Both the position numbers and the translations under genes were made by a program. Below the pieces are notes generated by a model that saw only the letters and a list, made by a program, of their open reading frames with translations, did not search any database and was not told where the DNA came from. Shown piece by piece: positions 1 through 64,000 of a stretch of 64,000 nt of DNA. Source of the DNA: a bacterium (GTDB lineage: Bacteria; Planctomycetota; Planctomycetia; Planctomycetales; Planctomycetaceae). Each line of letters opens with the position of its first letter. The first letter of the stretch is position 1. Location of the stretch: contig WGME01000003.1 in assembly GCA_016125225.1 (NCBI GenBank), forward strand, positions 806,001-870,000, in the 5' to 3' direction.

Positions 1-1
1 C

Positions 2-298
2 ATTGATGTTACGGTTCCCGTGGATCACCACCTTTCCGCAGAATTACGGGCTTTGTACCTGAATCTTTCCAATGAAGGCGATTTCCTGCTGATCAGCCAG
101 TTTCTGGATTTGCCTCCCGAAGAGGCCAGCGACTGGAAAGAACGCCTGGGATTGGATGAAGCCCGCATCGCGACACTGTTCGATGTGCTGGAACGCTGGC
201 ATCCAGCCCCCGAATTGTTGGGGAATCTGCAGGGATTGGTGAGTGTTGGCGAAGCCCAGCGGTTAGCCCGGTTGCTCCGCGTGCCCATTCCCGCCTGA
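2..298 (+). CDS. C-terminal part of an uncharacterised protein truncated by the window edge
   Basis: Frame is open from the window start (IDVTVPVDHH...) to the stop at 298; no family recognised. Confidence 0.5.
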   Translation: MDVTVPVDHHLSAELRALYLNLSNEGDFLLISQFLDLPPEEASDWKERLGLDEARIATLFDVLERWHPAPELLGNLQGLVSVGEAQRLARLLRVPIPA

Positions 299-419
299 AC
301 GATTTTTTTCTGGCGAATTCTTACCGAACTCAACTGCAAGTTGACCGTACGGCCCGGTCGATTTAGCATATGAGATTCTACTGATGTTTCCCCGTCGTCC
401 TTCGCAAGGAGCGCGTCCG

Positions 420-1982
420 ATGCGAAGCCTTTTGTCTTGTGCCGTGGTCTTGGTCTCGGCTGCGGGCAGTGTCTCTGCTGCGGAACGTTTAACGCCAGAA
501 GCGTTGGAAACCTCATTACGGGCTGAGGTCCCTGCCGCCTCGGACGGCAGCATTTCTGACGAACAGTTCCTGCGTCGCGCGACGCTTGATCTGCTAGGTC
601 GACAACCCACCGCAATGGAACTGGAAGAGTTTCTCGCCAGCGATTCAGCTGATCGGCGATCGCAAGAAATTGAGCGGTTGCTCGCCTGTCCCGAGTTTGG
701 CCAGAACTGGGCGAACTACTGGGTTGATACGATTGCCTTCCGTGTCCCGCCCCCGGAACTCACCTTTCTGAATTACGATCCGCTGCGGACTTGGCTCGCC
801 GAAAAGCTGAATACCAACACTGGTTGGGATGCCATCGTCCGTGACATTCTTTCAGCGACGGGCAAAGTCAAAGACAATCCACCGGTGACCTTCGTGGCCT
901 ATCATGAGGCTCATCCGCAACGGCTGGCATCGGAAACGGCTCGCATCTTCATGAGCGTGCAGATCGGGTGTGCTCAATGTCACGACCATCCGTTCGATGA
1001 TTGGAAACGCGAGCAGTTCCACGAACTGGCTGCCTACTTCGTGCGGGCCTCGGTCAAGTTCCCCTGGAATGAGGGAGCCGAGACTGAAGTGAAGGACAAA
1101 GGCAAAGGCGAATACACGATGCCGAACGTCTCTGACCCGACGCAAAAAGGGACAGAGATGACACCGGCCTTCCTCACCGGCAAGGCTCTCGAAAAAGGCA
1201 AAAGCGATGCCGAACGTCGGGATGAGTTGGCACAACTCGTCGCCAATCCCGCAAATCCCTGGTTCGCAAAATCGTTCGTCAACCGAGTCTGGTCGCGACT
1301 GATGGGACGTGGGTTCTACGATCCTGTTGACGACTTTGGCCCGGCCAACCTCGCCTATGTCGAATCGGTGCATGAACAACTCGCCGCAGACTTTGTTGAC
1401 TCCGATTTCGACGTCAAGCGGACTTTCCGTTTGATCATGAACACACCGGCCTATCAGCAGCCGCTGCCGAGCCATGTATCGACGGCCCAGGATCCTTTCA
1501 CAACCGCGACTACCACCAAATTGCGTGGTGACGAAGTTTATGCGTCACTGGTGACGGCGATTGAATTGCCAAATGTCACACCCCCAAAGATGGAACCGAC
1601 GAAAGAGATCCGCTTCCCCCCACCGCCGAAAAGCACGCGAGATGTTGTGGCCGAAACGTTCAGTTTTGATCCCTCAGCCCGCCCACAGGATGTCGCCCGC
1701 ACTTTGCAGCAGGCGATGCTCATGATGAACAATGAGCAGTTGCAGCGTCAGATCGATGCCCGTCCGGAAAGTGGAACTGTCCTGGCGAAGTTGCTGCAAA
1801 CCGTGCCTGAGAATCGCGACCGGGTCGAAGAGCTCTTCCTGTCGGTCTTGGCCCGTCGCCCGACCGATAAAGAAATCACCATCGCCATGGAGCACGTGAG
1901 TGTCGCCGAAGACCGCAACATGGCCTTCGAAGACCTGCTTTGGAGCCTGATCAATTCCGCGGAGTTCACGACCAAGCGGTAA
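420..1982 (+). CDS. DUF1549/DUF1553 domain secreted protein (planctomycete type)
   Basis: ORF 384..1982; signal peptide-like MRSLLSCAVVLVSAAGSVSA; QIGCAQCHDHPFDDW and FVNRVWSRLMGRGFYDPVDD motifs. Confidence 0.9.
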   Translation: MRSLLSCAVVLVSAAGSVSAAERLTPEALETSLRAEVPAASDGSISDEQFLRRATLDLLGRQPTAMELEEFLASDSADRRSQEIERLLACPEFGQNWANYWVDTIAFRVPPPELTFLNYDPLRTWLAEKLNTNTGWDAIVRDILSATGKVKDNPPVTFVAYHEAHPQRLASETARIFMSVQIGCAQCHDHPFDDWKREQFHELAAYFVRASVKFPWNEGAETEVKDKGKGEYTMPNVSDPTQKGTEMTPAFLTGKALEKGKSDAERRDELAQLVANPANPWFAKSFVNRVWSRLMGRGFYDPVDDFGPANLAYVESVHEQLAADFVDSDFDVKRTFRLIMNTPAYQQPLPSHVSTAQDPFTTATTTKLRGDEVYASLVTAIELPNVTPPKMEPTKEIRFPPPPKSTRDVVAETFSFDPSARPQDVARTLQQAMLMMNNEQLQRQIDARPESGTVLAKLLQTVPENRDRVEELFLSVLARRPTDKEITIAMEHVSVAEDRNMAFEDLLWSLINSAEFTTKR

Positions 1983-2003
1983 GCGTTGTAGCGGACCTGC
2001 TCC

Positions 2004-2238
2004 ATGCCGACCGTATTGATTTCAGGACCGTTTCGATTTTACTTTTTCAGCGATGAAGGTAACGAACCAGCCCACATCCATGTGAAGACACAGGATCGCA
2101 CCGCCAAGTTCTGGTTGAACCCCGTCTCCCTGGCTGCCAATTGATGGATTTCGTGCTCATGAACTCCATCAGATAGAAGCCTTGGTGGAACAGCATCGAC
2201 AACAATTTGAAGAGGCCTGGAATGACTACTTCGGTTGA
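2004..2238 (+). pseudogene. DUF4160-like gene interrupted by an apparent 1-nt frameshift
   Basis: ATG at 2004 gives MPTVLISGPFRFYFFSDEGNEPAHIHVKTQDRTAKFWLNPVSLAAN*; the next frame continues GFRAHELHQIEALVEQHRQQFEEAWNDYFG* to 2238. Confidence 0.75.
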
Positions 2239-2509
2239 GGCAGAACGCAAAACTTTGCGGGCCTTTCGGCCGACCTCGGCGCGTGCCGTCCATGTCTCCT
2301 GCGATGATTGCTATTTGGTTGTCACATTGGAAGACGGCCGTATCGTTCAAGTTCCCCTGCTCTGGTTTCCTCGCCTCCATGCTGCCAGTCCGGTCGAGCG
2401 CACGGAATGTGAAATCGCAGGAGGGGGCACCAGCCTTCATTGGGCAGGGTTGGATGAAGATTTAACCGTGGCTAATCTCCTCGCAGGTGCCGACACCGAA
2501 TCCACATAG
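2222..2509 (+). CDS. DUF2442 domain protein
   Basis: ARAVHVSCDDCYLVVTLEDGRIVQVPLLWFPRLHAASPVER...LHWAGLDEDLTVANLLAG resembles DUF2442; overlaps the 3' end of the DUF4160 gene. Confidence 0.8.
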   Translation: MTTSVEAERKTLRAFRPTSARAVHVSCDDCYLVVTLEDGRIVQVPLLWFPRLHAASPVERTECEIAGGGTSLHWAGLDEDLTVANLLAGADTEST

Positions 2510-2527
2510 TTTAAACGGGTCAATGTT

Positions 2528-3850
2528 ATGCTGCGCCCCATTCTCGATCTCAGCGTCTCACGGCACGGTATCCAATCCCGTCGGGGATTCTTGAAACAGC
2601 TCTCCGGAGGGCTGACCGCTGCCGGGGTTATGACCTTGGGTTGGCGCGACTTGATGATGGCCCAGGCGGCTGAACTGCAGAAGCAGGGCAAGTCGATGAT
2701 CCTGCTCTGGATGGATGGCGGGCCCAGCCAGTTTGACACCTTCAACCCAAAGATTGGCTCCCCTAATCAGGGACCGGCGACAGCGATTGATACTGCCGTG
2801 CCGGGTCTGCAGTTTGCCGATTTCTGGCCGGAAACCGCGAAGATCGCCGATCGTCTGGCGGTCATTCGTTCGATGCGGACGAGTGAAGCCGAGCATGACC
2901 GGGCGATTACTCTGGTCCGAACGGGCTATCCGCCGAACCCGGCTTTACGGTATCCCACCTTTGGTTCGCTCATCGCCCGCGATCGCGAAAATCCGGAGTT
3001 TGAATTCCCCTCTTTCGTGCGCATCGGCAAGCCTCGCATCAAGACCCGTGATGTCGACGCTGGCGTGCTGGGTGTGCAGTACAACTCTTTCAATATCGAT
3101 CAGGCGGGAAAACTGCCGGACGATGTGCGCCCGCGAGTCGCCGAAGACGTGCTGCGACGCCGGCTATCACTGACCGAGCGTTTTGATGCGGAGTTTGCTG
3201 CCGTGGGGGCGGTCGCCGCGGTCAATGAGAAGCGTTCCGTCTACGACCGGACATCGCGTTTTGTGCTCAGCCCCCGGCTCAATACGTTTCAGCTCGACAA
3301 CGAGCCCGATCCACTGCGCGATGCGTATGGCCGCACGAACTTTGGTCAGGGATGTCTGCTGGCCCGGCGGTTGGTCGAACAAGGGGTCAGCTTTGTCGAA
3401 GTGATCTCCTCGGGCGATCGTAATGATGCCGGTTGGGATACGCACAATAATGGCTTCCGCGACCAACCCTATTTGTGTGCGGAGGTGGACCCGGCGTTAT
3501 CGACCCTGGTGCTCGATCTGGAAGAACGGGGCATGCTGGAGAACACGCTGGTGGTCTGGATGGGAGAGTTTGGCCGCACTCCCAAAATCAAGGCCGACGG
3601 CGGCCGTGATCATTATTCTAAAGGCTGGCCGGTGGTGCTGGCTGGCGGGGGCGTAAATGCGGGGCAGGTGATCGGAGCCACAGATGCTGACGGCGTCGAT
3701 GTCACCGATCGTCCCATTGGCATCCAGGATCTCTTCGTGAGTCTCTGCCAAACCATGGGGTTGGACCCTCACGAGGAGTATGTCACCAGCGATGGCCGCC
3801 CGATCAAGCTGGTTGATGGTGGCGAAGCCATTTCGGAACTGTTCGGCTGA
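2528..3850 (+). CDS. DUF1501 domain protein
   Basis: Tat-like RRGFLKQLSGGLTAAG N-terminus; DGGPSQFDTFNPK, GWDTHNNGF and GEFGRTPKI motifs. Confidence 0.92.
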   Translation: MLRPILDLSVSRHGIQSRRGFLKQLSGGLTAAGVMTLGWRDLMMAQAAELQKQGKSMILLWMDGGPSQFDTFNPKIGSPNQGPATAIDTAVPGLQFADFWPETAKIADRLAVIRSMRTSEAEHDRAITLVRTGYPPNPALRYPTFGSLIARDRENPEFEFPSFVRIGKPRIKTRDVDAGVLGVQYNSFNIDQAGKLPDDVRPRVAEDVLRRRLSLTERFDAEFAAVGAVAAVNEKRSVYDRTSRFVLSPRLNTFQLDNEPDPLRDAYGRTNFGQGCLLARRLVEQGVSFVEVISSGDRNDAGWDTHNNGFRDQPYLCAEVDPALSTLVLDLEERGMLENTLVVWMGEFGRTPKIKADGGRDHYSKGWPVVLAGGGVNAGQVIGATDADGVDVTDRPIGIQDLFVSLCQTMGLDPHEEYVTSDGRPIKLVDGGEAISELFG

Positions 3851-3885
3851 TAGCGCAGTTGCGTCGGCGTTGGGGAGAACACGTT

Positions 3886-4776
3886 TCAGTCGCAGTTCAA
3901 CCGTACAATGCGGCCCCCGGCAAAACCGACAATCAGCCAGTCGCCCAGTGGTGCCAGTCGTATCCGCGAGACATCGTCCGGGGCTTCGAGCATCCACTTC
4001 AGGTCGCCGGTCTCGTCGATCATGAAGAGTTGCTTTTCCAGCGTGGCGACGGCAAAACGCTTGCGGCTATAGGTCGACGTGATGCGATGCGCCGTGCCAT
4101 CGAGCACAAATGTCCCGAGAGAACTCCCCTGCGCATCATAAATTTGAATGCCATGAGCAAGGCCCGCCAAGGCAATGGTTTTGCCATCGCCGGTGACGGT
4201 GAGATCGTTTACGGTCGACCACAACCGCTCATTCCATTCGGGATCGCCATCGAGACTGAAACGGGCGAAAAACCCGTAGTCCGCAGCCACAATCATCGCC
4301 GGTTCAGAGAGCAGATACTCGAGATACCGTAACGGCCGCAGGGATTCAAACTGCGAGATCTTCCGTTTATCGGCATCAAAGACCAGATTCTGGCCATTGC
4401 TCAAGGCGACCGCAGTATGGGTGCCTTGAGGCGACATCGTTAAGCCTATGGCTTCGTCAGGCAGGTCACGTGTCCAGCGGAATTGCAGGCTGCGATCGAA
4501 CCAGGCCAGCGTGGCATCATCGAGGATCGCCACACCTGCTGATCCATCGTCGGCCCAAGACACCAGTCGAATTTGGTGCGAGGTTCTGGTGAGCGACTGC
4601 ACGCGACCGCGGCGATCGATCCGGTACAAGCCCCCGGATTCATCGGCCGCGAGCACTTCACCTGATTCCCGGGCGACATCCAGTTCCGTGAGAGGAGCAT
4701 CCGTGGCGAAGGACCAGAGTTGAGACGGGCGCGACCCTCGTCCGGTCCTTAACCAATCGGGTGTCCCTGTGGTCAT
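3886..4776 (-). CDS. Beta-propeller/WD40-like repeat protein, uncharacterised
   Basis: Repeated blade-like segments (GEVLAADESGGLYRIDRRGRV, GKTIALAGLAHGIQIYDAQG, FAVATLEKQLFMIDETGDLKW); start overlaps the upstream S41 stop. Confidence 0.65.
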   Translation of the reverse strand: MTTGTPDWLRTGRGSRPSQLWSFATDAPLTELDVARESGEVLAADESGGLYRIDRRGRVQSLTRTSHQIRLVSWADDGSAGVAILDDATLAWFDRSLQFRWTRDLPDEAIGLTMSPQGTHTAVALSNGQNLVFDADKRKISQFESLRPLRYLEYLLSEPAMIVAADYGFFARFSLDGDPEWNERLWSTVNDLTVTGDGKTIALAGLAHGIQIYDAQGSSLGTFVLDGTAHRITSTYSRKRFAVATLEKQLFMIDETGDLKWMLEAPDDVSRIRLAPLGDWLIVGFAGGRIVRLNCD

Positions 4777-6410
4777 CGACGTGCCAGTTGCTCGCGGAGT
4801 ACATTGAGTCCCGCCTGAACATCGCGGTCTTCCGAGGGATCGAATTTCCCCCGGTAGGCCGTTCGCCGACGATTCGGAACTTCCGCGACGGCGAGGTCAG
4901 GCTCCAGGCCGATCTTACCGTACGTGTTCCCGGCTGGCGAGTAGAACTTGGCCGTGGTCAATCGCAGGCCAGTTTCCCCAATCCCAGGCAGAATGCTCTG
5001 GACCGACCATTTGCCATAGGTTTTGCGGCCGACAATCGTGCCCCGATGATGATCTTTGATGGCTCCGGCCACGACTTCACTGGCACTGGCACTGTCGCCA
5101 TCCACTAGCAGGGTTAAAGGCGTTTTCCACGTTCCCGGACGTTGAGCCGAATAGCTCCAGTTCTGATCGCCGATGCGGCCGCGTGTTGAAACCAGCACGC
5201 CATCTTCGATGAAGCGGTCCAGCACTTCGACGGCCGAATTCAGCAAGCCGCCAGGATTGCCCCGGAGGTCGAACACCAGGGCTCGCATGCCTTCGCGATG
5301 GAGTTTCAGTAGAGCTGCATCGAGTTCACTCGCAGTTGTCTTCTGAAAGCCGGTCAGCTTGATATAGCCGATACCGTTGACAGAATCGATGATCTCAGCG
5401 ACCGGGATGCTCTTCACTTTCACGGCACGGCGAGTCAGCAACGCGGTGCGTTCTTCTTTCGTTTCCGGATCTTCCAGGATGAGACGCACTCTGCTGCCGG
5501 GTGTGCCCTGCAACAGTGTGGCCGCTTCTTCCGTGGTCATGTTGCGGCAGTCGACGGCGTCGATTCCGGTGATGAAGTCGCCCGGTTGAGCCCCCCCCTC
5601 GTCGGCCGGGCTTTCCGGCAAGACATTGACCAGCAACAACCCACGACCAAGGTCGGCCTTCATTTCGATGCCGATGCCGACGAACTCACCATCGATGTTG
5701 TTGTAGAGATCCGCGAGCTTGCTGGGGGTGAGATAGGTGCTGTAGTCATCGAGGGCGTTGCAGCCACCGAAGAGATACTCCATCACGATGGCACCAGCCG
5801 GGATACCGACTTCCTGGGCCCCGAGATCACAGATTTGATTGATGACCGACTGAGCTTCTTCCACGCTGTTCGTCGGGTAATTCCAATACCGCTCCCGCAG
5901 CACATCTCGCATGTGCCGGGTTGATTCCGGAGTCGCATTCGGAGCATTCCGCTTTAGGAATTTTTCGTTGTTCAATGCGAGGTACAGGCTTTCGGTTCCG
6001 TGGGCAACAAACGATGTTGTCCCAAGCGACTCGACATATTGCTGACGGATTTTCGTCAAGACATCGTTGAGGTAACTGAAGGCTTCCTGGCGAGACGCTG
6101 TCAGCAACTGACCAGTGAAGGAAGCGTCGCTATAACGACGGTCGATACCAAAGTGGACTTTGCTCCGACGCAACGCGTACTGCAGTTGCTCATTGCTCGG
6201 CCAACGTTTTGTCGCCGATTCATAGAACTCAATCGCATCGATCCAGCGCCGTGAGTATTCAAATTCAGCCCCTTGCCGAACCGCAGCCCGTTCATCATCT
6301 GGCAAGGCAACCGAATCGTCCGCGGCATGGATCGGGGTCAGCCCTTGAAAGGCGACCAGCGCGAGAACCAGCATACACCAACTTCGAAAACGAATATGAC
6401 CCCAAAACAT
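4773..6410 (-). CDS. S41 family C-terminal processing peptidase with PDZ domain
   Basis: PDZ region GIGIEMKADLGRGLLLVNVLPESPADEGGAQPGD; catalytic region DGDSASASEVVAGAIKDHHRGTIVGRKTYGK. Confidence 0.92.
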   Translation of the reverse strand: MFWGHIRFRSWCMLVLALVAFQGLTPIHAADDSVALPDDERAAVRQGAEFEYSRRWIDAIEFYESATKRWPSNEQLQYALRRSKVHFGIDRRYSDASFTGQLLTASRQEAFSYLNDVLTKIRQQYVESLGTTSFVAHGTESLYLALNNEKFLKRNAPNATPESTRHMRDVLRERYWNYPTNSVEEAQSVINQICDLGAQEVGIPAGAIVMEYLFGGCNALDDYSTYLTPSKLADLYNNIDGEFVGIGIEMKADLGRGLLLVNVLPESPADEGGAQPGDFITGIDAVDCRNMTTEEAATLLQGTPGSRVRLILEDPETKEERTALLTRRAVKVKSIPVAEIIDSVNGIGYIKLTGFQKTTASELDAALLKLHREGMRALVFDLRGNPGGLLNSAVEVLDRFIEDGVLVSTRGRIGDQNWSYSAQRPGTWKTPLTLLVDGDSASASEVVAGAIKDHHRGTIVGRKTYGKWSVQSILPGIGETGLRLTTAKFYSPAGNTYGKIGLEPDLAVAEVPNRRRTAYRGKFDPSEDRDVQAGLNVLREQLARR

Positions 6411-6991
6411 TCAGGTTCCCCCAAGGACTCACGTGTTGACGTCAACCCGGCCATAAACACATCCGCCCCCCTCAGAACGGATGGGACCAGGGGACCCGTC
6501 AGTGAGTCCTGCTGGCAAACTGCGAGGGTTCTGGAAAGAACACTCAAGTTCGCCCCTGACACAGTCGAATATAGGCCGCGCAAATGGTGAGGTCAAACTT
6601 TTGCGGTAAGTCTGTTGACTTCCTAGCGTTAAATCCTGTTCAGCTGGTGTACCTTGCCAGGGTGGCACGCATTTGTGCGAAAATGTCAGGTTCTCCAACC
6701 TTTGAGAGATCGAGACACTTCGCTGTGAACTATGCCCCCGGTTGGCAGCGGTTTCCTGGCAGGAAACGGCAACATCTCAAGTCTTCGCGGCAACCTTCTG
6801 AAGTGCTGGAATTCACAGTCAAGAAGCAGTGTTGGCATTGATGCGACAGGATGGGAAAAGTCCTTGTTCTCCAAGCCGCTCGCTACCGCCGACTGCTCGA
6901 ACCGTTTAATGTATTGATGTTGATTCCATCGACGATGAGTGCCTCGCATCGTCCCCTCCTTCCCTCTTCCCGCCGGGACCTTGGTGACTCG

Positions 6992-9900
6992 ATGCTGACA
7001 CGTTCGTTGACCTGCCTACGGGGCGGCCTTGCTGGTTGTATGGTTCTTATGGGCTTGTCGGTCTGGCTGACGGCCGCAGAGCCCGATTCCTTGGCCGCAC
7101 AACTTCCCCGCATTGCTCCACATGAACCCAGCGAAACGCTCTCAACATTTCGCCTGCAACAGGGGTTTTCGTTAGAACTGGTCGCGCAGGAACCCGCAGT
7201 CGCTGATCCGATTGATGCCGCGTTCGATGCCGATGGCCGTATGTATGTCGTCGAGATGCGTGACTATCCGTTCCTGCCCGAACAGCGGCCGGACAAATAT
7301 GTCGAGCGTCAACCGGAACGGTTCGGGTCGATTCGTCTGCTGGAAGATACCAACGGCGACGGCCGCATGGACAAGAGCACGGTCTTCGCCGACCGGCTCA
7401 CCTGGCCACAGTCGGTCTGTTGCTACAAGGGGGGCGTGTTTGTCATCGCACCGCCGTCGCTGTATTACATGAAAGACACCGATGGCGATGGCGTCGCCGA
7501 TGTCAAAGAAGAATGGTTCACCGGCTTCAAGACCGATAATGTGCAGGCCTTGTCGAATGGTCTCGAATGGTCGTTCGATCATGGGATCTATTGGGCCGGG
7601 GGACGCTCAGGGGCCGAGATCAAGCAGGGCGACCAGTTACTGTTCGCCCTCAATCGTAAAGACCTGCGACTCGATCCGACCACGCGTGAGCTGACGGCCG
7701 TTTCAGGGGGCGAACAGTATGGGCACACGTTCGATGATTGGGGCAACCGGTACGTTTGCAACAACAGCAATCATCTGGAGCAGGTCGTTCTGCCCGCCCG
7801 CTATCTCGATCGCAATCCGTATGTGACCGCCTCGAATGTGGTGCGAACAATCGCCGCTGAAGGCGCCGCCGCTCCGGTTTATCGCATCAGTCCTCCTGAA
7901 CCCTGGCGCATCGTCCGTACGGCTCGGCGGGCCGCTGACCCGGCATTTGCGAGCCGGGCACCTCAAACCGAACTCGTGGCCACGGGTTTCTTTACCTCGG
8001 CCACGGGAGTCACCGTGTATCGCGGGGGGGCCTATCCGCCCGAATTTCAGGGCAACGTGTTCATCGGCGACGTCGGCGGGAATCTCGTGCACCGCAAGCG
8101 TCTCGATCCCAATGGCTTGACGATGATTGGCACGCGGACGGAAGAGCAGGTCGAGTTCCTCGCTTCGACCGACAACTGGTTCCGTCCCACCAACTTTGTG
8201 AATGCCCCCGATGGCTCGCTGTACATTCTCGATATGTATTGGGAAACCATCGAGCACCCAGCATCCATCCCGGAAGACATCAAAGCCCATCTCGACCTCG
8301 AAAGTGGGAACGACCGTGGCCGGGTCTATCGCCTCGTGTCACCGAACATGATTCGGTTCCAGCCGCCAAAACTCAGCGCCATGCCCACTGTGGAACTGGT
8401 GGCACAATTGGAATCTCCGCATGGATGGGTCCGCGAGACAGCACATCGGTTGATCTGGGAACGCCAGGACGCAAGTTGTGTTGATGCGTTACGAAAGCTG
8501 GTCTCGAAAGGCAACACACCCCAGTCACGATTGCTGGCTTTGTGGTCGCTGCAAGGCTTGAACCAACTGACCGAGGCCGATGTGCTGGTTGGTTTAGGCG
8601 ATGCTGATCCGCATGTGCGGGAACAAGGGGTGCGTCTGTGCGAAGATCTGAGCTCGCCGTCACCCGCCTTGTTCGCCGCTTTGAAGCCACTTCTGAATGA
8701 TCCGGCTCCGCGCGTTCAATGGCAACTCGCGTTCAGCCTGGGAGAATTGCAGGATGCGAGCGTGCCGAAGTTACTCATTGAATTGGCACGCACGGCTGCG
8801 AACAACGCCGATCTGCGGCTGGCGATTCTGACTTCGGTTCCAGGAGCGGGTCCCGACTTTATGGCCGAATTGCTGGCGGACCCGCAGTTGGCCAAGACAC
8901 CGCTCGCTCGGGAAACGGTGACAATGCTCGCGGCTAGCAGTTCGCTGGAGTCGCTGTCGACCATGTTCGTCACGCTACTCAAGCAACCGGCAACCCTGCG
9001 GAACCCCAGTCTACTGGCGTTTCAATCGGGCCTGAACCGTCAGGGACTCGATTTGCTCAAACTCTCAGAGGCCAAGACCCTGAGTGAAGCCGATCGGCAG
9101 TTGTTTACCGAGTGGCTGTCACAAACACAAGATGTGCTGACCGCCGAGAATGCCTCTCCGGCCGACAAATTGCTGGCCATCGACGTCCTGGCTGGTGTGC
9201 CCACCGCCGATGTGGCGGGGACACTCGGGCAGTTGCTCCATCCGCAAACTTCTCCGGAATTGCAGGCACGGGCCGCGAAGACATTGGCACAATCGACGGA
9301 ACCCACAGCGACGATTCTGCTCTTTGCCGCATGGAAGGGTTTGGGGCCGCTCAGCCGTCGCGAAGCGATTGATGGACTGGTGCAGTCCACCGCCGGTGCT
9401 CAGGCGTTGCTGACAGCGATCGGAGAACAGGCCGTGCGCTCCACCGAACTTGATCGCGACAAACAGCAACTGTTGCTGAAATATCCGGATGCCGGAGTAC
9501 GTGCTGCTGCCGCCAAGTTGTTGAGTGCGGCCCAAAGCAATCGCAAGGCGATCGTGGCAGAATACCAGCAGGCCCTGCAACTGGACGGTGATGTTGCGCG
9601 AGGCACCGCCGTCTACAAAAAAATCTGCATCCAATGTCACCGATCGGGGAATGAAGGCTACGCTGTCGGTCCCGATCTCGTTTCGGTCCAGAACAAATCG
9701 CCCGATGATCTGCTCATCGCGTTGATGGACCCGAACCGGGAAGCTCAGCCGATCTATACGACCTACACGGCGATTACGACACAAGGGACCGTGTCGACCG
9801 GTTTGATCGCCGCGGAAAACGCCGTCAGCATCACCTTGCGTCGTGCCGAGGCGAAGGAAGACGTGGTGCTGCGTGATCAGATCGATGAGCTGCTTTCCAA

Positions 9901-10003
9901 TGGTGTTTCGCTGATGCCCGAAGGGCTGGAGAAAGATCTCTCGCCCCAGCAGATTGCCGACGTGATCGCGTACATCAAATCGTTGGCCATGACTGGCAAA
10001 TAA
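6992..10003 (+). CDS. PVC-type membrane-bound dehydrogenase with HEAT repeats and C-terminal haem-binding cytochrome c domain
   Basis: ORF 6851..10003; beta-propeller region, HEAT-like repeats, CIQCHRSGNEGYAVGPDL haem site. Confidence 0.9.
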   Translation: MLTRSLTCLRGGLAGCMVLMGLSVWLTAAEPDSLAAQLPRIAPHEPSETLSTFRLQQGFSLELVAQEPAVADPIDAAFDADGRMYVVEMRDYPFLPEQRPDKYVERQPERFGSIRLLEDTNGDGRMDKSTVFADRLTWPQSVCCYKGGVFVIAPPSLYYMKDTDGDGVADVKEEWFTGFKTDNVQALSNGLEWSFDHGIYWAGGRSGAEIKQGDQLLFALNRKDLRLDPTTRELTAVSGGEQYGHTFDDWGNRYVCNNSNHLEQVVLPARYLDRNPYVTASNVVRTIAAEGAAAPVYRISPPEPWRIVRTARRAADPAFASRAPQTELVATGFFTSATGVTVYRGGAYPPEFQGNVFIGDVGGNLVHRKRLDPNGLTMIGTRTEEQVEFLASTDNWFRPTNFVNAPDGSLYILDMYWETIEHPASIPEDIKAHLDLESGNDRGRVYRLVSPNMIRFQPPKLSAMPTVELVAQLESPHGWVRETAHRLIWERQDASCVDALRKLVSKGNTPQSRLLALWSLQGLNQLTEADVLVGLGDADPHVREQGVRLCEDLSSPSPALFAALKPLLNDPAPRVQWQLAFSLGELQDASVPKLLIELARTAANNADLRLAILTSVPGAGPDFMAELLADPQLAKTPLARETVTMLAASSSLESLSTMFVTLLKQPATLRNPSLLAFQSGLNRQGLDLLKLSEAKTLSEADRQLFTEWLSQTQDVLTAENASPADKLLAIDVLAGVPTADVAGTLGQLLHPQTSPELQARAAKTLAQSTEPTATILLFAAWKGLGPLSRREAIDGLVQSTAGAQALLTAIGEQAVRSTELDRDKQQLLLKYPDAGVRAAAAKLLSAAQSNRKAIVAEYQQALQLDGDVARGTAVYKKICIQCHRSGNEGYAVGPDLVSVQNKSPDDLLIALMDPNREAQPIYTTYTAITTQGTVSTGLIAAENAVSITLRRAEAKEDVVLRDQIDELLSNGVSLMPEGLEKDLSPQQIADVIAYIKSLAMTGK

Positions 10004-10079
10004 GAAAGTATGCTGAGTGTCGGTCATCACAGGGGAAATGCTGACATCTCTGAGTTTTTCACTGCTGCGGTGAGATGGA

Positions 10080-10922
10080 ATGCCCTTGCTCCTGGGATAC
10101 AACACTAACGGATTAGCACATCATCGCTGGGATGAGGCGATCGTGCTGATTGCCGAGGCGGGTTACCGGTCGGTGGCGCTCACCGTCGACCATCATTGCC
10201 TGGCACCTTTGTCGCCCACCCTTCGTGACGATGTTGCTAAGCTGAAGAGGTTGCTGGACCAGTATCAATTACACTGCGTCATCGAAACCGGTGCCCGTTT
10301 CCTGCTCGATCCCCGACGGAAACATCAGCCGACACTCCTGAGTGCGACCAACGAAGACCGTGCGTGTCGGCTGCAGTTCTTGAATTACTGCATCGATCTC
10401 GCGGCCGAAGTCTCGGCCGATGCGATTTCGTTCTGGTCGGGGACGCCTCGTGATCCCGCTGACGCAGATGTCTTATGGTCGCGTTTGCGGGCGGGTTGTG
10501 CAGCATTACTCAAGGAAGCGGAACGTCAGCAGGTTCGGCTGGCGTTCGAGCCTGAACCGGGCATGTTCCTGGAAACCTGCGATCAGTATGCCCGGTTGCA
10601 TGATCAACTGCGACATCCGCTCTTCGGGTTAACGCTCGATGTCGGTCACGTCCATTGTCTGCAGGATGGAGATATCGCAGACCGCATCCGCCAGTTCGCA
10701 CCACACTTGTTCAACCTGCATATCGAGGACATGCAACCCGGCGTTCACGAGCATTTGCGATTTGGACAGGGTTCTATGAAGTTTCCTCCCATCCTGCAGG
10801 CATTGCGTGAGGTAGATTACTCATACGGCGTGCATGTGGAGCTGAGCCGTCATAGCCACATGGCTCCAGAAATGCTGCAGGAATCGTTCAGATTTCTGTC
10901 GTCGTGTGCGGCTGAAGTCTGA
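10080..10922 (+). CDS. Sugar phosphate isomerase/epimerase-like TIM barrel (xylose isomerase-like)
   Basis: LAFEPEPGMFLET, LTLDVGHVHCLQ and FNLHIEDMQPGVHEHLRFGQGSMKFPPILQAL motifs. Confidence 0.8.
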   Translation: MPLLLGYNTNGLAHHRWDEAIVLIAEAGYRSVALTVDHHCLAPLSPTLRDDVAKLKRLLDQYQLHCVIETGARFLLDPRRKHQPTLLSATNEDRACRLQFLNYCIDLAAEVSADAISFWSGTPRDPADADVLWSRLRAGCAALLKEAERQQVRLAFEPEPGMFLETCDQYARLHDQLRHPLFGLTLDVGHVHCLQDGDIADRIRQFAPHLFNLHIEDMQPGVHEHLRFGQGSMKFPPILQALREVDYSYGVHVELSRHSHMAPEMLQESFRFLSSCAAEV

Positions 10923-11059
10923 TTCCCGGTGAGACGGTTTCTAAGGGTCGTACTGTTCCTATCGGGCAATCTGAAGAGACCTGACGTAAGGGTTCGATAT
11001 CGGATGCGTAGGGTTTTCGCCCGCGACAGAGACTTTCCGGCGTATTCAGCATATTCGTC

Positions 11060-12709
11060 ATGACTGATAGAACTGCTCATCCGCTGGATCGTACCTTCTC
11101 GCTGCTGGCTGAGGCCGATGGGATGCGGGCCACGCAGCTACTATGTACCGCTTTGGAAGTTCCGCGGGAGGAAGTTCAGACGGCTGCCGCGAATGTCATT
11201 CTGCAGCAGTCGGGGCATGCCTGCCGTATGGAATTGCTCCGGCGGATCGATCAATTGCCGGAACGCGTCCTGCAAATGGTGCATGGTGCGGCCGTCTCGC
11301 TGAACAGCACATTTCGCCAGTTGCTGTTGCATGGCACACCCCATTCCCAGGCCTATGCGCTGCGTGCCATTCAGCTGACCGAGCAGTATTATCAGGCGGC
11401 GAATCTGCTGGAAATGCTCAAGCGTTCCACCACGCCCGACCTGGAAGCCGTGACAGAAACCCTGCGGGCGCTGGCAGACCGTCTATTCGATCGCTGGCAG
11501 GCCGAGCGGGACGGCATGGCACGCTCCGGGCAACCGACGCTTGCGCAACGTCATGAAATGTTGCTGGCATTTGATCATGCGCTGCAGTCGTGGGAGGATT
11601 ACGGTCATACAGAGATGCTCGCGGAAGTGGTGCTTATACTGGCAGAACCAAGTCACCCCACCGCGCGGCGTTTGTTGTGGCAATCGGCGCCTGCCTGCCG
11701 CGAGATCGCCTCTCGCGTCTTAAAGGAAAGCCGTCATCCCGGGGTCATGCAGTTCCTGGCGGAATCGCTGACGGAACGCTATCCGCATCCCAAAGTTTTC
11801 GAAGCCATCCACACCCGCTCGGATCCCGAGTTCATCGGTGGCTTACTGCGGGTGATATCACGGCGGCGATCCAACCAACAGATACAGCATCTCCGACAGA
11901 TTCAGAAGCTGCCGTGGCTGGAGCCACCCTTTGAACTGCTGGCCATGATTCCGCTGAATCTGCAGCCCGCGCTCATCACGTTTGTGAACGCCACTCGCAT
12001 CCCCCGGGAGATTAAGTCCGGTGTGTACGAATGGCTGCTCAGGTATGGCACACCCGATGGGAAACGGGCGGCCACCGAGGGGATGACGCCTCTCGAAGAA
12101 TCCACCATCCAGGAAGTTGTCCGCGACAGTCTCGATTCCCCTGACGAAGAGGTGCAGGCCTGGGCCGTATCGCAAGTGCGGCAACATGCCATGCCGGAAG
12201 CCTTCGTCGTCTTGATCGAGCGACTGGATAGCACTTCCGCGACCGTACAGAAAGCTGCCCGAGAAGAGCTGAGTTGGTTCAATGTGGCCCGCGTGTTGGC
12301 TATGGCCGACGAACTTCCCCAGGACGATGCTCTACGGGCCGGTGTTTTGCTGATGAAAGTCGACAGTGACGCAGAGGCCAGCATTCGGCGGGAACTCTCG
12401 CATCCCGCTCGCCACAGGCGTCTCAATGCCGCTCGCCGTGTCGCTTGGCTGGGATTGCATTCGTTGTTTACATCGGCATACCAGACGTTGGCCTACGATA
12501 CCGATCCACTGATGCGTCGCACCACTGCGGAAGTCTTGAAGACCAGTTCCGATCTGGCGGTCGAATCGATTCTGGAGCACTTGATCGATGACCCGCATCC
12601 GCGTGTACGCGAAGCCGCTGCACAATCGCTTGCGGACTGGCAGGAGCAATTCCAGCGCATGATGTCCGGACAATCCCCTTCCACGCCTTCTTCGATGCCA
12701 GAATGGTAA
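11060..12709 (+). CDS. HEAT-repeat domain protein
   Basis: Repeated helical units, e.g. DSPDEEVQAWAVSQVRQH and DDPHPRVREAAAQSLADW. Confidence 0.75.
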   Translation: MTDRTAHPLDRTFSLLAEADGMRATQLLCTALEVPREEVQTAAANVILQQSGHACRMELLRRIDQLPERVLQMVHGAAVSLNSTFRQLLLHGTPHSQAYALRAIQLTEQYYQAANLLEMLKRSTTPDLEAVTETLRALADRLFDRWQAERDGMARSGQPTLAQRHEMLLAFDHALQSWEDYGHTEMLAEVVLILAEPSHPTARRLLWQSAPACREIASRVLKESRHPGVMQFLAESLTERYPHPKVFEAIHTRSDPEFIGGLLRVISRRRSNQQIQHLRQIQKLPWLEPPFELLAMIPLNLQPALITFVNATRIPREIKSGVYEWLLRYGTPDGKRAATEGMTPLEESTIQEVVRDSLDSPDEEVQAWAVSQVRQHAMPEAFVVLIERLDSTSATVQKAAREELSWFNVARVLAMADELPQDDALRAGVLLMKVDSDAEASIRRELSHPARHRRLNAARRVAWLGLHSLFTSAYQTLAYDTDPLMRRTTAEVLKTSSDLAVESILEHLIDDPHPRVREAAAQSLADWQEQFQRMMSGQSPSTPSSMPEW

Positions 12710-13197
12710 TGCCGATGTCTGCGATCAGCATCTTTCTGCCGTCAACCTTGCCTCTCGTCTGGGGACAGATGAATCCGTTTGAGGCCACTCGCGAATACAT
12801 GAATCAGCCGGTCTCGTATCAGGGACTCGGTTATCTGTTGGTCCTGATCATCGCCGCCGCAACGGTCTGGATGATTCTGTATTGGTGGGAACAGCGCAAC
12901 GAAAAGCTGGCTGCACGCTCGACGTCTCTGGAATCGCTCTTTGTCGGACTCTGCCGCCGCCATGAACTGACACCGGCTCATGTGCAGCACCTGCAAACAC
13001 TGGCGGAACAACGCAAACTCAGTGACCCGGCTCTGGTCTTTGTCGACCCGCGATACCTGGAATGTCAGGCGGCGGTCCTGTCACCAGAACGCGACCAGTG
13101 GCTGGAATTGGGATATCGCCTGTTTGGCGAGCACTTCCATGCCGTGGCAAGCGTTGTCCACGAAAGCCCACAAGAGCGCCCGGCAGACGAGAATTGA
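12703..13197 (+). CDS. Single-TM uncharacterised protein, overlapping the HEAT gene
   Basis: TM segment YLLVLIIAAATVWMILYWW; start overlaps upstream stop. Confidence 0.6.
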   Translation: MVMPMSAISIFLPSTLPLVWGQMNPFEATREYMNQPVSYQGLGYLLVLIIAAATVWMILYWWEQRNEKLAARSTSLESLFVGLCRRHELTPAHVQHLQTLAEQRKLSDPALVFVDPRYLECQAAVLSPERDQWLELGYRLFGEHFHAVASVVHESPQERPADEN

Positions 13198-13205
13198 AAA
13201 ACCGA

Positions 13206-14204
13206 TCAGGCTGCGGGAAGTTCGCGTACCACGGAACTGGCTGCCTGTTGGGAAGACAGCTCGGCTTCGAGCTCTGCAATCTCGGCCCGCATCGTTTCGA
13301 GATGGGCCTCCTGCTCGGCCAGTCGATGCTTCAATCGTTGCAGCCGCTTTTCCGGGCCGCCGAGGATCAAACGCTGAATGAGATCCACCACGAGCAACGC
13401 GCGATAGCTGCGCATCGCGACGCCACGGAGTTTGTACATGCGGGCCGTCTTGCCCAGGCTTTGCAGCCGCAGCAGGCGACCCAGACGCAAGGCCCGCAAA
13501 AAAGCCAGCAACGGCAACAGGATGATGGCCAGATCGATCCAGTGCTGCTTGCAGTAGGCGAGCTTCTTTTCCGTGACTGAGACCATCAAGACGAATTCGA
13601 TGGTAAAAGCCCACCAGATCACGGCGGTGGCTCCCTGCACCGTACGCGATAGCCACAAGTGATTCTGGATCGCATCTGCAAGCAGATACTCCACGAGAAT
13701 CACGGGGAGCACGAGCAGCGAAATCGCGAGCATCGGCTGATTGAGCAGATCCTCCAGATCGCTCTGAAGTTGCCGCTCGACGGTCCGCCAGCCCAACCGA
13801 GGCAACCAGACCTGCGGGGGATCACCACGTCGGCGACCGAGTCTTAACACGGGCAGAACGGCTTGCAGATACAGCAGCCATGAAGCCTGCGGGTCGCGTC
13901 GTCGTTGCTGAAGCACGTCCCACCAGAAGATCGGCCAGATGACCAGCAGGGAAATCACTGAAGTCCAGAACAGATTCGCGTCAAACGGCGACTCATGAAA
14001 ATGAAAAACAACCGCCAGACACCCCAACCAGACCAGCGAGGCGAAAAACAACCCGCGACTGACCACAGTCACCTGCAACTGCGGCGTGCTGGAATTTTCG
14101 GCAACGGGCAGATTCTGTGACACGGCATTTCCACGAGGCACGGGCGACGGACTTAAACATTTCCAACGGGGCATATTCTCTGTCAGATCAGGGAAATCGA
14201 TCAA
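13206..14204 (-). CDS. Membrane protein with voltage-sensor-like domain and C-terminal coiled coil
   Basis: FTIEFVLMVSVTEKKLAYCKQHWIDLAIILLPLLAFLRALRLGRLLRLQSL (S2/S3/S4-like), followed by KRLQRLKHRLAEQEAHLETMRAEIAELEAEL; no pore signature seen. Confidence 0.65.
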   Translation of the reverse strand: MIDFPDLTENMPRWKCLSPSPVPRGNAVSQNLPVAENSSTPQLQVTVVSRGLFFASLVWLGCLAVVFHFHESPFDANLFWTSVISLLVIWPIFWWDVLQQRRRDPQASWLLYLQAVLPVLRLGRRRGDPPQVWLPRLGWRTVERQLQSDLEDLLNQPMLAISLLVLPVILVEYLLADAIQNHLWLSRTVQGATAVIWWAFTIEFVLMVSVTEKKLAYCKQHWIDLAIILLPLLAFLRALRLGRLLRLQSLGKTARMYKLRGVAMRSYRALLVVDLIQRLILGGPEKRLQRLKHRLAEQEAHLETMRAEIAELEAELSSQQAASSVVRELPAA

Positions 14205-14282
14205 TCCCAGTTCTGAGAACGAATGAACCGATCGGGGACAATTGGGTCTACCCCGTAGAAGGAAACTCCCCGCACGTCTACA

Positions 14283-14738
14283 ATGGTTTCAGGTGACGAT
14301 GCCCTCGCAGTGACGGAAGCCACGGTGTCCGACAGTCTCGATGATATCTACGATGATCATATCCTTGATCATTTCGAGTCTCCCTACCATAAGGGGGAAC
14401 TCGCCGGAGCGACCTGTCAGCATTCCGACCGCAACCCGATCTGTGGCGACCAGCTCACTTTGTATTTGAAAATCAGTGATGCAGGCGTCATCGAACAAGC
14501 CTACTTCGATGGCAAGGGGTGTGCCATCAGCCAGGCAGCGGCCTCGATTCTGTGTGAGTATGCCGAGGGAAAAACCCGGGCCGATTTGCAGGCTCTGCAA
14601 GCCAAAGACATGCTCAAACTGTTGCAGGTCCCGTTAACACCCAGCCGTCAGAAATGTGGCCTGTTGGGGTTTAAGGTGCTCAAGACCATGCTTTACGGCT
14701 GGGGCCAGCCTCCGGCAACACCAGCGACGTCGCCCTGA
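14283..14738 (+). CDS. sufU: SufU-type Fe-S cluster assembly scaffold
   Basis: NPICGDQLTLYLK, FDGKGCAISQAAASIL and RQKCGLLGFKVL cysteine motifs. Confidence 0.93.
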   Translation: MVSGDDALAVTEATVSDSLDDIYDDHILDHFESPYHKGELAGATCQHSDRNPICGDQLTLYLKISDAGVIEQAYFDGKGCAISQAAASILCEYAEGKTRADLQALQAKDMLKLLQVPLTPSRQKCGLLGFKVLKTMLYGWGQPPATPATSP

Positions 14739-14790
14739 ATTTTGAAACTCCGTCGCCGCGATTCTGCGGCACATGAATCGATTTGGTCGT

Positions 14791-16074
14791 ATGAACTCTT
14801 CCATAACCGCTGACACCTTTGATGTCCAAAAGATCCGTCGCGACTTTCCGATGCTGCAGCAACGGATCGCGGATGGCCGGCCGCTGATTTATCTCGATAC
14901 CGGTGCCACCGCTCAAAAGCCGCAAGCCGTTATCAATAAAATCACGGAGTGTCTGGAACAGTACAACGCCAATGTTCATCGCGGTGTGCATGCCCTGCAT
15001 GAACGCGTTACTGGAGAACTCGAAGCAGCCCGTGCAAAGATCGGCGCTTTCCTGAATGTACGCGAGTTGGATGAACTCGATCAACTCGATGATGTTAGCG
15101 AGGTGATCTTCACCTCGGGGACCACGATGTCGATCAATCTGGTGGCCCAGGCCTGGGGCCGGAATCATCTGTCGCCGGGTGAAGAGATTCTGCTCAACTC
15201 GTTGGAACATCATGCGAACATCGTTCCCTGGCAGATGGTGGCGGCAGCAACCGGAGCAGTGATCCGCTGGTTGCCTTTGACGACTACGGGCGAACTCGAT
15301 CTGGAACAGCTCGATGCCTTTCTGACACGTCGCACGAAAATGGTGGCGCTCACGGCGATGTCGAATGTGCTGGGAACAATCACGCCGGTGCGTGAGATCA
15401 TTACTCGTGCCCATGATGTGGGGGCCTTGGTGCTGGTCGATGGAGCACAAAGCGTGCCTCACATGCCAACCGATGCGCAGGCCCTCGATGCCGACTTCCT
15501 CGCGTTCTCCGGGCACAAGCTTTATGGACCAACGGGAATCGGCGTGCTCTATGGCAAGCTCGAACATCTGGAAGCCATGTCGCCGTTTCTCGGCGGCGGC
15601 AACATGATCGATGACGTGTTCGACGATCATTCGACCTACAAGCGGCCTCCGTTCAAGTTTGAAGCTGGGACACTGCCGATTGCGGAAGCGATTGGACTCG
15701 GGGCCGCCATCGACTACGTGCAGTCGATCGGCTGGACGGCGATTCATGAGCAGGAGCGACAGCTGCTCACGGCTTGCCATGCAGAATTGTCCAAGATACC
15801 CGGTGTCACAATTCACGGCCCGGACATCGGACACAAGGGGGCGATTGTCAGTTTCACGGTCGACGGCGTGCCCGCGCATGATCTGGGGACCAATCTCGCG
15901 CGTCATGGCATCGCGATTCGGGCTAGCCATCACTGTGCGAAGCCCTTGCATCGCTGGCTCAACGTCGATGCCACCGCCCGAGCCAGTTTCGCGTTTTACA
16001 ATACCGTCGAGGAAGTGCAGGCTCTCGCCGAGGCCATACGTCAGGCCCGCAAGACATTTCGTCTTCCGGGATGA
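14791..16074 (+). CDS. sufS: Cysteine desulfurase, SufS family
   Basis: YLDTGATAQKPQAV, LEHHANIVPW, SGHKLYGPTGIGVLYG, RASHHCAKPLHRWL. Confidence 0.95.
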   Translation: MNSSITADTFDVQKIRRDFPMLQQRIADGRPLIYLDTGATAQKPQAVINKITECLEQYNANVHRGVHALHERVTGELEAARAKIGAFLNVRELDELDQLDDVSEVIFTSGTTMSINLVAQAWGRNHLSPGEEILLNSLEHHANIVPWQMVAAATGAVIRWLPLTTTGELDLEQLDAFLTRRTKMVALTAMSNVLGTITPVREIITRAHDVGALVLVDGAQSVPHMPTDAQALDADFLAFSGHKLYGPTGIGVLYGKLEHLEAMSPFLGGGNMIDDVFDDHSTYKRPPFKFEAGTLPIAEAIGLGAAIDYVQSIGWTAIHEQERQLLTACHAELSKIPGVTIHGPDIGHKGAIVSFTVDGVPAHDLGTNLARHGIAIRASHHCAKPLHRWLNVDATARASFAFYNTVEEVQALAEAIRQARKTFRLPG

Positions 16075-16081
16075 TGGAGGC

Positions 16082-18073
16082 CTACTTGGCCAGCGGTCTT
16101 GGTTTCGGAAAACGCAGCAGTCGCAAGCCGTTCAGGATCACCAGCACGGTACTCCCTTCATGCCCCAGCACGGCCAACGGGAGCGGGATGGTGATGAAGA
16201 GCGTAGTGACGAGCAGTGACAACATCATCCCAAAGGCAAACGTCAGATTCTGGCGGATGATGGCTTGAGCCCGGCGTGACAACGCAATCGCATACGGCAA
16301 CCGACGCAGATCATCGGCAAGAATGACGACATCCGCGGTTTCCAGGGCGACATCGGTACCCGCACCACCGAGCGAGAACCCGAGATCGGCCGCGGCTAAT
16401 GATGGGGCATCGTTCATGCCGTCACCAATCATGCCGACAGTCCCCGTGCGGCTGCGGATTTCCCGGATCAGATTCAGCTTGTCGGCAGGCAAAAGCGCGG
16501 CATGGGCTTCGAGCTGGAGTTGCCGCCCGATCTCCTGAGCCACAGGGGCCGCGTCGCCGGTGAGCATCACCAGTTCCTGTAGCCCCAATGCCCTCAGTTC
16601 CTGCAAGGCCGCTGCGGCTGTGGGACGCAGAGTATCCGCCAGAGCCAGGGCACCCCAGAGGTGTTTTCCGGCGGCCAAAGCCACCACGGTCGAACCCCGG
16701 GTCATGGCCTGATCGATGGCAGATTTCAATTGGGGTTCAAACGAGTACTGCTGATCCTGAAACCAGCTGATCTTGCCGATCAGAAACGATTGGCCCTGTG
16801 AATCTCCCGTGATGCCGTGCCCGGTCACCGCCTGCACGTTCTCAAACGGTAGCAACTCCAGTTGACGTTCGTGTGCCGCTGACATCATCGCTTTCGCGAG
16901 CGGATGTTCGGAATGCGATTCGAGCGAGGCGGCGGTCTGAACGACCTGTTCCTGAGTGATCCCTTCCGCCGTCAGAATCTCCACCACGCGTGGGCGGCCG
17001 ATGGTCAATGTCCCCGTCTTATCGAACGCCATGGCCTGCAATGTTGCCGCCCGCTCAACCGCGAGTCCGCCCTTGAAGAGCACGCCACCGCGCGCTGCGG
17101 AACTGATGGCGGTAAGAATCGCCGCAGGAATCGAGATGACGACCGCACACGGGGAAGCAACGACGAGGACCGTCATGGCTCGATAGAAAGCATCAGCCGA
17201 TGAGAGACCGCTGATACTGATCGAAAGCCCGTATGTGATCGCAGCCAAACCAAGCACGACCCAGGTGTACCGGGCACCGAACCACTCCGTGAACTGTTGC
17301 GACTGAGCCCGTTCTGATTGTGCTTCCTCGACGAGTTGTACCATGCGGGCCAGGGTCGACTGGCTGGCTGCACGGGTCACTTCGACCTCGAGCACGCCTT
17401 CCTGGTTTAACGTTCCCGCAAAGACGTTGTCGCCCACGGTTTTATCCTTGGGCAGAGACTCACCATTGACGGGCGATTCATCGATACTCGTTGACCCGCT
17501 ACGAATGACCCCATCGATGGGCAGACGCTCGCCGGGATGGACCAGGACGACATCTCCCGGATGGAGTTCCGTCACGGCGACGCGTTCTTCCCGGCCATCG
17601 ATCAAACGGACCGCTTCTTCGGGAGTGAGATCCATCAGGTCGGAAATCGCCCGCCGGGTCCGGCCGAGAATGAGTGCTTCCAAGGCATGCGACAGTGAGA
17701 AGAGAAAGAGCAAGGCCCCGCCATCGGCCCAATGCCCGATCACTGCGGAACCAATCGCCGCAAGGACCATCAGCAGATCGATGCTGACTTCACCCCGTCG
17801 CAAATCCCCCCAGGCGTGGGACACCGCATGGGCACCCCCGGCGATGTAGGCGATGACATAGGCCATCAACGGAACCAGCGCCGCGGCAGGGGTGAGTCCC
17901 GCAGCCACACCCGGCCACCAGGTTTCAGCCACCGCGCCGAACAGGCTGCCGATCAGACACACCAGCGGTTGGGCCAGCAACCAACGCCAGTCGTCTTCGG
18001 CATGGTGCTGGGGCCTGAGTGGCTGGGATTTCGCGGCCCCCGCTGGATGATCCAGACACGCACAATGCGTCAT
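16082..18073 (-). CDS. P1B-type heavy-metal translocating ATPase (SPC/HEGST motifs suggest the P1B-4 subgroup)
   Basis: [70 protein letters not shown] at 18073 overlaps the ispG stop. Confidence 0.92.
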
Positions 18074-19326
18074 GTCGCCGCCGTCTTCCGCGCGATCAAC
18101 GCATCGAGTTCGGATTTCAATCGCGGCAAAATAGCATCGTACGGATACTGCCCGAGTTCTTCCGGACCACGTTTGAGGTTCACGAAATTCGGGCCGCACC
18201 ACAGACCGAGATCGGCATCGTCGGTTTCGCCGGGGCCATTCACGCGGCAGCCCATCACCGCGATCGTGATCGCATGATCCTGGGCATAGGCGGTCATATC
18301 TTTCACCTGTTGAGCCAGGTCAATGAAGGCTTCATTCTCGACCCGCGAACAACTTGGGCAACTGATGATGTTGAGCGTCTTCAGGCCGAAATCAACGACG
18401 GTGCGCACGCGACCCGCGGCGATATCGTCGAGAATCTTCCGGCCAGCCACGATTTCTTCCGACTTGCGATTGTTCGGCACCGTCAGCGAGACACGGATGG
18501 TGTCGCCCAAGCCGCGGCCGATGAGTTGCTCGAAGGCGATGCGGGTTTTGATGACGCCATCCGGGGGCATGCCGGCTTCCGTCACACCCAGATGGAGGGG
18601 CACATCGGGCCGCTTTTCGGCGAAGCGGCGGTTGACTTCGATCACCTTTTGCGGATCGGAATCTTTCAGCGAGACGCAGAAACGCGTGAAACCGAGGCCA
18701 TCGAGAAAGTCGCAATGTTCCCAGGCACTTTCGAGCATGGGAGTGATGGAATCGCTGGGGTCGTACTGTTCTTTTTTAGCCGGATCGACCGAACCGCAAT
18801 TCACGCCGACACGCATGGCCAGATCATGATCTTGGGCGATGCCGGCGAGGTAACGCACCTTGTCCTGCCAGGGTTTTTCGCGTTCGTGGTGATAAAGGTG
18901 CCCGGGGTTATAGCGGATCTTATGCACATGCGGAGCGACCAGTTCCGCGAGGCGATAGTTCTCCTGTAGGTCCACCACCAGATTGGCGGGAGTCTGCCGG
19001 CGGATTTCGGCGAGCGCGTCGACATCCTTTTTGCTGTCGACGGCAATGCGGACGACATCGGCACCAGCGGCGTGCAGGGCATTCGTCTGTTCGACAGTCG
19101 CATCGATGTTCGTGGTATGGGTCGCCGTCATGCTCTGCACGGCGATGGGGTTTCCCGCCCCGATGGTGACACTGCCGATCTTCACGGCCCGCGTGATGTT
19201 ACGTTGCAAATCCACAGTCGATCCTTCGTGATGCACCGTCGGCCAGACCTGTTGTACAGAGTCTAACCGTGAAATCTCCGACGGCTTCACAGAAGTATAG
19301 ACGTTTACACGCGCGGTCACCAACAC
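18070..19326 (-). CDS. ispG: 4-hydroxy-3-methylbut-2-enyl diphosphate synthase IspG/GcpE
   Basis: [55 protein letters not shown]; true start may be internal. Confidence 0.95.
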
Positions 19327-19346
19327 AGGCTGTTACCGCCTGTTCA

Positions 19347-20687
19347 TCAATTCGCGTTATCGAACGGTCCCGGCAGGCCGCGCTGCTCGTTGATCCGCTG
19401 AATGACGGCCGAACCCTGATCGAGGGCACCACGACCACCCGAGGAGAAGAAGTTCGAAAGTTCAACGATGGCCGGTCCCAACAGGAAGAGATACACGGCG
19501 GGCATCAGGCAGAGCACCGTCGGAAAGAGCAGGCGGAACGTGGCCCGGTTGCCTTTTTCATCGGCCCGTTGTCGGAGGCTTTCCCGCATCGTGTCGGAGT
19601 ACGAACTCAGGGCTTCGCTGATGCTGGTTCCCATACGTTCGGTCTGTGTGAGCAGCGAAGAAAACGAGTGGACTTCGGGGATGTCGATCCGCTTACCGAA
19701 GTTCTCGAGGGCGGTCTGCATGGTCCAGATGGAGGATTGCTGCATCACAATGCGCAGTTCCTGAGCGAGCGCGGGGTAAGGTCCACGCAGGTCGGGCAGA
19801 ATGCGTCGCAATGCATCGGGAATGGTCAAGCCCTGGCTGACGCACATGTTGAGCATGTCGAGCAGGTCGGGCATGCCGCGTTCGATTTCACTGCGACGTT
19901 CCGCGGCCTGACCGCGAATGTAGAGACGAGGAATGGCCCAGCCGAGCAGAGGCAAGGCGATGAGGCAAGCGATCGCGATCCATTCCAGATTCGGTGGGGC
20001 CAGGATCAATGCGACCCCGGCGACGACCAACCCCAGCATGATGCCGACATAGCGAATCGCCGCGAAGTTCTGCAAAGCATGGGGCTGATAGTATCCCGCG
20101 GCCTGAAGTTCCTTTCGGGACTCTTCAAACCGTTGCGGAGCTTCGGGCAGGAAGGCCGCCAGCGTGGGAGTCGCCGAACCGAAGACGTAGTCGTCTTCCC
20201 GGGTCAACGGGACATCTTCTGCGCGGAGATGCGGCAAGGCCCCAGACGTATCCTGAGCCACGGAGAGCAATGGTCGGTCGGCCCAGGGAGACGGTTGCCA
20301 TTCAACGGGATTCGACGCGGGTGTAGCAGCCGTTACGGGCTCCGGTGACGGAGTCGATTCGAGCGACACGCCCGATTTCAGAATCGTTAGACCCGCTGGT
20401 GGAGCAATTGGTGCGGGATCGGCGAAGAGAACATTGTCGGAGAGATCAGGCTTCGTCTGCGCTGCAGCGGCTGTTTCTGTAACGGGCGTTGGTTTGGCCG
20501 CCGCGAGCGCTTCCGCTGATGCCACGGGCACAGGCGGGGGAATGACCGGTTTATCGGGACGAACCGGGACGGAACGGTGCCGGGTCAGCCGGCGAGACTG
20601 CCACCAGCGCAGAATGAGCCACACGCAAGCCACGGCCGCCGCTACATAAATCGCTAATCGCAGCCACTGGGGCAACATATCTGACAC
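19347..20687 (-). CDS. tadC: Type II secretion system F domain protein, TadC-like
   Basis: GMPDLLDMLNMCVSQGLTIPDALRRIL...SFSSLLTQTERMGTSISEALSSYSDTMRESLRQRADEKGNRA. Confidence 0.85.
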   Translation of the reverse strand: MSDMLPQWLRLAIYVAAAVACVWLILRWWQSRRLTRHRSVPVRPDKPVIPPPVPVASAEALAAAKPTPVTETAAAAQTKPDLSDNVLFADPAPIAPPAGLTILKSGVSLESTPSPEPVTAATPASNPVEWQPSPWADRPLLSVAQDTSGALPHLRAEDVPLTREDDYVFGSATPTLAAFLPEAPQRFEESRKELQAAGYYQPHALQNFAAIRYVGIMLGLVVAGVALILAPPNLEWIAIACLIALPLLGWAIPRLYIRGQAAERRSEIERGMPDLLDMLNMCVSQGLTIPDALRRILPDLRGPYPALAQELRIVMQQSSIWTMQTALENFGKRIDIPEVHSFSSLLTQTERMGTSISEALSSYSDTMRESLRQRADEKGNRATFRLLFPTVLCLMPAVYLFLLGPAIVELSNFFSSGGRGALDQGSAVIQRINEQRGLPGPFDNAN

Positions 20688-20735
20688 TCCACATCGATCG
20701 CCCGGCAGTCACCGGACATTCGCTTGTTCAATCGA

Positions 20736-21590
20736 CTAAGTCTGCTGGCTGTCCTTGAGAATTCGTAGCACCCACACAGCGCCAATCACTTCCAGAGCCA
20801 CCGCTGCCAGGGTCGCATTACGCCCCCAGGTCGATGACATCAGGTTCTGGAAATAGTTCGGATCGCGGAACAGGAAGAAGGCGAGGATGGCGGGAGGCAA
20901 CACAATCATCAACGTCGCGGTGGCACGGCTGGCTGCCGTCGCTGCTCGCAGACGTCCCAGGAACAGGATGCGATCGCGAACCGCCTGCGACAGCCGGTTC
21001 AGCACCGTGACAAGGTCGCCCCCCGTCTGCTGCTGGACAGTCAGCGTTGTATTCATCAGGTTCAAGGTCATCAGACCCGTACGGTCCGGTAGGTCGCTCA
21101 ACGCCTGCTTCAAGGGCATCCCCATCTTCAACCGACCTGCGGCCAGCTTCAGCTCGGTGCCCAGCGGAGCCTGTGTGTCCTCCGCGACCAGCAGCAAACA
21201 CTGTTCGACACTGCGGCCGGTTTTCGCGGCACGGGCCAGTTCTTCGAGCATCGGCGGCAACTGGTTCATCAGCACGCTCTGTCGCCGTGATCGGGCAAAC
21301 ATGGCGGCGATGACGGGCAACAGAAAGCCGCACAAACCGGCGAATGCCGTCGTGAGAAAATTCTCTTGTACGACAAAGACGATACCCGCGAGAGTGATTC
21401 CCGAGCAGATGCACAGCATCAATACCATCGTCGGGGCCAGTTCCCAGCCCGACTGCAGCATCAGTTCATCAAACCAGTTATTGATGCGGTCCGATGTGGT
21501 CTCGGACTGTCCGGAACCGAACTGTTCGCGATCTTTCAGGATGCCTGAAAACTCGCGGCGAGGTTGGATCGGCGGGGCAGCGGTCGACAT
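20736..21590 (-). CDS. tadB: Type II secretion system F domain protein, TadB-like
   Basis: QLPPMLEELARAAKTGRSVEQCLLLVAEDTQAPLGTELKLAAGRLKMGMPLKQALSDL. Confidence 0.83.
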   Translation of the reverse strand: MSTAAPPIQPRREFSGILKDREQFGSGQSETTSDRINNWFDELMLQSGWELAPTMVLMLCICSGITLAGIVFVVQENFLTTAFAGLCGFLLPVIAAMFARSRRQSVLMNQLPPMLEELARAAKTGRSVEQCLLLVAEDTQAPLGTELKLAAGRLKMGMPLKQALSDLPDRTGLMTLNLMNTTLTVQQQTGGDLVTVLNRLSQAVRDRILFLGRLRAATAASRATATLMIVLPPAILAFFLFRDPNYFQNLMSSTWGRNATLAAVALEVIGAVWVLRILKDSQQT

Positions 21591-21651
21591 GATCGGTCAT
21601 CCGTAATTCGCGGGCGAACGCACGCCTGCGGCAGTCTCTTGAACACAAGCA

Positions 21652-22983
21652 CTAGCGGCGGGCCTGGTAGTCGCTTCGCAGGGCGAGTTCCCGAGCCGAG
21701 AACAAATGCGTGGGCACATCGAAGCCGCGTCCCGCCAGGCGCTTGAGCACCTGCGGCTCATAGCCCGTGGCATAAAACGCCCCGCGTGCCCGTCCCTCTT
21801 CATCAATCCCCGCCATGCGATAGACGAAGATGTCTTCGATCTGGTACGTGCCATCCTGACAACCGCAAAGTTCGGAAATACGCACGACTTTACGTTCGCC
21901 CGTGCTCAAGCGGTTAATATGCACCAGAATCTGCACGGCCGAGGCGATGTACTGCCGGGCCACCAGCGTGGGCAGATCAACCCCGGCAAGAGCGATCATC
22001 AACTCCATACGGTCAAGAGCATCACGCGTGTCATTCGAGTGGACGGTACTCATCGAGCCATCGTGACCCGTGTTCATGGCCTGCAGCATGTCGAGCACTT
22101 CACCGCCGCGGGCTTCGCCGACGATGATGCGGTCGGGCCGCATACGCAAGCTGTTTTTGACCAGGTCACGCTGTGTGATTTCGCCACGACCTTCCACGTT
22201 CGGCGGGCGTGTTTCGAGCGACACGACGTCCTTCTGCTGCAACTGCAGTTCGGCCGTTTGTTCGATGGTAATCACGCGTTCGGTTTCGGGAATGAATCGA
22301 CTGAGGTTGTTCAGCAGCGTGGTCTTCCCGGCACCTGTACCACCGGAAACCACGACATTGAGGCGACCACGCACGGCGGCGATCAGGAAGTCGGCCATTT
22401 CCGGCGTCAGACTGCCGAGACGCACCATGTCTTCAAACACGACGGCCCGGTTCTTGAATCGACGAATCGAGACCGTTGGCCCGCGCAAGGCGAGCGGAGG
22501 AATCACGGCGTTGAAACGTGAACCGTCGGGCAGCTTGGCATCGACCATCGGCGAAACTTCATCGATGCGGCGACCGGCACGGCCCACGAGACGTTGAATG
22601 AAGTGCAGCAGATGCTCGTCGCTGGCAAACCGCACATCGGTCCGTTCCAGTCGGCCGTTGCGTTCGATGAAGACACTGTCGGGCCCGTTCACAAGCACAT
22701 CGCTGACATCAATATCGTTCATCAAGGCTTCAATGGGACCGAACCCGTAGATTTCGTCCATGATCTCGCGGACCATGACTTCACGGTCCTCGGACGAAAG
22801 CTGCAAAGTCTGCTGCGTGCAGAGATGGGCCGCGAGGGATCGCAGTTGCGAACGGAGTTCGTGCTCCGGCAGCTCGCCCGCCTTCGACAGGTCGATCGCA
22901 TCGACCATTTGCCGATGCAAACGGGTCTTCAGATCCTGAAAGGCCTGTCGCGGATCGGTGGTGGTGGGTGTTTCGGCGATCAT
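21652..22983 (-). CDS. cpaF: CpaF/TadA-type secretion ATPase
   Basis: VVSGGTGAGKTTLLNNLSRFIPETERVITIEQTAELQL, RPDRIIVGEARGGEVLDMLQAMNTGHDGSMSTVHSN. Confidence 0.95.
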   Translation of the reverse strand: MIAETPTTTDPRQAFQDLKTRLHRQMVDAIDLSKAGELPEHELRSQLRSLAAHLCTQQTLQLSSEDREVMVREIMDEIYGFGPIEALMNDIDVSDVLVNGPDSVFIERNGRLERTDVRFASDEHLLHFIQRLVGRAGRRIDEVSPMVDAKLPDGSRFNAVIPPLALRGPTVSIRRFKNRAVVFEDMVRLGSLTPEMADFLIAAVRGRLNVVVSGGTGAGKTTLLNNLSRFIPETERVITIEQTAELQLQQKDVVSLETRPPNVEGRGEITQRDLVKNSLRMRPDRIIVGEARGGEVLDMLQAMNTGHDGSMSTVHSNDTRDALDRMELMIALAGVDLPTLVARQYIASAVQILVHINRLSTGERKVVRISELCGCQDGTYQIEDIFVYRMAGIDEEGRARGAFYATGYEPQVLKRLAGRGFDVPTHLFSARELALRSDYQARR

Positions 22984-23029
22984 AATGGTGTCGAATTCTC
23001 CCGGAGCATTCCGCCGGTGGATTTCATGC

Positions 23030-24283
23030 TTAACGAGTCAATTCCAGCCGGTACAAGTAGGCCGACCGATGGTCAATACTTTCGAGGTCTTGCGAGGCGT
23101 CAACAATCGCAGTGCGCGTTGCCAGAACGGCTGGTTGTACAACGATCTGGCAACTGCCATCGTCCTGATCGCTGACTTGCAGCACGCGAATGGCGACCAG
23201 CCGCGAACAATTGATCTGGCTGACCTGAGCTGAATCTCCCGTGGCAGCGGAGTCGTATAACATCGCGACTCGTGCTGACCCCACGATCTGGTCCAGGGCA
23301 TCTCGGTCGGCGGATTCCAGAAAGGGTAGGCCTGGCAGTGTGATGACGTCCGTGGAGTTCAAATCGGTCGAAAGTCGAAATTCGCCGTTCCATGTGGCGA
23401 GATCCTCTGCCAACCAGCCTTGAGTGATCTGACGGGACAACTTCTTCTCATCGAAGGCCGTGCCGATATCGAGCAATTGGAGATTGACCACGATAGCAGG
23501 CCCGTCCCGGCGGGCGGACGTCAACGTCAACTCGGGGATGCCATCGCCGCCGGATGTAACTGAGTCGGTCGTGGTGTCATAGCCATAGTCATCGCGACCC
23601 AGGCGTTGTTCAATCGCGACTTGCCAGGTGTCACTGCGTTGACCCGTTGGATCAACTTTCCAGATTGCCAGAGGCAACGCGGGGACTACGGAACCAGAGA
23701 CCGGCCGAACACCAACAATCCGTGGATCGATTTTCGCTGCCGCGATGCCCACCGCATCGCCGTAGGGTTGATTCGTTAATTGACTGATGAACAAGGCGAC
23801 CGGGTTCCCGCGAAACCGGGTACGATGGGCCTGAACCAGAATGCGATTGGGCAGCTCGGTCTCGTCGTCGACTTGGGATACCAGGCCATTGTCCACAAGT
23901 GAACCGTCGTTCGAGACAACTTCGACGGAACTGTCGGCTTTGATCGTGGAGAATTGGACATCGGCCTCGGAAACGACAACGGGTTGGCCGGCGGCTCGGT
24001 TGGCCCAGCATGCGAAGACGGCCGACTGTGTGGCTTCATCCTCCAACTGTTTGGCCGTGATCTCGGGCAGCAGACGCTGGTCGCTGGCCAGATCGCGTGC
24101 TCCCGCTAGAGCCGCCGCTTCCGCCGCCGTATTCAATTCCAAGCGTGTGGCTTCCAGCCACATGCGATCGAGAATCAGAGCGAGGCCGCACATGGCTACC
24201 AGCAATGCGAGCATGACCAGCGGCGTCGTCAACCCGTGACGACGGCTGTGCCGAGGATGCTGCCATGCTCTGTGATGCTGCAT
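23030..24283 (-). CDS. TadG-like pilus assembly protein
   Basis: N-terminal TM then LELNTAAEAAALAGARDLASD; lies inside the Tad block. Confidence 0.7.
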   Translation of the reverse strand: MQHHRAWQHPRHSRRHGLTTPLVMLALLVAMCGLALILDRMWLEATRLELNTAAEAAALAGARDLASDQRLLPEITAKQLEDEATQSAVFACWANRAAGQPVVVSEADVQFSTIKADSSVEVVSNDGSLVDNGLVSQVDDETELPNRILVQAHRTRFRGNPVALFISQLTNQPYGDAVGIAAAKIDPRIVGVRPVSGSVVPALPLAIWKVDPTGQRSDTWQVAIEQRLGRDDYGYDTTTDSVTSGGDGIPELTLTSARRDGPAIVVNLQLLDIGTAFDEKKLSRQITQGWLAEDLATWNGEFRLSTDLNSTDVITLPGLPFLESADRDALDQIVGSARVAMLYDSAATGDSAQVSQINCSRLVAIRVLQVSDQDDGSCQIVVQPAVLATRTAIVDASQDLESIDHRSAYLYRLELTR

Positions 24284-24393
24284 GCCTTCGATCTATTGAG
24301 TCTGCGTCAATCCGGAACCAACACAATGGGGTGAGGCGGTCACTCAACATGCGAGTTCCCGCCTGATCAAAATCTCGATGGGAACAATCCCAC

Positions 24394-25470
24394 TTAGTTA
24401 TTCATGGGCAAGTCGCGTAATGCAGTGGGAGCCCGTCGCGACGGAGACTCCAACGGCTGCGGAACCTGTTGCTGAACAGTCGGAGCCGACGAGGCCCCCG
24501 AATCAGACGGTGCGGAATTCGGATTTGTGGGAGGCAGTACCAGATTGTTGCCTCGGTTGCCCCCCGGGTTATCAATACCGCTGGGCACTCCAAAAAAGCG
24601 TTTGTAATCAAAACCCCAGCGGGCTCCGGTATTCGCTCGGCCGGAGACACGGCGGCCCTTCTCATCGAAGAACAACGTGTCGAGCCCCTGACCACGCCAG
24701 ATTTCCGACATAAAGGGTTCCGGAGCCGGGTCCGCGGGCTTCAGTCCGAGAATTTCATACAGCGTCACGCGTTCGGTATTGGTCAACGCCAGGCCGCCGT
24801 TACCAGCACCGCTCGGGTTGTAGGCCAGGGTGATCGCGCCGCGATCTTTAGCGAGCACGAGAATGTTGGCCTGTGGTTCCGACAATTCCAGCGTGACGTG
24901 GTTTCCGCTTCGCTCGACACGCACCTGCTGATAGCTGCGATTGACAGCAATCACCTTGACGCCTTCAAACAACCGCATTGTCAATCCGCCCTGGAAGCGG
25001 TCGTCGTCGGTGGATGCGTTGTAGGTGAACAGCACATCAACGAATTCTTTCGGCTTGATCATGCCGTCAACCATCGCGCCGGTGTTCGCCACTTCAACGG
25101 AAACGGCTCGCATTCCCGGAGCAATCATTTCCGAGAGCGATGGAAGTTCCCCCGGCTGATAAAGCTGATTGGCCTGAATCGGCTGAGCCGATTTGATATC
25201 GGTCTTGGCGACGCGGCCGACAATCACGCGATTGACCAGCAACATATCGCGACTCATCCGATCGATCGGATAAGGGCCCTGCCCCAGATGGTTCTCGGTG
25301 ATCATGGTTCCCGCCGGAATGTCGGCAATCGCCATGGGAACGTTCCGCGTCGTGGGGGCCGGGACGGTTTCATCCCGGGCCAGCAGATTTTTTGCCACAT
25401 AGGCCGCAACCAGTAGGCCAACCACGCCGAACATAATCAGCGTCAGTAAGGCAGGTGTCAGGCGTCTCAC
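24394..25470 (-). CDS. cpaB: Flp pilus assembly protein CpaB/RcpC (SAF domain)
   Basis: VPMAIADIPAGTMITENHL...MRAVSVEVANTGAMVDGMIKPKEFVDVLFT; low-complexity C-terminal tail. Confidence 0.85.
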   Translation of the reverse strand: MRRLTPALLTLIMFGVVGLLVAAYVAKNLLARDETVPAPTTRNVPMAIADIPAGTMITENHLGQGPYPIDRMSRDMLLVNRVIVGRVAKTDIKSAQPIQANQLYQPGELPSLSEMIAPGMRAVSVEVANTGAMVDGMIKPKEFVDVLFTYNASTDDDRFQGGLTMRLFEGVKVIAVNRSYQQVRVERSGNHVTLELSEPQANILVLAKDRGAITLAYNPSGAGNGGLALTNTERVTLYEILGLKPADPAPEPFMSEIWRGQGLDTLFFDEKGRRVSGRANTGARWGFDYKRFFGVPSGIDNPGGNRGNNLVLPPTNPNSAPSDSGASSAPTVQQQVPQPLESPSRRAPTALRDLPMNN

Positions 25471-25571
25471 GTAAGGATCTCCCCGGCGGCAGTCGCCGTC
25501 TCTATGCCACGATGCTGGTACGGCATCGCGTGTTCAAATCTCTGGTTGCGGGAGTCCATTCCAACGTGGTC

Positions 25572-25985
25572 TTACTCGCGCACCATGCGCGTTTCGGAAT
25601 ACAGGTTCCGACCGTTCAATCCCATCCCGATCGGCCAGAGCAGGTCTGGCGCGGCGACCGTCATGGGAACCTCCACACCCACCAGCACCAGGTCACCCGG
25701 GTGCTCACCCATCTCAGTTCGTAGCTGCACTCCAGTCGATAACCGGGCCGGTAAGACCCGGAGGACTTCGGATTCAATCTCTGTGACCGTGGCCCCAGCC
25801 AATGTGCCGCGGCGTGCTCCCGCGCGGCTGGCTTCCACTACCAGACTGCGGGCATAAAACAGCCAGCTCAGTTCAAACAGTCCCAGCAACACAACGAACA
25901 AAATCGGCAATGTCAGAACCAGTTCCATGCTGAGGATGCCGCGGCGACGGCTACGGACTCGGCGATGTTTGGGTTCGGCTTGCAT
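25572..25985 (-). CDS. tadE: TadE-like pseudopilin
   Basis: RRGILSMELVLTLPILFVVLLGLFELSWLFYARSLVVEASRAGARRG. Confidence 0.82.
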   Translation of the reverse strand: MQAEPKHRRVRSRRRGILSMELVLTLPILFVVLLGLFELSWLFYARSLVVEASRAGARRGTLAGATVTEIESEVLRVLPARLSTGVQLRTEMGEHPGDLVLVGVEVPMTVAAPDLLWPIGMGLNGRNLYSETRMVRE

Positions 25986-26039
25986 CAGCGATGATCTACA
26001 AAACTTCAGGCACCAGCCACGACAGTGGCGTAAACCGTG

Positions 26040-26606
26040 TTACAGTTGCCCACCTTTGAGGATTGTTCCGTCGGCCAACATCACCAGCCATGCCGCCAGG
26101 GCCAAAGGGACCGCGAATGGCAGTATCCGTCGCTGACGACGTTGCTCGGTCGTCTCTTCAAAGATCGGCTTACCATTGGCATCGGTCTTTCCCGTCGCCA
26201 GGTACTGTTTCTTGAACTGACGAACTCCAAACCGCAGGACCGTATAAAGCGTGACAACCACACTGTCGATTACAACCAGCAGCGTGCTGACAACCATCAG
26301 ATAAAGTGTTAGCCGGAATCCCAGCCAGACACTAATGGCCCCCATCAGTTTCACGTCACCTCCGCCACCGCCAGCGACAGCCCACAGCACGAAGTACGTG
26401 CCAAACCCAATGGCGAAGCCCAGACCGCCATCACTCAGGCCAGCCCAGCCGTGAAACCAGGCTTGATAGACCCAACCGGCGACAAAGAACGGAATGGTCA
26501 ACCAGTTGGGGATCTTCCGGCGTCGTATGTCGGTGTAAGCTGCGGTGGTCGTCAGGCCGAGTATGGCCGCGACAAAGACCAGATGCTGTGGATTCCAGAA
26601 CTCCAT
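26040..26606 (-). CDS. A24 prepilin peptidase (TadV/CpaA-like)
   Basis: AAYTDIRRRKIPNWLTIPF and GGGGGDVKLMGAISVWLG; ORF opens at 26768, likely start 26606. Confidence 0.9.
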   Translation of the reverse strand: MEFWNPQHLVFVAAILGLTTTAAYTDIRRRKIPNWLTIPFFVAGWVYQAWFHGWAGLSDGGLGFAIGFGTYFVLWAVAGGGGGDVKLMGAISVWLGFRLTLYLMVVSTLLVVIDSVVVTLYTVLRFGVRQFKKQYLATGKTDANGKPIFEETTEQRRQRRILPFAVPLALAAWLVMLADGTILKGGQL

Positions 26607-27089
26607 CGTCTTTCCCCTCGTGACCGAGCGCTCGCCAGACCGCCCGAACCCCCGACCGGCGCGTCTGCGGATTTTTCCTCGTTGATGTCTACAACCTAGT
26701 TCATGTTTCACGATGACCACACGAGTTCGCCGTGCGTGTGGTCGCGACGGACAGGCGTTCGGGCGCAAAGTCAGCGATGCAAATCGTTTCTGTTTACTTT
26801 CGCACGCCCGAACTTTCTTCCAAGGAGTTCCCGGGGAAAGACTGGGCAGTTTGACAAAACCTGTCCGATTGCAACGGTTGTAGGGATTGTCGCGATGTGG
26901 GAACGGTTGCTGATACGCTTGGGCTGGTCTTACGGCTGATGCGTGAGAATCCGGACAGAGATTTCGATCTGGGCGTTAACTCCAAGAACGACCGAAACTT
27001 ATCTTGTCACCCCCGGCGGCGTGCGACACACTGATGACAATTCGCCCCGCGATGACCCTTTTCCGTTCGCGATCTTTCGGACTCGAATC

Positions 27090-27911
27090 ATGCACGTGCG
27101 ATCTGCTCTCGGGCTGGCCCTTTGGGCAACATGGAGTTGCGTGGCAGGTCTCACGCCCGCCGTCGCTCAAAGTGTGGTTCTGCGATTGCCCGCCGATGGC
27201 ACCTGGGTCCGTTATGAGGGTTCGTTCTCTCAGAAGGAAGCCCGGCCCGATTCCGCCCTCGGCGAACTGGAGATTCCCGCCTGGACGGAGCACGTCACCT
27301 TGAAATCGGTCGGCACGACGGAAGCCGAATACCGTGGAAAGATGGTTCCCTGCCGCTGGCTGGAAATCAAAGTCGAACGCGGGCGGGAAGCTGATGGCAA
27401 GATTGCGGTCGGCAAAACCGGCCTCGAGATCTACAAAGTGCTGGTGCCGGAAGTCGCGGTTGCTGAGGAACCACTCGTTGAGCCTGGCATCCCTGTGGGT
27501 TATCTCCCCATTATTCGCGGCGTGCGCGTGCTGGGTTCCGCTGAACCGCAAACCCTCACCGAACCGGCATTGAAGCTCTATCCGCTGGCGTTGCTCTTCA
27601 GCTACTGCCGCGACATGGAAGTGAAAGAGCAGAATGTCGACCCCGGCACTGGCTTGGGGGCCGTGATGACCAACCTGCTGGCAGGCACCAGTTCGCTCGA
27701 ACGACCGAATAGTCAAACGCAGATGACGACCGAGATCTGGGTCTCGCCCGATGTTCCGTTCGGTGTCGCGGCTTGGAAAGCCAAGATTGTGCGATCGGTG
27801 AAAGACGCCCGCCAGCCCCGCGATGCTTTCCAGAAGTTGGCGGAAGTGGACGTCGAATTGAAAGCCCAGGGGACGGGTGACAACGCCCAAAGCGAAGTCA
27901 ACTTTGAATAA
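27090..27911 (+). CDS. Uncharacterised secreted protein
   Basis: Signal peptide-like MHVRSALGLALWATWSCVAGLTPAVAQS; no family recognised. Confidence 0.65.
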   Translation: MHVRSALGLALWATWSCVAGLTPAVAQSVVLRLPADGTWVRYEGSFSQKEARPDSALGELEIPAWTEHVTLKSVGTTEAEYRGKMVPCRWLEIKVERGREADGKIAVGKTGLEIYKVLVPEVAVAEEPLVEPGIPVGYLPIIRGVRVLGSAEPQTLTEPALKLYPLALLFSYCRDMEVKEQNVDPGTGLGAVMTNLLAGTSSLERPNSQTQMTTEIWVSPDVPFGVAAWKAKIVRSVKDARQPRDAFQKLAEVDVELKAQGTGDNAQSEVNFE

Positions 27912-27989
27912 TCGTTCGCTCTGATAGTATGATGCCGTGACCGGTGCTCGACCGGTGAGTAGGTCGTTTCCCCTTCGATACGGGGTGGT

Positions 27990-29186
27990 TTGATGGCCCA
28001 AGTCACGGTTTCCGCGCCCGCCACAAGCCGGTTAGCGTCGCTGGATGCTTATCGAGGCTTCGTGATGATCTGCCTCGCAGCGAATGGCTTCGGCATCGCA
28101 GCGACCGCCAAGCATTTCCCGGAGAGCACCGCCTGGCAGACGCTGGCGTATCAGTTCGAGCATGTCCCCTGGGTCGGCTGTGCGTTCTGGGATCTGATTC
28201 AACCGTCGTTTATGTTCATGGTCGGGGTGTCGCTCCCCTTTTCCCTGACAAAACGGCGGACGGAAGGGGCCAGCGTTTATTCACTGTGGGGACATGCGAT
28301 CTTCCGGGCGGTCTTTCTCGTGCTGCTGGGCATCGTGCTGCGTTCCAACGGCCGCGATCAGACGAACTTCACGTTCATGGATGTCGTCAGCCAGATTGGT
28401 CTCGGTTATGTCTTCCTGTTTCTGATGGCCTGGTGGCCGCGGTGGGTGCAATGGATCGCCGCGACAGCCATTCTCGCTGGGTACTGGGCATGGTTCGCCA
28501 CCTATCCTTTACCGCCCGCCGATGTGAATCCGCAAAGCGTGGGACTTCCCGCCGACTGGCCGATGTTGACCGGCTTTGAAGCCCATTGGCAAAAGAACCT
28601 GAACGCCGCCCGTGACTTTGATTTATGGTTTCTCAACCTGTTCCCCCGCAAAGAACCCTATGTGTTCGATGGCGGCGGTTACCAGACGCTGAACTTCATC
28701 CCCTCGCTGGTGACGATGCTGTTCGGTGTGATGACGGGTGATTTCATTCGTCAATCGACGGACCGTCGCCGTGTGTTTTTGATGCTGGTCGTCTTTGGCA
28801 TCCTCGGCATCGCCAGCGGTTGGGCCCTCGATCACTTCGGTTATTGCCCCTTGGTCAAACGGATCTGGACACCGAGTTGGACGCTGTTCAGCACGGGCAT
28901 CACGTTGCTCATGCTGGCGTCTTTCTATGGCATCATCGATGGCCTGGGTTGGAAAGCGTGGGCCTTCCCACTCTATGTCGCTGGGATGAATTCGATCGCG
29001 TTGTACATCATGGGCCATTGGCTGAAGGGCTGGGCCAAAGGGACGCTGATCACGCACTTTGGCAACACCTGGCCCACGATGCTCGGCGAAGCCTACCAAC
29101 CCATGGTCGAATCGTTCGCCGTGCTGTTGATGTTCTGGCTGATCGTCTATTGGTTCTACCGCCAGCGCGCGTTCATCCGGATTTGA
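27990..29186 (+). CDS. Multi-TM acyltransferase/DUF5009-like protein
   Basis: RLASLDAYRGFVMICLAANGFG N-terminus and QPSFMFMVGVSLPFSLTKR. Confidence 0.8.
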   Translation: MMAQVTVSAPATSRLASLDAYRGFVMICLAANGFGIAATAKHFPESTAWQTLAYQFEHVPWVGCAFWDLIQPSFMFMVGVSLPFSLTKRRTEGASVYSLWGHAIFRAVFLVLLGIVLRSNGRDQTNFTFMDVVSQIGLGYVFLFLMAWWPRWVQWIAATAILAGYWAWFATYPLPPADVNPQSVGLPADWPMLTGFEAHWQKNLNAARDFDLWFLNLFPRKEPYVFDGGGYQTLNFIPSLVTMLFGVMTGDFIRQSTDRRRVFLMLVVFGILGIASGWALDHFGYCPLVKRIWTPSWTLFSTGITLLMLASFYGIIDGLGWKAWAFPLYVAGMNSIALYIMGHWLKGWAKGTLITHFGNTWPTMLGEAYQPMVESFAVLLMFWLIVYWFYRQRAFIRI

Positions 29187-29205
29187 TGGACATTCTCATG
29201 CACCA

Positions 29206-29272
29206 CATTTAGCGCCCGGTTGCTCGCAACCGGGGGAAATTGCCCCCCGTTCTCCGAACGAGGGGCTAAATG
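29206..29272. repeat. Compound inverted-repeat element: outer 8-bp stem enclosing two hairpins
   Basis: CATTTAGC(29206-29213)/GCTAAATG(29265-29272); CCCGGTTG-CTCG-CAACCGGG(29215-29234); CCCCCCGTTC-TCC-GAACGAGGGG(29243-29265, one mismatch). Confidence 0.8.
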
Positions 29273-29283
29273 AAGAGACACCA

Positions 29284-30293
29284 TCACACCACCACCGGCA
29301 ACTTGCTCGCTGCACCGGCGACTTCGCGGACGAACTCCGGTACGGCATACCCCGGCAAACGGCGTCGCAATTCGTAAACGAGTGACACGCCGACTTCATC
29401 CGACACGGCAAAGTGTGCCGCTCCCTGCACGCGGTCGAGTTGATGCAAGTAGTACGGCAACACCCCCAGATCGATCAGCCGCTCGCACAACATCGTCAGT
29501 GATGCGATGTCATCGTTCACGCCCCGCAATAACACGGCCTGATTGAGCGTGGTAATCCCCGATCGCACGAGTTGCCGCACCATGTCCGCACAGTCGCCGA
29601 CCAGTTCGCTGGGATGATTGGCATGCAACACGACGAAAACGGTCAGCCGCGAAGTCTGCATCCGCTCAATCAAATCCGTTGTGACACGTGACGGCAGCAC
29701 GATCGGCAGTCGCGTGTGAATCCGTAATCGCTTCAGATGCGGGATCGTTTCCAGCCGATCCAGAAATGCCGACAGTCGGGCATCGGTCAGCATCAACGGA
29801 TCGCCGCCGCTGAGGAGCACTTCCTGCAGCGAGGCATCGTCCTCGATCGCCTGAAAGGCGGGTTCCCAATCCGCAAGTTGCCGGGGTTCTTCGGCATAGG
29901 GGTAATGCCGCCGGAAGCAGTACCGGCAATGGATGGCGCAGGCCCCCGTGGTGATCAGCAACGCCCGCCCGGCGTACTTCTGTAACAGGCCGGGAGCTTT
30001 GCGGGCCGCGTCATCATCGACCGGATCAGCCACAAAACCCGAGACTTCAGTGAATTCGGCATCGAGCGGCAAGACCTGTCTTAATAATGGATCATCGGGA
30101 TTGCCCCTCTGCATCCGCGCGAGAAAACTCTCCGGGACCAGCAGCGGAAAGAGCTTGGCGGCTCGTGCAGCCGCGATTCGCAAGTCGTCTCCCAGCCCGA
30201 GCCGTTCGCAGAGCATCTCGGGATTGCGGACGGCCCCGGCCAGTTCCTGCTGCCAAAGGGCTCGGGTAGAGGGGGACGAAACGGGCAAGCGGC
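29284..30293 (-). CDS. epmB: EF-P beta-lysylation protein EpmB (KamA-family radical SAM)
   Basis: TTGACAIHCRYCFRRHYPYAE, VLLSGGDPLMLTD; ORF opens at 30432, so the start is approximate; divergent from efp. Confidence 0.85.
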
Positions 30294-30431
30294 ATCTCCA
30301 GTAACAGCCCCGGCAAAGCGTTAGGATTCCCACCCGCCGACCGGTATGGTATCCTCTTTGCTCGTGAACCGCCGTCAACGTGGACCGCTGACGGTGTTTC
30401 CTACGGTATCCTCGGACGAAGAAAAACACCA

Positions 30432-31001
30432 ATGGCGACGATTAATACCAGTGATTTCAAGAAGGGCTCGAAGGTCATCCTCGATGGGGACCCGTATGAA
30501 ATGCTCCTCGTCGAGTTCGTGAAGCCGGGCAAGGGCCAGGCACTCTACAAGTGCAAAATGCGAAACCTGATCAAAGGTTCCCTGCTTGACCGCACCTACA
30601 AGAGTGGCGATTCACTGGAAGCCGCCGACATCCGCCGCAACGATGGACAATACCTGTACAAAGATTCGTCAGGCTTTGTCTTCATGGATCAAAGCTCGTT
30701 CGAGCAGTTCCCGCTGACGCCCGAGCTCGTGGGGGATCAGGCCGGGTTCCTGCAGGACAACATGATCTGCGAAATGCTCTACTGGAATGATACGCCGATT
30801 GGGGTCACGCTGCCCCAGTCGGTGGTGATGAAGATCACCTACACGGAACCGGCCGTGCGGGGCAACACTTCGGGCAACATTACGAAGGCCGCGACGGTGG
30901 AATCGGGCGTCGAAATCCAAGTGCCGGCCTTCGTGGAAACGGGTGATATGGTGAAGATCAACACGCAAACCGGCGAATACGTCGAACGCGTGCGCGAATA
31001 A
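30432..31001 (+). CDS. efp: Translation elongation factor P
   Basis: MATINTSDFKKGSKVILDGDPYEMLLVEFVKPGKGQALYKCKMRNLIKG. Confidence 0.97.
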   Translation: MATINTSDFKKGSKVILDGDPYEMLLVEFVKPGKGQALYKCKMRNLIKGSLLDRTYKSGDSLEAADIRRNDGQYLYKDSSGFVFMDQSSFEQFPLTPELVGDQAGFLQDNMICEMLYWNDTPIGVTLPQSVVMKITYTEPAVRGNTSGNITKAATVESGVEIQVPAFVETGDMVKINTQTGEYVERVRE

Positions 31002-31012
31002 TAATGGAACTT

Positions 31013-31037
31013 AGCCGCAAGGCAACGCCGAGCGCTG
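31013..31037. repeat. 25-nt dispersed module (copy A)
   Basis: AGCCGCAAGGCAACGCCGAGCGCTG, 24/25 identical to 62929-62953. Confidence 0.75.
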
Positions 31038-31040
31038 GGT

Positions 31041-31109
31041 GGCACTGGCTTTGCCAGTGTGAATCCATATGTATAGTCAAAAAAGAACGAGGCACTGGCT
31101 GAGCCAGTG
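31041..31109. repeat. Two copies of a short hairpin repeat GGCACTGGCTNNGCCAGTG, 50 bp apart
   Basis: 31041-31059 GGCACTGGCTTTGCCAGTG and 31091-31109 GGCACTGGCTGAGCCAGTG, each with a 7-bp perfect stem. Confidence 0.85.
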
Positions 31110-31153
31110 GCACACAAAGTGGAGATTGATAACGAACCGACAAGGAGGTCGGC

Positions 31154-31381
31154 ATGTCGTATGTCAGTCTGGCGATTTACGGAACAGCCGCAGTATGGGC
31201 GGTGCAGATGCTGCTCACTCTGATGGAGCAGCACCGCCGCCGCAAACTGGCCGAGTTGCAGCAGGCCGAGATCGTCCGGTTGCAGGCGGAAGCCGTGGCT
31301 GCCGCGGAAGCTGAATTGGAAAAAGCGACCGCTGCGACACCTCTGAATCGGCCTCCGCTCGTGGCCGCAAAATCCAAGTAG
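31154..31381 (+). CDS. Small uncharacterised protein with N-terminal TM and coiled-coil-like region
   Basis: 75-aa ORF immediately upstream of miaB. Confidence 0.5.
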   Translation: MSYVSLAIYGTAAVWAVQMLLTLMEQHRRRKLAELQQAEIVRLQAEAVAAAEAELEKATAATPLNRPPLVAAKSK

Positions 31382-31414
31382 TTCGGTTCCCGCACGGAAA
31401 AGCAGTGAGTTGCC

Positions 31415-32866
31415 ATGACCACCCCGCATAACGGCAAACTCTATATCGAAACCGTTGGCTGTCAGATGAATATGCTCGACAGCGAACTGGTGGTCGCTGC
31501 GTTGCGGAAGCAAGGCTACGAACTCACGGGTGATGTCGCGGCCGCCGATACCGTGCTGTTCAACACCTGCAGCGTGCGGGAACATGCCGAGCACAAAATC
31601 TACAGTGCTCTCGGTCGTCTCAAATTCAGCAAGCAGACCCGCCCGCAACAAGTGATCGGCGTGCTCGGCTGCATGGCTCAGAAAGATCAGGAACTGGTCT
31701 TCCAGCGGGCACCGCATGTCGATCTGGTCGTGGGGACCGGTCAACTCGGCGAAATCCCCCGGTTGATCGCTGAAGCCCGTGGCACCCGCCAACGCTCGCT
31801 CGCGGTGAGTCTCGACCGCCGTGAAGGGACGCGGATGGAAGTCTCGAACAGCTTCCAGAGTTACGACCCGTTGCGTGAACCCGAAATGCGGCCGAGCCCG
31901 TATCAGGCCTTTGTCCGCATCATGTTCGGCTGCGATAAATTCTGTACCTACTGCGTGGTACCCATGACCCGCGGCCCGGAACAGAGCCGATCCCCGCGCG
32001 ACATTCTGCTCGAATGCCGCGTGCTGGCCGATCAGGGCGTGAAAGAAGTCACACTGCTTGGTCAAACGGTGAACAGCTTTAAAGTCACCGAAGATGGCAA
32101 GATCTGGCGATTGTCTGATCTGCTCGCCGCGATTCATGACATCAATGGCCTCGACCGGTTGAAGTTCGTCACCAACTATCCGCGTGACATGACCGATGAC
32201 CTGTTGCAGGCTGTGCGAGATCTGCCGAAGTGTGCCCGCTATCTGCATGTGCCGGCCCAGTCGGGCTGCGATGACATGCTGAAGAAAATGAAGCGGGGTT
32301 ACACCATCGGTGAGTACCGCGAAATGCACCAGCGGTTGAAAGAGACCATGCCCGATGCCGCGGTTTCGAGCGACTTCATTGTGGGTTTCTGCGGTGAGAC
32401 CGACGCCGCTCATGAGAAGAGCATGGACCTCATCCGCGAAATGCGGTTCAAAAACAGCTTCATCTTCAAATACAGCCCGCGACCGGGAACGAAAGCCTAC
32501 GGCCTGATGCCCGACGATGTACCGGAAGAGGTGAAGAAGGCCCGCAATAACGAGATGCTGGCGTTGCAGAACCAGATCAGCGGGGAAGACAACGCGAAGT
32601 TCATCGGCCGCACGGTTGAAGTGCTCGTGGAAGGGGTCAGCAAGAACGCGGAGAAGCGCGGCGAGACCGATGCGTCTCACGGCCCGGTGCAACTGACCGG
32701 CCGGACGATGTGCGACCGTATCGTTGTCTTCCCTGGGAATCCCCGGCTCGCCGGATCATTGACCGAGATCGCCGTCGAAGATTGCACTTCGACCACGCTC
32801 ATCGGCAGCATTATGACGCGTGAAGTTCAACACGGTTCCACGTCGCTGCTGCCGATTCTGGTGTGA
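31415..32866 (+). CDS. miaB: tRNA-2-methylthio-N6-dimethylallyladenosine synthase MiaB
   Basis: ETVGCQMNMLDSE, FNTCSVREHAEHK, GCDKFCTYCVVPMTRGPEQSRSP. Confidence 0.95.
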   Translation: MTTPHNGKLYIETVGCQMNMLDSELVVAALRKQGYELTGDVAAADTVLFNTCSVREHAEHKIYSALGRLKFSKQTRPQQVIGVLGCMAQKDQELVFQRAPHVDLVVGTGQLGEIPRLIAEARGTRQRSLAVSLDRREGTRMEVSNSFQSYDPLREPEMRPSPYQAFVRIMFGCDKFCTYCVVPMTRGPEQSRSPRDILLECRVLADQGVKEVTLLGQTVNSFKVTEDGKIWRLSDLLAAIHDINGLDRLKFVTNYPRDMTDDLLQAVRDLPKCARYLHVPAQSGCDDMLKKMKRGYTIGEYREMHQRLKETMPDAAVSSDFIVGFCGETDAAHEKSMDLIREMRFKNSFIFKYSPRPGTKAYGLMPDDVPEEVKKARNNEMLALQNQISGEDNAKFIGRTVEVLVEGVSKNAEKRGETDASHGPVQLTGRTMCDRIVVFPGNPRLAGSLTEIAVEDCTSTTLIGSIMTREVQHGSTSLLPILV

Positions 32867-32880
32867 TTGCCAGGAAAGAT

Positions 32881-32998
32881 CCCACCCATGGCAATGGGTG
32901 GGCTTCGCTCGGGTGGCGGGGGCGTTCCAACGGAAGCCCCCGGAGTTGGGACATTGACGTTCGGGGGCTTGCGCATGCGCGGAGCGCCCCCGCCACCC
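32881..32998. repeat. Compound inverted-repeat element between convergent genes
   Basis: CCCACCCAT-GGCA-ATGGGTGGG (32881-32902); outer GGGTGGCGGGGGCGTTCC (32911-32928) / GGAGCGCCCCCGCCACCC (32981-32998); inner AAGCCCCCG/CGGGGGCTT; palindrome GCGCATGCGC (32971-32980). Confidence 0.85.
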
Positions 32999-33013
32999 TG
33001 CCAATGGAATGTA

Positions 33014-34468
33014 TTACGCGATGATGTCTTGGACCACGTGGCCGTGTACATCAGTCAGGCGGTAATCGCGGCCCTGGAAGCGGTAGGTTAACTGCTCGTG
33101 GTCATAACCGAGCAGATGCAGAATGGTGGCGTGCAGGTCGTGGACATGGACCTTGCCGTCGATCACGCCGAAGCCGAGTTCGTCGGTCTCACCGTGTATG
33201 TGCCCGGCCTTCACGCCGCCGCCTGCGAGCCACATGGTATAGGCATCGATGTGATGATCGCGGCCGGGAGTCTGCCGGGCCTCTCCCATCGGCGTGCGAC
33301 CGAATTCGCCCCCCCAGACGACGAGCGTGTCATTCAATAAGCCACGCTCTTTCAGATCGAGAACCAATGCAGCACTCGCCTGGTCGGTGTCTTTCACAAC
33401 CTTTTCAAAGTCAGCACCGAGGGTTTCATTGGGGCCGCCGTGGCTGTCCCAGTTGGTGTGGTAGAGTTGCACGAAACGCACCCCGCGCTCAATGAGCCGC
33501 CGCGCCTGCAGGCAGTTCGCAGCAAACGAAGGTTGCCCCGGAGTCACGCCGTAACGTTCGAGTGTGGTGGCTGACTCACTGGCGAGGTCCATCAGTTCCG
33601 GCGCACTGGTTTGCATGCGGTACGCCATTTCGTAGGCGTTGATGCGCGTGAGAATTTCGGGATCGCCGGTTTCATCGAGCCGGGCACGATTGAGAGCAGA
33701 GACTGTATCGACGAATTGCCGTTCGCGATCGCGGGTGATGCCGGGTGGGCTTTGCAGATGCAGAATCGCATCGCCTTTGCCACGGAAGGGGACACCCTGG
33801 AAGGATGTCGGCAGGAACCCGCTGCTCCAGAGTGTCGCACCACCACGGGGTCCACGGGGTCCACTTTGCAACACGACAAAACCGGGTAGATCCTGTGACG
33901 GGCTGCCGAGTCCATAAGTGACCCAGGACCCCATGCTCGGCCGACCGGGGGCCTGGAAACCGGTGTTCATGAAGAGTTTGGCGGGGGCATGGTTGAAGAC
34001 ATCGGTGGTGACGCCCCGCAGCCAGCAGACTTCGTCGACAATAGATCGATGATGGGGCAGCAGTTCGCTCAAGGTCATGCCGCATTCGCCATACTGCTCG
34101 AACTTCCTTTGGTTTCCGAGCAGCGTTTCATTGCCCTTGAGGAAAGCGAAGCGTTTGCCTTCGAGCAGGCTTTTCGGCGGAGCCTGGCCGTGCAGTTCGC
34201 AGAGTTTGGGCTTGTAGGAAAAGAGTTCGAGCTGACTTGGCCCACCCGCCATGAAGAGAAAGATGACGCGTTTCGCCTTCGGCGCGAACTGCGGATCACG
34301 TGGCAGCATGGGGTTGGTGGGATCGAGCTGGATCGGGGCAGAAACCCCATCGCCTGCCAACAACGAATGCAAGGCGAGCGCCCCGACACCGACGCCACAC
34401 TGTTGAAAGAAATGGCGGCGGGTTTGCTGCAACAAGGGCGACTCGACGATATCGGTTTGCGGTGGCAT
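33014..34468 (-). CDS. DUF1501 domain protein
   Basis: QQTRRHFFQQCGVGVGALALHSLL Tat-like start; MAGGPSQLELFSYKP, NWDSHGGPNETL, GEFGRTPMGE. Confidence 0.93.
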   Translation of the reverse strand: MPPQTDIVESPLLQQTRRHFFQQCGVGVGALALHSLLAGDGVSAPIQLDPTNPMLPRDPQFAPKAKRVIFLFMAGGPSQLELFSYKPKLCELHGQAPPKSLLEGKRFAFLKGNETLLGNQRKFEQYGECGMTLSELLPHHRSIVDEVCWLRGVTTDVFNHAPAKLFMNTGFQAPGRPSMGSWVTYGLGSPSQDLPGFVVLQSGPRGPRGGATLWSSGFLPTSFQGVPFRGKGDAILHLQSPPGITRDRERQFVDTVSALNRARLDETGDPEILTRINAYEMAYRMQTSAPELMDLASESATTLERYGVTPGQPSFAANCLQARRLIERGVRFVQLYHTNWDSHGGPNETLGADFEKVVKDTDQASAALVLDLKERGLLNDTLVVWGGEFGRTPMGEARQTPGRDHHIDAYTMWLAGGGVKAGHIHGETDELGFGVIDGKVHVHDLHATILHLLGYDHEQLTYRFQGRDYRLTDVHGHVVQDIIA

Positions 34469-34470
34469 GA

Positions 34471-37400
34471 CTATTCCCGCGTGATGAAGTTGTCGGTATT
34501 CAAAATCGTTCGGGCCAAAACCACCCAGGCCGCGGTCTCGGCGAGGGGACCAGCATCACGGTCAGGCAGGGGGACTAAGGCTTCCGCGGCCCCGGCATCA
34601 TCGACAAAGCTGCGGCGCTGTTCCGTGAAGTAGTTTTGCAGAATGGCCAGTTCTTCGGCAGTGGCCTCGCGACTGAGACAGAGCCGCATCAAATGGTGGA
34701 TGCGCCGGGGCAAATCATCGGCAGGAGCTTCGTGGAGCACCCGCACGGCCAGTTGCTGGGCGAGTTCCAGAAAGACGGGGTCATTCGCCACGGTCAATGC
34801 CTGTAACGGCGTGTTCGAGCGAATGCGGCGAGTGCAGACCGATTGGAAATCGGGGGCATCAAACGTCGTCAACAAAGGGTAGGGCGCGCTGCGATAGAAG
34901 AACGTGTAGAGCGTGCGGCGATGACGGTTGGGACCGCTTTCCGTCGGCCAGCTTTTGTTGACCTGCGTAAAGGCATAGACCCCCTCGGGCTGCACCGGAT
35001 AGACGCTTTGGCCACCAAACACTTCCTGCAAGGCCCCGCTGGCTGACAGGGCCGCATCGCGGATCACTTCAGCATCGAGTCGCAGGCGGTTCTGGCGTCC
35101 GAGGAGCAGATTACGCGGGTCTTTCTCATGCAGATCGGTCCGCAGATGGGACGACTGCCGATAGGTGTGGCTGGTCACAATCAGCCGGTGCATCGCTTTC
35201 TGACTCCAGCCCTGTCGCACAAATTCGCGAGCCAGCCAGTCGAGCAACTCGGGATGGGTGGGCGGCGAACCTTGTGTGCCAAAGTCCTCTTCGGTTTCAA
35301 CCAGCCCCCGACCGAAGTATCGCATCCAGAGGCGATTCATGGTGACGCGTGTCGTTAACGGATGCTCTGGATCAACCAGCCAGCGTGCCAGATCGAGCCG
35401 GTTTCGCTGAGCTGCTTCCCCTACCAGCAACGGCGGAATTGAGGCAAAGACACCGGGATGCAGTGGTCCCGCCGCTTGATCGGGTCGTGTGAAGTCACCG
35501 CGTGTCAGCAGAAACGTGTCCCGCTTCTGGGGCAGATCCCGCAGAATCATGGCCTGCACCACATCGGGATTGGGCGGCACCGTTTTCTTCTTTACACGCG
35601 GTTCCGCCTGCTCAAACGCCTGCTGCAATTTGTTGTTCTGCAGTTCCGTGCGTTGATCGGCGGGCGTGTCGAGTGCGGCGAGGAGTTCGACTTCTTCCCC
35701 GAAGACAAACGTCGGCGTTTCGAGTGTGACATCGAGCGCGAACCGGCCGATGGTGTAGTTTGCATTGAGATCGTGCTTCAATGTGACATTCAATGTGCGT
35801 CGTTTGGTGGTGATTGCCGCCGCCAGTACAAAGACGGCTTCATGCGGGGCGTTCATTTGTGCGGAAGAACCAGGAGCCACATTGATCGCCCAGCCGGTCT
35901 TGGGGTCGTCATCAATCGCGGCGGTCACGGGGTAGCCGGGTTGTTCATGATCGGTGACCGCCTTGGAGAGGGGCGCCGGATCGGTATCGATTTTCAGTTC
36001 GACACCCGTGAGAACAAAATTCCCATTCCCCGCTCGGCCAGGACCGGTTTTTGGCAAAGAAGGATCAGGCAAGACTCGTAAACGAATCGCCGCGATTTGG
36101 GCGAGATCGGTCTGTGCTGCTAACTGGTAGGTGTCATGCGCCGCAACCGGGCTGGTGACGAGCAGCGATCCGTCCTCCAGCGTTTCAAAAGTGGCCCCAC
36201 CTGTCGAAGTGGCTTTGAGTTCCGTCACTTGCCGCCAGACGGTCTGCCGCATGGCATTCTCGGGGGACGCGGCGGCCAATTTCTCACGGGTCGACTTCTC
36301 CCAGGCCACCCGCCACGCGGCGATCTGCTCGGCTGTCGGCGGCACCGGGGTCCGTTGCACATCGACAGGTTGGCCGAACATCTCCCCGCGAATCACTTCG
36401 ACCGCCGGGCCACGGTTGTTCTTATCCTCACAGGAATTGAAGAACGCCAGCAGTTCATAGTATTCGCGTTGGGTGAGCGGGTCGAATTTGTGCGAATGGC
36501 ATTGGGCACAACCGACGGTCAGTCCCAGCCAGACCGCCCCCGTGGTGTTGGCCCGATCCATCGTCGCTTCCACGCGGAACTGCTCGGGATCGGTCCCGCC
36601 TTCCTGATTGATGAGCGTGTTGCGATGAAACCCCGTCGCCACCAGTTGCGATTTGGTCGGACTCGGCAACAGATCCCCCGCCAGTTGCTCGATTGTGAAT
36701 TGATCGAACGGCAAGTCGCGGTTCAAGGCCTCGATCACCCAATCACGGTACGGCCACATATCGCGCGGGCCATCAATCGAGTAGCCATTCGAATCGGCAT
36801 AACGGGCCTGATCGAGCCAGTGCCGCCCCCAGCGCTCCCCATAACGGGGTGAGGCTAATAACCGTTCCACCAGCTTCTCATAGGCGGCAGGATCAGAGTC
36901 CGTAAGGAACACTTCGATTTCCTCAGGCGATGGCAGCAGGCCGGTCAGATCGAGTGTCACCCGGCGGATCAAGGTGGCACGATCAGCTTCGGTGGAAGGT
37001 GTCAGCCCGGCCGACTGTAGCCGCGAGAAGACGAAGGCATCGATCGGATTACGCACCTCTTCACTGGTCACTTGCGGAGGGGGAGCATCGCGGACGGGCA
37101 GGAACGACCAGTGCCCTTCGTACTCGGCCCCCTGTGCGATCCAACGCTTCAAGGTTTCCAGTTCATCCGCCGTGAACTTGGGCTTCTTCGAGGACGGCGG
37201 CGGCATCATCACATCGGGGTCACTGGACGTGATGCGTTCCCAGACCGCGCTCTCTGTCACCTGACCGGGAGTGATGGCCCCCGCGGCGGTTGCTCCTTCA
37301 AAGGTATCGAGCCGCAAATCGGCTTCCCGATGTTTCGCATCGGGCCCATGACAGGCGAAACAGCGATCAGACAACAACGGCCGGATATGGGCATTGAACG

Positions 37401-37503
37401 TGGGGTTCACCGGCGGCGCGGCAGTGACCGGCAAGAGCTTTCCGAAGACCATCAGCCCGAGGCAACAGATCCACACAGGCCAGAGAACAATCGACCGCAG
37501 CAT
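34471..37503 (-). CDS. DUF1549/DUF1553 protein with N-terminal planctomycete cytochrome C domain
   Basis: LSDRCFACHGPDAKHREADLRLDTFEGA; TVGCAQCHSHKFDPLTQREYYELLAFFN; MNRLWMRYFGRGLVETEEDFGTQG. Confidence 0.94.
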   Translation of the reverse strand: MLRSIVLWPVWICCLGLMVFGKLLPVTAAPPVNPTFNAHIRPLLSDRCFACHGPDAKHREADLRLDTFEGATAAGAITPGQVTESAVWERITSSDPDVMMPPPSSKKPKFTADELETLKRWIAQGAEYEGHWSFLPVRDAPPPQVTSEEVRNPIDAFVFSRLQSAGLTPSTEADRATLIRRVTLDLTGLLPSPEEIEVFLTDSDPAAYEKLVERLLASPRYGERWGRHWLDQARYADSNGYSIDGPRDMWPYRDWVIEALNRDLPFDQFTIEQLAGDLLPSPTKSQLVATGFHRNTLINQEGGTDPEQFRVEATMDRANTTGAVWLGLTVGCAQCHSHKFDPLTQREYYELLAFFNSCEDKNNRGPAVEVIRGEMFGQPVDVQRTPVPPTAEQIAAWRVAWEKSTREKLAAASPENAMRQTVWRQVTELKATSTGGATFETLEDGSLLVTSPVAAHDTYQLAAQTDLAQIAAIRLRVLPDPSLPKTGPGRAGNGNFVLTGVELKIDTDPAPLSKAVTDHEQPGYPVTAAIDDDPKTGWAINVAPGSSAQMNAPHEAVFVLAAAITTKRRTLNVTLKHDLNANYTIGRFALDVTLETPTFVFGEEVELLAALDTPADQRTELQNNKLQQAFEQAEPRVKKKTVPPNPDVVQAMILRDLPQKRDTFLLTRGDFTRPDQAAGPLHPGVFASIPPLLVGEAAQRNRLDLARWLVDPEHPLTTRVTMNRLWMRYFGRGLVETEEDFGTQGSPPTHPELLDWLAREFVRQGWSQKAMHRLIVTSHTYRQSSHLRTDLHEKDPRNLLLGRQNRLRLDAEVIRDAALSASGALQEVFGGQSVYPVQPEGVYAFTQVNKSWPTESGPNRHRRTLYTFFYRSAPYPLLTTFDAPDFQSVCTRRIRSNTPLQALTVANDPVFLELAQQLAVRVLHEAPADDLPRRIHHLMRLCLSREATAEELAILQNYFTEQRRSFVDDAGAAEALVPLPDRDAGPLAETAAWVVLARTILNTDNFITRE

Positions 37504-37672
37504 CGGAGCGTCATCCCGGTGGGCGAATCACGAAATCACAAACCGGGCTGATTCACGACGCCATCCGCAACAGATTCGCATCGAGACCCGTCGATGTATC
37601 GTACCGTAGCCGGGGCACATTCGACCAGTTCACCGAACCGAATGCAGAGAGTTGGTCGCGAAGAGAGGCGGG

Positions 37673-38578
37673 CTAAACGGGTGCCGCGACATCGTGCGGG
37701 CGGCGACGTTTCAGCATGCGGACCTGATTTCCACAGCCCAGATATTCGACTTCGTCCATCAACATGCGGATCAGATAGACACCGCGGCCGGAAACCGCTT
37801 CCAGACGATTCAAGTCCGTCGGATCGGGCAGAGTTTGTGGATTGAATCCCGCACCGTCATCAGAGATCAAAAACTCCGCTTCGTCACGCGAGAGACGGGC
37901 CGTGAACTTCACGCAGCGGTCTCGATAGGGATCAATCTCGCGGCGTCGATGATGTTCGCGGACCCAAGCCGAGCCATCCCCTTTGCGAAGCTCGGAACTG
38001 AGTTCCAGGTTGCCGTGGTAGATCGCGTTTTCGAGGGATTCAGTGAGGGCAACACCGATGCGCATCAGCGTGCTTTCATCGCCGAACTTCAGCACGCGCA
38101 GTTGATCCTGCAGATGTGTCACCAGCGAAGGAATGACTTCGATCGAATTGCCCAGTTCAAAATGGGTTTGCCCGCCGAGCCAGCAATGCGCCAGGCGATG
38201 ATACCACCGCTCAGCGGTCTTCAGTCCCAAGACGTTTTGTACCGTCCGGACGAGATCCTGCTCCATCCGTCGCTTGGGAATGTAACTGCAGGCCCCTTTC
38301 TGCAGGGCCTCGGCGGCGATGTCTTCGTTGCCACGACCGGTGATGAGAATGGTTGGCACGCGCGGAAATTTGTCGCGAACATGTTCAACAATCCGTAGGC
38401 CGCTCATGTCGACCAGTTGCAACTCGGTCAGTACCGCTGACACTTCATGTGTATCAAGGATACGCTGCGCATCGGAACCACGCTGACTGACGTAACACTG
38501 ATAACCCGCCCGGGACAGCAGACTCAGCATGGTCTCCCGTTCGGCGAGGTGATCATCGATAATCAGCAAATGCGACAT
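37673..38578 (-). CDS. Response regulator receiver fused to a HATPase_c (RsbW-like) domain
   Basis: MSHLLIIDDHLAERETM receiver; ATP-binding boxes ESLENAIYHGN, DDGAGF, GRGVYLIRMLMDEV. Confidence 0.85.
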   Translation of the reverse strand: MSHLLIIDDHLAERETMLSLLSRAGYQCYVSQRGSDAQRILDTHEVSAVLTELQLVDMSGLRIVEHVRDKFPRVPTILITGRGNEDIAAEALQKGACSYIPKRRMEQDLVRTVQNVLGLKTAERWYHRLAHCWLGGQTHFELGNSIEVIPSLVTHLQDQLRVLKFGDESTLMRIGVALTESLENAIYHGNLELSSELRKGDGSAWVREHHRRREIDPYRDRCVKFTARLSRDEAEFLISDDGAGFNPQTLPDPTDLNRLEAVSGRGVYLIRMLMDEVEYLGCGNQVRMLKRRRPHDVAAPV

Positions 38579-38842
38579 CGTCTGAGGGCATTTTCTGGGG
38601 AAGTGGTCCACAGATGTTCGTTGGGAGCCTAACGCACTCGGCAAGTCGACTCAATGATTTCTGGTCGACTCGCCAACTCTTCATCAATTTCTGACGGGGT
38701 CTTTGCGCGGACTCCAACAGAGATCGAGGGGGAAAACCAGGCAGGCCAAGGCTCGATTCACTCGCACCTGCCTGGTTTCCAAACCCACGGGACAGACGCT
38801 GCGGTCGCTCCGAAACAACCGCAGGTCCGTGTTCCGGAAGAA

Positions 38843-39613
38843 TCAGGCGGCCACGCGTTGCGGCATGGGCAGAATCGTCGGAGTCATGCCCTTCGAAGCG
38901 GCGATGAATTCCTGGAAGATCTGCAGATCCAGTGCGGAAGCCGTATCGTCTTCCGGATGCCATTGCACGCCGAGACAGAACCAGTCGTCATCGATTGATT
39001 CGTAACACTCAATCACGCCATCGGGAGACATTGCCGACGGACGGAACAGCGGAGCCAGATGCTGGACGGCCATGCGATGGCTGCTGTTCACGCGGATTTC
39101 GCCGGGGCCATAGATGTCCCAGCAGCGGGTCCCTTCGACGATTTCAATCAGATGGCGGTTGTGTTGTTCGACAGGATCGTAGTGATGCAGCGACTTGGGA
39201 ACTTCTTCCATCACGTGCTGGAACAACGTGCCCCCGCAGACCACGTTGAGGGTCTGCATGCCGACACCAATCGCGAGCACGGGGATACGCATTTCGATGG
39301 CCAGTTTGCATAAACGGCGGTCGAAATCTTCCCGGCGGACCGGCATCGGGCGCGTCTGCGGATGAGATTGCAGACCCATGCGGACCGGGTCCAGGTCTTG
39401 CGTACAACCCGCGAGAACCAACCCATCGGCGGCTTCCAGGATCTGCTGCAGGTCTTCATCGTCAGCATAGGGGGGAATCAGCACGGCTAAGCCGCCAGCG
39501 GCGCTTACCGAATCGGAATAACCGGAGTTGAACCAGCTTAGGGCCAGGCCATCCTTTTTCTTGGGACGGAAATCTCCATTGATCGCAATCAAAGGCTTCT
39601 TGGACTGTCGCAT
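38843..39613 (-). CDS. Gamma-glutamyl-gamma-aminobutyrate hydrolase family (C26, class I GATase-like) protein
   Basis: PVLAIGVGMQTLNVVCGGTLFQHV, GVQWHPEDD; expected nucleophile Cys not present. Confidence 0.82.
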   Translation of the reverse strand: MRQSKKPLIAINGDFRPKKKDGLALSWFNSGYSDSVSAAGGLAVLIPPYADDEDLQQILEAADGLVLAGCTQDLDPVRMGLQSHPQTRPMPVRREDFDRRLCKLAIEMRIPVLAIGVGMQTLNVVCGGTLFQHVMEEVPKSLHHYDPVEQHNRHLIEIVEGTRCWDIYGPGEIRVNSSHRMAVQHLAPLFRPSAMSPDGVIECYESIDDDWFCLGVQWHPEDDTASALDLQIFQEFIAASKGMTPTILPMPQRVAA

Positions 39614-40111
39614 CGGAATCCTTTCTGAAATGCACGTCCTGTGCTCGACAGCAGTGCTGTCTTCGGGGAACCTGACACCGAGTCAACCGGCGGAATTACG
39701 GCTCTGCCGGAATAACGCAGAGTCTGACATCGAGCGGAGTTCGGGCTGCCGCTGGAAATCTGTCAGACGGGGCCTGCGTGCCTGTTGACCCGGAAAAACT
39801 CGAGAGAAGGGGCGAGCGAGAACCCCACATGAAGAAGGACGAACGCGTCCAGTGAGCCACTGATTGCTTCGGGGCAATAGATCACGATGCGCTCGGCGAG
39901 CCACACCGGTCCGACCCTGACATGCACTTCCCTGTGACATGGACACCCGACTCCTTCAGGTGGGGCGACATCTTTGCCGCCATTTCTATCGATCAGCCTC
40001 GGTGACCGCGACTGACGGACCACTTTTTACGGCGAATATTGCCGACTGTCAAAAGACTCGTTCATTTTGGGCCAAAAAATGTCTTGAGCCACCATAGGTT
40101 GTGGGTAAGCT

Positions 40112-40633
40112 GTGCGGCAAAACCAGACAACCGCAGAGATTTGTCCAATGACATCAGCCGGTCTCACCTGCAAATTAGTTTCGGAGTCAGCCACCCGCAG
40201 TTTGGGATTAGCGCTCGCGAAGGCCGTGCAACCGGGCGATGTACTAGCTCTGATCGGCGATCTCGGAGCGGGGAAAACACGGCTCACCCAAAGCCTGGCC
40301 CTGGGACTGGGTGTCCCCAGCGACACCGTCACCAGCCCGACCTTTACGTTGATTCATGAATACCAGAACGGTCGCTTACCACTGCGACATTGCGATGCCT
40401 ATCGCCTGCAGTCCGCCGAGGAATTCGCTGATCTGGGTCTCGATGAACTCTTTGCGGAAGATGGCGTCGCCATTATCGAATGGGCCGACCGAGTGAGTGG
40501 ATACCTGCCGCGTGATCGTCTGGAACTACGGCTGTCGGTCATGGATGAAACCACGCGGCAGGTGGAGATGACCGGTACGGGACCGCGGGGGCAGCAACTG
40601 GTCGCGACGCTGGCGGAACGCAGACCCTGGTGA
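40112..40633 (+). CDS. tsaE: tRNA threonylcarbamoyladenosine biosynthesis ATPase TsaE
   Basis: LIGDLGAGKTRLTQSLALGLG, SPTFTLIHEYQNG, HCDAYRL. Confidence 0.94.
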   Translation: MRQNQTTAEICPMTSAGLTCKLVSESATRSLGLALAKAVQPGDVLALIGDLGAGKTRLTQSLALGLGVPSDTVTSPTFTLIHEYQNGRLPLRHCDAYRLQSAEEFADLGLDELFAEDGVAIIEWADRVSGYLPRDRLELRLSVMDETTRQVEMTGTGPRGQQLVATLAERRPW

Positions 40634-40683
40634 GTCCGTCAAGGTCTTATGAGTCACAATCGTGATCAGGGCGGGACGATTCG

Positions 40684-41697
40684 TCAGCGTTGATAGATCG
40701 GGAGAAAACCATTGTCCATCAGCAGGATCGTGGCGTTGATGGCCGTGACATAGACCGGGCCGATATGCCCGTCTTTCCAGGAACCATTCGCGGTTTGCCT
40801 GCGGATGATCTCACGAAAAATATCACGCGAGTAACTTTCCCATTCTTCTTCGGGCTGCCGATACATCACCTGCGAGTAGTAGAAGTGGGTGTAATGCCAG
40901 TGACCGAAGAACTCGGAATTCGCTTTCGCCGAGCGAATGTTCTTGTCGCAGTATTTCAGGAACTTCTGCACGAGATCGTTTTCGTATTCCCCCGAACTGA
41001 ACATGCAGGCCACAGCGGCCGCAGTGATCGGCGCTCGTGATCCGCCGCCCCGGATGCTGTACTGCACCCCGCCATCGGGAGCAGTGCATTTTCGGATGTA
41101 GTCAATTCCACGATCGACGATCTCCTTGGGTACGGGAATCCCCGCGTTGCGACAGGCACGCAGTCCCTGCAACTGGGTCACGCAGGTCGAGCCTTCATCG
41201 AAGTTGTTTCCGTCTTTCGCTGAGACGTAACCCCAACCGCCATCAGGTGTTTGGGCTTCCCCGCAAAAATGGACGGCACGTGTCAGCACGTCTTTCAACT
41301 TTTCACGTCGCCGGGCGTCTTCTTCTTCGCCAAACACCTGCGACAGGAAGAGCATCGAGAAGCCGTGGCCATAGGTGTAATGGTAGTCATTGCGGTACCC
41401 GATGAGACCGTTAGGTTGTGAACACTCCACGAGATAGTCCACAGCCAAAGCGATATTGCGAGCATACTTCCCGCGGGTGGTCGTGCTCCCTTCGCACAGC
41501 ATGGCATTGCCCGACAACGCCGTCATCGCCACGCGGTACTGCCCGCCATTGGCTTCCCAATACCCTTGCCGATGCTGCTCCGCCGCCAGCCAGTCGAGAC
41601 CTTTGACCGCAGTCAGTTTTGCTTTGGGATCTTTCACCGCAGCATCGGCGTTGACGTTTGTAAGAACGATGAGCAATGTCAAAATTCGCAAAGTCAC
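40684..41697 (-). CDS. Prenyltransferase/squalene cyclase-like repeat protein, secreted
   Basis: Repeats GGWGYVSAKDGNNFDEGSTCVTQLQGLRACRNAGI and DRGIDYIRKCTAPDGGVQYS; N-terminal signal-like segment. Confidence 0.78.
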   Translation of the reverse strand: MTLRILTLLIVLTNVNADAAVKDPKAKLTAVKGLDWLAAEQHRQGYWEANGGQYRVAMTALSGNAMLCEGSTTTRGKYARNIALAVDYLVECSQPNGLIGYRNDYHYTYGHGFSMLFLSQVFGEEEDARRREKLKDVLTRAVHFCGEAQTPDGGWGYVSAKDGNNFDEGSTCVTQLQGLRACRNAGIPVPKEIVDRGIDYIRKCTAPDGGVQYSIRGGGSRAPITAAAVACMFSSGEYENDLVQKFLKYCDKNIRSAKANSEFFGHWHYTHFYYSQVMYRQPEEEWESYSRDIFREIIRRQTANGSWKDGHIGPVYVTAINATILLMDNGFLPIYQR

Positions 41698-41733
41698 ACT
41701 TGCCTCGCGATCAAAAAGGAAGCTGGACAGTTG

Positions 41734-41979
41734 TTATTCTCCAGGCTTCGGGGGTGGCGGCGGCGGTGTAGGGCGAATAATTGCTTGAGACTGACTCGGC
41801 CCAGAGCCGTTTGGCACTGCAGGTTGAGCTTGATTAAAGCCACCTTTGGCTGTTTGCTCTGTACTGAGTGGCCCAATTGAAACTTTCGGTCGAATCAAAC
41901 CTGGCGGAGTTGCTGGTTCGCGTGCTCCCATTTCTCGCTCCTTGAGCATGAGGCGGTAAAACGCCTTTAAATTGTACAC
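41734..41979 (-). CDS. Small Pro-rich ORFan
   Basis: 81-aa ORF ending IIRPTPPPPPPKPGE; immediately downstream of 41997..42722; start ambiguous (41979, 41946 or 41931). Confidence 0.45.
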   Translation of the reverse strand: MYNLKAFYRLMLKEREMGAREPATPPGLIRPKVSIGPLSTEQTAKGGFNQAQPAVPNGSGPSQSQAIIRPTPPPPPPKPGE

Positions 41980-41996
41980 CGTTATGCTGTAAACGG

Positions 41997-42722
41997 CTAT
42001 GTGGCTTTCTTTTCCGGAACGATGTTTTTCATTTCAAATCCTGGTGGAACCATGATTTGCAACCATTGAACTTGGTCTGCCTTGATCAACATTCGAAGGA
42101 CATGAGGGCAGTCGACTAAGGTGCCATCGTCTTTCTGCCATGAGGGGAAGTTGAGCACAAAATGCCCTGATGACTGAGAGTTTGGCCATTCTTCGACAAG
42201 AGCATAAAGACGTAGACCGACCTCAGCTGACTGCTTCTTGTTTTCATCGCTTCTAAGCTGCATTAACGCCCAATGTGGTTGCGGAGACCGCTGAAATGCG
42301 CCATACCACTCTGAAGGATAATTGGTTTGTCGAGTGATCGTTACCTGCGAGAGCAAGCCAGCTAATCGTGGAAACCTCCGAACAATGATCCATTTTTCTG
42401 GATCTCTCAGCCATCGATGCGGAAGGTCGTTATTCGTAAATGCTGCTCCGGCAATTCCAAGAATTACCCCCAGTACCAGCGACCATCCCAACTGCACTTC
42501 TGATGTCCAAGTTCCGATTGCGCGTATTGTCCCCAAATTGATTAGTAAGAACTCAACGCTTGGTATCAGAACGCGGACCAGAGTCGTAAAAATCAATGCT
42601 TCTATGACTCTTTCAAAGGCGTCGAGCTTCGGGTGTGCCGTGAGGGAGTAATACAGCCAAGCTGCAATCAAGCCCGGCACCAAATGATCTAACAGAGGCA
42701 ACAGGTCCTTTACGATATTCAT
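41997..42722 (-). CDS. Membrane protein, possibly DUF6338-like
   Basis: MNIVKDLLPLLDHLVPGLIAAWLYYSLTAHPKLDAFERVIEALIFTTLV; family assignment from memory, unverified. Confidence 0.6.
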   Translation of the reverse strand: MNIVKDLLPLLDHLVPGLIAAWLYYSLTAHPKLDAFERVIEALIFTTLVRVLIPSVEFLLINLGTIRAIGTWTSEVQLGWSLVLGVILGIAGAAFTNNDLPHRWLRDPEKWIIVRRFPRLAGLLSQVTITRQTNYPSEWYGAFQRSPQPHWALMQLRSDENKKQSAEVGLRLYALVEEWPNSQSSGHFVLNFPSWQKDDGTLVDCPHVLRMLIKADQVQWLQIMVPPGFEMKNIVPEKKAT

Positions 42723-42790
42723 GCGATGGCCTTTGTGCTTCGCCCCAAAAAGTGGACGCACGAACACATTGGCGTGTTTCTATCCTCAGA

Positions 42791-43138
42791 TCAACCTTCC
42801 GGTTGCACATAGGCCCAGGCTTGAACAGGTCCTTCAGCCGTCTGGACCGTGACCAGCTTGCGTTGGTATTCGTGCCCCACGAGTTGACCGGGTGGGATTT
42901 CTTCGAGTTCATCGCACCCCGCGAGCGTGCTGTCGTAGGTTTCCGGGATGAGATGATAGAGTTCACCATCGACTTCACCACGGGGATCGCAGGCGATCAT
43001 CAGCGGATGCAGGCGGCGATATCCGGGCAGAATCGCCGGGGTCATGCGGGCATAATGTCCGGCGAGATAGTGGTGATTGACGTGCCCCTGCCGTAGCGTG
43101 CCAAAGACGAACAGCGGCAAACGATTCTCCATGGACAT
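42791..43138 (-). CDS. Gamma-glutamylcyclotransferase-like (AIG2/GGCT fold) protein
   Basis: RLPLFVFGTLRQGHVNHHYL...YHLIPETYDSTLAGCDELEE. Confidence 0.85.
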   Translation of the reverse strand: MSMENRLPLFVFGTLRQGHVNHHYLAGHYARMTPAILPGYRRLHPLMIACDPRGEVDGELYHLIPETYDSTLAGCDELEEIPPGQLVGHEYQRKLVTVQTAEGPVQAWAYVQPEG

Positions 43139-43184
43139 CGATCCATCTCATCCAGCGCTCGGCGTATGCCTCGCGGCTAAGGTG

Positions 43185-43673
43185 TCATTTTTTACCCAGG
43201 GCCCGTTGCTGTGCGAAAAAGTCTTGCAGAATCGCCTTGCATTCGTGCAGCATCACCCCGCCAATCACCACAGAGCGATGATTCAATCGCGGATCTTCGG
43301 TGATCTGAAACAGCGAGTGACAGGCCCCGGCCTTTGCATCTGTCGTGCCATAGACCACGCGCGGCAACCGGGCCTGCACAATGGCCCCGGCACACATCGG
43401 GCAGGGTTCGAGCGTGCAGTACAGCGTGCAGTCAATCAGCCGCCACGATCCCAGCGATTCGGCCGCCTGCGTGATGGCGATCATCTCGGCATGAGCCGTC
43501 GGGTCTTTGAGTTGCTCCCGCTGATTGTAGCCGGTGCCAATGACACGCTCTTCATGCACAATCACGGCCCCCACGGGGACTTCGCCTTCCTCATAGGCTT
43601 GTCGGGCCAGATCGAGCGCCAGGCTCATCCAACGGTCGTGCAGTTGCAGGGAAAAATCGAGATCGTCGGTCAT
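43185..43673 (-). CDS. tadA: tRNA-specific adenosine deaminase TadA
   Basis: [47 protein letters not shown]. Confidence 0.93.
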
Positions 43674-43693
43674 TCACGTTCATTTCATGCAAA

Positions 43694-43770
43694 TTCACCA
43701 GCCCGCAGCGCTAGCAAGGGCCGACTCGGCGTTGTCCGTATGCCCCTTGCTAGCGCTGCTGGCAGGTGAA
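43694..43770. repeat. Long imperfect inverted repeat (27-nt arms, 25/27 paired) between divergent tadA and pfkB-family genes
   Basis: 43694-43720 TTCACCAGCCCGCAGCGCTAGCAAGGG vs 43744-43770 CCCTTGCTAGCGCTGCTGGCAGGTGAA. Confidence 0.85.
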
Positions 43771-43860
43771 GTTTGTTGACTCACTCGCCCTTGGATCATC
43801 CATCAAATATATTCCACAGTCCACGAAATCGCACGGTCGACCCCACCCCAGGATGTTCGC

Positions 43861-44865
43861 ATGCCCGTATCGGCGGAAGTTCCCGGACCTGTTGTCTGCT
43901 TCGGTGAAGCACTGATGCGGCTCGATACGCCCGGCTTTGAACGCTTTGTCCAAGCCAATAGCTTTCAGGCTTCGTTTACCGGAGGGGAAGCCAACGTCGC
44001 GGTGTCGGCCGCACTCTGGGAGCTTTCCAGTCGCATGGTCTCCAAAGTTCCGGCCCATGACCTCGGTGATGCTTGTATCAACTATTATCGCCAGTATGGA
44101 GTCGACACCCGTTACATGGCCCGGGGCGGCGACCGGCTGGGCATCTTTTTCGTCGAGAACGGCAAGTCGCAACGAGGACCCCGCGTCATTTACGATCGCG
44201 TTGCCAGCAGTTTCCGCAGTTTGACGGCGGACGATTTTGACTGGAACCAGATTCTTGAGGGTGCCAGTTGGTTCCATTTCTCCGGAACGGCTCCCGCTGT
44301 TGGACAGGCCGTGCAGACCCAACTTCTCGCGGCGCTGAAAACCTGCCGAGACCGCGGGGTCGTGGTCAGCTTTGATGTCGGCTATCGCAGCGCGCTCTGG
44401 ACCGTTGAAGAAGCCAGGCGTGGGTATGCGCCGCTGATGGAGTATGTTGATGTTCTCATTGGCAGCGAGCAGGATGCTACCACGTTCTTTGGCATTACCT
44501 CAACCGGCGAGCAGAACCAGCGGGACTTCGCCCGGGAGTTCGGATTGCAAGTCGTCGCCTACTCCGATCGTGAAGTGTCACAAACGGGCCTGCATCGCTA
44601 CTCGGCGAAGGTATTGATCGGTGAGGAACTGGTGCAGACGCCGGTCTATGAAATTGATGTCGTCGACCGGATTGGTACCGGCGACGCTTTCACGGCTGGC
44701 ATCATTCGCGGGCAACTGCTGAAACATTCGCCACAGGAAACGACAGCCTTTGCGATGGCCGCCGCGGTGCTGAAACACAGTATTCCCGGCGATTTCGCGT
44801 TGTTATCGGTCGCGGAGATCGAGCATTTCGCTCAAGGCGGATCACTGGCTAAGGTCCGTCGATAA
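43861..44865 (+). CDS. PfkB family carbohydrate kinase, 2-dehydro-3-deoxygluconokinase-like
   Basis: VCFGEALMRLDTPGFERFVQANSFQASFTGGEANVAVS; DRIGTGDAFTAGIIRG. Confidence 0.87.
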   Translation: MPVSAEVPGPVVCFGEALMRLDTPGFERFVQANSFQASFTGGEANVAVSAALWELSSRMVSKVPAHDLGDACINYYRQYGVDTRYMARGGDRLGIFFVENGKSQRGPRVIYDRVASSFRSLTADDFDWNQILEGASWFHFSGTAPAVGQAVQTQLLAALKTCRDRGVVVSFDVGYRSALWTVEEARRGYAPLMEYVDVLIGSEQDATTFFGITSTGEQNQRDFAREFGLQVVAYSDREVSQTGLHRYSAKVLIGEELVQTPVYEIDVVDRIGTGDAFTAGIIRGQLLKHSPQETTAFAMAAAVLKHSIPGDFALLSVAEIEHFAQGGSLAKVRR

Positions 44866-44869
44866 CACG

Positions 44870-45670
44870 TCAAGCCGCAAGTTTGGCGGGTTCCGAGCAC
44901 GGCAGTGCCATATCGGGCTTTGATACTCGCGCCGGATCAATGCGCGGTTTGAGCATGAGCCGAGCCAGTCCCACGCAGGTGAAATAAACGACCGCTGCCG
45001 ACCAGAGGACATCGCTGGTAAAGTGTCCTCCCTGAATGATGCGGGTGATGCTCATGCAGGTGCCGAATAACAACCCGCCAATCAGCATGGTCCAGGCGAG
45101 CCGCCGTCGCTGCCAGGTCATCAAAAAGGCCGGGCTGATCATGTAGAACGCCACGGCGGCATGTCCGGACGGAAACGATGAATTGTTCGAAGCCAGCGTG
45201 CCGGGTGAACCGAGCGGTGCAAAGGTTTCACAGCCGCCAAACTGCAGAACCTGATGCGGGCGTGGACGTCCCCAATGAGGCTTGAACGTCGTATTCACAA
45301 TCAAGCCCGGTCCAACGAAGAACACGGCCAACAGGAACAGGCCGCGTCGCACGTAGTCGTTCCGATGACGTTGCAGTCCGCCAATCAGAATCATTAAGCT
45401 GGCGCCAATGGTGACTGCGAAGGGTGGATAGACACCCCGCCGATAGAAGAACGTGCACCAAGTGGAGTAAAACCACGGCCAGGTGTTCGTCGTCGGATCA
45501 TAAAAGAGCGACGAAATCCACAGATCGAGTGGTGTCCACCGCAAGATCGCTGAGATCGCGAAGAGCACCAGCAGGGGTTTCCAGAGTGGCCACCCTGCTA
45601 GAAACGGGGCGGGCACCGCGGCTGTGCGTGCGTGCGCACCGGCCTGATTAACACGAAGAAATTTGTCCAT
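44870..45670 (-). CDS. PAP2-family membrane phosphatase
   Basis: FKPHWGRPRP, NSSFPSGHAAVAF, TRIIQGGHFTSDVLW. Confidence 0.9.
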   Translation of the reverse strand: MDKFLRVNQAGAHARTAAVPAPFLAGWPLWKPLLVLFAISAILRWTPLDLWISSLFYDPTTNTWPWFYSTWCTFFYRRGVYPPFAVTIGASLMILIGGLQRHRNDYVRRGLFLLAVFFVGPGLIVNTTFKPHWGRPRPHQVLQFGGCETFAPLGSPGTLASNNSSFPSGHAAVAFYMISPAFLMTWQRRRLAWTMLIGGLLFGTCMSITRIIQGGHFTSDVLWSAAVVYFTCVGLARLMLKPRIDPARVSKPDMALPCSEPAKLAA

Positions 45671-45865
45671 CGGAGAGATTGCTTCCGTGACCCAGGTGGG
45701 CGTACCGCAGTCCTCTACGAAATATGCCATGCTCGAATTCACAAGTCTAAGTGTGGAAAATGCTTCTAGATAACTCCTTACGAGTGATGATCGTGGTGTA
45801 ATGCCTTCATGATGCATGACCTACGGTAGATCCCCTCACTGACCCGCTGTCTTACATAAAATTCA

Positions 45866-47458
45866 TCATTTGATCGCCGTGGTCGCAATTTTCGCCGGTC
45901 TGGCTGCGGTCTGTAGATTTTGATGAGGGTTCGGCCAGTCGCGATAGTGGATTCCCCGCCAGAGTTGCAGAGATTCATACCGCTCGCCTCCAAGATGGAC
46001 CGTCGTTTCGGCGATCAGCGTGACATCGTCGAAGGCGTTCTCCAGGGCTGGTGGCACTGGTTGGCCTTTGTGCGTCACCACGATCGCCTCGGCTCCGTGA
46101 TGATCGCCCTGCGGGCCGCCCCAGACTTCGTGTTGCGACTCGACAATGCCCGTAGGATTCCAACGGTAAACCCGAGGATGTTCGGGGAGATAAAAGGCCA
46201 GAGCGCTGACCGGGCCGCGACCGGTGACGGCGATGTAGAGTCGCTCGGAGGTCTGCGGCAGATCGGCGACTTCGGCACTCACTCGCTGGCCCATTTCTCG
46301 CCAGCCGCGTAGCCGGGCGGTCGCATCGATGGGGCTTCCAGCCAGAGAAGACCCAGGCACCGTAAAGGGGACAATCCATAGTCCTAGCATCAAGACCAAG
46401 CCGATCGCCGTCGATGTCATCAGCCAACGAAACGGGTCGCCTCGCAGGCCCAAACGTGGGATCGCCTCGCATCCCCAGGCAGCCAGCAGCACAAACGAGG
46501 TCAACCAGAACGGTGCCGGCCAGTTGGGTTGCACTCGCTGCTGCAGGCTCAGCATCGTTACTCCCAACATGGGAACAAATCCGAGGCACAGCAGAAATCG
46601 CACGCGCTGGTCCAACCGATGCAGCGACTTCATGGCCCCCCCCGCGATCATCAGCATCAGACCGCAAGCGATCGGAGAGACCACGCCGAATTGCCCGGCC
46701 CAGAACTCCAGCATCCAGACGACATGCTTCGTCAGGGGCACCGTTTTGTTCTGGAAATGTTCCGTTGTGTGCTGCACCGTGATCCAATCGTGCTGGGCAT
46801 TCCAGAGCACCACGGGCGTCAGAAAGACGAGGCTGCCACACCACCAGACCCAGATTTTCGGAGAGAGCAGTTTGCGTCGGTGTTCGGCTTGCAGCAGGAG
46901 CCACAAACCCGTGAGCGGAAAGAGGGCCAGCATGGTTTGTTTGCAGAGCAGTCCCAAACCCGTGGCGACGACGGCCAAGCCCACCTGTTTCCAGCCAGGT
47001 TCGGGACGTGACAGCAACTCCCACGCGGTCCATACGCCGAACGCCCAGGCGCACAGAAACGGGGCGTCGATCGTCATCAGCATGTTCATCGCGGTGATGC
47101 CCGGCGTCAGATTGATCGCGAGCACACTCCAGAATCCTACACGGGCCGAAAACTGACTGCGGGCCAACCCAAAAACCGCGACCGATCCCAAGGTTCCCAG
47201 CAAGGCGGCGGGTAAGCGAACCACGAACTCGGCCGGTCCACCGAGAGACGTCGCCGCCGCGATAATCCAGGCGATCATGGGGGGTTTGCTGTAATAGCCC
47301 CAGTCGAGCTGGCGTGACCAGTCCCAGTAGTAGGCTTCATCCGGGCAAAGATCGAGCGGCAGGAACGCGAGATACCCCATCCGGCAAACGAGCAACCCGG
47401 CTACCAGCCACATGGTGCGCCGGGTCCACAAGCTGCGATTCGCGGGGGTTTCATCCAT
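45866..47458 (-). CDS. ArnT/PMT-like membrane glycosyltransferase
   Basis: FLPLDLCPDEAYYWDWSRQLDWGYYSKPPMIAWIIAAATSLGG; multiple TM segments. Confidence 0.85.
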   Translation of the reverse strand: MDETPANRSLWTRRTMWLVAGLLVCRMGYLAFLPLDLCPDEAYYWDWSRQLDWGYYSKPPMIAWIIAAATSLGGPAEFVVRLPAALLGTLGSVAVFGLARSQFSARVGFWSVLAINLTPGITAMNMLMTIDAPFLCAWAFGVWTAWELLSRPEPGWKQVGLAVVATGLGLLCKQTMLALFPLTGLWLLLQAEHRRKLLSPKIWVWWCGSLVFLTPVVLWNAQHDWITVQHTTEHFQNKTVPLTKHVVWMLEFWAGQFGVVSPIACGLMLMIAGGAMKSLHRLDQRVRFLLCLGFVPMLGVTMLSLQQRVQPNWPAPFWLTSFVLLAAWGCEAIPRLGLRGDPFRWLMTSTAIGLVLMLGLWIVPFTVPGSSLAGSPIDATARLRGWREMGQRVSAEVADLPQTSERLYIAVTGRGPVSALAFYLPEHPRVYRWNPTGIVESQHEVWGGPQGDHHGAEAIVVTHKGQPVPPALENAFDDVTLIAETTVHLGGERYESLQLWRGIHYRDWPNPHQNLQTAARPAKIATTAIK

Positions 47459-47499
47459 AACGTCAGGCTTGGCGGTAAGGTGGGGCGGCTGGATTGCGT

Positions 47500-48621
47500 T
47501 CACGTCCGTATCCAGCCTGAGATCCAGGCAGCCAGGCTGCCACTGAAGATCACGGGCATCCAGGCGGCCAGATCGGGGGGGACAATCCGGGCCTGGCCCA
47601 GATAAAAACAGGCTTGAATCACCACAAAATTGACCGCAAGGATACCGGTGCAAACGGCGGAATCGACCACCAGCCCCGGGCTTTCTCGACGAACAATTAA
47701 CGGAATCACCAGCAGTACCGCGATCACATTCAAGAACGGCTGCACAGACCTGGTGTGCAGATGGGCCACGAGCCGATGAACCGACATCGCCCCGAACGCC
47801 GGGGAATGGATGCGACGCAGGAGCTCCTGCGAACTCAGCAGGGTGTAACTTGAACCACGCTTGTAGAGTTGGTCGCAAGTGACCGCCGTCGCGACGAAAA
47901 TGGCATCACCCTGCGACAAGGGGCGGATGATTTTAGCCCCCTGATCTGTCAGATGCAGGTCGCGAAACGGCGGCGTCACGCCTTGCAGCACCCAGCCGCT
48001 TGGCTGCCCTTTCCGAGCCGAGCGGTGAATCGCCTTCTCGGCTCGCAGGATGGTCATTTCGCTGGCAATGGTTGGAGCCGGCAGCACGAATTCCGCCTGT
48101 TCGATGGTTCGCATCGCTGGTAACAACCGCCGACCATCAATCGAAATCCGTGAGGCATGATCGTAGACCGGTTCGACATCGACGTGGTTAGAATCGAGGC
48201 TGCCACGGGGGGCATGAGCCGCAAAGGCAATCCGCGGGATCACCAGTTCCTGATTCAGCACCAGGGCTCCACTGACGATCGCCCCCGCGACAACCAGCGG
48301 CGACAACACGCGAAACATGGGGACCCCCGCCGCCAGTAACGGATGGAGTTCGCCACTCCGCTGGAACAGAATCAGTACGGTGATCACGGCGATCAGAGTC
48401 AGTGACGGGCCGGCGCGATCCAGAAAGAAGATCGACTGGTAGCCATAGTACTGCAGCACATTTCGGCACAATCCCAGAGTGCCACCATCGCCATTTTTCA
48501 GCAGGAAATCGTCGAGGTTTTCCAGCAGGTCGATCACCACCACCAGTCCAAACATGGTGATGAAACACACCCCAAAGACGTGGAAGAAATTCCGCAGCAA
48601 GTAGCGATCGTATGTGAGCAC
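47500..48621 (-). CDS. LptF/LptG family permease
   Basis: MLTYDRYLLRNFFHVFGVCFITMFGLVVVIDLLENLDDFL, RSGELHPLLAAGVPMFRVLSPLV. Confidence 0.87.
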   Translation of the reverse strand: MLTYDRYLLRNFFHVFGVCFITMFGLVVVIDLLENLDDFLLKNGDGGTLGLCRNVLQYYGYQSIFFLDRAGPSLTLIAVITVLILFQRSGELHPLLAAGVPMFRVLSPLVVAGAIVSGALVLNQELVIPRIAFAAHAPRGSLDSNHVDVEPVYDHASRISIDGRRLLPAMRTIEQAEFVLPAPTIASEMTILRAEKAIHRSARKGQPSGWVLQGVTPPFRDLHLTDQGAKIIRPLSQGDAIFVATAVTCDQLYKRGSSYTLLSSQELLRRIHSPAFGAMSVHRLVAHLHTRSVQPFLNVIAVLLVIPLIVRRESPGLVVDSAVCTGILAVNFVVIQACFYLGQARIVPPDLAAWMPVIFSGSLAAWISGWIRT

Positions 48622-48796
48622 GGCCCCCCCGCCCCGTTCAAAATTGACCGCGAATTACAGTAATTGGCTCAGAAATCGTCAAGATCGGATCAGCGGGGCT
48701 ACGAATCGGCAAAATTGGCCTCTTCACGGCGGCCGTTTTGCCTTACACTTTTCGCTCGCATGGATGGATGATCAGATCGCACAGGGAGTGCTGAAG

Positions 48797-50740
48797 ATGT
48801 CTCGCGCGGGTTGGATGCTTTCAATTGTCGGCTTGTGTGTCGGGGCGTTTCCTCAGAACGGAATGGCCCAGGTCGCTCCCGAAACTCTGCTGCGTTACAC
48901 ACCCAAACAGAGCGATGTCGACTACGAAATCCCCAAGCCAGCCGAAGTCGCTCAGTGCAAGGTCGAAGTCGAACGCAAAGGCAAGACTTCGGGTTATGTG
49001 CTGCTAGGCCCCGCTGGTCAGGTGCTCCGTCGCTTCACGGATGCCGATGGCAACGGCGATGTCGATCAATGGAGCTATTTTCAGCACGGCATCGAAGTCT
49101 ATCGCGAATTCGACTCCAACCAGAACAAGAAGGCTGACCAGTACCGTTGGTTGAACCTCGGCGGTTCCCGCTGGGGCATCGATGCCAACGAAGACGGGCA
49201 GATTGAAGCCTGGAAAACCCTGTCCGCTGCGGAAGCCTCGCGGGTGGCGATTCAGGCCATGGTCACTGGCGATACCGCCCTGCTGCAATCGCTGATGATT
49301 ACCGAAGCAGAACTCCGTGCCCTCGGTGTGAATGCCGGACTGGCCGCGAAATTGGTGGCCTCTGCGACGGCCGCTCCCGGCGAAGTTCGTTCGATTGTCA
49401 GTCAAAGCAAAGTTCTCTCACCAAAGTCGAAATGGATGCGGTTCGATGCTCAGATGCCCGGCATCATCCCCGCCGACGAAGGCAAGGCGAATGGAGATCT
49501 TCTCGTCTATGAAAATGCCATGGTCGTCGTGGAACCGGGCCCGGCATTGATTCAGATTGGCGAGATGATTCGTGTTGGTGATGTGTGGAAGTTGACCAAG
49601 GCCCCGACGCCGATTGAAGGGGAATCGGTCTCAATCACCGCGGGCGGATTGTTAATGCAGCCTCTCATGGCCTCAGCGGCGAACGACCTTGTGACCGCTC
49701 CGTCTCCCGAAATTCAGAAGCTGATCGAGGAATTGCAGAAGCTCGACCAGAATCAGCCGCAGTTGGGTGTGGCCCCGGCCGCCCAGCTTGCCGTGTTCAA
49801 TCAGAAGCGGGCTGACCTGCTGATGAAGCTGGTCTCACTCGCGGGTTCGGAAGACGAAAAGAATCAATTTTTGAAGCAATGTGTCGATGGTCTCGCGGCT
49901 GCCATTCAAACCGATGCCTATCCGGAAGGTTTGGCGAGACTCAAGCAGATCGAAGCGACACTGGCAGCGGGGGGTAAGCGGAATCCAGTCCTGCCGTTTA
50001 CGATTTACCGCCGGGTCATGTCGGATTACAGCGTGGCCATGAAATCCGCCACCGAGGCCGATCAACGCTCCAAGGTGCAGGAAAGCTGGCTGAAATCGCT
50101 GGAGGAATTCGTCGCCGATTATCCACAGGCGGAAGACGTCGGTGAGGCGTTGCTGCAGATTGCCGTCGCGGCGGAATTCAGTGGCAAGCTCGATGATGCC
50201 AAAAGCTGGTACACAAAGTTGGCACAGGGTCAACCGGGGACCATCCAGGCCGACAAAGGCCGTGGTGCCATTCGCCGCCTGGAAATGAAAGGCCAGCCCT
50301 TTTCACTCGCGGGATCCAGTCTCACGGGGGGCCAGATCAATACCGCAGCCTATCGGGGCAAAACGTTGCTGGTCTTTTACTGGGCCACCTGGTGTCAGCC
50401 GTGTCAGCAAGATCTTCCCGCGCTCCGAGCCTTGTATCAGCAATATCAGAGCCGGGGCTTTGAAGTCGTCGGCGTCTGTCTCGATGTGCCCATTGGCACA
50501 CAGGAACAGCAGGTGGCCCAGCTCAAGCAGTATCTGAACGCGAACAAAGTCCCCTGGCCGCAGATGTATGAGCCGGGAGGATTGGACAGTTCCCCGGCGG
50601 TTTCCTATGGCATCATCTCGCTGCCCACCATGTTTCTCATCGACGACAAAGGGGCGGTGGTCAGCCGCAACTCGTCCGTGGAAGAGTTGAAATCGGTGCT
50701 ACCCCAACTACTGTCACCGAAGTCAGCCGGACGCAACTAA
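48797..50740 (+). CDS. Secreted TlpA-like thioredoxin fusion with acidic DxDxNxD repeats
   Basis: LLVFYWATWCQPCQQDLPALRALYQQY; DADGNGDVDQW, DSNQNKKADQY, DANEDGQIEAW. Confidence 0.87.
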   Translation: MSRAGWMLSIVGLCVGAFPQNGMAQVAPETLLRYTPKQSDVDYEIPKPAEVAQCKVEVERKGKTSGYVLLGPAGQVLRRFTDADGNGDVDQWSYFQHGIEVYREFDSNQNKKADQYRWLNLGGSRWGIDANEDGQIEAWKTLSAAEASRVAIQAMVTGDTALLQSLMITEAELRALGVNAGLAAKLVASATAAPGEVRSIVSQSKVLSPKSKWMRFDAQMPGIIPADEGKANGDLLVYENAMVVVEPGPALIQIGEMIRVGDVWKLTKAPTPIEGESVSITAGGLLMQPLMASAANDLVTAPSPEIQKLIEELQKLDQNQPQLGVAPAAQLAVFNQKRADLLMKLVSLAGSEDEKNQFLKQCVDGLAAAIQTDAYPEGLARLKQIEATLAAGGKRNPVLPFTIYRRVMSDYSVAMKSATEADQRSKVQESWLKSLEEFVADYPQAEDVGEALLQIAVAAEFSGKLDDAKSWYTKLAQGQPGTIQADKGRGAIRRLEMKGQPFSLAGSSLTGGQINTAAYRGKTLLVFYWATWCQPCQQDLPALRALYQQYQSRGFEVVGVCLDVPIGTQEQQVAQLKQYLNANKVPWPQMYEPGGLDSSPAVSYGIISLPTMFLIDDKGAVVSRNSSVEELKSVLPQLLSPKSAGRN

Positions 50741-50825
50741 ATCCGGCAAATGGAGCGGTCCACGGATAGATTTTTGTGGATCTTCCGGCATACTGACGGA
50801 ACCGTACCTGTTGTAAGCCGTGAGT

Positions 50826-52061
50826 ATGTCATTCCTTGCCGACCTGGGCCGCAAGCTCACCAGCACGATCAAGAACGCGGTGATTCAGCATCACCGACGG
50901 TCGGGAGCCGTGCTGTTCAGCGATACCACGCTCCGGGATGGCGAGCAGATGCCCGGGGCGACATTGGAACCAGCTGATAAGCTGGAGATCGCACTCGCCT
51001 TGGAACGGGCCGGTGTCCATTCGCTCGATGCCGGCTTTCCGGCCTCTTCAGAACAGGATGTCGCTGCCATTCAGATGATGGTCGGCAAGGTCAAGAAGCC
51101 GGTGCTGACCGCCCTGTGCCGAACGGTCAAAGCCGATGTTGATGCCGCAGACTTCGCCTTGCGCGGGCAGCCGCCTCATAAGCGGGGAGTAAGTCTCTTT
51201 ATCGGCACCAGTCCGCTGCATCGCGAGTTCAAGCTGCAGAAGTCACGTGAGGAAATTCTCAAGCTCATTGGTGAAACGGTGAGCTATGCGGCTTCGAAGT
51301 TCGAGGTCGTGGCGTTCAGTCCCGAAGATGCCAGCCGGACGGAAATCGAATACCTCTGTGAATGCTATCGCGTGGCCATCGATGCCGGCGCGACAACCAT
51401 CGGCTTCCCGGACACCGTTGGCATTTTAACGCCGCAGAAAGCCGGGCATTTTCTCCGCGAGATCCAGGACAACGTTCCCAACATCGAACGGGCATTGTTG
51501 GCCGTCCATTTTCACAATGACCTGGGACTGGCCGTTGCGAATACGCTGGCGGGGATTGAAGCGGGGGCCCACGTCGTCCAGTGCACCGTGAATGGCATTG
51601 GGGAACGGGCCGGGAATGCGTCGCTGGAAGAAGTCGCGATGGTCCTCGATCTGCACTTCGATCAATATGGCCGCCGCAGCAAAATCGACACCACACAACT
51701 GGTGCCGTTATGCGAACTGGTACAACGGCTCACGGGGATTCGCCCCGCTCCCAACAAGCCGGTTTGCGGACCAACCATCTTTGCCACCGAAGCCGGAATT
51801 CATCAGGATGGATTGCTGAAGAATCCTGATACGTATCTGCCATTCCGTCCTGAAAAAGTCGGGGCGACAGGATTGCAACTGGTGCTGGGGCGTCACAGCG
51901 GACGTCGAGCCGTGGCCCATCGTCTGCAGGAATTGGGTCTCGACTCAGGCGAACCGGCGGTCATTTCACTGCTGGAGCAGATCAAGCAGCTTCCCAAAGG
52001 CGTGATGCTCGACGACGCTACTGTGAGAGAACTGGCCAGTCGGCCGCGATCAGGAGCATGA
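50826..52061 (+). CDS. 2-isopropylmalate synthase/homocitrate synthase family protein
   Basis: [86 protein letters not shown]. Confidence 0.9.
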
Positions 52062-52078
52062 ACCCCACAGAGTGATCG

Positions 52079-53044
52079 CTATGTCGGGCCAGCGGAGCCC
52101 CGGCGTTTGGCCCGTTCACTGGCTTCCGCGAGGATGCGTTCTTCCTTGGCGGTCAGGCTGCCCGTGCCGTGTTCATGAATCTTCGCGAGAATGCGATCGA
52201 GTTCGACTTCCAGGTCGGTCGTCGGTTCCGTCGGGGAGGGCGTAGGGGCATAGACTTTGAGTCGCTGCCCGGCTTTCATGACTTTCCAGCGTTTTGACCA
52301 GCCAGCGAAGGGGTTGCCGCCGAATCGGTCCAGCCGCCACTGATTCCGGTAGTACAGATAGCCGAACAACAACCCGATCAGATGGCACGCGTGCGCGACG
52401 CCGGCGTATCCCCCGCGTCCACCAATGAGCTGCAGGATCGGAAAAAGATCGAATGCCACATACAAAGCGATGGCCCAGCGAATCTCCAGGGGGATGATCC
52501 ACATGACGTAAATAATCCGCCGTGGGTAATGCATCCCATAAACCATAAACACAGCCATCACGGCCCCACTGGCCCCCACGGTGACCGAGGGAATATGGAA
52601 GGCCGTGGTCAGCAGGAATTCTCCGAGACCGGCGAGAAAAGCGCTGAGCAGATAGAACCGCCACAGCTCGCGTCCGCCGTACATCCGTTCGAAGGAACTT
52701 CCGGTGAACCAGAAGAAGTACATATTTAGCAGAATGTGCCACAGACCTTCGGTGTCGTGCAGAAAGACGTAAGTCACCAACCGCCAGACCTGGCCCTGCT
52801 GGACTTTGCGATTGTTGAGGGCAAACCAGTCATCGATGACGGATGTCTGAACGGTACCGACCATCCGCTCGTTAATGACTATCGGCTTTTGCTGCGTGAT
52901 GATGTGTTGCAGCACAAAGATGACGGCGGTCAGCACGATGATGCTGCGGACCGTTGGCGTGTCCGACAGCCAGCCGTCCCCGCCACGAGAGTACGAATCA
53001 TCCCGGTAATAGTCGCGACTCGAAAGGCCCATACTGCGTTTCAC
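52079..53044 (-). CDS. Rhomboid family intramembrane serine protease
   Basis: VTVGASGAVMAVFMVY and GVAHACHLIGLLFGYLYYR. Confidence 0.92.
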   Translation of the reverse strand: MKRSMGLSSRDYYRDDSYSRGGDGWLSDTPTVRSIIVLTAVIFVLQHIITQQKPIVINERMVGTVQTSVIDDWFALNNRKVQQGQVWRLVTYVFLHDTEGLWHILLNMYFFWFTGSSFERMYGGRELWRFYLLSAFLAGLGEFLLTTAFHIPSVTVGASGAVMAVFMVYGMHYPRRIIYVMWIIPLEIRWAIALYVAFDLFPILQLIGGRGGYAGVAHACHLIGLLFGYLYYRNQWRLDRFGGNPFAGWSKRWKVMKAGQRLKVYAPTPSPTEPTTDLEVELDRILAKIHEHGTGSLTAKEERILAEASERAKRRGSAGPT

Positions 53045-53081
53045 CGCCTCCGTGGGTTCACCGCCTGTGCAACAGAGTCTA

Positions 53082-54029
53082 CTACTGGGCCGGGATGGCT
53101 GACTCGCGGGATACGGTCGTTTCCGCCGTGGGTTGAGGCAACTTTTGCGTCAGTTCCAGATTGGTCGCCTGCAGCTTCAACACCATGTCGCGTTCTTGTC
53201 GCACTTTTTCCCGTAACTCGGCAATACTAAGCAGCACGCCATTGCGAGCTTCTTCCGTCTGTTCGAGCGGTGCAACGACGCCTTCGCGGAATTCGGCATT
53301 CAAGGCTTCGTCTTGTGCCAGTTCCGGTCCGCCAAACAGTTCCGCATTACGGACGGCGACCTGGCTTGTGGTCTCATCGAAGAGGCGGTTCTGCACGGCC
53401 ATCGTTTGCTGACGTTCAGCCAACGTTTCCTGAGCCTTGGTAAAGGCGATGGTCTGATCATCGAACTGGTCGGAATACCCCGAGGGGAGCATGCTCCGCC
53501 ATCGCCAGTTGCCGCCCTGCCAGGCAGGAATGGTGCCCCCATCGGGGAGACTCGCCTGACCCAGATCCGCGGGACGCAATCGCCAGGCGGGCAGAACCTG
53601 ACATTGATCGGCCTGGGAGGTGACAACGCGGAATGGTCCCCGATAGATCGATACTTGTGTGCCGGGGTTCTGCGGATCGTCGTACAACTGGAAGCCGTGA
53701 ATCACCATGCCTTCTTCGACACGCTGATTGGTTCCGATGCCCAGTTGCAGGCGACCTTCCGCGGCGTTCGCGGCCTGAGTATCAGCCACCCAGTAGGCTC
53801 CCCAGTCGCGCAGGGTCGTGGCGATGTCATCGCGGATGGCGACGAGTTTGGCCTGTTCTTTGACGACATCAGCCGCGAGCTTGCTGTAATCGGTATCGAA
53901 CTTCTGAGCCTTGGCCGCCCAACTGTTGCGGACCGCGATCACCTTCGCAGTCAGCACGGTTGAAGCCAGCGAAGCCAGAATGATCAGAAACGCGAAAGTC
54001 TTACCAGACCAGTGCATACCACACCTCAA
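53082..54029 (-). CDS. Uncharacterised membrane-anchored coiled-coil protein
   Basis: TM FAFLIILASLASTVLTAKVIAV plus long heptad-like segments. Confidence 0.65.
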   Translation of the reverse strand: MRCGMHWSGKTFAFLIILASLASTVLTAKVIAVRNSWAAKAQKFDTDYSKLAADVVKEQAKLVAIRDDIATTLRDWGAYWVADTQAANAAEGRLQLGIGTNQRVEEGMVIHGFQLYDDPQNPGTQVSIYRGPFRVVTSQADQCQVLPAWRLRPADLGQASLPDGGTIPAWQGGNWRWRSMLPSGYSDQFDDQTIAFTKAQETLAERQQTMAVQNRLFDETTSQVAVRNAELFGGPELAQDEALNAEFREGVVAPLEQTEEARNGVLLSIAELREKVRQERDMVLKLQATNLELTQKLPQPTAETTVSRESAIPAQ

Positions 54030-54270
54030 GGAGCGTACAGCGGCGCATCGCCAGTCACATCGGCTGTTAAGGACGCAGAACTTGTATCCTCAACCGCTAA
54101 ACCGTGCGATCGCGCAAATGCTTACCTTCCAACAAGATGATAGGCCGTGGGAAAACCGCTGGTCAAGCAGATTCCGGAACCAACTCACCGGTCAGGACGA
54201 CCAGATTGGTATAACCGGCGGTGCCACGGGAAATCCAGAGGGCCTGATCGCTGCAATCGCTGTAAGCTGT

Positions 54271-55470
54271 TTATGTGGTGTAGTCGGCATTCAGCTCGAC
54301 ATATTCCTTGGTGAGATCGCTGGTCCAATAGCGGACATGGGCCGACCCGTGCGACAGCGTCAATCCAATCGTCACCTCCCGGTGGTCACGTAAACTTTGT
54401 GAGACGGCTGCCGCATCAAAGGGCAAGGGGCGACCGTTTTCATAGAGTGGGTAGCCGTTCATCACCAGCGAGACTTCTTCTTCTCGCAACGGGACGCCAG
54501 CATAGCCTGCCGCCGACACGATGCGGCCCCAGTTCGGGTCGGCACCGCAGATTGCGGTTTTCACCAGGGCACTGTTGGCAACAGATTCGGCAATTTTGAA
54601 AGCTTCCTCGCGGGTGCGGCATCCCACGACATCAATCTGCACGAAGTGATGCGCCCCTTCCGCGTCCTGAATGATGGCCATCGCCAGCTCTTGTGCGACC
54701 TCATTCAGTGCGGTTTGAAAGGCTTCCAAATCCGCGGGGGAACCAGGACCAACTCCGGCCGCCCCATTGGCTAGCAGCATCACCGAATCGCTGGTACTTT
54801 CATGCCCATCGACACTGATGCAATTGAAGCTGTCCTGCACGGCGAGCCGGATGCACGCGGCCGCATCATCGGATTTCAGGTCGGCGTCGGTGAGGATCGC
54901 GCACAGCATGGTGGCCATGTTCGGAGCGATCATCGCCGCCCCTTTGCAGACGCCGGTCACCCGGACCGTGGTTCCCGACAACTTGATCGTGCGCGTCGAG
55001 AGCTTCGGCACGGTGTCGGTTGTCATCATGGCCAGGGCGGCATCGTGCAGACCATCGGCGGTGGCGGCTAACGCGGTGTATGCCTTCGCGATGCCATTTT
55101 GAATCCGGTCCATGGGCAGGAACCGGCCGATCACACCGGTCGAGGCGACCAGTACATCGAGCTTATCGCAGCCGATGAGTCCCGCCGCCGCCGCCGTCAT
55201 GGCTTCGGCATCGGCCAGGCCCTGCTCTCCGGTGCAGGCGTTGGAGTTGCCCGAATTGATGAGAATCGCCCGCGCGGTGGAACGCGGCAGTCGACCACGC
55301 GTCACCTTCACAGGCGCGCCACACACCAGGTTCGTGGTAAACACCCCCGCCGCCGCACAGGGACGGTCCGAGACGAATAACGCCACATCCTTCTTCGGGG
55401 AACTGGGATCTTTTACTCCGCAGGTCACACCGCAGGCGGAGAATCCGAGAGGCAACGGAACAGCAGTCAT
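54271..55470 (-). CDS. argJ: Bifunctional glutamate N-acetyltransferase/amino-acid acetyltransferase ArgJ
   Basis: GAAMIAPNMATMLCAILTDADL, GHESTSDSVMLLANGAAG, ICGADPNWGRIVSAAGYAG. Confidence 0.95.
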   Translation of the reverse strand: MTAVPLPLGFSACGVTCGVKDPSSPKKDVALFVSDRPCAAAGVFTTNLVCGAPVKVTRGRLPRSTARAILINSGNSNACTGEQGLADAEAMTAAAAGLIGCDKLDVLVASTGVIGRFLPMDRIQNGIAKAYTALAATADGLHDAALAMMTTDTVPKLSTRTIKLSGTTVRVTGVCKGAAMIAPNMATMLCAILTDADLKSDDAAACIRLAVQDSFNCISVDGHESTSDSVMLLANGAAGVGPGSPADLEAFQTALNEVAQELAMAIIQDAEGAHHFVQIDVVGCRTREEAFKIAESVANSALVKTAICGADPNWGRIVSAAGYAGVPLREEEVSLVMNGYPLYENGRPLPFDAAAVSQSLRDHREVTIGLTLSHGSAHVRYWTSDLTKEYVELNADYTT

Positions 55471-55585
55471 GCTTGGCGTTTCTTGTGAAAGACGGTGAGT
55501 TCAATCCCTTGAACCGACAACGTACCGACCCACGCAGACGCCGCCAAGGGTCACGAGGTTCGCGATGTTCCCGTCCAACCATCCG

Positions 55586-58500
55586 TTACGGCTGCACCAC
55601 ACGCTGACGATACTTTTCGTACAGTCGAGTCTGTCGGCTTTCGGGGCGGAAGGGTTTTCCGCCGATGATCACGCCTTTCACTTGAGAGGTGACCTGCAGC
55701 GGCGAGCCATCGAGAATCACCAGGTCGGCCCGTTTGCCCGGCGTGATCGAACCGCACTGGTCGGCAATCCCCAGAATTTCCGCCGCAGCCAAGGTGACAC
55801 TTCGCAGTGCGGCTTCTTCGGGCAATCCAAACGCGACAGCCATGCCCGCCTCAAACGGAGCGTTGCGGCTGTTGGAGGCATTGTCCGAGCGAATCGCGAA
55901 CTTGACTCCGGCTTCCTGCAAACGGCCGGGGTTCGCATAGGTCGCATCATACGGATCGAACTCATAGGTCGGTTCCCGCATCACGGGTCCGACAATGACC
56001 GGGATCTCTTTAGACTTCAGTTGATCGGCCACTTTCCAGGCATCGCTCGCCCCACACAGGACGATTTTCAGCTTTTCCAACTCGGCAAACTTGATCGCCT
56101 CTACGAGTTGCTGCTCGGTCTGGGCTTCGATGAAGACCGGCTTTTCGCCACGGACATACGGCCGCAGGGCTTCATAACGCGGATCGACGACGCGATCGAG
56201 CCCCCCGGCTTCCGCGGCGGCAGAACGGGCGGCATCGTAAACGCGGGCCTGCTTCAGCCAGTCGCGCAGTTGTTCGACCTGATCTTTGTTGTTCTTGTAG
56301 CCGGGCCAGTGAATCTGCAGACCACAGGCATCGACCAGCACCATTTCCGGGGCCGTCCAGCCTGCCAGTGTCATGACGGAACTCTGTCCGGAGATCACGC
56401 CCGACGTCGGACGAATCAGTGCCGTCGTGATGCCACCGGCCCGTGCGACAGGGATTAACTCCGAATCGGGATTGATGGCCACACCGGCCCGCAAATCGGG
56501 TTGATAGACGCCCGTTTCATCATAGTCGTGAGTTTCCACGACCTTGCCGATTTCCGTGATGCCCGCCGTGGTCCCGGAATCAATCAGACCGGGATAGACC
56601 TGTAAGCCGTCCAGATTCACCACTTGAACATCCGCCGGAATGGCCGGCAGGTTACTGACCGTGGTGATTTTGCCATCTTCGATCACGATCACGCCGTGCT
56701 CGATGGTCGGCCCATCGACCGGGTGGATCTGTGCATTGATCAGGGCATAGCGTCCCAGCGAAAGATTGGGCCAATCGATCACCGCTTTACGATCACTGGC
56801 AGCGGGCAGATGCACTTCGCGAGGTTTCGCCGAGTGTTCCAGACCGGCAGTGGACATGGCTGTCGGTTGTTTTTCACGGACAAAGACAGGTTCCCCGGCG
56901 ATCAACGTCAATTCGCAACGGGCGAAAGTGTTGAGCGGGTGTCCGTTGTAAATCGCCAGATCGGCCTGTTTGCCGACTTCAATCGAACCGACCCGGTCCT
57001 CGATTCCCAGTTCCCGCGCGGGGTTCAGCGTGACGAGTGACAACGCCTGTTCGGCGGGCAGGTTGCCATACCGCACGGTCTTGGCGGCTTCCTGATTGAG
57101 ATGCCGCATCAATTCGTCGTTGTCACTTTTAATGACGACATTCGCACCGGCTTCGTGCAGCAACGCGGCGTTGTACGGGGTGGCATCGTAGGCTTCGACT
57201 TTGTACGCCCACCAGTCGGCGAAGGTGCTGCAACTGGCTCCGTGAGCCACAATTTCGGGGGCGACTTTGTACCCTTCCAGCACGTGCTGTAGTGACCAGA
57301 CCCGCAGGCCATGCTGATTCGCCACCCGCAATAACATCAGGATTTCATCGGAGCGGTAGCAATGGCTGTGGATGAACTTTTCCTGACTCAGAATATCGGC
57401 CAGGGCTTCCAACCGCAGATCATGCCGGGGGGGGAGCAGTGACGACTTCCGGGTCTCATCCTCTTTGATGAGTTGCTCGTACTGTTGCCAGTCGCGACGG
57501 TACTCCAGTGCTTCGATGAAGGCCCGCTGCAAGGTGGCTTCGACACCCAACCGGGTATTGGGAAAACGCCCGCGACGGAATTTGACGTTTTCCCCCAACG
57601 CAAACTTCACACCAGAGTGAGCCCGCGGCAACAGGTGCTCGGCCGCCGTGGCTCCATGCTTGAGTTGCACCACGGCATCTTGCCCACCAATGACGTTGGC
57701 CGAACCGTGCAGCAGACGAATTGTGGTGACACCTCCGGCAGCCGCCCGGTATTCCTGGGCATCGTGCGTGTTAATCGTATCCTGCACACGCACTTCACAG
57801 ACGATCGAATGCGTGGCCTCGTTCACGCCCCCGAGTCCGTTGGAGATCATGATGTGGCTGTGCGTGTCGATAATGCCCGGCATGATCCAGCGGCCAGTGG
57901 CATCGATCACGGTCATTTCCGGTTCGGGTTGAAGATCGGGGCCGATGGCTGCGATCTTGCCCTCTTTGATCAGCAGCGACTGTTGTTCCAGCGTGGTCCC
58001 CAGACCCGTGATGATCGTGCCCCCTTTGATGAAGACATTCCCTTGGGTGGTGAGCGGTCGGGCCTTCCGATCATCCGGGAATTCCAAGGGGCGAGTGGCT
58101 GTCTTGCTTTCAGTGGGCTTGGTGACATCTGTGACGGCCGAAACCGGACCATCGGCTTCGTCGACCCCTTCAATGGTTTCCATCTGTACCGGGCCGGTTG
58201 ATTGGGCCGTGTTCTCGGGACGACGTTTGGCCGTGAAGGCCGCCGGTGATCCGAAGGGGGATTTCACCGTGCCGGTCAGGGTGTCATCTTGCAATTGACC
58301 CGAGAATTTGAGAACGACACTGCGGTCACCCGCACCAATGGCGATCTCGAAATCCAGTTGCGACCCACTCACCCGACCATTCTGAATGAGACCGCTTCCC
58401 TGGCCACTTTCGAACCGGCCCGCGAATCCACTGCCGCTGCTGTGGATGGTGAGTGTTCCCGGGAGTGGTGTGTCGTCGGACTCGATCGTGACCTCCCAGG

Positions 58501-59923
58501 TCCCGGCCAATTCGGGGGCTGGAGTTGCCATCGCGCTCGGAGCCAGGGGGTTGGCATCCTTGTTGAACTCAAAGCGTTCGCCACGCACGATCACATACCG
58601 CACCTTGGTTTGTTCGTGCTCCAATGGCCCGGTGGTGATCGTGAAATTGGCCAGCAAGCCGGGAGCGATGCGACCCAACTGTTGATCGAGGCCGAGGATC
58701 GCCGCCGGTTGTGTCGTGAGGCTGGCCAGAATTGCATCGGCCTTCATGCCTTGGGCAGTCAACTGCTTGATGGCTCCCCAAAGATCGTTGGGTGACTTCA
58801 ACCCCTCGGTGGACCATCCGACCCGGTGTCCTGCGGCTTGCAGTTTGACGGCTGTTGCCACACGGTCCCGCCATTGCTGCCGCTTCCATTCCAAGACCGT
58901 TTGCGGATCATCGATGTGCGGGAACGGCGATTTTTCGTCCCCTTTGTCCGCTTTGGGTTCTTCCCCCCAATTCAGGGCCAGCAACCAGTCGGCCGATTCT
59001 TCTCCGAACAACGGTAGCGTCTTGGCGGCGTCACGTCCTCCCCAGTAGACGGGCCGTAACTGATATTCGCTAACCAATCGCCGGGCTCGCTCGACATCGT
59101 CCCGGGTCTCCACTTCGAAGAGACTCCGCATGGGGCCGTTTCGCAAACCCTGCATCGCGGTCCAGACGGGGTCCACGGGGGGGGCTTCAATGCCGGGGAT
59201 CGATGTTTCATACAGCTTCTGCTGAAGCGCGTGCCGTTCCGCATCAGCAAAGTGCTGCCGCAGATGGGCAAAGGCTCCCATCAATGTGCTGGGGTATTCG
59301 CCCCCATGACGATCCCAGAGCCGCACGGTCATCATGACTGCCGGGGCGAGCATCGCCTCTCGCGGAGGACGGCCATCGAGCAGCAGGCAGGCCGATTGTC
59401 CGCTCAGGATTCGCCCCGTTGGCGTTACATGCACCAGACAGAACCCGGCTTGTCGAAACTTGTCGAGATCGCCCTTCCCCCATTTCATCGCACTGCCGAC
59501 GGACCACTGTGGCGTCAGCCCACTGTGTTCATCGGGATAGACGCTGATGAGAGGCTGTCGGGACGCATCCACCGGGGCCTGGGTGACGGTGGGTAAAGCG
59601 ACGCTCGAATCAATCAAAGCAGAGGACGCGGCATCCATGAAACCGGCGTAGACCGTGAGCCCCTGCAGATCAACCGTTTCGGCATCGGGCGGGATCGTGA
59701 CATCGGAGCCCACCGCCTCGATTCGGCCGTCGCGTACCAGGATGGTTCCGTCTTCAATGAGGTGTCCCGGTTCGGTGACGACGCGTGCATGCTGCAGGGC
59801 CAACGCCGCGACCTGGAATCCCGGCTGATCGTCAGCGCCAGCCAGATTCTCCGCCGCTGTGAAGAGCGCCGTGCCAAAGATGAAGAGCCAGAGAGGCGAA
59901 CGAACAGACCACAGCAGCGACAT
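55586..59923 (-). CDS. Giant amidohydrolase-family fusion protein with three amidohydrolase-like modules
   Basis: Central module has IMPGIIDTHSHIMIS; flanking modules have VYAGFMDAASSALID and VYPGLIDSGTTAGIT; each module ends with a GRIAPGLLANF-, GSIEVGKQADLAIY- or GSITPGKRADLVIL-type motif; ORF opens at 60193. Confidence 0.85.
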   Translation of the reverse strand: MSLLWSVRSPLWLFIFGTALFTAAENLAGADDQPGFQVAALALQHARVVTEPGHLIEDGTILVRDGRIEAVGSDVTIPPDAETVDLQGLTVYAGFMDAASSALIDSSVALPTVTQAPVDASRQPLISVYPDEHSGLTPQWSVGSAMKWGKGDLDKFRQAGFCLVHVTPTGRILSGQSACLLLDGRPPREAMLAPAVMMTVRLWDRHGGEYPSTLMGAFAHLRQHFADAERHALQQKLYETSIPGIEAPPVDPVWTAMQGLRNGPMRSLFEVETRDDVERARRLVSEYQLRPVYWGGRDAAKTLPLFGEESADWLLALNWGEEPKADKGDEKSPFPHIDDPQTVLEWKRQQWRDRVATAVKLQAAGHRVGWSTEGLKSPNDLWGAIKQLTAQGMKADAILASLTTQPAAILGLDQQLGRIAPGLLANFTITTGPLEHEQTKVRYVIVRGERFEFNKDANPLAPSAMATPAPELAGTWEVTIESDDTPLPGTLTIHSSGSGFAGRFESGQGSGLIQNGRVSGSQLDFEIAIGAGDRSVVLKFSGQLQDDTLTGTVKSPFGSPAAFTAKRRPENTAQSTGPVQMETIEGVDEADGPVSAVTDVTKPTESKTATRPLEFPDDRKARPLTTQGNVFIKGGTIITGLGTTLEQQSLLIKEGKIAAIGPDLQPEPEMTVIDATGRWIMPGIIDTHSHIMISNGLGGVNEATHSIVCEVRVQDTINTHDAQEYRAAAGGVTTIRLLHGSANVIGGQDAVVQLKHGATAAEHLLPRAHSGVKFALGENVKFRRGRFPNTRLGVEATLQRAFIEALEYRRDWQQYEQLIKEDETRKSSLLPPRHDLRLEALADILSQEKFIHSHCYRSDEILMLLRVANQHGLRVWSLQHVLEGYKVAPEIVAHGASCSTFADWWAYKVEAYDATPYNAALLHEAGANVVIKSDNDELMRHLNQEAAKTVRYGNLPAEQALSLVTLNPARELGIEDRVGSIEVGKQADLAIYNGHPLNTFARCELTLIAGEPVFVREKQPTAMSTAGLEHSAKPREVHLPAASDRKAVIDWPNLSLGRYALINAQIHPVDGPTIEHGVIVIEDGKITTVSNLPAIPADVQVVNLDGLQVYPGLIDSGTTAGITEIGKVVETHDYDETGVYQPDLRAGVAINPDSELIPVARAGGITTALIRPTSGVISGQSSVMTLAGWTAPEMVLVDACGLQIHWPGYKNNKDQVEQLRDWLKQARVYDAARSAAAEAGGLDRVVDPRYEALRPYVRGEKPVFIEAQTEQQLVEAIKFAELEKLKIVLCGASDAWKVADQLKSKEIPVIVGPVMREPTYEFDPYDATYANPGRLQEAGVKFAIRSDNASNSRNAPFEAGMAVAFGLPEEAALRSVTLAAAEILGIADQCGSITPGKRADLVILDGSPLQVTSQVKGVIIGGKPFRPESRQTRLYEKYRQRVVQP

Positions 59924-60939
59924 CAGCACATTCCGTTGAAGGCCATCATTTACAGGGGCGGAACAGAAAACGTGCCAGATTGGCCGCACCTCTGGCTCTG
60001 GTTGGATTGTTAATACGGTAACGGTGCCCGAGGGGCTGTGACCAGCAGGAGTCAGGATGGATGAAAACTTTGTGGGAAGGGAAAAGTCTTGAATTGACAC
60101 ACCGGGGGGATTCGATATGATAATCCATAGGTTCTTGCGGGGATGTAATATCCCTGAGTGATAGCAGGTCGCACTTCTGTAGCGACCCGACATTGAGCTG
60201 TCGATCTACAGACGTGGATGGAAGTTCAGTCACCCATCAGTTCTTCCGGTCTTGGGGAACTGATAATTGTTGGTTGACCTCTGGGCAGTTTTGGCTGGCA
60301 GGTCGCCACTCCGGGTGGATCGCTTGTCGGGAAGTGATGGGAAGCTCTGTGATTCCGTCTGTTGAATGAGTGGAGTTGCTCATTCGCTGGGGCTTGTTCT
60401 TCTTGGTTCAGGGGACGATGTGACGCGTTAGGGGTCTCGCCTGTGTGCGAACTGACCAACGCTGATCGTCAACATGCCGTTCCTCCCGTGCATGTGAGGA
60501 ATTCCGTCTGTTATTGGGCTGCCTGTAGTCGGAACTGTTTCCGGCCAGTCTCAGCCACTGAAATTGGCAGGCCTCGCGTGCCGGAATCAGGCAGCCAGGT
60601 GGAGATCGACGTTCGAACGCTCCGTTCTGGCTCGATGAAGACTCTCACCAGTCAAGGCAAATTTTGAGAGTGGCAATTGCAGTATGCATCTGTTGCCTCA
60701 GTGTTTGACGAATTTTTCTTGCGTTCCTGCAGTGAGCAAATGGTCACGGTGCCGGCGGGGGTTGACGCCCCGTTTGTCTCCCGTTGTGCCGCTGACGTTT
60801 TCCGTTCTGTTTCACAACCTTTGCATCGGGATTGAAACCATCTTCAATCTGGGGCCGTTTCGGCCGGGACTCTGGCTCTGTTTTGACCAGATCTCTGACT
60901 CTTGCCATCTCCCTAATGCCTTCATCTGGAATTTACGGC

Positions 60940-62898
<1,959 letters not shown>

Positions 62899-62928
62899 CC
62901 AACATCGTGACTTTCAAAGTCACCAATG

Positions 62929-62953
62929 AGCCGCGAGGCAACGCCGAGCGCTG
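62929..62953. repeat. 25-nt dispersed module (copy B)
   Basis: AGCCGCGAGGCAACGCCGAGCGCTG, 24/25 identical to 31013-31037. Confidence 0.75.
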
Positions 62954-62977
62954 AGTCGATCTCAGCGCTCGGTTTCA
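62944..62977. terminator. 12-bp perfect stem hairpin with a T-rich tail between convergent rho and cytochrome genes
   Basis: CCGAGCGCTGAG-TCGAT-CTCAGCGCTCGG followed by TTTCATTTT. Confidence 0.65.
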
Positions 62978-64000
62978 TTTTGCTGATTCAACTATGCGGT
63001 CCCGATGCCATTTCGCTCGGTCATGCTTGCCCATCCGCTCAAAATGCTCAGCCAGAAACGTATGCACTTTACTCAACCGAGGATTGATCGCAACGGCTTG
63101 CTCAAGTGCGTGAATTTCTAGCTTTGAATCACCCAGATGCCGGGCACAGTCGGCATAGGCCAGCCAGTCGCCCGCTGACCTACGGGATTGAGTCAGCAGC
63201 AAAAATGACTCAGCGGCCTGTTTGTAGTCACCTCGATTTGCATAACCGACGGCCAGAATATAACGCGTATTGGCCCATTCCTTAGCGGGCAGTTCGCCCT
63301 GGCTGAAGGCTTCCCTTGCGAAGTCCAGACTTTCTGATGCGCCAAACTCAAAGCTCATGCGAGCCAGAGCCGCGAGAATCTGGGGGTCTGTAGTTCCCTG
63401 TTCATCCAGTTCGGCCAGACGCATCGCAGCTTGGTCCCAGGCACGTTGTCGAATGCCCGGGTCATCACTTTCCATCGCAATCTGAAACCATGCCAACGAT
63501 AAATCCCGTTCTAATTCCGCCGCATTTGTTGCGTCATCTGTCAGCACTGGTGTCAAATCAGATTGAGGTAAAGCAGCGGGTGTCTCGTCGTTGGGGCGAC
63601 GCATTATTCGATGATGTGTGAATGCATGGTGGGGAATATCGGTCCCTGTGCGAGGCATGTGGCATTCGATGCAATTGTCGGCAGGTTTCGTCGCTTGGCG
63701 CTCAAGCAAGGGGTTGCTGCAATCACTCTCTTGATGACAGCTCAGGCAGACTTGCCGGTACTTTGTTTCACTCATTTCTGCTGAAGTGGTATCGTGCGGA
63801 TGATGGCAGGTGACACATGTCAGACTATCCGACTTGCGGTAACAGGCGCTCAGGAGCAACTGCTCGGCGTGACCAACCACGGTCATCGACGAATCCGTAG
63901 AGAAACGAAAGTCTCTGCGGAATTCTGTTAACGGATGTCCTGGCACAAAGTCGCCATATTCATGTCCGTCCGCTGGAACTTGAGCGTCAGACCGCAGATG
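62975..64000 (-). CDS. Multihaem cytochrome c / TPR protein, truncated by the window edge
   Basis: CVTCHHPHD, CLSCHQESD and CIECHMPRTG haem motifs then TPR-like helices; frame remains open to 64000. Confidence 0.85.
   Translation of the reverse strand, partial: HLRSDAQVPADGHEYGDFVPGHPLTEFRRDFRFSTDSSMTVVGHAEQLLLSACYRKSDSLTCVTCHHPHDTTSAEMSETKYRQVCLSCHQESDCSNPLLERQATKPADNCIECHMPRTGTDIPHHAFTHHRIMRRPNDETPAALPQSDLTPVLTDDATNAAELERDLSLAWFQIAMESDDPGIRQRAWDQAAMRLAELDEQGTTDPQILAALARMSFEFGASESLDFAREAFSQGELPAKEWANTRYILAVGYANRGDYKQAAESFLLLTQSRRSAGDWLAYADCARHLGDSKLEIHALEQAVAINPRLSKVHTFLAEHFERMGKHDRAKWHRDRIVESAK

Follow-up and report, generated by a model that had tools for sequence, protein, structure and literature searches.

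Animals and protists are well known to have stand-alone voltage sensors. Whether bacteria also have them, and what such a protein would do without a pore, is the question raised by a gene in the window (the whole 64,000-nucleotide stretch of planctomycete DNA analyzed here). An earlier note had described its product as a voltage-sensor domain (VSD) followed by a coiled coil; the open reading frame (13206–14204) and the residues it named (E203, D224 and R237/R240/R243/R246) all lie where it put them. Read on the minus strand from a TTG start, the frame encodes 332 aa, and an alternative ATG at residue 11 (position 14174) would give 322 aa. The VSD gene is outside any operon. A small convergent gene (12703–13197, plus strand) lies 9 bases from its end, and a sufU-like/sufS-like pair (at 14283 and 14773, plus strand; names read from translations) stands back to back with it. 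In a comparison of 36 neighborhoods we found no partner gene conserved except among close relatives, and the DNA flanking the VSD gene in 39 loci held no pore motif in any plausible channel. Since the gene stands alone, neither a pore nor an enzyme dedicated to it is encoded next to it. A plasmid search gave no match.

The segments of the protein are collected in Table 1. The extra transmembrane helices that had been noticed N-terminal to the sensor were recovered as TM1 and TM2. Lysine and arginine counts per loop put the K/R-poor TM1–TM2 loop and the S1–S2 loop outside, and the TM2–S1, S2–S3 and post-S4 segments inside. The TM2–S1 hairpin, placed inside because it is basic (positive-inside rule), consists of two short strands with pLDDT >90 in the full AlphaFold2 (AF2) model. 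S4 of the window protein is FLRALRLGRLLRLQ. In the alignment it is followed by a conserved ARxYRLRG motif plus K/R265, R268 and R278, with a short hydrophobic segment at ~262–281. The C-terminal coiled coil (core 286–316, heptad positions 288/291/295/298/302/305/309/312/316) was also borne out: across the family, its a/d positions are 82% LIVMF versus 7% elsewhere. Because positive-inside topology puts the post-S4 segment inside, the coiled coil is expected to be cytoplasmic.

Table 1. Coordinates of the predicted pore-less VSD gene and its segments in the window, and of giant planctomycete VSD proteins from other loci
Feature	Coordinates	Strand	Basis
Whole gene, predicted pore-less VSD protein, 332 aa	13206..14204	-	ORF, relatives, dN/dS
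N-terminal TM1, residues ~52-70	13995..14051	-	Hydropathy; helix in AF2 model; conserved MF start
N-terminal TM2, residues ~81-98, conserved acid at 96	13911..13964	-	Hydropathy, alignment, AF2
Cytoplasmic hairpin TM2-S1, residues 118-141	13782..13853	-	P118, R121, W133, P135 invariant; basic
S1, residues 157-176; P167 invariant, acid E172	13677..13736	-	Alignment, hhalign
S2, residues 190-210; W197, F200xxE203-F204 invariant, charge-transfer-center motif	13575..13637	-	Alignment
S3, residues 221-234, HWIDLAIILLP; D224 and P231 invariant	13503..13544	-	Alignment
S4, residues 235-254; R237/R240/R243/R246 every third residue	13443..13502	-	Alignment, register, hydrophobic moment
Post-S4 linker and short hydrophobic helix, residues 255-283	13356..13442	-	Alignment, AF2
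C-terminal coiled coil, residues 284-318	13251..13355	-	Heptads; high-pLDDT helix
Giant planctomycete VSD proteins, 1100-1600 aa	L120-L126, L094 (e.g. L122:1205-5107)	- (L122)	Pfam

The strongest sign that the arginine repeat is a voltage-sensor S4 is its register across the family. Among 34 non-redundant sequences, 162 of the 196 basic S4 residues fall in one mod-3 register (62.8 ± 5.9 in shuffled sequences, maximum 83), so that the every-third spacing noted for the window protein holds for its relatives. In nearly all members, the basic residues from the S3 proline to the YRLRG anchor occupy positions +6, +9, +12, +15 and onward in the same steps. S4 length variants are mostly −9, −3, 0, +3 and +6, with 25 of 34 being multiples of three, a count inflated by shared ancestry; because these variants are mostly whole three-residue units, the every-third repeat is kept as S4 grows or shrinks. 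The hydrophobic moment of S4 is 0.87 at the 3-10 angle versus 0.13 at the alpha-helical angle (100 degrees). The length and charge number of S4 vary: L012 carries nine consecutive every-third basic residues, and a few members (L070, L065 and degenerate paralogues in L089) have lost most S4 charges.

Homology points the same way as the register did for the earlier reading of a voltage sensor, and we regard that reading as upheld. By hhalign, the family VSD matched bacterial K+ channels at 99.3% (E 1.2e-19), or at 98.8% (E 9.8e-17) under slightly different settings, and S1–S3 without S4 still matched them at 98.0% (E 2e-13). Controls gave ≤1.5% (column-shuffled), 0.2% (channel pore half) and 0.1% (CydA, CydB and P-type ATPase). 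The channels in these comparisons were ones that the family profile had already found, and the unbiased values are the per-genome profile E-values: the best pore channels reached E ~1e-7 to 1e-16, aligned over S1–S4. When six profile-matched channels were checked with Pfam, all six had Ion_trans over the cut-off and two also RCK. As described in PMC13095418, the gating-charge transfer center combines acidic residues with an aromatic in S2 that is highly conserved; by alignment, its counterparts here are F200-x-x-E203 in S2 and D224 in S3.

Fifteen of 34 members touched Ion_trans at E ≤ 0.1 (best 2.8e-4). The window protein itself stayed below the Pfam gathering score for Ion_trans, gave only sub-threshold coiled-coil and Ion_trans matches against Pfam and NCBIfam, had no Ion_trans_2 match in the Pfam scan and returned coiled-coil noise in a phmmer search of the PDB. 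The full-length profile matched mostly coiled coils in the PDB, including Hv1 (3wkv) through its coiled coil only, and NaChBac through the N-terminal part (E 0.06); with a VSD-only profile, the VSDs of Kv2.1, Kv4.2 and Nav channels ranked at the top with E ≥ 0.34. AF2 modeled the full protein (34 rows) with a mean pLDDT of 83.6 and a pTM of 0.71; TM1, TM2, the hairpin, S1–S3 and the coiled coil were confident, and residues ~241–260 had a pLDDT of ~50. The VSD-only model (mean pLDDT 69.9) drew S3 and S4 as one helix (222–250). Foldseek found no significant match for either model, with KCNQ2, NavAb, Kv2.1 and SLC9C1 frequent among the top rows (E > 0.6). Thus, S4 as a membrane helix, the VSD fold and the voltage response rest on homology. 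On that footing we are confident that the protein is a pore-less VSD, and it probably responds to voltage.

The family is largely planctomycete. A pattern scan of 84,980 species genomes returned 15 loci, 13 of them planctomycete and two in metagenome-assembled genomes (MAGs) labelled Granulosicoccaceae. A protein search of 99 related genomes gave matches in 28; one of these was a true K+ channel (G051) and another a masked fragment (G015), leaving 26 genomes with the VSD protein. A profile search matched 46 of 392 genomes of the phylum, with the weaker matches (E > ~1e-20) being mostly pore channels or coiled coils. In total, we used 53 distinct pore-less VSD sequences, nearly all planctomycete. 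The layout is kept in more than 50 related sequences, and on this ground we rejected loss of the pore through a frameshift or misassembly. Among 38 aligned members, W197, F200, E203, F204, D224 and P231 are invariant (38/38; W197–P231 checked column by column). The S4 arginines are conserved unevenly: R237 in 37 of 38, R240 in 30, R246 as 27 R and 4 K, and R243 as only 19 R and 5 K. dN/dS was 0.01–0.10 in 11 close pairs of relatives, and by this measure the VSD is under strong purifying selection. In a tree, pore-less VSDs and pore channels fall on opposite sides of one branch, which is weakly supported (SH-aLRT 76) and set among long branches.

Several members depart from the common form. Two related pore-less VSDs from another planctomycete family, group f93 (L077:3823-4629 and L078:3197-4135), have a shorter S4 and no N-terminal pair of TM helices. 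Divergent neighboring paralogues in G034 (L089:3266-4219, minus strand, and L089:4311-5111, plus strand) kept the N-terminal module and lost the S4 charge pattern; they are possibly retired sensors. L025 (G073) and L036 (G067), from genomes of different families, each have a single in-frame stop (TAA and TAG, respectively) in mid-S4, where relatives have Gln. Their frames are otherwise intact, with possible restart codons just past the stop, and these may be pseudogenes, errors or split genes. In a Granulosicoccus MAG (L012:1379-5475), a GbsR/MarR-like regulator and cydA-cydB follow directly downstream of the VSD gene, all on one strand, the names being read from translations; the other Granulosicoccaceae locus (L006) is without this arrangement.

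We next consider the pore, since its presence would have undone the original description. Counted from the YRLRG anchor, the tail after S4 is 57–153 aa long in all members (median 77), and the tails of the 53 sequences contain no filter motif and no S5/S6. Their maximum 19-residue hydropathy is 1.55, whereas S5/S6 of true channels reach 1.72–2.46. No Ion_trans protein of the host genome scores above the cut-off; the genome has four pore-type Ion_trans_2 proteins, all located elsewhere than the VSD gene. One host 2TM + RCK protein (L118, G000:C27:1159167-1159385) has the unusual filter sequence TTVGLSATSQ. In the 99-genome set, 13 of the 26 VSD-carrying genomes are without an Ion_trans match over the cut-off. 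Of the host's four pore proteins, two were compared with the VSD protein for co-occurrence, and neither was consistent: the L116 type is present in about half of VSD carriers, and the L117 type has four matches in the 99 genomes, three of them weak.

What, then, might the protein do? It is most improbable that there is no VSD at all and that an unrelated 6TM protein carries the S4-like repeat as an amphipathic segment in the cytosol or at the membrane interface. The AF2 models, which draw the basic stretch either as coil of low confidence or as an extension of S3, would allow this reading; however, S1–S3 alone match K+-channel VSDs, the invariant F-x-x-E and D stand at the expected places, and true pore channels with the same short S3–S4 connection align over S1–S4. 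A more serious concern is that the VSD itself conducts, as a voltage-gated proton or cation pathway and an Hv1 analogue that arose independently in bacteria. The layout matches that of Hv1 in having a VSD, a C-terminal coiled coil and no pore. The Asp that the earlier note had proposed to look for in S1 is nevertheless missing: at the position of Hv1 Asp112 there is no acid, and residue 165 (7 before the S1 Glu) is I, V or L in 53/53 sequences; in an alternative alignment, the invariant P167 falls there. The only conserved S1 acid is E172, which we take to be at the position of Hv1 E119 and Shaker E247. RxWRxxR was found in none of the listed family S4 segments. Against one human Hv1 sequence (verified with PDB 5oqk), hhalign gave only 0.1% for the family VSD, a single-sequence comparison being less sensitive, versus 20% for the same K+ channels. 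With two defining features (S1 Asp and S4 RxWRxxR) absent, we rejected membership in Hv1, and from the sequences the likeness to Hv1 is one of layout, not kinship. A naked K+-channel-type VSD can nonetheless conduct, as the isolated Shaker VSD, with its sequence unchanged, is a voltage-gated cation channel with a strong proton preference (PMC5092046). Set against this, the cell would pay dearly for a constitutive proton leak, and the charge-transfer center, with F200 as its invariant plug and with E203 and D224, looks sealed. Taken together, we consider conduction unlikely.

The VSD might instead be a separate voltage-sensor subunit, associating in trans with a K+ channel that consists of a pore only. 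There is precedent in split KCNH channels, which keep voltage gating without an S4–S5 link (PMC4389246), and the host, with four Ion_trans_2 pore proteins and no Ion_trans over the cut-off, could supply the pore. Yet no pore gene adjoins the VSD gene in 39 loci, two of the host's four pore types, L116 and L117 (the other two being of RCK type), do not track the VSD protein, and the channel-facing S4–S5/S5 sequence is replaced by the coiled coil; we think a trans subunit very doubtful. Alternatively, the sensor may be retired, with the VSD kept as a membrane scaffold or as a lipid or ligand sensor and the voltage response lost. Variation of S4 length and charge number by clade, conservation of R243 in only half of the members, the few members with few S4 charges and the lost pattern of the L089 paralogue pair would all fit such a history. 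The mod-3 register and whole-repeat indels, however, are hard to explain without an S4-type constraint, the charge-transfer residues are invariant, and L012 has nine every-third basic residues. For the family as a whole we therefore judge retirement rather improbable.

The reading that we prefer, and hold to be the likelier one, is an oligomeric stand-alone pore-less voltage sensor whose output is signaling or regulation rather than conduction. Three points favor such an output: the absence of the Hv1 selectivity acid, an intact charge-transfer plug and a hairpin conserved like the VSD. The invariant residues of the hairpin match the VSD core in conservation, which hints at a function in addition to sensing. 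In this stand-alone sensor, the coiled coil would make the protein a dimer or other oligomer. A change in membrane potential would shift the S4 arginines past the F200/E203/D224 charge-transfer center, and the conserved ARxYRLRG linker would relay that shift to the coiled coil and the cytoplasmic hairpin, where a partner protein or the N-terminal module might read it. We can only infer the output, since no conserved partner gene was found, and we lean slightly toward its being non-conducting, that is, conformational.

The family does not stand alone in its phylum. When relatives were checked for Ion_trans, we found VSD-only matches (profile positions ~2–129) in ORFs of 668–1602 aa from many planctomycetes, and we fetched seven giant-protein loci. 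These proteins match the VSD half of Ion_trans only, with up to 37 bits (cut-off 25) and over the cut-off in several; the full-length giant proteins examined have no pore domain and no other Pfam domain. After their VSD comes a long region of ~900 residues that belongs to no known family and includes a few additional hydrophobic segments. They resemble the coiled-coil family in being pore-less VSDs of the same phylum, and differ from it in that the VSD is embedded in 1100–1600 aa with further TM segments. It would appear, then, that pore-less voltage sensors are a more general trait of the planctomycete phylum. We tentatively extend this to the possibility that planctomycetes have dedicated membrane-potential signaling proteins, as channel-free sensors in two forms with an origin independent of Hv1 and the voltage-sensing phosphatases (VSPs).

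A conserved bacterial family of pore-less VSDs suggests that the stand-alone VSD arose a second time, separately. The family gives genetics a way to ask whether bacteria use a dedicated sensor protein to read their membrane potential, and it supplies biophysics with a compact natural VSD. Because S4 changes length mostly by whole three-residue repeats, the family is also a natural experiment on the lengthening and shortening of S4.

How does the family compare with known voltage sensors? A 2023 review of voltage-gated proton channels, drawing on database searches, reports a K+, Na+ or Ca2+ selective pore alongside every prokaryotic VSD known so far, sees no evidence for typical Hv1-type channels among eubacteria or archaea, and traces Hv channels to a split in an early eukaryote (PMC10377628). 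The combination of VSD and coiled coil is thus as unusual for bacteria as had been supposed, and the family contradicts the review's statement on pores; its statement that prokaryotes have no Hv1 is untouched, because the family fails the two Hv1-defining features. No earlier account of a pore-less VSD in bacteria turned up in our literature search, whose scope did not extend to subscription papers, preprints or UniProt/InterPro annotation. The proposed likeness to Hv1 and VSPs held for the pore-less VSD layout and, with Hv1, for the coiled coil; it did not hold for kinship with Hv1 or for a phosphatase. Like Ci-VSP/TPTE, the family has a VSD without a pore, but it lacks their catalytic domain: the ~77 aa after S4 hold no Pfam domain and no PTEN-like phosphatase domain, only the linker and coiled coil. 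Hv1/VSOP of eukaryotes shares the pore-less VSD with a cytoplasmic C-terminal coiled coil, and differs in its S1 Asp, its S4 RxWRxxR and its lack of the extra N-terminal 2TM module. The bacterial 6TM K+ channels (PF00520 Ion_trans; L079, L080, L082–L088 and L043) are alignable with the family throughout S1–S4, and share its S2 F/E, S3 D, S4 Arg at every third residue and near-absent S3–S4 loop. Unlike these channels, the family has no S5-pore-S6 and carries two extra N-terminal TM helices, a hairpin and a long coiled coil. As judged from sequence homology, then, the family is a stand-alone VSD in bacteria, derived from a VSD of the K+-channel type.
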